Source of the DNA: Natrarchaeobius oligotrophus
GTDB lineage: Archaea > Halobacteriota > Halobacteria > Halobacteriales > Natrialbaceae
Direction: 5' to 3'
Length of the DNA stretch: 36,759 bases
Assembly (NCBI RefSeq): GCF_003841465.1
Contig: NZ_REFZ01000023.1
Span: forward strand, 1 to 36,759
Below, piece by piece: positions 1-36,759 of the stretch; the first letter of the stretch is position 1, and each line of letters starts with the position of its first letter. Both the position numbers and the translations under genes were made by a program. The notes under the pieces were generated by a model that had not been told where the DNA came from, did not search any database, and worked only from the letters and a program-made list of their open reading frames with translations.

Positions 1-310
1 CTTTGTCCTGCCAGCCGATGTTGGTCGAAAGCCCCTGATCGTGCATCATGTTGGTGGTGGGGGCACCGACGCGGCTCTTTTCGTCCTTTTCGGCGGCGTC
101 GAAGGCGCGCCACTCGGGGCCGCGGTCGATCTCGCCTTCCTCGACGACGAGGCCGCAGTCCTCGCAGACGGTCTCGGCGTGCTCGGCGTCGCTGACGAGC
201 CGTCCGCTACACTCCGGACAGCACTCTCGCTCGTCCGATTCCTCGAGCGACTCCGCTCGTTCTGTCTCGCGGCGCTCGTCGCTGTGCGTTCGGATCGTGG
301 AGTCAGTCAT
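1..310 (-). CDS. tfb: Transcription initiation factor IIB (TFB), 5' part only
   Basis: The gene runs off the left edge, so only the first 103 codons are visible. The start is the ATG at 310-308. TFB bridges TATA-bound TBP and RNA polymerase and defines the start site. Visible are a charged N-terminal tail, a zinc ribbon (CPEC, then CEDCG about 20 residues later), and the B-reader/linker with the motifs GPEWRAF and SRVGAPTT, which are diagnostic of archaeal TFB. The cyclin-fold repeats lie outside the window. A weak AT-rich box at about 336-344 could be its promoter. It is transcribed divergently from gatC. A second, complete tfb lies at 9073-10035; haloarchaea normally carry several paralogues. 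Family assignment is firm; which paralogue this is cannot be told. Confidence 0.93.
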   Translation of the reverse strand, partial: MTDSTIRTHSDERRETERAESLEESDERECCPECSGRLVSDAEHAETVCEDCGLVVEEGEIDRGPEWRAFDAAEKDEKSRVGAPTTNMMHDQGLSTNIGWQDK

Positions 311-504
311 TGTGGTGGAACTGATCGAAGGGCGGTGAAAACGCTCTCCCGTAGATGGTATATGTCGTGGCTCGCTCACTTAAAAACTACGATCGTATGA
401 CGGGTGAACGACGGGATTCGCCGGGCGAATCGCTCCGACGCCGTCGAGGCCGCGGCGGACGCCAGATCGAAACGCTTACTCCCGGGAGGCCGGTCCGAAC
501 ACGT

Positions 505-783
505 ATGAGCGACGACGCCGTCAGCCCGGAGGAGGTCCGCCACGTCGCGGAGCTGGCCCGGGTCGATCTCGCGGACGACGAGGTCGACCAGTTCACCCGG
601 CAGTTCGCGGAGATCCTCGAGTACTTCGACGCGCTGGACGAGGTGCCGGAGGTCGAACGCGACGCCGAACTCGCGAACGTGATGCGTCCCGACGAGGAAC
701 GCGACTCCCTCGACCGCGAGGAGGCGCTTCGAAACGCCCGCGAAACCGAGGACGGCTACTTCAAGGGGCCGAACGTCTCCTGA
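505..783 (+). CDS. gatC: Glutamyl-tRNA(Gln)/aspartyl-tRNA(Asn) amidotransferase subunit C
   Basis: This 92-residue protein is the small subunit of the GatCAB amidotransferase, which converts Glu-tRNA(Gln) or Asp-tRNA(Asn) to the amidated form. The N-terminus has the family pattern VRHVAELARVDLADDE, followed by a helix leading to the YFDALDEV segment, and the C-terminus ends in GYFKGPNV as in other GatC. The frame is open much further upstream (from 355), but the ATG at 505 gives the normal GatC length and an MSDD start typical of haloarchaea. gatA follows after 2 bp, so the two are surely co-transcribed. gatB is not in the window. A weak AT-rich element at about 474-480 is a possible TATA box. 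Confidence 0.95.
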   Translation: MSDDAVSPEEVRHVAELARVDLADDEVDQFTRQFAEILEYFDALDEVPEVERDAELANVMRPDEERDSLDREEALRNARETEDGYFKGPNVS

Positions 784-785
784 TC

Positions 786-2069
786 ATGGGTTCGAATATC
801 TTCATCACCGAGACGACGATCGAGGGCGAGGGCGACGGGGACGCGCCGCTTGCGGGCACCACCGTCGCGGTCAAGGACAACATTTCGACCGCCGGCGTCC
901 GGACGACCTGCGGTTCCGAGATGCTCGAGGAGTACGTGCCGCCGTACGACGCGACGGTCGTCTCGCGGCTGACGGACGCGGGGGCGACGATCGTCGGCAA
1001 GGCTAACATGGACGAGTTCGGCATGGGATCGACGACCGAGACGTCGGCGTTCGGGGCGACAGACAACCCCGCCGCGCCGGGTCGCGTTCCGGGCGGTTCC
1101 TCGGGTGGCTCGGCGGCCGCGGTCGCGGCCGGCGAGGCCGACCTCGCGCTCGGCTCCGACACCGGCGGATCGATCCGCTGTCCGGCGGCCTTCTGCGGCG
1201 TCGTCGGCATCAAGCCGACTTACGGGCTCGTCTCGCGGTACGGACTCGTCGCCTACGGCAACAGCCTCGAACAGATCGGCCCGTTCGCCGAGACCGTCGA
1301 GGACGCTGCCGCGTTGCTCGACGTGATCGCCGGACCCGACGAACGCGACGCGACGACGCGCGAGCCCGAGACGAACGGCGAGCAACCGGGCTACGCCGAC
1401 GCGGCGACCGGCGACGTCGACGGGCTCTCGATCGGCGTCCCCACCGAACTGCTCGAGGGAGCCGACGAGGGCGTTCTCGAGGTCTTCTGGGACGCGCTGG
1501 GCGAACTCGAGGATCGGGGTGCGACGCATCACGAGGTGTCGCTCCCGTCGGTCGAACACGCCGTCGAAGCCTACTACGTCATCGCGATGTCGGAAGCCTC
1601 CTCGAATCTCGCGCGGTTCGACGGCGTCCGGTACGGCCGCTCCGGCGGGTACGACGGCAACTGGAACGAGACGTTTGCGACGGCCCGCCAGGAGGGGTTC
1701 GGCGACGAGGTCAAACGACGGATCCTGCTCGGCACGTACGCCCTCTCGGCGGGATATCACGACAAGTACTACAAGAAGGCACAGGACGCCCGGGCGTGGG
1801 TCAAACAGGACTTCGACCGGGCGTTCGACGAGGTCGACGTGCTCGCGTCGCCGACGATGCCCGTACCGCCGTTCGAACGCGGCGAGAGCCTCGAGGATCC
1901 GCTCCAGATGTATCTCGCGGACGCGAACACGGTGCCGGTGAACCTCGCGGACCTTCCCGCGATCTCGGTTCCGGCCGGCGAAACCGACGGGCTTCCCGTG
2001 GGTTTGCAACTCGTCGGCGCGGCCTTCGACGAGCGGCGGTTGATTCGCGCGGCGAGTGCGCTCGCCTGA
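786..2069 (+). CDS. gatA: Glutamyl-tRNA(Gln)/aspartyl-tRNA(Asn) amidotransferase subunit A
   Basis: GatA is the glutaminase/amidase subunit. It hydrolyses glutamine and channels ammonia to GatB. The 427-residue protein carries the whole amidase-signature catalytic set: Lys30 in VAVKDN, the cis-Ser in the GGSSGGS loop (about residues 103-109) and the nucleophile Ser129 in DTGGSIR. The C-terminal part has the PAISVPAG and GLPVGLQLVG segments usual for the family. It is somewhat shorter at the N-terminus than bacterial GatA, as is common in haloarchaea. It starts 2 bp after the gatC stop codon and forms an operon with it. Confidence 0.96.
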   Translation: MGSNIFITETTIEGEGDGDAPLAGTTVAVKDNISTAGVRTTCGSEMLEEYVPPYDATVVSRLTDAGATIVGKANMDEFGMGSTTETSAFGATDNPAAPGRVPGGSSGGSAAAVAAGEADLALGSDTGGSIRCPAAFCGVVGIKPTYGLVSRYGLVAYGNSLEQIGPFAETVEDAAALLDVIAGPDERDATTREPETNGEQPGYADAATGDVDGLSIGVPTELLEGADEGVLEVFWDALGELEDRGATHHEVSLPSVEHAVEAYYVIAMSEASSNLARFDGVRYGRSGGYDGNWNETFATARQEGFGDEVKRRILLGTYALSAGYHDKYYKKAQDARAWVKQDFDRAFDEVDVLASPTMPVPPFERGESLEDPLQMYLADANTVPVNLADLPAISVPAGETDGLPVGLQLVGAAFDERRLIRAASALA

Positions 2070-2239
2070 GACCGGCTGCCGACCGTCAGTTCCGACGCAG
2101 CCGCGACCGTTCCGGGTGTTTCACCAGTGCGTCGGCACGGTCCCCTTTCGGACAGTCGCGACGCGCCGACCGCGATCGAGAGGTACTTTCTTGTCGAATC
2201 ACGAACGAGAAGACGATACCGGTCCCCGCCGGTCGTTCC

Positions 2240-2668
2240 ATGAAAATCACCAAAGATCAGCACGTCGCGTTCGACGAGTTCTCGAGAGCGTGCGATCTCG
2301 TCGAGGAGTACTTCGGCGACACGATCGACGACGTCGCGCTGAACTCGCCGGTGTCTCGCCAGCAACTCGTCGCCGTCCTCGCGCGGGCGCAGTTGTCCGG
2401 CCGCCAGCTGGCTCTCGAGGGCCTCCCCGAGGACGGACGCGTCGTCTACCGTTCCGACCAGGAGACGTTGCTCTGGCTCGACGGCGGATTCTGGACCGAC
2501 GTCCGCGACACGCACAACCTCGAGGCCGACGAGGGTCGGGCCGCGCGGGAAGTCCACCGGCGAATCCTCGAGGCCGTCGACGGCGACGTCGGATACACCG
2601 ACCGCCAACGGGATCCGTTCGTGCTCATCGACCGGTTCGGTCGCTACGACGGACCGTCCGAGACCTAG
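2240..2668 (+). CDS. Conserved haloarchaeal protein of unknown function
   Basis: This is a 142-residue acidic cytosolic protein with no signal peptide or membrane segment. I do not recognise a named domain. The reading frame is open far upstream, but the ATG at 2240 is the first start after the gatA stop that gives haloarchaeal-type composition (MKITKDQHVAFDEF), and the upstream part is arginine-rich like a shadow frame. A TATA-like tract at about 2183-2190 precedes it by more than 40 bp. The middle contains a helical stretch rich in Gln, Leu and Ala, followed by a Trp-rich segment (LLWLDGGFW). The existence of the gene is likely from codon bias; its function is unknown. Confidence 0.72.
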   Translation: MKITKDQHVAFDEFSRACDLVEEYFGDTIDDVALNSPVSRQQLVAVLARAQLSGRQLALEGLPEDGRVVYRSDQETLLWLDGGFWTDVRDTHNLEADEGRAAREVHRRILEAVDGDVGYTDRQRDPFVLIDRFGRYDGPSET

Positions 2669-2695
2669 GATCGGTGCCGATCGACGACGCCGGTG

Positions 2696-3046
2696 TCACT
2701 CCTCGTAGGCGAGGTTCATGATCCACTGCGAGAACGCGTCGCTGTTCGGATCGACCTCTTCCTCGCCGATGAACGGCGAGAGCATGTCTCCCGCCATGAG
2801 CAGCGTAAAATCGAGATCTCGAGCCGTCGGCGTGATGTAGTAGGTGTTGTGTCCGTCGTAGACCGTCTCCTCGCGGTCGACGAGTTCCTTCTCGACGAGC
2901 GATTCGACGATTCGACTGCCCTTTCGAGAGGAGACGTCGAGTTCCTTCCAGAAGTCGCTCTGGTGGATACCGCCGGTCTCCCGGACGAGTTCGAGTCCGC
3001 TTCGTTCGTCGTCGGAGAGCTCCGACTCGATCGCGGAAACGCTCAC
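2696..3046 (-). CDS. Winged helix-turn-helix transcriptional regulator
   Basis: This is a 116-residue DNA-binding protein. It holds a MarR/Lrp-like winged helix (about residues 12-75): a helix ending in the motif GGIHQSDFWKELDVSSRKGS, a recognition helix (SRIVESLVEKELV), and a wing with the YDGHNTYYITP strand. The C-terminal 35 residues are probably a dimerisation or ligand part. The start is chosen as the GTG at 3046 because it overlaps the TGA of the short ORF 3043-3093 as GTGA and gives MSVSAIE. Another GTG at 3055 is in frame and would add three residues. The target is unknown. Confidence 0.82.
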   Translation of the reverse strand: MSVSAIESELSDDERSGLELVRETGGIHQSDFWKELDVSSRKGSRIVESLVEKELVDREETVYDGHNTYYITPTARDLDFTLLMAGDMLSPFIGEEEVDPNSDAFSQWIMNLAYEE

Positions 3047-3093
3047 GGCGACCACCTCTCCGTGCTCGTCGCTCGGAACGGGAGTTCGTCCAT
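3043..3093 (-). CDS. 16-codon leader ORF overlapping the HTH regulator gene
   Basis: An ATG at 3093 opens a frame of 16 codons (MDELPFRATSTERWSP) that ends in a TGA overlapping the GTG start of the downstream regulator. A clear TATA-like box at 3118-3125 lies about 27 bp before the ATG, so the predicted leaderless transcript begins exactly at this small ORF and not at the regulator. Translational coupling is the simplest reading. Alternatives are a frameshifted N-terminus of the regulator or a meaningless ORF in a short leader. Confidence 0.4.
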   Translation of the reverse strand: MDELPFRATSTERWSP

Positions 3094-3117
3094 GTGCACA
3101 ACAGCGAGAGGGAGGCG

Positions 3118-3125
3118 CTTAAATG
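3118..3125 (-). promoter_or_regulatory. TATA-like box for the leader ORF/HTH regulator
   Basis: On the minus strand the box reads CATTTAAG. It overlaps the stop codon of the upstream NRDE gene and lies 25-30 bp before the ATG at 3093, which is the haloarchaeal leaderless spacing. Confidence 0.55.
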
Positions 3126-3901
3126 TGCCTTTCGACGTCGCGGTTTCGGGGGGGTTCGACGCGGTCGTCGAGGGCCACGTCCTCGTAGCTCGTCCGACAC
3201 GGCGGCCCCGGCGCGAATCGGTAGGTGGCCGCCTCCCCGAGCGCAAGCAGCGACGACGAGCGGGTTCCGAACCCGTCGCGATGGAGGCAGACGCCGTACT
3301 CGTGGTCGCCGAGGACGCCCCCGGCGCGCTCGAGCCACTCGGCTGCCGACTCGCCGTCGTCGTCCACCGAGAGCTCGCGACGCACTCGACGGGCGTTGCG
3401 GGCCTGCGATCGGGCCTCCTCCGGTCGGCTCGACGAGACGACGACGTCGCCGTCGACCGCGGCGTTGACCACGACGTGGACGCCGGGGTCGAACGGCGTG
3501 CTGGTCAGCTCGCCGTCCCACCGGTAACAGACCGCATCGTCGGCGTCGGCGATCACGAGGAAGAAGGCGTCGTACTCGTCGACCTCGAGCGCGCTCTCGA
3601 GCAGCGCTCCGGCCTGGGCCGTCGACTCGGCCTCGAGAGCGTCGGCGACGAGCAGTCCGCGCGAACGTTCGCCGGCGAGGTCGGCGTCGGTCCAGCCGTT
3701 GGTGAGGCCGGCGAAGACGCCGAACTCGTTGTAGCCGATCCAGGTGCCGCCGGCGACGGCGTCTTTCGGCGCGACGATCAGCGGATCGCTCCGGTAGACG
3801 TCGGGGGGCAGCGAGTCGCGCTCGAGCGACTCGTCTCGGTTCGCGGCGACGGCGACCGGCACCTCGTCGAACACCTGCCACGCGAGCGTCAGCGTACACA
3901 C
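3119..3901 (-). CDS. NRDE/TANGO2 family protein
   Basis: This 260-residue protein belongs to the NRDE (TANGO2) family, linked in eukaryotes to Golgi organisation and heme trafficking and of unclear role in prokaryotes. The start of the protein has Met-Cys (MCTLTLAW), so Cys2 could become an N-terminal nucleophile as in Ntn-type hydrolases. The family motif AANRDES follows at residues 19-25, then GGTWIGYNEFGVFAGLTN. The start is a GTG at 3901. A TATA-like GTTAAGG on the minus strand at about 3928-3934 sits 27 bp upstream and supports it. The C-terminal third carries the family's CxHRDGFGTRSSSL segment. Confidence 0.88.
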   Translation of the reverse strand: MCTLTLAWQVFDEVPVAVAANRDESLERDSLPPDVYRSDPLIVAPKDAVAGGTWIGYNEFGVFAGLTNGWTDADLAGERSRGLLVADALEAESTAQAGALLESALEVDEYDAFFLVIADADDAVCYRWDGELTSTPFDPGVHVVVNAAVDGDVVVSSSRPEEARSQARNARRVRRELSVDDDGESAAEWLERAGGVLGDHEYGVCLHRDGFGTRSSSLLALGEAATYRFAPGPPCRTSYEDVALDDRVEPPRNRDVERHI

Positions 3902-3926
3902 GGTCGTGCGTAGGGGATCGAGCGCC

Positions 3927-4349
3927 TTAACTCCGGTTCTCGACGGTGATCGTCACCGTCGCCTCGGCTCCGTCGGCGAGGGCGTCGACCAGGTCCCGGT
4001 CGAAGCCTTCCGCCGCGAACTCGGCTCCGAGGAGAATCGTGCGCTCGTCGACGTACTCGCTGGTGCGCCCGACGGCGCTGCGCTCGCTCGTTAGCTCGAG
4101 GGCTGGATCGCCGCGACCGGTGACGGTGGTCTCGTGGCCGCCGGCCTCGAGCGTCACCGTGATCGTCGCGTCGGCGTCCCGACAGGCGTCGACGAACGCG
4201 GGGTCGAAGTCGGCGGGTGCCCGGTCCGCGTCGATCGCGAGGATGCAGTCGCCCGCCGGCGTGAGGTAGTCGTCCGTCGTCACCTCGAACGTGCTGGCGT
4301 GGGCCGCGCTGACGTGCTCGTGGCCGCGAGCGTGAATGACTTCGTCCAC
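3927..4349 (-). CDS. DUF371 family protein
   Basis: This 140-residue protein has the archaeal DUF371 pattern: an N-terminal ARGHEHVSAAHASTFEVT segment, then DDYLTPAGDCILAIDADRAPADF, and a C-terminal half with GRGDPALELTSERS and the strand motif RTILLGAEFAAEGFDR. The function of the family is unknown, but its strict archaeal distribution suggests a housekeeping role. A weak TATA-like tract (minus-strand CGTTTTCC, about 4375-4382) precedes the ATG by the leaderless distance. The gene ends just before the promoter of the NRDE gene, so the two run in the same direction with separate promoters. Confidence 0.88.
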   Translation of the reverse strand: MDEVIHARGHEHVSAAHASTFEVTTDDYLTPAGDCILAIDADRAPADFDPAFVDACRDADATITVTLEAGGHETTVTGRGDPALELTSERSAVGRTSEYVDERTILLGAEFAAEGFDRDLVDALADGAEATVTITVENRS

Positions 4350-4410
4350 GGTCTCGGGTCGAGTTCCGGGCGGAAAACGTACTCGAATGCGGGCGACGGC
4401 GCCGGTTCGA

Positions 4411-5754
4411 TCAGACCAGGCTCGCGCCGTCGAACTCGCCGCGGCTGTACTCGACGTCCATCAGGTCGAGGATCGTCGGCGCGATATCGAAGAGGTCGGC
4501 GTCGCCGATGGCGGCGTCGGGGTGGTCGATGTACAGCGCGGTGTCGTCGAAGCTGTGCATCCCGTTTCGGGGTCCGGTGTCGAACACCTCGGAGTCGGCC
4601 TTGAACCCGGATTTGAGATCGAATCCGTGGTTCGGAATCGCGACCAGGTCGGGCGCGATGTCGTCGTGGTCGCCCCGGAACGCCGCCTCCTTCTCGACGA
4701 CGCGGTCGACCACGTTTCGGCCGTCCGGTCCCTCGAGCGTCTCCAGGTCGGCTTTGAGCCGGTCGCGCACCTGGTCGTACTCGTCTTCGGGGACGGAGCC
4801 GCGGGGCTCTCTGCCCTCGAGGTTGATGTAGAACCGACCGGGGATGAACGAGTAGGCCTCGGTCTCCGTCGCGATGTCGCCGAGTTCTTCCGGTTCGTCC
4901 GTCTCGAAGGAGAGCCAGCCCTCCTCGCGAAGCCACTCGTTGACGTGGACCTCGTAGTCGAGGCTGGTGAAGCCGTGATCGGAGGCGACGATCAGCGTGA
5001 CGTCCTCGGGGAGGGCCTCGCGCAGTCGGCCGACGTAGTCGTCGACCTTCCGGTAGAACTCGAGGAACTCGTCTTTGTACTCGCCGTCGCGTTCGTAATC
5101 TTTGAACAGGAAGTGGTTGACCCGGTCGGTCGTCATGAAGACGCCGAAAAACAGGTCCCAGTCGTCCTCCTCGATGTAGCGTTCGAACGCCTCGAAGCGG
5201 GCGTCGAGGGTGGCGTGGGCGTCCTCGATGAAGGCCGATTTGTCGGATTCGTGGCCGAGCTTCGGGTTGACGTCGATCCGGTAGTCGATCGACTCGAGGT
5301 AGTCGCGGACGTCGTCGGGGTAGGCCGCCTTCTCGAGGCCGGGAGAGAGAAAGCCCGAGACCATCCGCTGGACGGTCCGTTGGGGCGGGAACGTGACGGG
5401 GACGTTCAGCACGGTCGAGCGGCGGTCGCCCTCCTCGACGCGGTCCCAGACCCGCTGGGCCTGAACCTCACGTCCCATCGGAACGTAGGTGTCGTAGGTG
5501 CCGACTTCGCGGTCCTGGAAGCCGTAGACGCCCGTTTCACCGGGATTCTTTCCGGTCGTCAGCGACGGCCAGCAGGCGCTCGACTCCGGCGGAACGATGC
5601 TCGAAATCTCGCTCGCGGTTCCGTCGTCGGCGATCGCTGCGAAGTTCGGGAACAGTTCCTCGTTCTCGGACAGAAGACTGTACGGTACGCCGTCGACCCC
5701 GATAAAGGCGACCCGCGGGTTTCCGTCGCCCCGCAATCGATCGAATAGACCCAT
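4411..5754 (-). CDS. Alkaline phosphatase superfamily hydrolase (type I phosphodiesterase/nucleotide pyrophosphatase-like)
   Basis: The 447-residue protein looks like a two-metal phosphodiesterase of the NPP branch. The first metal Asp is at residue 21 (FIGVDGVPYS). A likely nucleophile is Ser58 in PPESSACWPSLTTGKNPG, aligned by eye with the NPP nucleophile loop. Later metal ligands are seen in TTDRVNHF, VASDHGFTS and NGMHSFDD. There is no signal peptide, so it should be cytosolic. The frame is open upstream to 6084, but the ATG at 5754 begins exactly before the conserved fold, and the upstream extension is arginine/proline-rich. The substrate cannot be told; relatives act on nucleotides, phosphonates or lipid-linked phosphates. 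Confidence 0.9.
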   Translation of the reverse strand: MGLFDRLRGDGNPRVAFIGVDGVPYSLLSENEELFPNFAAIADDGTASEISSIVPPESSACWPSLTTGKNPGETGVYGFQDREVGTYDTYVPMGREVQAQRVWDRVEEGDRRSTVLNVPVTFPPQRTVQRMVSGFLSPGLEKAAYPDDVRDYLESIDYRIDVNPKLGHESDKSAFIEDAHATLDARFEAFERYIEEDDWDLFFGVFMTTDRVNHFLFKDYERDGEYKDEFLEFYRKVDDYVGRLREALPEDVTLIVASDHGFTSLDYEVHVNEWLREEGWLSFETDEPEELGDIATETEAYSFIPGRFYINLEGREPRGSVPEDEYDQVRDRLKADLETLEGPDGRNVVDRVVEKEAAFRGDHDDIAPDLVAIPNHGFDLKSGFKADSEVFDTGPRNGMHSFDDTALYIDHPDAAIGDADLFDIAPTILDLMDVEYSRGEFDGASLV

Positions 5755-6131
5755 GGCCGGTCGTAGTTCGACCGCATACAAGAAGGTTCGTTTCGAGACA
5801 CTGTTTTGAAACTCCGTGACACGGGCTCGCAACCCCGCGGTGGGATTCGGTGGACGATCGCGATCGAGGTGATGCGGTGTCCTCGCGGTCGGGATACCGG
5901 ACGACGGTCGCGGGCTGACGGGCGGTCGCTCGAAACGGGGCGGACGTCGGGGACGGCCGGCGCTCTCGAGGCGCTGGCGAGTCGAGTTGCGATCGAACCT
6001 CGAGGCGCTGTGAACCGAGATTGCGATTCCGCGCGGACGACCGACGGCGTCGTTCGGTCCGCCGTCGCGGTGGACCGGTGGCACGGTCGGACGGTCGCGC
6101 TTTCACCGGAACCGGGTGACAGCGGTCCGTC
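5755..6131. other. Intergenic stretch without a recognisable gene
   Basis: Several open frames cross this stretch on both strands, but all are rich in Arg, Ser and Gly and none has a start with a promoter at leaderless spacing. AT-rich patches near 5775-5790 may carry the promoter of the phosphodiesterase gene. I see no RNA gene. Confidence 0.5.
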
Positions 6132-6257
6132 TCAGTCCTCGGCACCCTCGTCGGACTCGAAGTTCGTGGGCACGACCGTCGGGTGGGCGATCCCGACGCC
6201 CGGCTCGACGGCGTCGTTCGTCGGGGACGTTCGTGGGGGCGGGGTGGGCGCTGCCAT
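6132..6257 (-). CDS. Small 41-residue haloarchaeal protein
   Basis: The ATG at 6257 starts a 41-codon frame encoding MAAPTPPPRTSPTNDAVEPG, followed by the segment VGIAHPTVVPTNFESDEGAE. A strong TATA-like box at 6283-6292 lies about 27 bp upstream, matching a leaderless transcript. The Pro-rich start and acidic C-terminus leave room for little globular structure. There is no CxxC and no membrane segment. I do not know its function. It sits between pyrophosphatase and the phosphodiesterase on the same strand. The promoter match and non-random composition make it more likely real than not. Confidence 0.6.
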   Translation of the reverse strand: MAAPTPPPRTSPTNDAVEPGVGIAHPTVVPTNFESDEGAED

Positions 6258-6282
6258 ACGAGTACGCGTTCGGCGCGCTCCC

Positions 6283-6292
6283 GGATAAAATT
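6283..6292 (-). promoter_or_regulatory. TATA-like box of the 41-residue protein gene
   Basis: The minus-strand sequence AATTTTATCC lies about 27 bp before the ATG at 6257. The box directly abuts the inverted repeat 6294-6314. Confidence 0.55.
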
Positions 6293-6293
6293 A

Positions 6294-6314
6294 CTCATGC
6301 TCATAACGCATGAG
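6294..6314. repeat. Perfect 7-bp inverted repeat, possible operator
   Basis: CTCATGC and GCATGAG are separated by 7 bp. The repeat lies immediately upstream of the TATA-like box for the 41-residue gene, over the BRE position where an activator or repressor could meet TFB. Confidence 0.45.
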
Positions 6315-6449
6315 CCGATCGGCGGCGAATAACTCCCGCGAATCCGGGTTCGGACGGCGTGACGTCGGTGCACTCGGTGCGGTGAAAACGGGAGTACCGA
6401 TCGGTTGGCGCGGACGGACGACCCCGTCCGCCGGTCGAACGAAGAGTAT

Positions 6450-6983
6450 CTAGGCGAAGCGTTCGTCGTAGAGGTCCTGTGCGTGCTCGATCGCGTCGTA
6501 GGCGGCCTGTCTGCCTTCCCAGCCCTGCGTCTCGACTTCTTTGCCCGCTTCGAGGTTCTTGTAGGTCGCGAAGAATTCGTCGATCTCGTCGCGCCGCTGC
6601 TGTGGAATGTCCTCGAGGTCCTCGATGTGGTCGAAGCGGGGGTCTTCGGTCGGGACGGCGACGACCTTGTCGTCCTGTTCGCCGTCGTCGTCCATCTTCA
6701 TCAGCGCGACCGGACGGGCCTCGATGACGCAGCCGGGGAACGTCTGGTCTTCGACCAGCACGAGCACGTCGAAGGGATCCTCGTCGTCGTAGTACGACTG
6801 CGGGATGAAGCCGTAGTCGCTGGGGTAGTGGACGTTGCTGTGGAGGACGCGGTCGAGCACGACGCCCGGGACGTCCTTGTCGTACTCGTACTTGTTTCGC
6901 TCGCCCTTGAGACACTCGACGACGGCGTAGATCTCTTCTGGCGGATTCGGTCCGGTTTCGAGGTCTTCCCAGAGATTGACCAT
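6450..6983 (-). CDS. ppa: Inorganic pyrophosphatase (family I)
   Basis: The 177-residue enzyme hydrolyses pyrophosphate and so pulls biosynthetic reactions forward. The family I signature is seen as D67-E-D69-P-F-D72, with the active-site Lys/Glu/Tyr environment in the NKYEYDKDVPGVVLDRVLHS stretch and PSDYGFIPQSY. Length matches archaeal soluble PPases. The open frame continues upstream to 7148, but the ATG at 6983 gives the canonical MVNLWEDLETGPNPP start and lies about 27 bp from a TATA-like box. It is monocistronic by layout. Confidence 0.96.
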   Translation of the reverse strand: MVNLWEDLETGPNPPEEIYAVVECLKGERNKYEYDKDVPGVVLDRVLHSNVHYPSDYGFIPQSYYDDEDPFDVLVLVEDQTFPGCVIEARPVALMKMDDDGEQDDKVVAVPTEDPRFDHIEDLEDIPQQRRDEIDEFFATYKNLEAGKEVETQGWEGRQAAYDAIEHAQDLYDERFA

Positions 6984-7005
6984 GTACCTGGAACTCGACG
7001 GTCGA

Positions 7006-7016
7006 TCAAAAAGTAC
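7006..7016 (-). promoter_or_regulatory. TATA-like box of ppa
   Basis: The minus-strand sequence GTACTTTTTG is centred about 27 bp before the ppa ATG, consistent with a leaderless mRNA. Confidence 0.55.
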
Positions 7017-7150
7017 TTTCGTAATCACGTTCGAAGGTAAATTGACGGCTGCCAGACAACCGACGGGCGTCTCCGGGCGTCCGGTCGATCGGCCTGCCGG
7101 CGGCGGGTAGACCGAGGCTACCGCCTCGAAAGACCAAAAAGTTGGCAAGT

Positions 7151-7160
7151 CTTAAATAGT
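7151..7160 (+). promoter_or_regulatory. TATA-like box of the PadR regulator
   Basis: CTTAAATAGT is centred 26-27 bp before the ATG at 7181. It is one of the clearest leaderless promoters in the window. Confidence 0.65.
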
Positions 7161-7180
7161 CTGGCACCATCTACAGAAGT

Positions 7181-7540
7181 ATGTCAGAGGCACAATCAAT
7201 CAACGGCGAACAGAGCATCGCGCGTGAACTCACGGCGTTCCAGAACAACATTCTCACGATCCTGGCCAAAGAGCCGATGTACGGCCTGGCGATCAAACGC
7301 GAACTCGAGGAGTACTACGGAACCGAAGTGAATCACGGCCGCCTGTACCCGAATCTCGACGAACTGGTCGAGCTGGGGCTGGTCGAAAAGAGCGAACTCG
7401 ACAAGCGAACCAACCAGTACTCGCTGACCGACGAGGGGTACGAGGCCGTCCTCGACGGCATCCGCTGGTCGCTCTCGAAGGTCGTCACCGGCGACGACCG
7501 CGCGGACGAGATCCGAGAGATCGTCGACGCGAGTTACTGA
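7181..7540 (+). CDS. PadR-family transcriptional regulator
   Basis: This 119-residue protein is a winged-helix regulator of the PadR type. It has the typical MYGLAIKRELEEYYGTEVNH segment, where the recognition helix is followed by GRLYPNLDELVELGLVEK, and the wing with TNQYSLTDEGYEAV. The C-terminal helix (about residues 88-119) would dimerise. The start is fixed by the promoter at 7151-7160. It faces the rnhA gene pair convergently, 4 bp apart. Homologues are common in haloarchaea; the effector and targets are unknown. Confidence 0.9.
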   Translation: MSEAQSINGEQSIARELTAFQNNILTILAKEPMYGLAIKRELEEYYGTEVNHGRLYPNLDELVELGLVEKSELDKRTNQYSLTDEGYEAVLDGIRWSLSKVVTGDDRADEIREIVDASY

Positions 7541-7544
7541 ACGG

Positions 7545-8174
7545 TTACTCGAGCCGGAATTCGGGCACCGGTTCGTCGGCCGCTTCGTACACCAGCTCGA
7601 TCGATTTTTCGACGGCATCGCGCTGTGAGTCGGACGGCCACGCGTTGCGCACGAAGTACTCCGAGCGAAACTCCGCGAGCTCGGCTCCCGTCATCGACTC
7701 GATCCGTTTCGCGTAGTGGTTGCCGACGAAGTCGGCGAGCGCCGCCGCGTTGTCGCCGTGGACGTCGCCGTGGCGGTCCCGGACGCGCGCCGCGATCGCC
7801 CGGTTGTGCGCGTCGACTGCGTCCCAGTCGTCGGGATCGTCGGTCCCCTCGAGGGGGATCTCGATCGCGCGCGAGAGGTCGTCGATGCGTTCGGTTCGGA
7901 TCGTGCCGTCGTCGTGCCACGTTGCGGGGTGGAGCACGAGCACCGCGTCGCCGTCGTCGCGAACGCGGGCGGTAAACTCGTACTCCGCGAGTAGCCGGTC
8001 GCGCCGATCGGCGCGGGCGCGACGCTCGGCCTCGTCCGTCGCGGTTCGTTCGAGTCGGGTGAGCCGTTCGGCCTCGTCGACGACCGACGGCGGGAGTTCG
8101 TCGCCGTCGTCGTCGGCGTCACGGTCGCTCGATCCGTCAGAACCAGCCCCGGAGCCGCCGTCGAGATCGCTCAT
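7545..8174 (-). CDS. RNase HI-linked conserved protein (rnhA operon protein)
   Basis: This is a 209-residue acidic protein. After a Gly/Ser/Asp-rich, probably disordered N-terminus (about residues 1-30) come a charged helix and a beta-rich part (VRDDGDAVLVLHPATWHDDG). The C-terminal helical half contains the segment FVGNHYAKRIESMTGAEL. In haloarchaeal genomes a protein of this sort sits beside rnhA and is labelled rnhA operon protein. That name reflects position and not a known activity. The start at 8174 is supported by an AT-rich box at about 8196-8203, so it may also be transcribed on its own. The C-terminal half of the frame is the conserved part. Confidence 0.82.
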   Translation of the reverse strand: MSDLDGGSGAGSDGSSDRDADDDGDELPPSVVDEAERLTRLERTATDEAERRARADRRDRLLAEYEFTARVRDDGDAVLVLHPATWHDDGTIRTERIDDLSRAIEIPLEGTDDPDDWDAVDAHNRAIAARVRDRHGDVHGDNAAALADFVGNHYAKRIESMTGAELAEFRSEYFVRNAWPSDSQRDAVEKSIELVYEAADEPVPEFRLE

Positions 8175-8316
8175 AGCGGACGGTACGTCGTCGAACGTTT
8201 TTTCCTTGCTGATCCGAACTCGAGAGGCCACTCGCTCGAGCGGATCGGTTCGCCTTTCGTCTCCTCGCTCCCGTCCCCTCGTTCTCGTCTCTCCCCCGTC
8301 TCTTCGCTTTCCGCTC

Positions 8317-8910
8317 TCACCCCTCGTCGAGCGCCTCGTTCGCGAGCGCATCCGCGCGCTCGTTGATCTCGCGCGGAACGTGCTCGAGCGTCCACTCGTC
8401 GAACGCGGAGAGGAGTTCGTGGACGGTGACGCGTTTCTCGCGGAGGTCGGGATCGTTGGTGTCGTACTCGCCGCGGACCTGCTTGACGACGAGTTCGGCG
8501 TCGATGCGGACGTGCACCTCGTCGTAGCCGTAGTCGCGGGCGGCCTCGAGCGCGCGGACGAGCCCCTCGTACTCGGCGCGGTTGTTCGTCGTCCGACCGA
8601 TGCGCTCGCTGCCTTCGGCGACGATACCGTCGCCGGTGACGATCACCCAGCCGATGGCGGCCGGTCCGGGATTCCCGCGGGCCGCGCCGTCGGAGTAGAC
8701 GTGTGCGCGCCCGCCGTCCTCGCACAACAGCGCCTCGAGGTCGCGCGGATCGGATCCCTGGATCACGACCTTCTCGTCGTAGGCGACCGCCGTCGCGTCG
8801 CCGCGGCTCGCACGCCAGCGCTCGTGGTCGGTGTTCCCCGACTCGACGCGGACGCCCGCGTCCTCGAGTCGTTCGCGCGCCGCCTCGACGTCACACTCGA
8901 TGACCGGCAT
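8317..8910 (-). CDS. rnhA: Ribonuclease HI
   Basis: RNase HI cuts the RNA strand of RNA-DNA hybrids (R-loops, primers). In this 197-residue protein the four catalytic acids are in place: Asp74 (YSDGAARGNPGP), Glu113 (NRAEYEGL), Asp137 (RIDAEL) and Asp187 (RADALAN). An N-terminal region of about 65 residues precedes the fold; a similar extension is known in the characterised Halobacterium enzyme, where its role is unclear. The basic protrusion of E. coli RNase HI is absent, as in archaeal Sto-type enzymes. A TATA-like box at 8936-8944 supports the ATG at 8910. Confidence 0.95.
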   Translation of the reverse strand: MPVIECDVEAARERLEDAGVRVESGNTDHERWRASRGDATAVAYDEKVVIQGSDPRDLEALLCEDGGRAHVYSDGAARGNPGPAAIGWVIVTGDGIVAEGSERIGRTTNNRAEYEGLVRALEAARDYGYDEVHVRIDAELVVKQVRGEYDTNDPDLREKRVTVHELLSAFDEWTLEHVPREINERADALANEALDEG

Positions 8911-8935
8911 TCGGTCAGTTCATCGCCCGGTTCCG

Positions 8936-8944
8936 GATAAAGTC
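8936..8944 (-). promoter_or_regulatory. TATA-like box of rnhA
   Basis: The minus-strand GACTTTATC is about 28 bp before the rnhA ATG. Confidence 0.55.
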
Positions 8945-9037
8945 TTTCCGGTTTCAAATCGTAAACCACCTCTGTGAAGCTCTATACGTGGCGATTTCGC
9001 CGGATAACGTTCAATCGCACAAAACTGATGCACAGGA

Positions 9038-9046
9038 CTTATATAC
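9038..9046 (+). promoter_or_regulatory. TATA-like box of tfb
   Basis: CTTATATAC lies about 31 bp before the ATG at 9073. A second AT-rich stretch (CTATAAAAG, about 9060-9069) is too close to the start codon to act as a TATA box for it. Confidence 0.6.
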
Positions 9047-9072
9047 CATGCTGATACTACTATAAAAGTGCG

Positions 9073-10035
9073 ATGACACGGTCCACCCGCCAGCGGGAGC
9101 GAACGCGTGAGATGGACGAGACCGAGGACCAGGAGGAGGTACGCGCCTGTCCTGAGTGTGAATCGGACAATCTCGTCAAGGACTCCGACCGGGGTGAGCT
9201 CATCTGTGAAGACTGTGGGCTCGTCGTGGAGGAAGAAAAGATCGATCCCGGCCCGGAGTGGCGGGCGTTCAACCACCAGGAACGGCAGGAGAAGTCCCGC
9301 GTCGGCGCGCCGACGACCCAGACGATGCACGACAAGGGGCTGACGACGACGATCGACTGGAAGGACAAAGACGCGTACGGTCGCTCTATTTCCTCGAAAA
9401 AGCGCAGCCAGATGCACCGGCTGCGAAAGTGGCAAGAACGCATCCGGACGAAAGACGCCGGCGAACGAAACCTGCAGTTCGCGCTCAGCGAGATCGACCG
9501 CATGGCCTCCGCGCTCGGGGTGCCCCGTTCGGTTCGCGAGGTCGCGTCGGTCATCTACCGGCGCGCGCTCAAAGAGGACCTCATCCGGGGTCGGTCGATC
9601 GAAGGCGTCGCCACCTCGGCGCTGTACGCGGCCTGTCGAAAAGAGGGCATTCCGCGCAGCCTGGAGGAGATTTCGGAAGTCTCACGCGTCGAACGAAAAG
9701 AGATCGGTCGGACGTATCGGTATATCTCGCAGGAACTCGGCCTCGAGATGCGCCCCGTCGATCCGAAAAAGTACGTCCCCCGCTTCTGTTCTGAACTCGA
9801 ACTGTCCGAAGAGGTCCAGACCAAAGCCAACGAGATCATCGAGAAGACGGCCGAGGAAGGGCTGCTGTCGGGCAAGTCGCCGACCGGATACGCCGCGGCT
9901 GCGATCTACGCCGCGTCGTTGCTCTGCAACGAGAAAAAGACCCAGCGCGAGGTCGCAGACGTCGCGCAGGTGACCGAAGTGACGATCCGGAACCGGTACC
10001 AGGAACAGATCGAAGCGATGGGCATTCACGGCTAA
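9073..10035 (+). CDS. tfb: Transcription initiation factor IIB (TFB), complete
   Basis: The 320-residue protein is a full-length archaeal TFB. It has a zinc ribbon (CPEC at about residues 26-29, CEDCG about 20 residues later), the B-reader/linker ([19 protein letters not shown]), then two cyclin-fold repeats with the family motifs [20 protein letters not shown] and [16 protein letters not shown], ending in the helix-turn-helix [10 protein letters not shown] that reads the BRE. Met14 is an alternative start; the upstream TATA box fits the first ATG better. It is the second TFB in this window. Paralogues pair with different TBPs and set growth or stress programmes in haloarchaea. Confidence 0.96.
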
Positions 10036-10055
10036 CGCCGCCGCTCACGTTCACA

Positions 10056-10061
10056 TTTTTT
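10056..10061 (+). terminator. Oligo-T terminator after tfb
   Basis: A run of six T residues begins 20 bp after the tfb stop codon. Archaeal polymerase terminates on such tracts without needing a hairpin. Confidence 0.4.
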
Positions 10062-10114
10062 GCAGGGGTCGACGCTCCCGAGCGAGAAGCGACCGCGATC
10101 TCCCGTCGACTGTT

Positions 10115-10192
10115 CGTTCGACGTCGCGTTCGGTTTCGTTCGACGTCGTGTTCGGTTTCGTTCGACGTCGTGTTCGGTTTCGTTTGACGTCG
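10115..10192. repeat. 22-bp tandem repeat, three full units and one partial
   Basis: Units lie at 10115-10136, 10137-10158 and 10159-10180, with a partial unit at 10181-10192. Units 2 and 3 are identical; unit 1 differs by one base. Each has the palindromic core CGACGTCG and a GTTCGGTTT tail. The array sits between the tfb terminator and the ppc promoter, about 60 bp upstream of the ppc TATA-like box, so it could be a multi-site regulator platform or a slippage product. There are no spacers, so it is not CRISPR. Confidence 0.85.
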
Positions 10193-10239
10193 GTAACCCC
10201 CGTAGAAGATGATGTACGTAGTAATCTTGGTTCGCTGGG

Positions 10240-10248
10240 GTTTTTAGA
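10240..10248 (+). promoter_or_regulatory. TATA-like box of ppc
   Basis: GTTTTTAGA is about 26 bp before the ATG at 10270, giving a leaderless transcript. Confidence 0.5.
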
Positions 10249-10269
10249 CTCGAACGCAATTGGCGTGAT

Positions 10270-12960
10270 ATGAAACTCCACAACAGGGGGGTACGCCAGG
10301 ACGTCAGAGAACTCGGCGCGCTGCTCGGCGAAGTGCTCGAGGACCAGACGTCCCGAAAGGCGTTCGAAACCGTCGAATCGTGTCGGCGCGCGGCGATCGA
10401 CTACCGCTCGGGCGACCTCGAGTCGCGCGAGCCGCTCGTGTCGGAACTCGAGGGGCTGTCGCCCCACCAACAGCGTATCGTCGCCCGCGCGTTCACGACG
10501 TACTTCGAGTTGATCAACCTGGCCGAAGAGCGCGAACGCGTCCGCTCGATTCGCACCGAGTCGAACGAGGGTACGCTCCAGGACAGCCTCGAGACGGCGG
10601 CCGAAGAACTCGGCGAGGCCGACCACGAGACGGTCGAGCAGGTGCTCGAGGACGTCCTGATCGAGCCGACGTTTACGGCCCACCCGACGGAGGCCCGCCG
10701 CAAGACGGTCAAATCGAAGCTGCGGCGGATCTCGACGCTGCTCGAGCGACTCGACGAGTGCCTGCTGACCGAGAAAGAGCAGTCCCAGATCTGGCGTGAC
10801 GTCGACGCCGAGGTGACGAGTCTCTGGCAGACGCCCCAGGTCCGCAACCGCCAGCCGGAGGTCGAAGACGAGGCGCGAAACGTCCAGTGGTACCTCGAGA
10901 ACACACTGTTCGACGTCGTCGGCGAGGTGTACGACGAACTCGCCGACGCGATCGACGAGGAGGTCGACGGCACCCTCGACGTCCCCAAGCTGTTCGAGTT
11001 CCGCTCGTGGGCGGGCAGCGACCGGGACGGCAACCCCTACGTCACGCCGGAGGTCACCGCGAACACCCTCGAGCGCCAGCGCGAGGTCGTCCTCGAGCGC
11101 TACCGGGAACAGCTCAAGCGCCTCTCGGGCGTGTTGAGCCAGGACGGAAGCCGGATCGACGTCGACTCCGAGTTCGAGGCGTCGCTCGAGCGCGACCGCG
11201 AGCGCTTGCCGGGGAGCGCGCGAACCGCCGAGGAGCGCTATCCGGGCGAGCCCTACCGCCAGAAGCTCAAGCTCATGCGCGCCAGACTCGAGCGCGTGGG
11301 GGACGTCCGACCCGGCGGCTACGACGACGTCGACGAACTCCTCGACGACCTCGCGGTCATCGCCTCGAGCCTGCGGGAAAACGGCGGCGAGAGCGTCGTC
11401 GACGCCCACGTCGACCCCATCCGCCGGCAGGTCGCCACCTTCGGCTTCTCGCTCGCGAGCCTGGATCTCCGTGACCACCAGCAAAAACACACCGACGCCA
11501 TCGCGGAAGCGCTCGACCGCGAGGGGATCGATTACCACGACCTGTCCGAGGACGAGCGGGCCGAACTGCTCACCGACGCGATCCTCCAGGACGAGCCGGT
11601 GATCGACCTCGAGGAGACCGACGGCCTCTCGGAGGACTCCGCGCGCGTGCTCCGGCTGTTCGACAACCTCGCGGACTGGCAGTCCGAGTACGGCGTCGAG
11701 GCGATCGACACCTACTGCATCTCGATGACCGAGGAGCCGAGTCACGTCCTCGAGGTGCTGTTTCTGGCGGACCAGGCCGGCGTCGTCTCCCTGCCCGAAC
11801 ACTGCGGGATCGACGTCGTCCCGCTGCTCGAGACGGAGTACGCCCTCTCCGGTGCGCGACGCATCATGGGCGCGCTGTTCGAAAACGAGGCCTACGCGCA
11901 GGCGCTCGAGGCCCGCGGGCGTACCCAGGAGATCATGCTGGGATACTCCGACTCGAACAAGGAGAACGGCTTTCTCGCCGCCAACTGGTCGCTGTACAAG
12001 AACCAGCGTCGACTCGGCGAGATCTGCGACGACTTCGACGCGAAGATGCGGCTGTTCCACGGCCGGGGCGGCTCCATCTCCCGGGGTGGCGGACCGATGA
12101 ACGAGGCGCTGCTCGCGCTGCCGAACTCGACGGTCACGGGACAGGTCAAGTTCACCGAGCAGGGCGAAGCGATCGCGGAGAAGTACGGTAACCCCCGGAT
12201 CGCCGAGCGCAACATCGAGCAGATGCTGAACGCCCAGCTTCGCTCGCGGCTGTACGCGATGCAACGGCCCGAAGAGGAGGTCGAAGCGGAGTGGATCGAG
12301 GCCATGGAGACGATGGCCGACGCCGCCCGACGCGAGTACCGAGACCTCCTCGAGAGCGACGGCTTCGTCCAGTACTTCGAGCAGGCGACGCCGATCACCG
12401 TCATCGAGGACCTCGATCTGGGCTCGCGGCCGGCCTCCCGGTCGGGCGAGCGCACCGTCGAGGACCTCCGGGCGATTCCGTGGGTGTTCTCGTGGACCCA
12501 GTCGCGGTGCATCCTGCCGGGCTGGTACGCCATCGCCTCCGGCGTCGACGCCTATCTGGAGGACGGCGGCTCGGTCGAGACCCTCCAGGAGATGTACGAC
12601 GAGTGGCCGTTCTTCCGAACGACGCTCGACAACGCCGCGCTGTCGCTGTCGCGAACCGAACTCGAGATCGCCAGCCAGTACGCCGACCTGGCCGACGAGG
12701 AGCTTCGCGAGAACTACTTCCCGCGGATCACCGACGAGTACGAGCGGGCGGCCGAACTGGTCAAAACGATCGGCCAGCGCGAGGAGTTGCACACCCGCGA
12801 CTGGCTGGGCGAGAACCTCGAGCGACGAAACCCCTACGTCGATCCGCTGAACGTCCTCCAGACGTACCTGCTCGATCGCACCCACCGAACCGACGTCGAA
12901 GAACGGACGCTCCGGCTGACGGTCAAAGGGATCGCCGCCGGGATGAAAAACACCGGCTGA
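10270..12960 (+). CDS. ppc: Phosphoenolpyruvate carboxylase
   Basis: The 896-residue enzyme adds bicarbonate to PEP to make oxaloacetate and refills the TCA cycle. It is the long bacterial type and not the short archaeal PpcA. Catalytic landmarks are all present: His138 in FTAHPTEARR, Lys564 in GYSDSNKENGF, and His597/Arg599 in FHGRGGSISRGGGP. The C-terminus ends in the canonical KNTG, which closes over the active site. Length is normal. It stands alone with its own promoter. Bacterial-type PEPC in haloarchaea is generally taken as an ancient transfer. Confidence 0.97.
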   Translation: MKLHNRGVRQDVRELGALLGEVLEDQTSRKAFETVESCRRAAIDYRSGDLESREPLVSELEGLSPHQQRIVARAFTTYFELINLAEERERVRSIRTESNEGTLQDSLETAAEELGEADHETVEQVLEDVLIEPTFTAHPTEARRKTVKSKLRRISTLLERLDECLLTEKEQSQIWRDVDAEVTSLWQTPQVRNRQPEVEDEARNVQWYLENTLFDVVGEVYDELADAIDEEVDGTLDVPKLFEFRSWAGSDRDGNPYVTPEVTANTLERQREVVLERYREQLKRLSGVLSQDGSRIDVDSEFEASLERDRERLPGSARTAEERYPGEPYRQKLKLMRARLERVGDVRPGGYDDVDELLDDLAVIASSLRENGGESVVDAHVDPIRRQVATFGFSLASLDLRDHQQKHTDAIAEALDREGIDYHDLSEDERAELLTDAILQDEPVIDLEETDGLSEDSARVLRLFDNLADWQSEYGVEAIDTYCISMTEEPSHVLEVLFLADQAGVVSLPEHCGIDVVPLLETEYALSGARRIMGALFENEAYAQALEARGRTQEIMLGYSDSNKENGFLAANWSLYKNQRRLGEICDDFDAKMRLFHGRGGSISRGGGPMNEALLALPNSTVTGQVKFTEQGEAIAEKYGNPRIAERNIEQMLNAQLRSRLYAMQRPEEEVEAEWIEAMETMADAARREYRDLLESDGFVQYFEQATPITVIEDLDLGSRPASRSGERTVEDLRAIPWVFSWTQSRCILPGWYAIASGVDAYLEDGGSVETLQEMYDEWPFFRTTLDNAALSLSRTELEIASQYADLADEELRENYFPRITDEYERAAELVKTIGQREELHTRDWLGENLERRNPYVDPLNVLQTYLLDRTHRTDVEERTLRLTVKGIAAGMKNTG

Positions 12961-13042
12961 TCGCTCGAGGCGAGTCCGCTCTCGCGACTCGTGCGGTCGG
13001 GACCGAACCGTCCCCGCCCTCGAAACCGAATCGTTTCCCGGC

Positions 13043-13426
13043 CTACGTTTCCGTCGGCGCGTCCTCGAACTCCTCGTGGATCACGGCCCACTCGAGCAGC
13101 GGCTGCAGGCGCTGTTGCAGTTGCTCGCCCGTCGTCGTCAGGTCGTACTCCACGCGCGGCGGGATCTCGTCGTACTGCTCGCGCGCGAGGTAACCCGCTC
13201 CGACGAGTTCGTCGAGGCGCGCCGAGAGCGTCGAACTGCTCACCGCACCGAAGGCGTCCTCGATCTCGCCGTAGCGGACCGGCCCGGTTTCCCCGACGAG
13301 ACAGATCACCTGGATCGCGTGTTTGCGACTCAGCAGTTCGAGGACGCCGCCGAGTTGACAGTAACACGACGGATCCGTTCGACACGACCGGCCGGGGACA
13401 GCGTCCGCATCTCGAGACTCGTCCAT
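13043..13426 (-). CDS. HxlR-family winged-HTH regulator with Cys-rich N-terminus
   Basis: This 127-residue regulator has the HxlR fold: a first helix after Cys23 (CQLGGVLELLSRKHAIQV), then VRYGEIEDAFGAVSSSTLSARLDELV as the HTH and a wing (PPRVEYDLTTTGEQL). HxlR proteins usually have one conserved N-terminal Cys that senses electrophiles or redox state. Here three cluster (Cys15, Cys21, Cys23), which could form a thiol or metal sensor. It is divergent from a MerB-like lyase, and the 74-bp gap carries palindromes over both promoters. I infer that it controls itself and the lyase; mercury or another thiophilic signal is a guess. Confidence 0.88.
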   Translation of the reverse strand: MDESRDADAVPGRSCRTDPSCYCQLGGVLELLSRKHAIQVICLVGETGPVRYGEIEDAFGAVSSSTLSARLDELVGAGYLAREQYDEIPPRVEYDLTTTGEQLQQRLQPLLEWAVIHEEFEDAPTET

Positions 13427-13436
13427 CGCTTTGGTT

Positions 13437-13496
13437 CACCGAAGTTACTTCAACACTTCGGACTCCGAAGTATAAACACTTCGAATTCCAAAGTAA
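13437..13496. promoter_or_regulatory. Divergent promoter region with palindromic operator-like sites
   Basis: A perfect inverted repeat, ACTTCGG-ACT-CCGAAGT, spans 13455-13471, with an extra half site CCGAAGT at 13439-13445. A degenerate second copy of the palindrome (ACTTCGA-ATT-CCAAAGT) spans 13478-13494. The TATA-like sequence TATAAACA (about 13471-13478), 27 bp before the merB-like ATG, sits exactly between the two palindromes. The first palindrome also covers the region where the HxlR gene's own TATA box should be. Confidence 0.75.
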
Positions 13497-13500
13497 TAGC

Positions 13501-14202
13501 ATGACGAGCAACTCTAACGGATGCGGCGGAACGGAACGGTGTGGCTGCGGGACCGAGGCGAACCAACCGGCGCACGTCGAATCGAACGCGGAGGCGGGCG
13601 ATGGCGACCCCTCGAGTCCCGACCCGATCGACGGGCGCTGGATCGACGATCCCGCGAGCGCGGATTCGACGCTTCCCGACGACGTGCGAGCGGCGATGGA
13701 ACGATGGCTCGAGACCGACGGAATCGAGACGGTCGCGGACTGTTTCGCCGCGATCCGTCGTCGGGTGGGCAACGGCTCGCTCGCGGTGGCCGACCTCTGT
13801 CACGCGGACGGAGAGACGGACCACCGGGGGGTCCTCGAGGGTGAGACGTACCACTTCCGATGCTTTTACGACGCCGTCTTGCTCGCGGAACTGGGCGATT
13901 CGCCCGTGACGATCCGGACCGTCGCGCCGGACGGAACCGAGATTACGGGACGGGTGTCCGACGCCGGCGAACCGACCGTCGAGCCGGCGGGCGCGACGAT
14001 GTCGTTCGGAATCGCGGCGGACGCCAACCCGCTATCGACGGCGGATCGCCGACTCGGGGCAGCCTACGAGGCGATCTGTCCGTTCGTCCGGGCCTTCCCC
14101 GATCGCGCGAGCTACGGGACGTGGGCGGCGACGGTTCCGGCGGCCACGATCGCTACCCCGCTCGCCGACGCGACGGAACTCGCCGGATTGCTCCTCGAGT
14201 GA
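13501..14202 (+). CDS. merB: Organomercurial lyase-like (MerB family) protein
   Basis: MerB cleaves the carbon-mercury bond with two Cys and one Asp. In this 233-residue protein the fold is recognisable from HFRCFYDAVLLAELGDSPV to VEPAGATMSF. The catalytic set appears complete: Cys121 and Asp124 in a CxxD (equivalent to Cys96/Asp99 of plasmid MerB) and Cys193 in AICPFVRAF (equivalent to Cys159). The N-terminus has a helical region (about 56-105) and an added Cys-rich tip with Cys8, Cys14 and Cys16, which might hand over metal. No merA or mercury transporter is nearby. Family membership is by eye; the substrate could differ from organomercurials. Confidence 0.82.
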   Translation: MTSNSNGCGGTERCGCGTEANQPAHVESNAEAGDGDPSSPDPIDGRWIDDPASADSTLPDDVRAAMERWLETDGIETVADCFAAIRRRVGNGSLAVADLCHADGETDHRGVLEGETYHFRCFYDAVLLAELGDSPVTIRTVAPDGTEITGRVSDAGEPTVEPAGATMSFGIAADANPLSTADRRLGAAYEAICPFVRAFPDRASYGTWAATVPAATIATPLADATELAGLLLE

Positions 14203-14285
14203 TCGGTCGACGGCGAGCGTCTCGTTCCGATCCGTCTCGGTCGACCTGTGAGTTCGGAGACGGCTCGTAGTCACGAACGAGAAAG

Positions 14286-14294
14286 CCTATACGG
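14286..14294 (+). promoter_or_regulatory. TATA-like box of the zinc-ribbon gene
   Basis: CCTATACGG is about 27 bp before the ATG at 14317. Confidence 0.45.
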
Positions 14295-14316
14295 GACGAT
14301 TCGAGCAGGGAACGTA

Positions 14317-14514
14317 ATGGACGAGAATCGGACCGTCGTCGACATCCTCGAGCGAGTCCGCGAGTCGCGCCGGCGCAAGCGCTGTCCCGACTGCGACGCT
14401 GTCGTATCTATCCGCGGGTTCAGAGGCGAGTACCGCTGGGAGTGCGTCGACTGCGATGCGGTCGGTATCGGCTACGAAAGCCGTTCCGCCGCGCTGAAGG
14501 GAGCCCAACGATAG
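14317..14514 (+). CDS. Small zinc-ribbon protein
   Basis: This 65-residue protein has one zinc knuckle pair: Cys23-x2-Cys26 and Cys43-x2-Cys46, with a basic helix (RVRESRRRKR) just before the first. Haloarchaea encode many such mini zinc-finger proteins, most of unknown role; a few affect biofilm formation or swarming. The frame is open upstream, but the ATG at 14317 has a TATA-like box at leaderless spacing. No partner gene is obvious. Confidence 0.8.
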   Translation: MDENRTVVDILERVRESRRRKRCPDCDAVVSIRGFRGEYRWECVDCDAVGIGYESRSAALKGAQR

Positions 14515-14636
14515 CGGGCGTAGACGGTTCTCCTCTGCGGGACATCACCGGCCACGAGTTGGCGATCGACCCCTTCGATCGGACGCCCTTTTGTCACGCA
14601 CCGTGGCAGTTCCGACGACCTGGAGGTACGATGTGG

Positions 14637-14645
14637 GTTTATAGT
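14637..14645 (+). promoter_or_regulatory. TATA-like box of the CBS-domain gene
   Basis: GTTTATAGT is about 33 bp before the ATG at 14674, leaving room for a 5'-UTR of only a few bases. Confidence 0.5.
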
Positions 14646-14673
14646 CGCGTTTGTGGGACGGCAATCCGGGTTT

Positions 14674-15096
14674 ATGCCAGTCGAAAACCTCGCTCGAAGC
14701 GACGTCGTAACGGCACACGAAGACGAACACGTCGAGGAACTCGCGACCCTCATGGACGACTCCGATATCGGCAGCGTCGTGATCGTAGACGGCGACGAAC
14801 CGATCGGAATCGTCACCGACCGCGACCTCGCGACGCGCGTGATCGGTAACGGAATGGATCCGTCGGAGACGACGGCCGGCGACGTCATGTCCGACGACCT
14901 GACGACCGTCGATCACACCGACGGATTCTACCACGTGACCGAACTGATGAGCGAACACGGCGTTCGCCGACTCCCCGTCTGCGACGACGGCAACGAACTG
15001 GTCGGGATCATCACGTTCGACGACCTCAACGAACTCCTCGCGGACGAGCACATGCAGCTCTCGGACGTCATCCAGGCCCAGCGACCCGAGTACTGA
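14674..15096 (+). CDS. CBS-domain pair protein
   Basis: This 140-residue protein consists of two CBS domains and nothing else: the first at about residues 8-60 (GSVVIVDGDEPIGIVTDRDL), the second at about 70-128 (GVRRLPVCDDGNELVGIITFDDL). Such pairs bind adenine nucleotides (AMP, ATP, SAM) and act as energy sensors, often on a partner in trans. The conserved G-[IV]-[IV]-T-x-[DF]-D motif appears in both halves. An upstream in-frame ATG at 14653 exists, but the TATA-like box favours 14674 (MPVENLARSDV). The partner is unknown. Confidence 0.9.
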   Translation: MPVENLARSDVVTAHEDEHVEELATLMDDSDIGSVVIVDGDEPIGIVTDRDLATRVIGNGMDPSETTAGDVMSDDLTTVDHTDGFYHVTELMSEHGVRRLPVCDDGNELVGIITFDDLNELLADEHMQLSDVIQAQRPEY

Positions 15097-15167
15097 TCGG
15101 GCGGTTCGGTACCGGCGCGACCACAGACGGGGCGCGGTCTCGCCGGAACGCCGGTCCAGCACTCCCC

Positions 15168-15404
15168 TCACTCGAGTGCTCCCGGTGTGCGGGCTCGCGG
15201 CTCGTCCACCAGCGCGAGCATGCCGATCCCGGCGACGCAGTCGGGACAGTACGCCTTCGTGACGGCCGCGTAGCTGTCCGCGAGTGCGGGACAGGGCTGA
15301 CTCGAGAGGGAGATCACCCGCCGTTCGGAGATCGGATCGCCGCAGCGATCGCAGGCGGCGTCATCGACGGTCGCTCCGTCGGGAATTTTACGGGAGTCGC
15401 TCAC
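15168..15404 (-). CDS. Small CxxC protein, putative metal-binding
   Basis: A 78-residue protein is proposed from the GTG at 15404 (MSDSRKIPDG). It holds Cys-x2-Cys (CDRCGDPIS) and a second pair (YCPDCVAGIG) about 40 residues later, with a further Cys in SSQPCPAL, so it could be a zinc ribbon. The frame stays open upstream to 15719, but that part is Arg/Ser/Thr-rich and has no promoter at a suitable position. Function unknown. The exact start is uncertain. Confidence 0.65.
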   Translation of the reverse strand: MSDSRKIPDGATVDDAACDRCGDPISERRVISLSSQPCPALADSYAAVTKAYCPDCVAGIGMLALVDEPRARTPGALE

Positions 15405-15614
15405 GGCTGTCGCCTCCGCGAACTCGAGCGGCTCGACTCCCGGCGACTCGAGCGCCGGTTCCAACTCCGTCGTCGACTCCGCGGTTCCTGACCGGCGCGC
15501 GGACGGTCCGCTCGAGGTGCGTCGAGGCGGTCGCGAACCGGGACCGGGGGCTGATCGTGAACGATACCGTGTCGTCGTGCGAGACCTTTTTGTCTCGGTA
15601 GCGGTAACGAAAGC

Positions 15615-15740
15615 ATGGCACCCAAACGTGTCGAGTTTGGAAGCCACCCGCCTCGGGTGTCCTACCACCCGGGGCGTTTCCGTACGCCCACCGTCCGTTC
15701 CGGAGCGAGTAGCTTCCATTTTGACGATGGATACGAATGA
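15615..15740 (+). CDS. Possible 41-codon small ORF
   Basis: The ATG at 15615 opens a 41-codon frame beginning MAPKRVEFGSHPPRVSYHPG. A TATA-like tract (CCTTTTTGTC, 15583-15592) lies about 27 bp upstream. Against it, third-position G/C is clearly lower than in neighbouring genes, and the product, rich in Arg, Ser, Pro and His, resembles no protein I know. It could also be a leaderless non-coding transcript. Confidence 0.3.
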   Translation: MAPKRVEFGSHPPRVSYHPGRFRTPTVRSGASSFHFDDGYE

Positions 15741-16273
15741 TAATATAATTACTGGTATGTGACGAAGGAACCCTCGAGGATGGTTCTCGTCCGGCCTCCG
15801 TACGCCGACTCGAGACAGTATTCACGATTCCGTCGGATGCGACGCTGCCACGATCCCGCGTCCGATCGATCGGCCTCACTATCCCGTCCGATGCATCGCC
15901 GGCACTACCGGTCAGAAAGCCCCCGGAACGCTCGACCGGCCGCGGCTCGCTGCGCGCTCGTTTTACTCGCGTGCTCGCCCGGAAGACCCCCGACGCTGGT
16001 CTTCCGCCGTTCGTCTCGCCGTTCGGCTCACCGTCGCCGGGGACGGATCGACCGCGCCGGCTCCGTTTAGCCCTGCCCGCACCTCTCCCTCCCCAGCCGA
16101 CTCGATCGCTCGCACGCTCGCTCACTCGCCCCTCGCACGGCGTCAGCGGTGCGCCCTCGCGTCGCTCGGACGCATCGCGAGCGCGCGCCGCGAACCGAAT
16201 GCTCGTTTTGCTCGCGCTCGTTGTGATCGACCGTCTTTCCGTCAGTCCTGAAGTCCGTCGGTCCCGACGTCCG
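15741..16273. other. 533-bp stretch without a convincing gene
   Basis: The left end is AT-rich (15741-15760); the rest is GC-rich with many short GCTC/CGCTCG runs. Open frames here are dominated by Arg, Ser and Pro and have no supported start. The one distinct structure is the inverted repeat 15980-16006. In many haloarchaea a DUF58 gene would follow moxR on this side; none is visible. Confidence 0.55.
15980..16006. repeat. Perfect 9-bp inverted repeat
   Basis: CGGAAGACC and GGTCTTCCG are separated by a 9-bp loop. The stem lies in the gene-free stretch downstream of moxR. It could be an RNA hairpin at the 3' end of the moxR transcript or a protein site. Confidence 0.6.
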
Positions 16274-17248
16274 TCAGTCCGGACCGGCGTCCGCGGAGGC
16301 CTCGAGCGTCGGCACGGGAACCGACTCGAGGACGTCGTCGACGACCGCGCGTTTGTCGACGTCGTTGACCGTCGCGTCGGGCGTCAGGACGAGTCGGTGG
16401 GTGAGGACGGGGCGGGCGACGCGCTTGATGTCGTCGGGCGTGACGAACTCCCGGCCGACGATCGTCGCGTAGGCTCGCGCGGCCTCGAACAGCCGCTGGG
16501 TGCCCCGCGGGGAGACGCCGACCTCGACGCGGCCGTCGGCGCGCGTCTCGCGTGCCAGCGCGGCGACGTACTCGAGGAGGTCCTCGTCGACGCGGATCGA
16601 CTCCGGAACCGACCGGAGCCGGTCGATCTGCTCGGGCTCGAGGACGGTCTCGACGGACGGGCTGGTCGTCTCCCGATCCGCGCGTCGGCGGAGGAGTTCG
16701 ACCTCGCCGGCCTCGTCGGGGTAGCCCATCGAACTCTTGACGAGGAAACGATCGACCTGGGCCTCCGGCAGCGGAAACGTCCCCTCCTGTTCGACGGGGT
16801 TCTGCGTCGCGATAACGAAAAAGGGGTCCGGAAGCGCGCGCGTTTCGCCGTCGGTCGTCACCTGGCCTTCCTCCATGGCCTCGAGGAGGGCGGCCTGGGT
16901 CTTCGGCGGCGCGCGGTTGATCTCGTCGGCCAGCACGATGTTGGCGAAGATCGGTCCCTCGTTGAACTCGAAGGTGCGCTCGCGCTCGTCGAAGACGTGG
17001 GTGCCGGTGACGTCGGAGGGCAACAGGTCGGGCGTGAACTGAATGCGCGAAAACGAGAGTCCGAGCGCGGCGGCGACGCTCCGGGCGGTCAGCGTCTTGC
17101 CCGTACCCGGCACGTCCTCGACGAGGACGTGGCCGCGGCCGACGACCGCGACGAGGATCTCCTCCAGGAACTCCCGGTCGCAGATGACCGCCTCACCGAT
17201 CGCCTCGAGGACGGCCGCGCACTCGTCGCTGGCCCGCGTGACGTTCAT
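16274..17248 (-). CDS. MoxR-family AAA+ ATPase
   Basis: MoxR ATPases are hexameric chaperones that mature metal enzymes or assemble surface complexes, usually with a DUF58/VWA partner. The 324-residue protein has Walker A (VPGTGKT, Lys51), Walker B (VLADEIN, Asp108-Glu109), the MoxR motif FNEGPIFANIV, the sensor region FFVIATQNPVEQEGTFPLPE with an arginine-finger candidate in AQVDRF, and the C-terminal lid (VSPRGTQRL). The ATG at 17248 is preferred over the longer frame from 17308 because homology begins there. Unusually, no DUF58, transglutaminase or VWA gene adjoins it. Confidence 0.93.
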   Translation of the reverse strand: MNVTRASDECAAVLEAIGEAVICDREFLEEILVAVVGRGHVLVEDVPGTGKTLTARSVAAALGLSFSRIQFTPDLLPSDVTGTHVFDERERTFEFNEGPIFANIVLADEINRAPPKTQAALLEAMEEGQVTTDGETRALPDPFFVIATQNPVEQEGTFPLPEAQVDRFLVKSSMGYPDEAGEVELLRRRADRETTSPSVETVLEPEQIDRLRSVPESIRVDEDLLEYVAALARETRADGRVEVGVSPRGTQRLFEAARAYATIVGREFVTPDDIKRVARPVLTHRLVLTPDATVNDVDKRAVVDDVLESVPVPTLEASADAGPD

Positions 17249-17351
17249 AGATTGGAGCACGATCGCTCGTGTCAAGTCGGTTTCGCTCTCTCCGACGCGC
17301 TTTCCCACGATCCTCGCCTCTCCGAGAGGTCCGCTTCCGGAGCGCTCGCGT

Positions 17352-18029
17352 TCACCCAGCGGGTTCGAACCGAGGCGTGTACGTCCGGATCGCGTAGACG
17401 ATAAGCGGCGTTCCGACGATCGTCGGGCCCAGCCACCGGATCAGCGGTGGGACCATCGAGAGGTTGACCGTGATCACGGCAGTCACCGTCGCGATGTACG
17501 CGCCGCCCACGAACGCGACGTGTTTCTGAATCCACGGCGGCCGCTTCGCCGGCGATGAGCGAAACTGTGCGAGCGCGAACGCGGCGAATCCGGCCCCGAT
17601 TCCGCCGAACGTAGCGAGCGCCGGTGCCAGCCCGACCGGGCCGGTAACCGACTGCCAGACGCCGGCTCCGATCATCCCCCCACCGACTGCCACCATCGTT
17701 CCGTGACCGGCGAGATCGAGCGCGGTCGGCGCTGTCAGTCCGGCGCGTCGTCGCTGGACCACCCGATAGCCGGCGAACACGAGGTAGCCGCTGAAGACGG
17801 CGATCGCCAGGAGAAACCAGTTTCCCGCCCGGATCGCCAGTGGAACGGCCGTCACGACCACGATGGCCATCGCCAGCGCGTACGCTCTCCCGAAGAGATT
17901 GTGTCGACCGCCGCCCTTTCGCGTCGCGATCGCGCCGAGTCCCGCAACGAGGGCCGCGATGCCCGCGAGGACGTGAACGGCCATCGTCGAATCTGCAACT
18001 ATCGATCCCGTCCCGAGTTCCCCGATCAT
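17352..18029 (-). CDS. Polytopic membrane protein (DUF2306-like)
   Basis: This 225-residue protein has about seven predicted membrane helices (near residues 18-36, 50-67, 72-89, 107-126, 130-150, 168-190 and 195-214). The opening HVLAGIAALVAGLGAIATRKGGGRH, split around helix 1 with two conserved His (19 and 43), resembles DUF2306-type membrane proteins whose His residues may hold heme or metal. The start could be Met1 (18029) or Met16. It is followed by moxR on the same strand after about 100 bp, but a link is not supported. Domain name is tentative. Confidence 0.78.
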   Translation of the reverse strand: MIGELGTGSIVADSTMAVHVLAGIAALVAGLGAIATRKGGGRHNLFGRAYALAMAIVVVTAVPLAIRAGNWFLLAIAVFSGYLVFAGYRVVQRRRAGLTAPTALDLAGHGTMVAVGGGMIGAGVWQSVTGPVGLAPALATFGGIGAGFAAFALAQFRSSPAKRPPWIQKHVAFVGGAYIATVTAVITVNLSMVPPLIRWLGPTIVGTPLIVYAIRTYTPRFEPAG

Positions 18030-18249
18030 CACGTCTCCACCCGGTTCGCGTCGTGTGCTTCCCTCACATCTCTCGTCTCGAGTATCGATCGAATAGGAGC
18101 TTCCCCAAGATGTTGGTGGAGAGTCGGGACGGCATCCAGTTCGGCGGACCGTCTCCGAGACGACACCACCGGTCGCAGTCTGTCGCCGATGATCGCCCGT
18201 TGTGGCCTCTCGAGGAATCGGTCGCAGGCGGCGAGACGAATCGAAACCG

Positions 18250-18258
18250 GTAAAAACG
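18250..18258 (+). promoter_or_regulatory. TATA-like box of tRNA-Ser
   Basis: GTAAAAACG lies 23-31 bp before the first base of the tRNA, the expected archaeal spacing. Confidence 0.5.
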
Positions 18259-18280
18259 TCTCCCCAGTAGGTACGGATGA

Positions 18281-18365
18281 GCCGAGATAGCCTAGCCCGG
18301 CCAAGGCGGCAGATTCGAAATCTGCTGTCCTCACGGACTCGGGAGTTCAAATCTCCCTCTCGGCG
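18281..18365 (+). tRNA. tRNA-Ser (anticodon CGA)
   Basis: The sequence folds as a class II tRNA. The acceptor stem GCCGAGA pairs with TCTCGGC, discriminator G at 18365. The anticodon stem CAGAT/ATCTG closes the loop TTCGAAA with anticodon CGA, reading UCG. A long variable arm (GTCCTCACGGAC region) marks a serine tRNA. The T arm is GGGAG-TTCAAAT-CTCCC. CCA is not encoded. No intron is seen. The last 21 bp are the first unit of the downstream array. Confidence 0.95.
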
Positions 18366-18366
18366 C

Positions 18367-18419
18367 TTTTCACGACGACAATATTGGTGAGCGGAGCGAA
18401 CCATCTGTCGTCGTGAAAA
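18367..18419. repeat. 14-bp perfect palindrome with 25-bp loop (unit A)
   Basis: TTTTCACGACGACA at 18367-18380 is the exact reverse complement of 18406-18419. The loop contains GTGAGCGGAGCGAAC. It begins one base after the tRNA 3' end. Confidence 0.92.
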
Positions 18420-18480
18420 CGATACGGAGGAGTTTGAACGAGGCCAGGCGCGCGCAACGAAGTGAGCACGTCTGGACGTT

Positions 18481-18501
18481 GTTCAAATCTCCCTCTCGGC
18501 G
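18481..18501 (+). pseudogene. tRNA-Ser 3'-end copy 2
   Basis: These 21 bp are identical to 18345-18365 (T-loop, T-stem 3' strand and acceptor 3' strand). The T-stem 5' strand is missing, so no T arm can form locally. Confidence 0.9.
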
Positions 18502-18502
18502 T

Positions 18503-18563
18503 TTTCGCAGCACCAGCTCGATGAGCGACGCACAGCGGCGCGAATCACTCGGTTGCTGCGAAA
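18503..18563. repeat. 10-bp palindrome with long loop (unit B)
   Basis: TTTCGCAGCA at 18503-18512 is the exact reverse complement of 18554-18563. The second B unit keeps only the left arm (18789-18798). Confidence 0.85.
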
Positions 18564-18630
18564 CGACGCGGAGATTCGAATCAGGGAGGTCGGTCCTCGC
18601 GAACAGAGTGAGCGAGACCGTCCGACCGTG

Positions 18631-18651
18631 GTTCAAATCTCCCTCTCGGCG
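18631..18651 (+). pseudogene. tRNA-Ser 3'-end copy 3
   Basis: Identical 21-bp copy that opens the second 286-bp block. Confidence 0.9.
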
Positions 18652-18652
18652 C

Positions 18653-18705
18653 TTTTCACGACGACAATATTGGTGAGCGGAGCGAACCGTCTGTCGTCGT
18701 GAAAA
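18653..18705. repeat. 14-bp palindrome, second copy (unit A')
   Basis: This repeats the stem of 18367-18419 without change in the arms. Confidence 0.92.
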
Positions 18706-18766
18706 CGATACGGAGGAGTTTGAACGAGGCCAGGCGCGCGCAACGAAGTGAGCACGTCTGGACGTT

Positions 18767-18787
18767 GTTCAAATCTCCCTCTCGGCG
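18767..18787 (+). pseudogene. tRNA-Ser 3'-end copy 4
   Basis: Last identical 21-bp copy. Sequence beyond about 18831 no longer follows the repeat. Confidence 0.9.
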
Positions 18788-19011
18788 TTTTCGCAGCACT
18801 AGTTCGATGAGCGACACGTAGCGGCGCAACACTCTCGAGTGCGATTCGCCCGACGCTCGCGAGGACCTCGAGACCGCCATCGGCGGACGCGATGCGATCC
18901 CGTCACACGCAAGGCCGTTTCTTATTGACGCATCGGTGGACAGCACGAGGTGGTAGTAAATAGCATGAAGGTGGACGGTAGCCGTTCGGTTTCTCGAGGT
19001 GATGGTATTCG

Positions 19012-20376
19012 ATGAGTTCGGACGACTCCGGGGACGACGAAGCGTTTCACCCGCTCGGCCCGGAGGCGGAGGATCGATACGAGCAGTTGCTCGAGGAGGG
19101 CGATCACGACGCGGAACTCGGCATGGCGATGGCCAAAGACGCCATGCGGGTCACGAAAGGGGAGCTGTCGGACGAGGAGTTCTACGATCGCTATCACGAG
19201 GCGGTCGTCGAGGAGTTCGGCGAGGACGACCGCCCGATGGCCGACAGGATCGAGTCGGCCCGCGAGGAGGGTCGCCTCGAGGGGGCGCTCTCCCGGCTGG
19301 GCGTGGACGACGACGAGTCGCGACGCAACGTGATGAAGAAGATGGGCGCGGGTGCCGGCTTCCTCGGGATGGGTGCGTTCACCGCGACGAACGACGGCAA
19401 CGAGCCCGATCCGAGCGGTGCCGTCCAGGACGAAGAAAACGGCGACGACGTCCAGTGGGGAATGGCGCTCGACCTCGAGTCGTGCGACGGCTGTCTCTCC
19501 TGCGTCGTCGCCTGCAACGCCGAGCACAACTGGAACGAAGGGGCGAACTGGATGTACATCCTCGCCTACGACGACGGAACCGTCGAGTCGCCCGAACCGG
19601 AGGAAGCCGAGACGGTCCGCGATTTCAACTACCTGATTCGGCCCTGCCAGCACTGCACCGACGCACCCTGCGAGAAGGTGTGTCCGACGACGGCCCGCCA
19701 CACGAGAGAGGAGGGTGGGCTCGTCCTGACCGACTACGACGTCTGCATCGGCTGTCGGTACTGTCAGGTCGCCTGTCCCTACGGCGTCAACTACTTCCAG
19801 TGGAACGATCCGGACGTCCCCGCCGAGGATCTCGACGAGGACATGATGTACGATCAGCGAGATCGCTGGGTCAGCGGGCGCGGTCCCCGCGGCGTCATGG
19901 AAAAGTGCGTCTTCGACCCCGCCCGTCAGGACGGCCAGATGGGCGAGGAGATGGTCGGGACGACCGCCTGCGAGGACGCCTGTCCGCCCGGCGCGATTCA
20001 GTTCGGCGATATGAACGATCCCGACAGCGATCCCCGCCAGTACCTCGACAACGTGCCCCTGGCCCGCGCCAGGGAGCAAGACCCCGACGACGAGGAACTC
20101 CAGGAGGCGATCGCGGTCCTCGAGGAGGAGTCGGACGAGATGGACGAGGAGGAGGCCATGACGCTCATCGAGGCCGAGTTCGGCGACGAGGGCTCCCGGT
20201 TCAAGCTCTTAGAGGAGTACAACACCAACCCGAACGTCACGTACATCGGTAACGAGCCCGGCGCGAACGCCGAACAGGTCGAGGGTCCCGTCGCCTACGA
20301 GGACGTCGGAATGGTCGACAACCGAAAGACCGTTCTCGACGAGGAGACGGTCGGATTCGACGGCCTGTCGCTGTAG
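19012..20376 (+). CDS. Iron-sulfur electron-transfer subunit of a molybdoenzyme-type complex
   Basis: The 454-residue protein resembles the four-cluster ferredoxin subunits of DMSO/nitrate/polysulfide reductase complexes. An acidic helical domain (1-100) precedes a twin-arginine-like motif S103-RRNVMKK and a short hydrophobic stretch (111-125). Cluster ligands follow: Cys158/161/164/168, Cys212/215/220/224, Cys245/248/251/255, and Cys299/320/324. The usual second Cys of the last group is Asp302. A Glu/Asp-rich insert (about 335-395) follows. No catalytic molybdopterin subunit or NrfD-type anchor is beside it, so its complex is unknown. A GAGGTG site at 18994-18999 precedes the chosen ATG by 12 bp. 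Confidence 0.88.
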   Translation: MSSDDSGDDEAFHPLGPEAEDRYEQLLEEGDHDAELGMAMAKDAMRVTKGELSDEEFYDRYHEAVVEEFGEDDRPMADRIESAREEGRLEGALSRLGVDDDESRRNVMKKMGAGAGFLGMGAFTATNDGNEPDPSGAVQDEENGDDVQWGMALDLESCDGCLSCVVACNAEHNWNEGANWMYILAYDDGTVESPEPEEAETVRDFNYLIRPCQHCTDAPCEKVCPTTARHTREEGGLVLTDYDVCIGCRYCQVACPYGVNYFQWNDPDVPAEDLDEDMMYDQRDRWVSGRGPRGVMEKCVFDPARQDGQMGEEMVGTTACEDACPPGAIQFGDMNDPDSDPRQYLDNVPLARAREQDPDDEELQEAIAVLEEESDEMDEEEAMTLIEAEFGDEGSRFKLLEEYNTNPNVTYIGNEPGANAEQVEGPVAYEDVGMVDNRKTVLDEETVGFDGLSL

Positions 20377-20532
20377 CTGGCGGTCGCCTCCCGACTGCGA
20401 GCGGTCGATCGACGACCGCCCCATCGCCGAGCGTCTCGAGTATCGGTCGACCGGAGAGCGGGGCGTCACTCGCACGGCCGAACCGCGATCCGAGTTAGAT
20501 GGATTCTTCGTCCCGCGGGCGAACTCCGACGT

Positions 20533-20730
20533 ATGGACCCTCGTCAGCGGATGATCGTCGGCACGATCTGGATCGCGGTCGCCGCACTGATGGCAACCAC
20601 CCTCGAGCCGAGCGTCCCGTCGTCGGCCGGCGAGATCGCTCGGCTGTTCGTGGTCGCGCTCGCGCTGTTTCTCGCGGCGGTGTACCTGCTCGATCCGTGG
20701 GAGATCGTCAGTCGAAAACCGTTTCAGTAA
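20533..20730 (+). CDS. Small two-helix membrane protein
   Basis: This 65-residue protein has two membrane helices (about residues 8-23 and 36-53) joined by a short loop with Pro/Ser, and a basic C-terminal tail (IVSRKPFQ) that would lie inside. I do not recognise a family. It is too small to be an NrfD-type anchor for the iron-sulfur protein upstream, and a 156-bp gap separates them. Confidence 0.7.
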   Translation: MDPRQRMIVGTIWIAVAALMATTLEPSVPSSAGEIARLFVVALALFLAAVYLLDPWEIVSRKPFQ

Positions 20731-20779
20731 CCGCGCGTCGGTGATCGGGGTGTACACGCCCGACGCGCCCCAACCCGAC

Positions 20780-22351
20780 TCAGTCGTCAGCCGGCGCGAG
20801 CGGCTCGGGTTCGACCGCGAGCAATCGATCGAGCGCGTCGACCATCGCCTCGACGCTCGCGCGGGTGATGTCGGCTTCGCTTCTGGCGACGGTCACCGAG
20901 CGGTCGTCTTTGGCCATCGTGACCTCGACGGTGACGACGGCGTCCGTGCCGCCGGTGACCGCGTCGACGTGGTAGGACTCGAGTTCGGCGTCGGCCGCCG
21001 AGCCGAGCGCCTCCCGGACGGCGGAGACGGCTGCGTCGACCGGACCCGAGCCGGTGCCGCTGGCGACGCGTTCCTCGCCGGCGACCTCGAGTCGGATGCT
21101 GGCGGTCGGGACCGCGCCGCCGCTGGTGGCTGTGAGATCGAGCAGTTCGACGACGCGCTCGCGGTCGTCGCCGGTGACGTCCTCGGCGACGGCGAGCAGG
21201 TCGGCGTCCGTGACGCGGCGGCCGCGGTCGCCCAGTTCCGTCACTCGGGTGGCGATCTCGCCGATCTCGCCGTCGGTCGCTTCGACGCCGTGTTCCTCGA
21301 GGGTCGCTTTGACGCCGGCGCGGCCGGTGTGTTTGCCAAGCGCGAGCCGTCGTTCGCGACCGACCGTCTCCGGCGCGTAAGGCTCGTACATCCTGTCGTC
21401 TTTGAGCGTGCCGTCGGTGTGGATGCCGCTCTCGTGGGTGAAGGCGTTCTCACCGATGACGGCCTTGTTCGGCGGCAACTGCACGCCGGTCGACCGAGAG
21501 ACGATCTGTGCGAGGTCGTACAGTTCCTCGAGTTCGACGGTGTCGACGTCGTAGACGTGTGCGAGCGCGATCGCCACCTCCTCGAGGGCGACGTTGCCCG
21601 CGCGTTCGCCCAGCCCGTTGACCGTACAGTGGACGAGGTCGGCACCCGCGGAGACCGCCGCGAGCGCGTTGGTCACCCCCAGCCCCAGGTCGTCGTGGGT
21701 GTGGGCGCTGACCGGCCCCAGTTCGGCGAGTCTCGCGACCGCTTCGGCGGTCCGTTCCGGACCCGTGTGGCCGACGGTATCGGCGAAGCAGGTGCGGTTC
21801 GCGCCGGCGTCGAGAGCGGTCTCCCCGAGCGCCTCGAGGTAGTCGAGGTCGGCCCGGGAGCCGTCCTCGCCGATGACCTCGACCCAGAGGTCGTGATCTT
21901 TGGCGTACTCGACGAGTTCGGCCGTCGTCGCGAGATTGTCCTCGCGCGAGGTGCCGACCTTGTCCTCGACGTGGCGGTCGCTCGCGGGAACGACGACGTG
22001 AACGCCGTCGACGTCGCAGTCGAGTGCGAGGTCGACGTCGGATCGCATCCCGCGACAGAAACTCGTCACCGTCGCCTCGAGATCGAGGTCGGTGACGCGC
22101 GAGATGGCCTGGCGCTCGCCCGCGCCGGTGCAGGCGCTTCCGGCTTCGATGACGGAGACGCCGGTGCGCTCTAGCGCGCGAGCGATTTCGACTTTCTCGT
22201 CGGGCGACAGCGAGACGCCCGGCGCTTGCTCACCGTCGCGGAGCGTCGTATCGAGAAGACGGACTGTGCGATCCGATGGAATCGTCTGTTCGGTGGAGTA
22301 ATGTACAGGCAAGAGTGATGAACTGCGATCAGTGTCGTCGCGGAATTTCAC
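20780..22351 (-). CDS. leuA: 2-isopropylmalate synthase / (R)-citramalate synthase
   Basis: The enzyme condenses acetyl-CoA with a 2-oxoacid, the first step to leucine (2-oxoisovalerate) or, as citramalate synthase, to isoleucine (pyruvate). The TIM barrel starts with LLDTTLRDGEQAPG (residues 32-45); metal/catalytic residues lie in SAHTHDDLG and HCTVNGLGERAGN. The ENAFTHESGIHTDG segment and the C-terminal regulatory domain (about 390-515) follow. It stands alone, away from ilv/leu genes, so substrate choice cannot be settled. The start is a GTG at 22351, which overlaps a 29-codon leader ORF by 23 bp; no later ATG precedes the barrel. Confidence 0.92.
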   Translation of the reverse strand: MKFRDDTDRSSSLLPVHYSTEQTIPSDRTVRLLDTTLRDGEQAPGVSLSPDEKVEIARALERTGVSVIEAGSACTGAGERQAISRVTDLDLEATVTSFCRGMRSDVDLALDCDVDGVHVVVPASDRHVEDKVGTSREDNLATTAELVEYAKDHDLWVEVIGEDGSRADLDYLEALGETALDAGANRTCFADTVGHTGPERTAEAVARLAELGPVSAHTHDDLGLGVTNALAAVSAGADLVHCTVNGLGERAGNVALEEVAIALAHVYDVDTVELEELYDLAQIVSRSTGVQLPPNKAVIGENAFTHESGIHTDGTLKDDRMYEPYAPETVGRERRLALGKHTGRAGVKATLEEHGVEATDGEIGEIATRVTELGDRGRRVTDADLLAVAEDVTGDDRERVVELLDLTATSGGAVPTASIRLEVAGEERVASGTGSGPVDAAVSAVREALGSAADAELESYHVDAVTGGTDAVVTVEVTMAKDDRSVTVARSEADITRASVEAMVDALDRLLAVEPEPLAPADD

Positions 22352-22418
22352 GCCCAGCCGGGTTGCCCCGACTTCCTCTATCCTCGTCGTCCGGCGTTGA
22401 GAACGAATCTCGTGCCAT
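22329..22418 (-). CDS. 29-codon leader ORF overlapping leuA
   Basis: The ATG at 22418 starts a frame encoding MARDSFSTPDDEDRGSRGNP and nine more residues, ending in a TGA inside leuA codons. A TATA-like box at 22446-22454 lies about 30 bp upstream, so the predicted transcript begins at this ORF. It has no run of Leu, Ile or Val codons, which argues against classical attenuation; translational coupling or a regulatory peptide is possible. Confidence 0.45.
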   Translation of the reverse strand: MARDSFSTPDDEDRGSRGNPAGREIPRRH

Positions 22419-22445
22419 TGTATCTACCTCTATCGAACGACCGTG

Positions 22446-22454
22446 ACTTAAAGC
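22446..22454 (-). promoter_or_regulatory. TATA-like box of the leuA leader
   Basis: The minus-strand GCTTTAAGT is about 32 bp before the leader ATG and nearly 100 bp before the leuA GTG. Confidence 0.6.
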
Positions 22455-22576
22455 CGCCGGTTCGGCAGTTTCGGTCCGACTGAGCCGATCGCGTGTCGGC
22501 AGATCCGTCGGCGGACTGACGATCGTTCCGGTCGAACGACCCAAACCACCATCCCCTCGGCCGTCGTACGGTTCGT

Positions 22577-23134
22577 ATGGATCCGACGCTGGAGCCGCTC
22601 GCGCGGTCGCTGCGCGAGGCACCGATCGTCGAACGGGACGGCTACGAGTACTTCGTTCACGGCGTAACCGACGGCGTTCCGCCCGTCGAACCCGACGTGC
22701 TGCGGGCGGTCGCGACCGCCATCGGCGAGCGCGTCGACCTCGAGTCGGTCGACAAACTGGTCGTCCCTGAGGCGATGGGCATCCACCACGGAACGGCCCT
22801 GGCGCTCGAGGCGGACCTGCCGCTGGCCGTGGTTCGAAAACGCGAGTACGGCTTTCCCGAGGAGGTCGCGGTCCACCAGGAGACCAGCTACGGCGAGGAC
22901 GAACTGTTTCTCAACGGCGTCGACGCCGGCGATCGCGTCCTGTTCGTCGACGACGTCCTCTCCTCGGGCGGAACGATCGAGGCGGTCTGCGGTGCGCTCG
23001 AGGCCGTCGAGGCGGAGATCGTCGCCGTCGTCACCGTCCTCCGACGGGTCGACGCCGACCACGACGTCTCGCGGGAAGTGACGAGCCTGCTCGACGTCCG
23101 GGTCGAGGACGGCCGGGTCGTGATCGTCGACTGA
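22577..23134 (+). CDS. hpt: Hypoxanthine/adenine-type purine phosphoribosyltransferase
   Basis: This 185-residue salvage enzyme transfers ribose-5-phosphate from PRPP to a purine base. The PRPP loop is V121 to T133 (VLFVDDVLSSGGT), with the acidic pair Asp125-Asp126. The region PEAMGIHHGTALALEADLP, and VRKREYGFPEEVAVHQE, match the archaeal HGPRTase-like group related to adenine phosphoribosyltransferase. Which base it prefers cannot be read from sequence. It diverges from the leuA leader across about 160 bp. Confidence 0.88.
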   Translation: MDPTLEPLARSLREAPIVERDGYEYFVHGVTDGVPPVEPDVLRAVATAIGERVDLESVDKLVVPEAMGIHHGTALALEADLPLAVVRKREYGFPEEVAVHQETSYGEDELFLNGVDAGDRVLFVDDVLSSGGTIEAVCGALEAVEAEIVAVVTVLRRVDADHDVSREVTSLLDVRVEDGRVVIVD

Positions 23135-23245
23135 CCGGCGGGTGTCCGCTCGAGAGCATCCGTTCATCCGATCCGCCAGCCGTCAGGTCCGCCGCGACCG
23201 CGAGCCGTCCGCGGTCGTCCCGGTCGACGGGGACAGCGGACCGTC

Positions 23246-23632
23246 TCAGTCGTCTTCGAGAACGAGTCGATCGCCCGGCTCGACGTCGGCGGCGGCCCCG
23301 GCCGGACACTCGACGATCAGGTCGGCGCGCTCGCGGGCGAACCCGCGCCAGGGGCGGAGTCGCTCGACGCGCGTTACCTCGTCGTCGACGACCCAGACGA
23401 CGTCGAGTGGGACGAAAACGAACAGCATGTGGACGTCCCTGGGTTTCGCCGCGTCGAACCGGAACGCGAGCGCGTAGTCGTCGGGGAGCGACCGCCGAAA
23501 CATGAGTCCGCGCAGCTGGCGCGGAATCGAGTCCGCGAGTTCGACGGTCGTCGCCAGCGCGGCGGCGGACCGCCGGTCGTCTCCGCGGGTATCCGAGTCG
23601 GCGCCGGACGCCGGTTCGTGGACGAGTCGCAC
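23246..23632 (-). CDS. DUF192 family protein
   Basis: The 128-residue protein carries the DUF192 core: an early PRQLRGLMFRRSLPDDYAL segment (the GLM motif), FVPLDVVWVVDDEVTRVE in the middle, and VECPAGAAADVEPGDRLVL at the end. Many bacterial relatives are exported; this one has no signal peptide. Function is unknown. The start is a GTG at 23632 with a TATA-like box 27 bp upstream. Confidence 0.9.
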   Translation of the reverse strand: MRLVHEPASGADSDTRGDDRRSAAALATTVELADSIPRQLRGLMFRRSLPDDYALAFRFDAAKPRDVHMLFVFVPLDVVWVVDDEVTRVERLRPWRGFARERADLIVECPAGAAADVEPGDRLVLEDD

Positions 23633-23655
23633 GACGATTACTCCTCACCGATCGT

Positions 23656-23666
23656 GCAAAAAGATT
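23656..23666 (-). promoter_or_regulatory. TATA-like box of the DUF192 gene
   Basis: The minus-strand ATCTTTTTGC lies about 27 bp before the GTG at 23632 and supports that start. Confidence 0.55.
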
Positions 23667-23852
23667 CCCGCCCCCTCGTCGGCCTGCGTCCTCGAGGCCC
23701 GCACGCTGGTCGTCCCTTTCGCATCTTCGGTTCCGATTTCTCCACGTCCTTCGGGTAGTCGCGTCGATACGGCCGACGACCGGCGACCGATCGAACGGTC
23801 GCGGGAGCGGTGATTTCAAACCCGTCGGCGTCCAACGCTACCCCTAACGCGC

Positions 23853-24425
23853 ATGGAGAAAACGCCGCGTGGCACGTCGGTCGGCGTCGACGACCCCTAC
23901 GAGTTCGCCGGCGTCTGCGACTACCTCACCGGCGACGGCCGGTGTCGGTACGCCTTCGACCACTACGGTCACGATCCGGAGTTCGCCCGCGAACGCGCCC
24001 GAGAGGAGTACGCCTGCCCGGTCGTCGATCCCGAATCCGACTCGAGCCAGCCCGCGGACGACGCCGAGCGCCCGACCTGGTCCGACTGTCCCCACTTTCG
24101 CTCGCGAAACCGCGACCGCGAGTGCGTCCGCTGTGGCCTCGAGGAAAAGCGCATCGCCCACGACGACGAGCGTCCGCTGCTCGAGGAACACCACCTCTCG
24201 TACGCCAGAAACGGCGAGGAACTGACCCACGAGATCACGGTCTATCTCTGTCGGTGGTGTCACGCGAAGGTCCACAACTCCTGGGCGCGGATCACGGACA
24301 ACGCCGCGCCGGATCCCGAGGCGATTGCCGCGCTCGAGGAGCGCCGGGGACGCGAGTTCGACGAACTGGGATTCGAGTCGGCTGCGGACCGCTACGACGA
24401 CGGATCCCGATCCGATTCGGCGTGA
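23853..24425 (+). CDS. Conserved Cys/His-rich protein with HNH-like motif
   Basis: This 190-residue haloarchaeal protein has many potential zinc ligands: Cys22, Cys31, Cys55, Cys79, Cys91-x2-Cys94, then His113-His114 and Cys133-x2-Cys136-His137-x3-His141. The last part (LLEEHHLSYARNGE, then VYLCRWCHAKVH) has the look of an HNH nuclease beta-beta-alpha metal fold with a structural zinc site. The other Cys residues suggest a second zinc module. Whether it cuts nucleic acid is not known. A TATA-like box at about 23812-23820 lies 33 bp before the ATG. No toxin, immunity or mobile partner adjoins it. Confidence 0.8.
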   Translation: MEKTPRGTSVGVDDPYEFAGVCDYLTGDGRCRYAFDHYGHDPEFARERAREEYACPVVDPESDSSQPADDAERPTWSDCPHFRSRNRDRECVRCGLEEKRIAHDDERPLLEEHHLSYARNGEELTHEITVYLCRWCHAKVHNSWARITDNAAPDPEAIAALEERRGREFDELGFESAADRYDDGSRSDSA

Positions 24426-24427
24426 TG

Positions 24428-24668
24428 GCGTTTCCGGTTCGAACCCGGCGCGAGCGGCCCGGAGTTCGTCTTCCATCCCGCGAGTGTTTCCGGTTTCGTC
24501 GACGAAGCGCGTTCGGACTCCGAGACGCCAGGAGTCGACGTCACGTCGACGGCCCAGCCCGTGCTGTTCGACCCCGGTGCGGCGCTCGTCACACGAGCTG
24601 TCGTACCCGTATACCGGAACGACCGCGAGCCACTCGTAATCGTGTCGGAACTGACGGGAGCAACCGTT
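24428..24668 (+). pseudogene. Possible decayed gene fragment
   Basis: One frame here has strong G/C third positions and protein-like content, including FDPGAALVTRAVVPVYRND and EPLVIVSELTGATVSVEN, unlike the arginine-rich shadow frames around it. It begins right after an in-frame TGA, has no ATG, and runs into the end of the opposite gene at 24669. It looks like the remnant of a longer gene, or a short gene starting at the GTG at 24561. The family is not recognised. Confidence 0.35.
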
Positions 24669-24866
24669 TCAGTCGAGAATGTCGCCGATTCGTCGCGGCT
24701 CGCCCTGGAGATTCGGCTGTTCGGCGACGATCTTCAGCACCTCGTGGTCGGTCACGTCGTGGTAGGACTTCTCGATCGCCTCCTCGATGAGCTCTCGCTC
24801 GAGGCGAAATTCGGTCCCTTCGTAGACGACGTCGACGCCGTCGTCGTCGAACGCGAGCGTAGTCAT
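24669..24866 (-). CDS. Small conserved haloarchaeal protein (possibly DUF5800)
   Basis: This 65-residue protein starts MTTLAFDDDGVDVVYEGTEF, then a helical ELIEEAIEKSYHDVTDHEVL segment, and ends in EPRRIGDILD. I believe this matches a short haloarchaeal family (DUF5800), but that is from memory. A TATA-like box at 24889-24896 sits 27 bp before the ATG. There are no Cys pairs or membrane segments. Function unknown. Confidence 0.78.
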   Translation of the reverse strand: MTTLAFDDDGVDVVYEGTEFRLERELIEEAIEKSYHDVTDHEVLKIVAEQPNLQGEPRRIGDILD

Positions 24867-24888
24867 GGGGCGTCGTACGCGTCGCTGA

Positions 24889-24896
24889 GATAAAAG
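24889..24896 (-). promoter_or_regulatory. TATA-like box of the small conserved gene
   Basis: The minus-strand CTTTTATC is about 27 bp before the ATG at 24866. Confidence 0.55.
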
Positions 24897-25050
24897 GGAG
24901 GTGACTTCCGGCGGAACTCGCCCCGAACGGCGGACCGTCGGGAGAGCGCCGAGTCCGGTCGCCTTCGACCGATCGGAACCCGTCCGACGACCGCCGGCCG
25001 AAATCGGGTGCGGACGACGCGCGTCTGACGACGACGGACCAACGACGAAG

Positions 25051-25058
25051 TTTATTAC
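25051..25058 (+). promoter_or_regulatory. TATA-like box of the bactofilin-like gene
   Basis: TTTATTAC is centred about 28 bp before the GTG at 25083. It decides for that start over the in-frame TTG at 25071. Confidence 0.6.
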
Positions 25059-25082
25059 TCGGCGGTCACATTGGACCCGAGT

Positions 25083-25943
25083 GTGGCCGTACGCAGGGAC
25101 CCGCTCGACGAACTCGTCGTTCCGGCCGGAACCGAGGCGAAGGAAGTCGCCCTCGAGACCGACGGGGACGTCCTCATCGGCGCTCGATCGACCGTCGAGT
25201 TCGGCGTCCGCGGTCGAAACGTTCTCGCGGGCGAGAACGTCGAGTTCGGCGGCGACATCGAAGCCGGCGGCGACTGCCGACTGGACATGTGGTGTGACGT
25301 CGCGGACAACGTCCTGGTCGGCCAGGACGCCTACATCGGCGAACGGGTCCACATCGGCGGTGAGTTGAAAGTCGCCGGCGACCTCGACATCGGCGACGAC
25401 GTCGACATCGAGGAGGGATTCGAAGCGAACGGTTGGATCGTCATCCGGAACCCGATGCCGACGATCGTCTTCCTGTTCGTCTACCTCAAACACCTGCTTC
25501 TCATCGGAGAGGAAGACACCGCCCAGCGGCTCATCTCCGAACTCGTCGACGAGGAAGAGGGCGACGAGCCGGACGTCGAGCCGCTGGTGATCCCCCGGAA
25601 CGCGACCGTCGGCGACGACGCCTGGCGCGTCTCCACGCCGGCGACGATCGGCGCGGGCTGTCGCCTCCACGGGAACGTCCGCGCCGAGACGATCGAGGTC
25701 GGCGACGACTGCAACATCTTCGGCAGCCTCCGCGCCCGCGGGGACGTCGCCGTCGGCGACGGCGTTCGCATCCACGGTGATCTGACGACTCGAGACGGCG
25801 ACGTCGTCGTCGGGGCCGACGCGCGCGTCCTCGGCGACGTCTCCTGTCGGGACCTCGAGCTTGGCCCCGACGCCGAGGTGGACGGATCGATCCGCGCGAG
25901 CGGCGAGATCACGATGGGGACCACCGAACGCGAGCGGGAGTGA
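25083..25943 (+). CDS. Bactofilin-like / polymer-forming beta-helix protein
   Basis: The 286-residue protein is built of short glycine-rich repeats of about 17-18 residues (for example VLVGQDAYIGERVHIGGELK, then AGDLDIGDDVDIEEG), the signature of a stacked beta-helix as in bactofilins. Two repeat blocks (about 15-120 and 175-275) flank a central hydrophobic/amphipathic insert (about 122-165, with VFLFVYLKHLLLIGEEDT) and an acidic linker. Haloarchaeal bactofilin homologues (halofilins) help maintain cell shape in Haloferax volcanii; this may be one, though the central insert should be compared. The leaderless promoter fixes the GTG start. Confidence 0.82.
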   Translation: MAVRRDPLDELVVPAGTEAKEVALETDGDVLIGARSTVEFGVRGRNVLAGENVEFGGDIEAGGDCRLDMWCDVADNVLVGQDAYIGERVHIGGELKVAGDLDIGDDVDIEEGFEANGWIVIRNPMPTIVFLFVYLKHLLLIGEEDTAQRLISELVDEEEGDEPDVEPLVIPRNATVGDDAWRVSTPATIGAGCRLHGNVRAETIEVGDDCNIFGSLRARGDVAVGDGVRIHGDLTTRDGDVVVGADARVLGDVSCRDLELGPDAEVDGSIRASGEITMGTTERERE

Positions 25944-26007
25944 CCGGCGTACGCGGGCGGCGAGATCGCGACGGGGACCACCGAACGCGAGCGGGAGCGA
26001 TCGGCGT
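25894..26007 (+). repeat. 57-bp tandem duplication at the 3' end of the bactofilin-like gene
   Basis: Bases 25894-25950 are repeated at 25951-26007 with a handful of differences. The offset is 57 bp (19 codons), so the frame is kept. The stop codon TGA of copy 1 corresponds to CGA in copy 2, so the stop and the sense codon differ by one base. Confidence 0.85.
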
Positions 26008-26028
26008 CGGACGACGGCTCGAGCGTCG

Positions 26029-27243
26029 TCACTCGGTTTCGTCGTAGGTCAGTTCGCCCTCGGTCGTCCCCGCGGCGGACCGACTCCCCTCACCGGAGTC
26101 GACGCCGAAGCCGCCGGCGGCTCTCGCGCTGAGTTCGCGTTGGGGATAGGGAATACCGATCCCTTCGCGGTCGAACGCCGTCTTTAGCTCGTGGACGACC
26201 GCCCGCGTCGTCGTCCACTTCTTGTGGGCGTTGGGCTGTCGGATCCAGAACCGACACTCGAGCGTGATGGCCGAGTCGCCGAATGCGGTCGGGATGACCC
26301 GGGGTTTCGGTGCCGGCGCGACGTCGTCGGCGCGCTCGATCGCCTCGACCGCGACCGACTCCGCGCGCTCGAGGTCGGTTTCGTAGTCGACGCCGACCTC
26401 GAGCGTGAGTCGGAGCCGGTTGCGTTTACTCCGGTTGATCACCGTGCTGCTCGAGACTCGGTCGTTCGGGAGGACGACGGTTTCGCCGTCGAAGCTCCGC
26501 AGGCGCGTGTTGACGATGGTGATGTCGACGACCATCCCCTCGTGGTCGCCGACCTCCACCCAGTCGCCGATCTCGAACGGTCGAGAGAACATCAGGACGA
26601 AGCCGGCGATCAGCGAGCCGAGCGTCTGTCGGGCGGCCATCCCCATGACGATCCCGAGAAAGCCCGCCCCGACGAGCAACCCGCCGAGGTCGACGCGCCA
26701 CAGCGACAGCGACGCCAGGCCGACGGCGACGAAGATCGTCACCTGCAGGACGCGAAAGACGACGCCCTCCTGGTGGGCAGTCACGTAGTTCGCGTCCGCG
26801 AGCCACTCGTCCAGTCGGTGCTCGAGGTAGCGCGTTCCGACGACCGCGCCGAACAGGAGCCCGACCGTCAACGCGAGACGAACGGCGTACGGGAGGACGG
26901 TCGCGACCGCGCCGAGGGTGTCCGTCGCCAGGTCCGCGTGGCCCCAGACGACGAGCAACAGCAACCCCACCGCGCCGAGGACGACCGTCTGCAGCGTCCG
27001 GACGACGGCCCGCATCGGGAACGGAATGCCGGTCAGTTCGTCGATCGTCTCGAGGAGCGATCCGGCCTCGCTCTCCCCGAGTTTTCGGTCGGCGAATCCG
27101 ACCGCCCGTCGGACCGCCAACGGCGCGACGAGGAATCCGAGCACGAGCGCCAGAACGATCGCAGCGGCGCTGACCGCCATCCGCGTCTCGGTCGAGCCGA
27201 TCGTCTCGAGTCCCAGACGAACCGCTTGCGCGCGTTCGAACAC
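26029..27243 (-). CDS. MscS-family mechanosensitive channel
   Basis: The 404-residue membrane protein opens under membrane tension to release osmolytes. It has four N-terminal helices (about residues 22-44, 77-100, 115-138 and 160-180), a pore helix (GGLLVGAGFLGIVMGMAARQ at about 185-204), and then the MscS beta domain FSRPFEIGDWVEVGDHEG with IVNTRLRSFDGETVVLPN. A soluble alpha/beta cage region and a disordered acidic tail follow. The start is a GTG at 27243, supported by a TATA-like box 27 bp upstream; the longer open frame to 27366 is arginine-rich. Confidence 0.92.
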   Translation of the reverse strand: MFERAQAVRLGLETIGSTETRMAVSAAAIVLALVLGFLVAPLAVRRAVGFADRKLGESEAGSLLETIDELTGIPFPMRAVVRTLQTVVLGAVGLLLLVVWGHADLATDTLGAVATVLPYAVRLALTVGLLFGAVVGTRYLEHRLDEWLADANYVTAHQEGVVFRVLQVTIFVAVGLASLSLWRVDLGGLLVGAGFLGIVMGMAARQTLGSLIAGFVLMFSRPFEIGDWVEVGDHEGMVVDITIVNTRLRSFDGETVVLPNDRVSSSTVINRSKRNRLRLTLEVGVDYETDLERAESVAVEAIERADDVAPAPKPRVIPTAFGDSAITLECRFWIRQPNAHKKWTTTRAVVHELKTAFDREGIGIPYPQRELSARAAGGFGVDSGEGSRSAAGTTEGELTYDETE

Positions 27244-27267
27244 TGCCAGCGTATCGGTAATTCCGAC

Positions 27268-27274
27268 AGTTAAC
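27268..27274 (-). promoter_or_regulatory. TATA-like box of the MscS gene
   Basis: The minus-strand GTTAACT lies about 27 bp before the GTG at 27243. Confidence 0.45.
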
Positions 27275-27441
27275 GGTTGTTGCCGATCCGGGCGTATCGG
27301 GGTCGAACGCGCGCCGGCGACCGATCGCCTCTCGGTCCGAGGGATCGAACGCGCTCCGCCGATCACGCCGAGCGGGCAGAGCGAGGGCTCGAGTCGGTCG
27401 ATGCGAGAGCGACCGTTTCTCTTGCCGGTTTTTACCCATAT

Positions 27442-27490
27442 CCTTAATAACCATAACTACGATAGAGAAAGACGAGCATGATAGTTATGG
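27442..27490 (+). promoter_or_regulatory. etf operon promoter with 9-bp inverted repeat
   Basis: The TATA-like CTTAATAACC is at 27443-27452. The perfect inverted repeat CCATAACTA (27451-27459) / TAGTTATGG (27482-27490), with a 22-bp spacer, begins at the TATA box and ends after the expected start site (about 27475). It could be a repressor site, or a stem in the 5'-UTR if transcription starts earlier. Confidence 0.6.
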
Positions 27491-27505
27491 ACACACCGAC
27501 GCGAT

Positions 27506-27511
27506 GGAGGT
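27506..27511 (+). promoter_or_regulatory. Shine-Dalgarno site of etfB
   Basis: GGAGGT lies 4 bp before the ATG at 27516 and decides that start over the ATG at 27504. Shine-Dalgarno sites are otherwise rare in this window, where most genes look leaderless. Confidence 0.75.
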
Positions 27512-27515
27512 ATCC

Positions 27516-28382
27516 ATGCGATCGATCGTACTGACGAAAGGCGTCCCCGACTTCTCCGAGGGAGCGGTCTCGTTCGACGAGGACGGGCACCTAGAGCGGG
27601 GGAAGACGCCAACGGTGATGAATCCGAACGACGCGTTCGCGCTCGAGGCGGCCCTGCAGACCCGGGTCCGCCACGGCGGCCACGTCAGCGCGATGAGCAT
27701 GGGGCCGCCGGGCTACGCGGACGTTCTCGAGGAGGCGATGGAGTCGGTGTACGCAGACGATACGTACCTGCTGTCGGACCGCGAACTCGCGGCCTCGGAC
27801 ACGTGGGCGACCGCGATCACGCTCAGCGCGGGCATCGAGAAGTTCCGGGAGGAGGTCGAGGACGTCGACCTCGTCTTTGCCGGCTTCAAAACGGCCGACG
27901 GCGAGACCGGACAGACCGGTCCGCAGGCCTGCTGGGCGATGGACTGGCCGATCGTCACCCACGTCATCGCACTCGACATCGATCCCGACGAGCGCGTCCT
28001 GCGCGCGAAGCGTCTCGTCGAGGGCGACGTCGACGAGATCGAGACGGTCGAAGCGCCGCTCCCCTGCTTCGTCGTCACCGACCCGGAGTTCGAGCCGACC
28101 TATCGGAAGGCCTCGCACCGTCTGACCCACAAGCGACTTCGCGCCGAGACCCAAGAACGGGCGGTCGAACACGAAGAACAACTCACGACCTGGGATCACG
28201 TCGATCTGAACCTGGATCCGGAGTACATCGGGCTCGACGGCTCGCCGACGATCGTCTCGTCGGTCGATCCGATCCCGAAAGCGCCCTCGGAACGCGATGC
28301 GACGATGATCGATCCGGACGACGGCGACAGTATGAACGAAGTGCTTGAGGAGATGCAGCCGTACGCGGCGGGAGGTGACTGA
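27516..28382 (+). CDS. etfB: Electron transfer flavoprotein beta subunit
   Basis: EtfB (FixA-like) carries an AMP or second flavin and pairs with EtfA to collect electrons from flavin dehydrogenases. The 288-residue protein begins RSIVLTKGVPDF, has the family segment MNPNDAFALEAAL (about 35-47) and the signature VFAGFKTADGETGQTGPQ, where the substrate-binding dinucleotide loop lies. It is first in a four-gene operon; etfA starts 2 bp after its stop. Its acidic tail (from about 225) is longer than in bacteria. Confidence 0.94.
   Translation: MRSIVLTKGVPDFSEGAVSFDEDGHLERGKTPTVMNPNDAFALEAALQTRVRHGGHVSAMSMGPPGYADVLEEAMESVYADDTYLLSDRELAASDTWATAITLSAGIEKFREEVEDVDLVFAGFKTADGETGQTGPQACWAMDWPIVTHVIALDIDPDERVLRAKRLVEGDVDEIETVEAPLPCFVVTDPEFEPTYRKASHRLTHKRLRAETQERAVEHEEQLTTWDHVDLNLDPEYIGLDGSPTIVSSVDPIPKAPSERDATMIDPDDGDSMNEVLEEMQPYAAGGD
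28371..28378 (+). promoter_or_regulatory. Shine-Dalgarno site of etfA
   Basis: GGAGGTGA lies inside the last codons of etfB, 6 bp before the GTG start at 28385. Confidence 0.75.
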
Positions 28383-28384
28383 AC

Positions 28385-29983
28385 GTGACCGAGTACGATC
28401 CGAACGAACACACGGTCGACGAACTGGACGATCACCTCGAGACGGTCGACGATGAGGAGGTCCTGCAGACGATCCTCGAGGCCGAACAGGCGGGCCGGGA
28501 CCGCAAGACTGCCAGGGAGGCGGTCCATCGCCGTCTCGAGGCGATCGGTGCGGTCGACGACGGAGATGGCGTCGAGGAGGGAACGGAGACGGAAGGCGAG
28601 TACGAGGCGACGAAAGCGGACGTCGGCGAAGAGGCGGAGGGCGAAGACGTCGACGACGCCGAAGGCGAGTCGGAATCCGAAGCCGACACCGACGGGGAAG
28701 AAGCCGAGACGAGCGCGGAAGACGAAAGCGAAGAGGCGGACGACGGCCTCTCTCATCCCACCCGCGACAAACGCCACGTTCGCGCGCTCGAGGACGGCCA
28801 CTACGAGGACATGTGGGTGTTCTGTGAGACCCAGCAGGGCGAGTTGCTCGAGGTCTCTCGGGAGATGCTCGGCAAGGCCCGCGAGCTGATGGACCAGTTC
28901 GCGGAGGAGTACGGGGACGAAGAACGGGTCGTCGCGTTCCTGATGGGCGACGACTGCGAGGAACTCGCAGAGGAGTGTATCGCCTACGGGGCCGACGTCG
29001 CGCTCTACCACGACGACGAGCGCCTCGAGCGGTTCCTGCACAAGCCCTACACCGAGGTTTCGGCGCACATGGCCCGCGGCGAGGGCTCGGTCGAGAGCAC
29101 GGACTGGCGCGACTACGACAAACCGCGGTACGTCCTGTTCCCCGCGACGAACAACGGTCGGGACCTCTCGGCGAAGGTCCAGGCGGAACTCGACTCCGGG
29201 CTGGCGTCGGACTGTTCGGACCTCTTCATCGAGGAGAACGAGGTCTCGAATCCGGTCAAGACCGGTGAGCCCGGCGTGAAGAAGACGTTCGAGAAGGTGT
29301 TGCACATGAAGCGACCGGACTTCTCCGGCTTCGAGTATTCGACGATCCTCTGTCTCGACAACCCCGGCCGCGAGTTCCACCCGCAGGGGGCGTCGATCAT
29401 TCCGGGCAGCTTCGAGCCGATCGACCGCGACGACGACCGCGAGGGCCTCGTCGTCGAACACGACATGGAACTCGAGGACGACTGGTTCCAGGTCGAGATC
29501 ACCGAACACGATCAGCTCGAGGCCGGAATCGATCTCACTGACCACGAGGTGATCGTCTGTCTCGGCCGCGGAATCGCGGACGACCCAACCGAGGGGATGG
29601 AGCTCGGCCTCGATCTCGTCGACGCCTTCGAGGACGCCGAACTCGGTATCACGCGGGGGATCGTCACCTCCTCGTACCAGTTCGAGGGACACGTCGAGGA
29701 GTACTCGAAGGAGGAACGCCAGATCGGCGAGACGGGACAGGTCGTCGCCCCGAACCTCTACGTCGCCGCCGGCGTCTCGGGTGCGGTCCAGCACAAAGTC
29801 GGTATGGACGAGTCGGACACGATCGTCGCGATCAACACCGATACCGACGCCAGAATTCGGGACTTCAGCGACTACTTCATCGAGGGCAACCTCTTCGAGG
29901 TGTTACCGAGACTGACCGACGCGGTCGAATCGGGCGAGACGACGATCGAAGCGATCGCCGACGGAAGCGGAGGTGACGACTGA
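28385..29983 (+). CDS. etfA: Electron transfer flavoprotein alpha subunit with N-terminal extension
   Basis: EtfA binds FAD and passes electrons on. The 532-residue protein is about 120-200 residues longer than typical EtfA. Residues 1-50 form a charged helical segment (DDHLETVDDEEVLQTILEAE) and 55-122 a strongly Glu/Asp-rich linker. The ETF fold starts near residue 128. The FAD domain signature is clear at the end: NLYVAAGVSGAVQHKVGM, IVAINTD and GNLFEVLP. It uses a GTG start with a strong Shine-Dalgarno site, and its TGA overlaps the ATG of fixCX (TGATG). Confidence 0.94.
   Translation: MTEYDPNEHTVDELDDHLETVDDEEVLQTILEAEQAGRDRKTAREAVHRRLEAIGAVDDGDGVEEGTETEGEYEATKADVGEEAEGEDVDDAEGESESEADTDGEEAETSAEDESEEADDGLSHPTRDKRHVRALEDGHYEDMWVFCETQQGELLEVSREMLGKARELMDQFAEEYGDEERVVAFLMGDDCEELAEECIAYGADVALYHDDERLERFLHKPYTEVSAHMARGEGSVESTDWRDYDKPRYVLFPATNNGRDLSAKVQAELDSGLASDCSDLFIEENEVSNPVKTGEPGVKKTFEKVLHMKRPDFSGFEYSTILCLDNPGREFHPQGASIIPGSFEPIDRDDDREGLVVEHDMELEDDWFQVEITEHDQLEAGIDLTDHEVIVCLGRGIADDPTEGMELGLDLVDAFEDAELGITRGIVTSSYQFEGHVEEYSKEERQIGETGQVVAPNLYVAAGVSGAVQHKVGMDESDTIVAINTDTDARIRDFSDYFIEGNLFEVLPRLTDAVESGETTIEAIADGSGGDD
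29969..29976 (+). promoter_or_regulatory. Shine-Dalgarno site of fixCX
   Basis: GGAGGTGA lies 6 bp before the ATG at 29983, inside the etfA coding sequence. Confidence 0.75.
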
Positions 29984-31662
29984 TGGCTGACGACACCGAG
30001 TACGAACACTACGAGGCGGTCGTCGTCGGCTGTGGTCCTGGTGGTGCGGCCGCGGCCGCGCGACTCGCCGATCACGGCGTCGAGACGCTCGTCTTAGAAC
30101 GCGGCACCGAGGCGGGCTCGAAGAACGTCTCCGGCGGACTGATCTACGCCGAGGAGTCGGCTCCGTACGCGATCGACGGTCTCTTCGACGGCTTCCGCGA
30201 GGAGGCCGCCGAACGGCCGGTGACCGACTACCGCATCCACAACGTCGCGGGCAACAGCGTCAAGACCTACGACCTCACCGACCTCCACGAACACGACACC
30301 GACTGGTGTGACGCGGTGCTCCGGCGGCGGATGGATTCCTGGCTCGAGCAGCGAGTCCACGAGAAGACGAGCGAGACCGGCGGCGGCGTGCTGACCGACG
30401 TCCGGGTGAACGGCCTGCTGCGGGAGAACGGAGAGATCGTCGGCGTCACCTGCGACGAACTCGACCCGATCGAGGCGGACCTGATCGTCGCCGGCGACGG
30501 CGTCAACTCCGAACTCGCTCGCGACGCCGGCCTGATGGACTGGGAGGAGCCCGACGAGTGGTTCCAGGGCGTCAAGGCGGTCGTCGACATGGACCCCGAC
30601 GTGATCGACGACCGGTTCGACCTCGAGCCGGACGAGGGCGTCGCCCACCTCTTCTCCGGCGACCTCTTCGAGGACGTCCGCGGCGGCGGCTTCCTCTATA
30701 CGAACGAGGACTCGCTGTCGATCGGGACCGTCTTCCACCTCGACAGCCTCGTCGAACAGCGCGCCGAACCCCACGAGCTGCTCGACGCGTTGCTCACGCA
30801 CCCGCTGCTCGCGACCTGGCTCGGCGACGAGTACGACGAGCGCGAGTACGCCGCGAAGCTCGTCCCCGACTCGAAGAAGGTCGCCCATCCCGAGCCCTAC
30901 CAGGACCGGCTCGTCCTCGTCGGCGACGCGGCCGGCCAGATGCAGGCTCAGGGACCGATCATCAAGGGGATGAACCACGCCGTCACCGCCGGCGCGCTCG
31001 CGGCCGACGCCTTCGCGGTCACCCGCGGGAACGCGGACACCGAAGCCGCCGGACGCCGGTACGCGCAGATGCTCGAGGACTCCGGTACGATGGCGAAGCT
31101 CCGGCCCAGACGGTACCAGCTCGCGCGCGCCGCCGGCGAGCGCGATCTCGTCACGAACGTCGTCGACCGCGTGCTCGAGTCGCCGGTCGGCTCGATCGCG
31201 GTGGGCAACCCGATCTCGAATCGGCTGCTGAAGCGGGCGTACAACTCGCCGTTTCTCGTGTCGATGCTGCCCGACACCAGCACGGGGTACGTCACGCTCC
31301 CGACGGTCATCGGCGAAACGCAGGGGCGGACGATCCACTGGGATAACGAGGTCGAGCCGCCGACGCTCGAAGAGCGCATCGGCGATCTCACGTACGACAC
31401 CGACGTCGGCAACCCACACATCGAACTCGTCGACGAGTCCTACGCGGCAAGCGGCGCGGCGGTGTCGGCCTGTCCGGTCAGCGCGGAGGACTTCGGCGGC
31501 GGCTGCTACCGCTCGGAAACCGTCCAGACCAACGGCAGCGAGGAGACGCTCGTCAGCCTCGACACCCAGCCCTGCGTCGAGTGCGGAACCTGTGCCGTCG
31601 TCGCCGACACCACGTGGGAACACCCCCGCGGCGGCAAGGGGGTCGAGTACCGCGAGGGGTAA
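29983..31662 (+). CDS. fixC: ETF:quinone oxidoreductase-like protein, FixC-FixX fusion
   Basis: The 559-residue flavoprotein would accept electrons from ETF and deliver them to the membrane quinone pool. The N-terminal dinucleotide fold has GxGPGG at residues 16-21 and Glu39 for FAD. A second FAD motif is GDAAGQMQAQGPIIKGM. The last 80 residues are a FixX-type ferredoxin: Cys497-Pro, then Cys531-x2-Cys534-x2-Cys537, and the closing WEHPRGGKGVEYREG. In nitrogen fixers and many bacteria FixC and FixX are separate, so this is a fusion (mammalian ETF-QO has the same order). No signal peptide is seen. It ends one base before the next gene's GTG. Confidence 0.94.
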   Translation: MADDTEYEHYEAVVVGCGPGGAAAAARLADHGVETLVLERGTEAGSKNVSGGLIYAEESAPYAIDGLFDGFREEAAERPVTDYRIHNVAGNSVKTYDLTDLHEHDTDWCDAVLRRRMDSWLEQRVHEKTSETGGGVLTDVRVNGLLRENGEIVGVTCDELDPIEADLIVAGDGVNSELARDAGLMDWEEPDEWFQGVKAVVDMDPDVIDDRFDLEPDEGVAHLFSGDLFEDVRGGGFLYTNEDSLSIGTVFHLDSLVEQRAEPHELLDALLTHPLLATWLGDEYDEREYAAKLVPDSKKVAHPEPYQDRLVLVGDAAGQMQAQGPIIKGMNHAVTAGALAADAFAVTRGNADTEAAGRRYAQMLEDSGTMAKLRPRRYQLARAAGERDLVTNVVDRVLESPVGSIAVGNPISNRLLKRAYNSPFLVSMLPDTSTGYVTLPTVIGETQGRTIHWDNEVEPPTLEERIGDLTYDTDVGNPHIELVDESYAASGAAVSACPVSAEDFGGGCYRSETVQTNGSEETLVSLDTQPCVECGTCAVVADTTWEHPRGGKGVEYREG

Positions 31663-31663
31663 C

Positions 31664-32032
31664 GTGAGCCGGTACGGACCGCGCATCGCCGCGCTCGAGC
31701 GCCGAGCGATTCGCGAGCGCGCGGCCCTCGAGTCGGCGGAGAACCTCGAGCCGGAGGCGGCGACGACGTTCGTTCGGGAGGGCGCAGGTCGTGCGATCTG
31801 GCTCTACGTGGAGGGTCGAACCGGCGGTCGGATGGTTCGGTTCTCACCGCCGGAGTTGACCGCCCTCGAGCGGGCGATGAACGCCTGGCTCGAGTGTTAC
31901 GCCCGGTGTCACGGCGTCGACCTCGAGGCCGAGTTCACCGTGCGGGAGGCGGCCGAACTGCTGGTGCAGACGCGAAACGTCGACGACGTCGCCCAGTTGC
32001 TCACCGGCGTACCGCCCCGCGACGGCGGGTAA
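31664..32032 (+). CDS. Conserved protein at the end of the etf operon
   Basis: This 122-residue helical protein (start MSRYGPRIAALERRAIRERA) begins 1 bp after the fixCX stop, using a GTG with a weak GAGGGGT site before it. It has two Cys in WLECYARCHGVDLE and no recognised domain. The tight coupling to etfBA-fixCX suggests it serves the same complex, perhaps as an assembly or docking factor. That role is inferred only from position. Confidence 0.75.
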   Translation: MSRYGPRIAALERRAIRERAALESAENLEPEAATTFVREGAGRAIWLYVEGRTGGRMVRFSPPELTALERAMNAWLECYARCHGVDLEAEFTVREAAELLVQTRNVDDVAQLLTGVPPRDGG

Positions 32033-32135
32033 GCGCGCGGCTACTTCGGCCGAATCGATCACCGCGCCGCGATCGTCTCGATCCGCTCGCGTCGTTCGGG
32101 GTAACAGTGATCGTACTGGATTCCGTACGTCCCGT

Positions 32136-32780
32136 GTGACCCTCATCGCCGAATTCGAACTCGAGACGCCTATCCTTCGGGCCGCAGCGGAGGCGATCGA
32201 GAAGCTTCGCATCGACGAAGTGTACGAAACGCGGGCGGGCGACGCGAAGCTCCTCGTCTGTGCGTTCGGCGACGCGTTCGCCCGGTTCGAGTCCGCGCTC
32301 GAGGCGGACCCGACCGTCGACGCGTTCGACGCGTTGGAAGAGACGGCCGACCGACGGCCGTACAGCGTCGTCCTGACCGATCGGGCGGCGCGCCGGTTGA
32401 CGTACCCCGTCGCCGTCGAACACGACGTTTCGTTCCTCGAACTCATGATCACCGATACCACGAACGTTCGTGCACGGGTTCCGTCGCGGGAGGCGCTCGC
32501 GGCCTATCGCCGTCGCTGTCGTCAGAAGGACGTCGGCTTTCGTCTTCGCCGCCTCTATCACCCACAGGAATCGGGCGCGGCGCGGTACGGCCTCACCGAT
32601 CGTCAGCGCGAAGCGCTCCGCGTCGCGCTCGAGCAGGGCTACTTCGACGTTCCGCGAACGACGACGCTCGCGTCGCTCGCGTCCGAACTCGACGTCTCGG
32701 ATCAGGCGCTTTCGGCTCGCCTCCGCCGCGGCCAGGCGTCGCTGCTCGAGCACACGCTGGCGGACGACGCCCCGTATTAA
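32136..32780 (+). CDS. Bat-type transcriptional regulator with HTH-10 domain
   Basis: The 214-residue protein follows the haloarchaeal bacterio-opsin activator pattern without PAS/GAF parts. An N-terminal alpha/beta region (about 1-145) senses an unknown signal. A C-terminal HTH-10 domain (about 155-207) has YGLTDRQREALRVALEQGYF and SLASELDVSDQALSARLRRG, which are strongly diagnostic. The start is a GTG at 32136 with only a weak AT-rich element upstream. It lies about 100 bp behind the etf operon in the same direction and might regulate it; the sequence does not show this. Confidence 0.88.
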   Translation: MTLIAEFELETPILRAAAEAIEKLRIDEVYETRAGDAKLLVCAFGDAFARFESALEADPTVDAFDALEETADRRPYSVVLTDRAARRLTYPVAVEHDVSFLELMITDTTNVRARVPSREALAAYRRRCRQKDVGFRLRRLYHPQESGAARYGLTDRQREALRVALEQGYFDVPRTTTLASLASELDVSDQALSARLRRGQASLLEHTLADDAPY

Positions 32781-32833
32781 AGGGTTGGTCACCCAACGCG
32801 GTTCCTTTCGTCGGTCCCGCCGGTATCTGGAGT

Positions 32834-33199
32834 ATGACCACGGATCGTCTCACACTGAAAAGCGGTTACGACGGGGGGACTGGGGGAAGAAATACCGATT
32901 CCGAGGGGTTCGTCTATCAGCCGGAGCCGGAACAGACGCTCAGCGAGGCGGTTACCACGGCAGTCGCCGAACGGAGCGAGTTCGACGATCCGATCGCCGT
33001 CGCCGACGCGTACGGACCGCTGTACGACGCGGTCGATCCCGCCGCCCTGGACGCGCTGTTCGAATCTTCTCCGTCGACCGATCGCTCCGGCGGAATCGTC
33101 ACGTTCGACTACGCGGGGTACCGGATCTCCGTCGATGCGACGCGAAAAGTGGAACTCGTGGGGCTCGAGGGTGGCGCGAAACGGCGCGACGTTCAGTAG
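32834..33199 (+). CDS. HalOD1 output-domain protein
   Basis: This 121-residue protein matches the haloarchaeal output domain HalOD1: LSEAVTTAVAERSEFDDP, the segment PLYDAVDPAALDALFES, and GGIVTFDYAGYRISVDA near the end. The domain occurs alone or behind response-regulator modules and is presumed to act in signalling. A TATA-like ATTAAAG at about 32776-32782 overlaps the end of the Bat-type gene. Its last 7 bp overlap the 3' end of phoU, which runs the other way. Confidence 0.87.
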   Translation: MTTDRLTLKSGYDGGTGGRNTDSEGFVYQPEPEQTLSEAVTTAVAERSEFDDPIAVADAYGPLYDAVDPAALDALFESSPSTDRSGGIVTFDYAGYRISVDATRKVELVGLEGGAKRRDVQ

Positions 33200-33864
33200 A
33201 TCAGTTCGTCGTCGTTTTCGACCATGTAGAGCGTTCGCGCCGCGATGTTGACCGCGTGGTCGCCGACTCGTTCCAGATCGCGGATGGTCAACAGAAGCCG
33301 CGAGACGTCCTGTAACAGGTACTCGATCTCCTGCGGGGAGTCGAGTTCGCGTTCGATGAGGTCGCGAACGACGATCTCGCTCGCCCGCTCGGCGAAGTGG
33401 TCCAGATCGTCGTCCCGGTCGGCGAGTTCCCGGCAGGCGTCGACGTCTTCGGTGTTGTACGCGCCCATCGCGTCGTCGACCATCTCGAGCGTCAGCGATC
33501 CCATCTCCTGGACGTCGACGTCGGGGAAGAGATCGCGCTCGGCCTCGAGCGTGTACTCGCCGAGATTGACCGCCAGATCGCCGATGCGCTCCAAGTCGGT
33601 GATGATCTTGAACGAGGCGGCGATGAACCGCAGATCGCTGGCGACGGGCTGTTGCAGCGCGAGCAGTTCGACGCAGTCTTGCTCCAGACCGAGGTACATC
33701 TGATTGACTTCGCTGTCGCCCGTGATCACCTCGTGTGCCAGCTCCTCGTCTTTCTGCTCGAGCGCGTCGAGCCCCATGCGAAGCCGCTCGAGAACGACCT
33801 CGCTCATGTAGAGGACGTCCTCCCGGAGCTCCGCCAGCTTCTCCTGGTAGGATTTTCGAGCCAT
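33193..33864 (-). CDS. phoU: PhoU-domain phosphate signalling regulator
   Basis: The 223-residue protein consists of two PhoU three-helix bundles with metal-cluster motifs of the form E-x-x-x-D: KIITDLERIGDLAVNLGEY in the first and TIRDLERVGDHAVNIAART in the second. PhoU dampens phosphate uptake by talking to PstSCAB and its signalling partner. No pst gene is adjacent here. A TATA-like box (33889-33896) lies 27 bp before the ATG. Its 3' end overlaps the HalOD1 gene by 7 bp, so the two transcripts converge. Confidence 0.94.
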   Translation of the reverse strand: MARKSYQEKLAELREDVLYMSEVVLERLRMGLDALEQKDEELAHEVITGDSEVNQMYLGLEQDCVELLALQQPVASDLRFIAASFKIITDLERIGDLAVNLGEYTLEAERDLFPDVDVQEMGSLTLEMVDDAMGAYNTEDVDACRELADRDDDLDHFAERASEIVVRDLIERELDSPQEIEYLLQDVSRLLLTIRDLERVGDHAVNIAARTLYMVENDDELIY

Positions 33865-33888
33865 AGTTCAGCCACCCGCGCGTTCGAA

Positions 33889-33896
33889 GATATAGC
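33889..33896 (-). promoter_or_regulatory. TATA-like box of phoU
   Basis: The minus-strand GCTATATC is about 27 bp before the phoU ATG. Confidence 0.55.
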
Positions 33897-34065
33897 TTGT
33901 GCTCACCGCGGCGGAGTCGGTCGCCTATCCGGGAACGACGGGGACGAACCACCGGCTGGATTTGCAGGTCGTGTCCGTGAACGGTCGGGTCGTGCGATCG
34001 GTCTCGAGGCAGACTGCTGTCCGCCGTTTGCGGTTGTGCCGGAGCCGAGAACAGCGTGCCGTCTG

Positions 34066-34080
34066 AACGATCGGATCGTT
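34066..34080. repeat. Perfect 7-bp palindrome at the edge of the IS remnant
   Basis: AACGATC-G-GATCGTT ends at the stop codon of the transposase remnant and marks the change from GC-rich chromosome to the lower-GC debris. It may be part of a former IS end or a terminator-like site. Confidence 0.4.
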
Positions 34081-35040
34081 AACAGTTGTTGGCAATGTGG
34101 GTGATGTTATTCAGTTTGAGAGTGCCGCCAGGACGACCTCTTTCAGAGTCTGAGATCCAGGTAAAAATCCTTCCAAAACATCTAACTGAATTCTGATAAC
34201 TCTCCTCAGGAACTTCCCCGATTTCGAGTGAACCCGAGTCGTCAATCATGTTACTCAGGAATACGATAGCCTTCCAGTATTTCCCGTCCTCACCGAGGTC
34301 GTGATCGTCGTCTCGGACGGCACCAATCGCGTTCGCCACCGTCCACATGTTGTACAGCAGCACCGCGTAGCCGAACAGGAACATTCGGTGTTCGATCTGA
34401 CTCGATCCGGACTGTGGCAGAAACCGATTCTCGTTCACTCGGTATGAGGTCTCTCTCCCCATCTGCCACGGAATTTCTCAGCCAGTACCTCCGCGCCGTT
34501 TCGCTCCTTGGTGGCGAATTCTCGCGAGTCGCGGTTGGTGTCGAACTGCGTTAGCGCGTCGGTCGGATCGTCGAAGTCCTCTTCTTGACTTCTTCTCTTC
34601 CGGGAGCACGAACATGTAATCCCGTCCGTCCTTAACGTCGCCGACGCCCCACCGGAAGTCATCCCGTTCCTTGTCTTCTTCCAGCATCTCCTCTTTGACC
34701 TTCTAAAGCTTATCTGACCCCTTCTTGCCCTTGATGATGAAATCGGGATCCGTGCGGATGTTGTTCACCACGCCGCTCTGGTAGAACCCGCTATCCAGGT
34801 AGACCCAATCGATGTCGAACTTCACCGTGGCGAACCGGAGCAGCCGATCAACCACGCCATCCAGGTTCGAGGCCGACTTGACCGGGAGGGGGACGGCCGT
34901 CATCGGTGTGTTCGTGCCAACGAGAGCCAGCGTAGCGGACTTCCACGCGTAGGCGTAGTTGCGCCCCGCTTTCGTGCCAGAGTCTCACTCGGATATCTCG
35001 CCGTCCTCGTCCCAGTTCCGTAAAATCGTTCTCATATTTG
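34079..35040 (-). pseudogene. Decayed DDE transposase (IS4-like)
   Basis: Pieces of one transposase are spread over three frames. The 5' piece reads NYAYAWKSATLALVGTNTP and then WVYLDSGFYQSGVVNNIRTD (a DDE Asp in YLDSG), after an in-frame TGA near 34985. A TAG at 34703-34705 interrupts it. It continues as EEDKERDDFRWGVGDVKDG to YMFVLPEE, shifts frame near 34585, then again near 34460, and ends with QIEHRMFLFGYAVLLYNMWT to a true stop at 34079. The N-terminus is missing. It cannot be functional. The C-terminal layout is that of haloarchaeal IS4-type elements. Confidence 0.85.
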
Positions 35041-35128
35041 TGATCAGTAAGATCAAGAGGGTTACCAAGATGCTGTGATCGTACCGGCGTACCGCATTTT
35101 CAATAGAGTGGAAATTACACAAGTTGGA

Positions 35129-35548
35129 TTAACATTCGGTCTGCTGAAAAGTAGCTTCTGATTCAGTTATGATTTCAACAAAGAATGCATCTGTTATTTC
35201 CTCTCCACTTGGGGTGGATTCACTTACGCACTGTGCCATAAATTCATGAGTATATTCTTTGGATGTGGCGGGGAATTTTACATTTGCCGAGAACGTTTGG
35301 CCATTAGTGACCGGTATTTCCTCGTCGAGTTCTGGCGTCCCCCCAATGTAATCTAATTCTCCATCGAAATTAAGCAAAGATTGGCCATCTGGACCTAAAA
35401 TTTCAATTTGGATATCAATAGGGGATTCAGTTCGATTAATGATGATGACGTACCCAGTATCTTCTTCCTCAAACAGACGGTTAGTACAGCCAGAAATAAT
35501 TGCTATGAATATAGATAGAAAACCTATAATGAACTCACGTCTAATCAT
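35129..35548 (-). CDS. Predicted lipoprotein, AT-rich
   Basis: The 139-residue protein has a signal peptide with a lipobox (FIAIISGC, Cys at residue 21), so it should be lipid-anchored outside the cell. The rest is beta-rich (YVIIINRTESPIDIQIEILG) and Ig-like, with two more Cys near the end. The ATG at 35548 is about 27 bp from an AT-rich box at 35570-35580; an in-frame ATG at 35566 is too close to that box. Base composition is much more AT-rich than the core genome, and it lies between two dead transposases, so it is probably imported. Function unknown. Confidence 0.75.
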   Translation of the reverse strand: MIRREFIIGFLSIFIAIISGCTNRLFEEEDTGYVIIINRTESPIDIQIEILGPDGQSLLNFDGELDYIGGTPELDEEIPVTNGQTFSANVKFPATSKEYTHEFMAQCVSESTPSGEEITDAFFVEIITESEATFQQTEC

Positions 35549-35569
35549 CACATAAAAGGGGTACATACA

Positions 35570-35580
35570 AAAATAAAAAG
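35570..35580 (-). promoter_or_regulatory. TATA-like tract of the lipoprotein gene
   Basis: A minus-strand run CTTTTTATTTT is centred about 27 bp before the ATG at 35548. Confidence 0.45.
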
Positions 35581-35613
35581 TTTTTTACTTCGTTCTTGTG
35601 GAGGCCATTTTTG

Positions 35614-36103
35614 ATGAGTCAACGGTTCCGCGTCGTCGGCGTCCTCGTTGCGGATGTCGACGATACCACTTGTTCATCACGTATCTTTGTGGGAAGAGCT
35701 CCTGCCGGAAAATCTAACAACGATCTACCACTGTCGCTGGGAAGTCGAACTGCTGTTTCGGGAACTGAGGATGCAGCACAGACTGGATGAGTTCGACACG
35801 ACGAAGAAGTACGTCGTAGAGATTCTGCTGTACGCGGCGCTGTTGTCCTTGATCGTGAGTCATGAGTTGCTGAGTCAGGTCATTGAACACGCAGATGATG
35901 GCCTCGTGTTTCCGCCCGAACGCTTGGCGGCGACCTTCCGATCGCACGCCAAGCTCATTCTCCATCGGTTGAATAGCTATCTCGGGTATACCCCATCACC
36001 AGTGCTTGACCGCCTCATCGCCCACGCACAGAAGATTCACAAACAACGACTGGTTCCCCAAGAGCAACTCGCTAGCGCCATCAAACCGCCTGCTGAGGCC
36101 TAA
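35614..36103 (+). pseudogene. C-terminal remnant of a second IS4-type transposase
   Basis: The opening FRVVGVLVADVDD is in one frame, LFITYL (35670-35687) in a second, and the long tail LWEELLPENLTTIYHCRWEV, LLFREL and onward in a third. Two single-base shifts therefore lie within about 60 bp. The E of the DDE triad is probably in the WEVELLFREL segment. The N-terminal two-thirds are absent. The end at 36103 (KPPAEA) is intact. It differs in sequence from the remnant at 34079-35040. Confidence 0.85.
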
Positions 36104-36251
36104 CTAAGGATCAATGTGGCACTTATACCATTTGCTGTACTTAGACTAACTTAAATCTACTACAAAATTTTTATCTATTTACTAATTCAAACTAATTATT
36201 ATTTAAATCTCAAATAAGAAGTTTTAATACTAATTATAATAGACTACAACT
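36104..36251. other. Strongly AT-rich intergenic stretch
   Basis: Runs of TTAAATC and TAATTATTATT dominate. The TATA-like TTTTAATAC at 36222-36230 is 27 bp before the downstream ATG. No RNA gene is recognised. Confidence 0.55.
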
Positions 36252-36644
36252 ATGGAAAGTAACATTCCATCAATAACGCGAAGGAAAGTGTTGAAGACGA
36301 CAAGCGCGTCGGTACTTACGACGGCGGGATTCGTTGGAAGTGCTAATGCCTCATCCTCCGGCCGATACGAAGGCTACTTATACGATCCTACAACTTTCGA
36401 AATTCTGGAAGAAGTAACTGCACAATCCAATGCGGAGAAGGATACGTTTGTCGGAAATATAAGAATTGGCGACAGAATCATCAATATGAGTGCAAAATCA
36501 CCTGTGAAAACATTTGAAGACGCTGGAGGAATAACTCGCGTTTTCAGGGATGTTGATCCGCGAGATGAAGATAGGGGCGAGACATACGATAGACTTGTTA
36601 AATTACAAGATACGGGAGATTATTGGTTTTCTGGCACTGTCTAG
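36252..36644 (+). CDS. Tat-exported protein of unknown function, AT-rich
   Basis: The 130-residue protein starts with a twin-arginine signal: T9-RRKVLK, followed by the hydrophobic TTSASVLTTAGFVGSANA ending in an AxA-like cleavage site near residue 33. The mature part (about 97 residues) is polar and contains no Cys. Tat export is the main route for soluble proteins in haloarchaea. The leaderless promoter supports the ATG. Codon use is AT-rich, as for the lipoprotein gene, which suggests transfer. Its stop overlaps the stop of a convergent transposase gene by 2-3 bases. No family recognised. Confidence 0.75.
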   Translation: MESNIPSITRRKVLKTTSASVLTTAGFVGSANASSSGRYEGYLYDPTTFEILEEVTAQSNAEKDTFVGNIRIGDRIINMSAKSPVKTFEDAGGITRVFRDVDPRDEDRGETYDRLVKLQDTGDYWFSGTV

Positions 36645-36759
36645 TTCAGCACCTCCTCAGCTGGTGTTCGTCCATTTAGTGCTTGATTCGGCCGATCATG
36701 GTTATAATGGTGTCTGAAGCGTCTGAGCCAGCGGCGTGCGCTGGCTGGACTGCCCCGCC
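36641..36759 (-). CDS. Transposase with integrase core (rve), 3' end only
   Basis: The frame enters from the right edge and reads RRWLRRFRHHYNHDRPNQAL and then NGRTPAEEVLN before a TAG at 36643-36641. The motif HYNxxRPxQALxGxTPxE is the C-terminal signature of rve-type transposases (IS3/IS481 kind). The catalytic acids are outside the window, so it cannot be told whether the element is intact. Confidence 0.82.
   Translation of the reverse strand, partial: RGSPASARRWLRRFRHHYNHDRPNQALNGRTPAEEVLN

Follow-up and report, generated by a model that had tools for sequence, protein, structure and literature searches.

The window analysed here, a stretch of 36,759 nucleotides from Natrarchaeobius oligotrophus (NZ_REFZ01000023.1), contains a tRNA-Ser(CGA) gene on the forward strand (predicted by ARAGORN; the RF00005 match spans 18281-18365), which is followed by a tandem array built on the 3' end of the tRNA. 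The terminal 21-mer of the tRNA, GTTCAAATCTCCCTCTCGGCG, was found by exact matching at the four positions listed in Table 1, as the original prediction had it, and at no other site on either strand of the whole window. The spacings of these tail copies are 136, 150 and 136 bp with a period of 286 bp, in agreement with the predicted alternation of units A and B, and the two A units (136 bp) are, as was also claimed, nearly identical, differing at 1 of 136 positions. The proposed ABAB order, however, does not extend to the end of the array. Comparison of the first B unit (150 bp) with the second in successive 25-bp blocks gave 0, 3, 8, 20, 16 and 16 differences. The second B is therefore not a full unit: past the last tail, hairpin 1 alone remains, which makes the order A-B-A-b. 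The gene on the 3' side of the array (19012-20376, forward strand) encodes a 4Fe-4S ferredoxin with a Ferredoxin_N domain, and tRNA-Ser(cga) lies upstream of the ferredoxin gene in 7 of 9 related loci.

Table 1 Features of the tRNA-Ser(CGA) array, with positions in the window.
Feature	Position	Strand	Basis
tRNA-Ser(CGA) gene; its 3' tail, 18345-18365, is tail copy 1	18281..18366	+	ARAGORN; RF00005
Unit A, hairpin 1: arms TTTTCACGACGACA / TGTCGTCGTGAAAA; apex with tandem GA and C-GGA-G triloop	18367..18419	+	Fold
Unit A, hairpin 2: 5' arm is inverted T-loop copy (GGAGTTTGAACG); 3' arm is tail copy 2	18428..18493	+	Fold and arm statistics
Tail copy 2, identical 21 bp, T4C directly after	18481..18501	+	Exact match
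Unit B, hairpin 1 (TTTCGCAGCA...TGCTGCGAAA)	18502..18564	+	Fold
Unit B, hairpin 2, with GGAGATTCGAATCA as 5' arm and tail copy 3 as 3' arm	18570..18644	+	Fold
Tail copy 3, identical 21 bp	18631..18651	+	Exact match
Second unit A, hairpin 1	18653..18705	+	Fold
Second unit A, hairpin 2, with tail copy 4 as 3' arm	18714..18779	+	Fold
Tail copy 4, identical 21 bp	18767..18787	+	Exact match
Second unit B, truncated: degenerating hairpin 1 alone; no tail after	18788..18845	+	25-bp block comparison

Folding of array loci revealed, in unit after unit, the same anatomy, which the original prediction had missed: the tail, which starts at G53 in the T-loop and extends as far as the mature 3' end of the tRNA, is followed by hairpin 1, a short linker and hairpin 2. 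Hairpin 1 of the haloarchaeal units often starts with a T4C run, as does that of the first unit A in the window. Hairpin 2 has the next tail copy as its 3' arm; its 5' arm repeats the T-loop and part of the T-stem in inverted form (GGAGTTTGAAC ... GTTCAAATCTCC). The mean fold z-score of the haloarchaeal units was -4.9. Identity to the tail rises from 0.61 one base before G53 (a common G) to 0.98 at G53 itself; it stays between 0.88 and 1.00 from there to the mature 3' end and is about 0.5 past it. The inverted arm of hairpin 2 shows near-complete pairing with the T-loop, which fades across the T-stem. At T-stem offsets 9-12, the four positions that were unused in finding the arm, pairing was 0.56 with the own tail compared to 0.41 with swapped tails of other isotypes (maximum in 2000 draws, 0.50), both values being for three genomes pooled and the difference being weaker inside single genomes. 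This comparison was used instead of covariation counts on the Ser(cga) alignment, which were set aside because MAFFT had misregistered hairpin 1 in some rows. Where the T-loop of a tRNA is unusual, the hairpin-2 arm matches it, as with tRNA-Val (GGCGGGTTCGAAC), tRNA-His (GCGAGAATCGAA) and tRNA-Met (AGAGTTGA). Two lysine loci of the N. oligotrophus genome, tRNA-Lys(ctt) (L072) and tRNA-Lys(ttt) (L083), have an identical hairpin-2 core and unrelated hairpins 1, as if the two hairpins were exchanged or evolved separately.

In order to assess the spread of these repeats, all 44 tRNA genes of the N. oligotrophus genome were located and their downstream flanks were read for copies of the respective own tail, allowing up to 4 mismatches in 20 positions and a distance of up to 450 bp. 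Such copies were present downstream of 21 of the 44 tRNAs, with the first copy 102-213 bp on and, for tRNA-Asp, with three tail copies; the original prediction had not noticed this recurrence at other tRNA genes. The same search upstream and with the tail reversed gave 0/44 each, and the tail of another tRNA was found in 1 of 387 cases, which excludes chance as an explanation. Two distant haloarchaea had own-tail copies at 16 of 30 and 12 of 33 sampled tRNAs; the overall controls were 0 upstream, 0 reversed and 5/917 for swapped tails. In two methanogens, own-tail copies belonged to repeated tRNA genes or tRNA-like copies. A strict hairpin-2 pattern, GATTTGAA-N22..52-GTTCAAATC, matched in 30 of 33 haloarchaeal genomes (counting the own genome) and, outside the haloarchaea, in 5 of 164 genomes of the phylum, and its reversed form matched in none of the genomes of the same scan. 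The tRNA-Ser(cga) gene has own-tail copies in 22 of 29 other genomes; the same locus, with one or two copies, was found in Natrarchaeobius chitinivorans, Natrialba hulunbeirensis, N. chahannaoensis and Natronococcus pandeyae, and other genera have arrays of their own. An assembly artefact or a one-off duplication, which the original prediction had tied to an array unique to one assembly, can thus practically be dismissed, as the same locus and anatomy occur in many independent genomes, including single-contig ones.

All 20 hit loci checked, from three genomes, are situated at a tRNA gene or at the displaced 3' end of one. BLAST of the array gave a chance 25-bp match alone against phages and one weak match, in a Natrinema replicon, against plasmids. 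Among viral contigs, the hairpin-2 core motif had 16 matches, one of which is a real array (L290) that adjoins a tRNA-Glu. Rfam searches below threshold on the array loci yielded tRNA and chance matches and nothing else. A literature search found no paper describing tRNA-tail arrays in haloarchaea, which does not prove that none exists. The array is a real, clade-wide, structured and tRNA-bound repeat.

The hairpins are strongly biased towards one strand. On the tRNA-sense strand, G.T outnumbers A.C by 69 to 6 at interior arm positions, 2x2 internal loops are GA/GA in 145 cases, TC/TC in 1 and other in 26, and 78 of 214 loops are C-GNA-G triloops, where the opposite strand has 7 and dinucleotide shuffles give 1.3. 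Because units of one tRNA share descent across genomes, these counts do not represent independent events. The sense strand was the more stable one in 78 of 100 units. The bias of G.T pairs, GA loops, triloops and stability to the same strand indicates that structural selection acts on the tRNA-sense strand. The motif GA-NN-GNA-NN-GA (e.g. GAGCGAAGCGAG) is common to the hairpin apices and combines tandem GA mismatches with a C-GNA-G triloop; it is enriched downstream of tRNAs (14 sense and 4 antisense in the own genome) and absent upstream. The C-GNA-G triloop is a classic ultra-stable DNA mini-hairpin, cf. d(GCGAAGC). GNRA tetraloops, which are usual in RNA, numbered 0 versus 8.3 in shuffles.

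The nearest known counterpart of the haloarchaeal units is the RtT repeat of E. coli (RF00391), whose units of 133-178 bp lie downstream of tRNA genes and each end in the 3' end of the own tRNA. At E. coli tyrTV, where the ncRNA rttR is annotated, the RtT match scores 133-138 bits, and in the fold the inverted tail GGGGAAGGAT pairs with the tail copy ATCCTTCCCC. Both systems thus have tandem units after a tRNA with its own 3' end in each, and in both the tail copy is paired with an inverted tail in a hairpin. They differ in that the copy in E. coli has its start further into the T-loop, takes in CCA and surrounds several hairpins, whereas the haloarchaeal units have tandem-GA/C-GNA-G apices and a separate hairpin 1; the carriers are few tRNAs in E. 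coli and about half of them in haloarchaea. The RF00391 covariance model gave no match up to E=5 in four haloarchaeal array loci. The units are therefore RtT-like by anatomy and not members of RF00391 by sequence. Among 38 tRNA genes checked in K-12, 7 are accompanied by own-tail copies other than whole tRNA genes (tyrT/tyrV, the four of argVYZQ, and lysV). At argVYZQ, own-tail copies and an inverted-tail hairpin are present and Rfam RtT has no match; at lysV, the match is 47.3 bits with a cut-off of 45. The Rfam RtT family as modelled looks too narrow.

We favour, with a probability of about one half, a reading of the array as a resident trailer on the 3' side of the tRNA gene, made of RtT-like units that fold as RNA and are linked to termination. 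The units would be co-transcribed with the tRNA by read-through and fold as RNA, and the T-runs after the tail copies may act as successive terminators. T4 occurs within 12 nt of 31% of the tRNA ends in arrays, 33% of the internal copies and 22% of the last copies, compared to a background of 1%, and the terminator of H. volcanii is a T-stretch plus C (PMC7237163). In hairpin 2, the tail copy might sequester the anti-T-loop strand, so that the trailer could not pair with the T-arm of the upstream tRNA; the need to keep the trailer off this T-arm would explain why the tail stays matched to its tRNA. Whole-unit differences in copy number, which we found between relatives, are as expected from recombination between tails. 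The role of RNA is suggested by the co-orientation with the tRNA, the T-runs and the E. coli parallel, and we infer it rather than read it from the hairpins, as GNA triloops would suit ssDNA at least as well. Further points count against a trailer: GNRA tetraloops are absent and the C-GNA-G triloop is of DNA type, about half of the tRNAs lack arrays, so that the module is dispensable, and most transcripts would end ahead of hairpin 2 at a T-run that directly follows the tRNA. Copying from mature tRNA by reverse transcription was ruled out, since no CCA follows the copies.

Among the explanations offered by the original prediction were stacked attachment sites, left by serial integration and excision of tyrosine-integrase elements at the tRNA gene. 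Archaeal att sites of this kind (SNJ2, SSV and pNOB8 types) share with the arrays a direct repeat of the tRNA 3' end downstream of the gene, and integrases are present in the genome. Real integrations look different, however. On contig C16 of the N. oligotrophus genome, an element of about 33 kb with an integrase extends from tRNA-Thr(ggt) (33213-33284, reverse strand) to an att copy near 531 (L143, L144); its att core begins in the anticodon arm and extends through the 3' end, and no hairpin 2 precedes the copy. At locus L113 (G055), tRNA-Gly(tcc) is followed by an AT-rich element of about 1.3 kb, a tRNA copy of about 45 bp and then the array, and the same order is seen at a displaced tRNA-Gly 3' end in L112 (G040); as the array is distal to the tRNA copy of the element, the arrays were there before the elements. 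The integrations at tRNA-Thr(ggt) and at the G055 tRNA-Gly thus duplicated about 45 bp from the anticodon arm onward, without hairpins, and have other att cores, whereas the arrays have no element between the tail copies, a sharp 21-bp block at G53 and conserved hairpins, and are themselves displaced by real integrations. Since more than 20 tRNAs would also each need an integrase of their own specificity leaving a uniform remnant of about 120 bp, we consider stacked att sites very improbable. Of the other two explanations put forward there, amplification of a tRNA-tail element is correct in outline, as the tails, the hairpins and the whole-unit copy changes are real, but neither a mobile enzyme nor movement from one site to another was observed; a platform retained for its function agrees with the conserved strand-specific structure as far as function goes, but nothing shows that anything lands there.

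A neutral by-product appears doubtful. Here, template switching at tRNA genes would generate the succession of tail, inverted tail and tail, and recombination between short repeats would homogenise the tails without any function. Tandem-inversion duplications have alternating direct and inverted copies with palindromic junctions, which the alternation of tail (+), inverted tail (-) and tail (+) resembles; copy number varies between relatives, and A-B-A patterns arose more than once (in the own array, L007 and L020). Conversion tracts, however, would hardly leave tails that are 91% identical between genomes next to hairpin-1 arms of 41% identity, nor exact borders at G53 and the 3' end, and the strong one-strand bias with its wobble pairs and loops, as well as the occurrence in 30 of 33 haloarchaea and not in two methanogens, speaks against it as well. 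Alternatively, hairpin 2 could be folded DNA for a recombinase or transposase, with units being inserted or deleted at the T-loop as in integron attC sites or IS605/PATE elements. The confinement of C-GNA-G triloops and tandem GA loops to one strand, the unit borders at G53/T54 and the recurrence of identical hairpin-2 core types, e.g. CAGGGAG..CGACCGTGG, with different tRNAs and in distant genera would fit such a DNA element. Palindromic ssDNA elements (IS605-type, PATEs), which are likewise short, transposase-free and haloarchaeal, are common in Haloquadratum (PMC3119063), and we count this in its favour. We nevertheless regard it as unlikely: no enzyme is tied to the units, the folded strand follows the orientation of the tRNA gene, the counterpart in E. 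coli is annotated as an RNA, and the units, which carry the host tRNA tail, stay attached to tRNA genes or displaced tRNA ends, with no free or dispersed copies at a short target motif in the 20 loci of three genomes and with one real array among the viral contigs. Integron attC sites likewise form arrays of imperfect palindromes whose variable loops surround a conserved G-TT core, but the T-loop core GTTCRAA does not fit GTTRRRY of the RYYYAAC/GTTRRRY boxes, there are no cassette genes, and no IntI-like enzyme is tied to the arrays among the integrases listed in the genome. That the universal T-loop GTTCRA of tRNA genes is the core of a folded single-strand recombination site in haloarchaea, at which any tRNA gene could gain and lose hairpin cassettes with its tail always restored, with tRNA genes as heads of integron-like arrays, is improbable to us.

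In haloarchaea, copies of a tRNA tail that lie downstream of the gene should not be taken for att sites. The RtT repeat was known as a curiosity of a few tRNA operons in E. coli, with no settled function; it now has a counterpart across the haloarchaeal clade, found at about half of the tRNA genes examined there. About 100 natural variants with a strict one-strand structural signature are available for study, and tractable hosts such as Haloferax and Natrinema allow asking what tRNA-tail repeats do.
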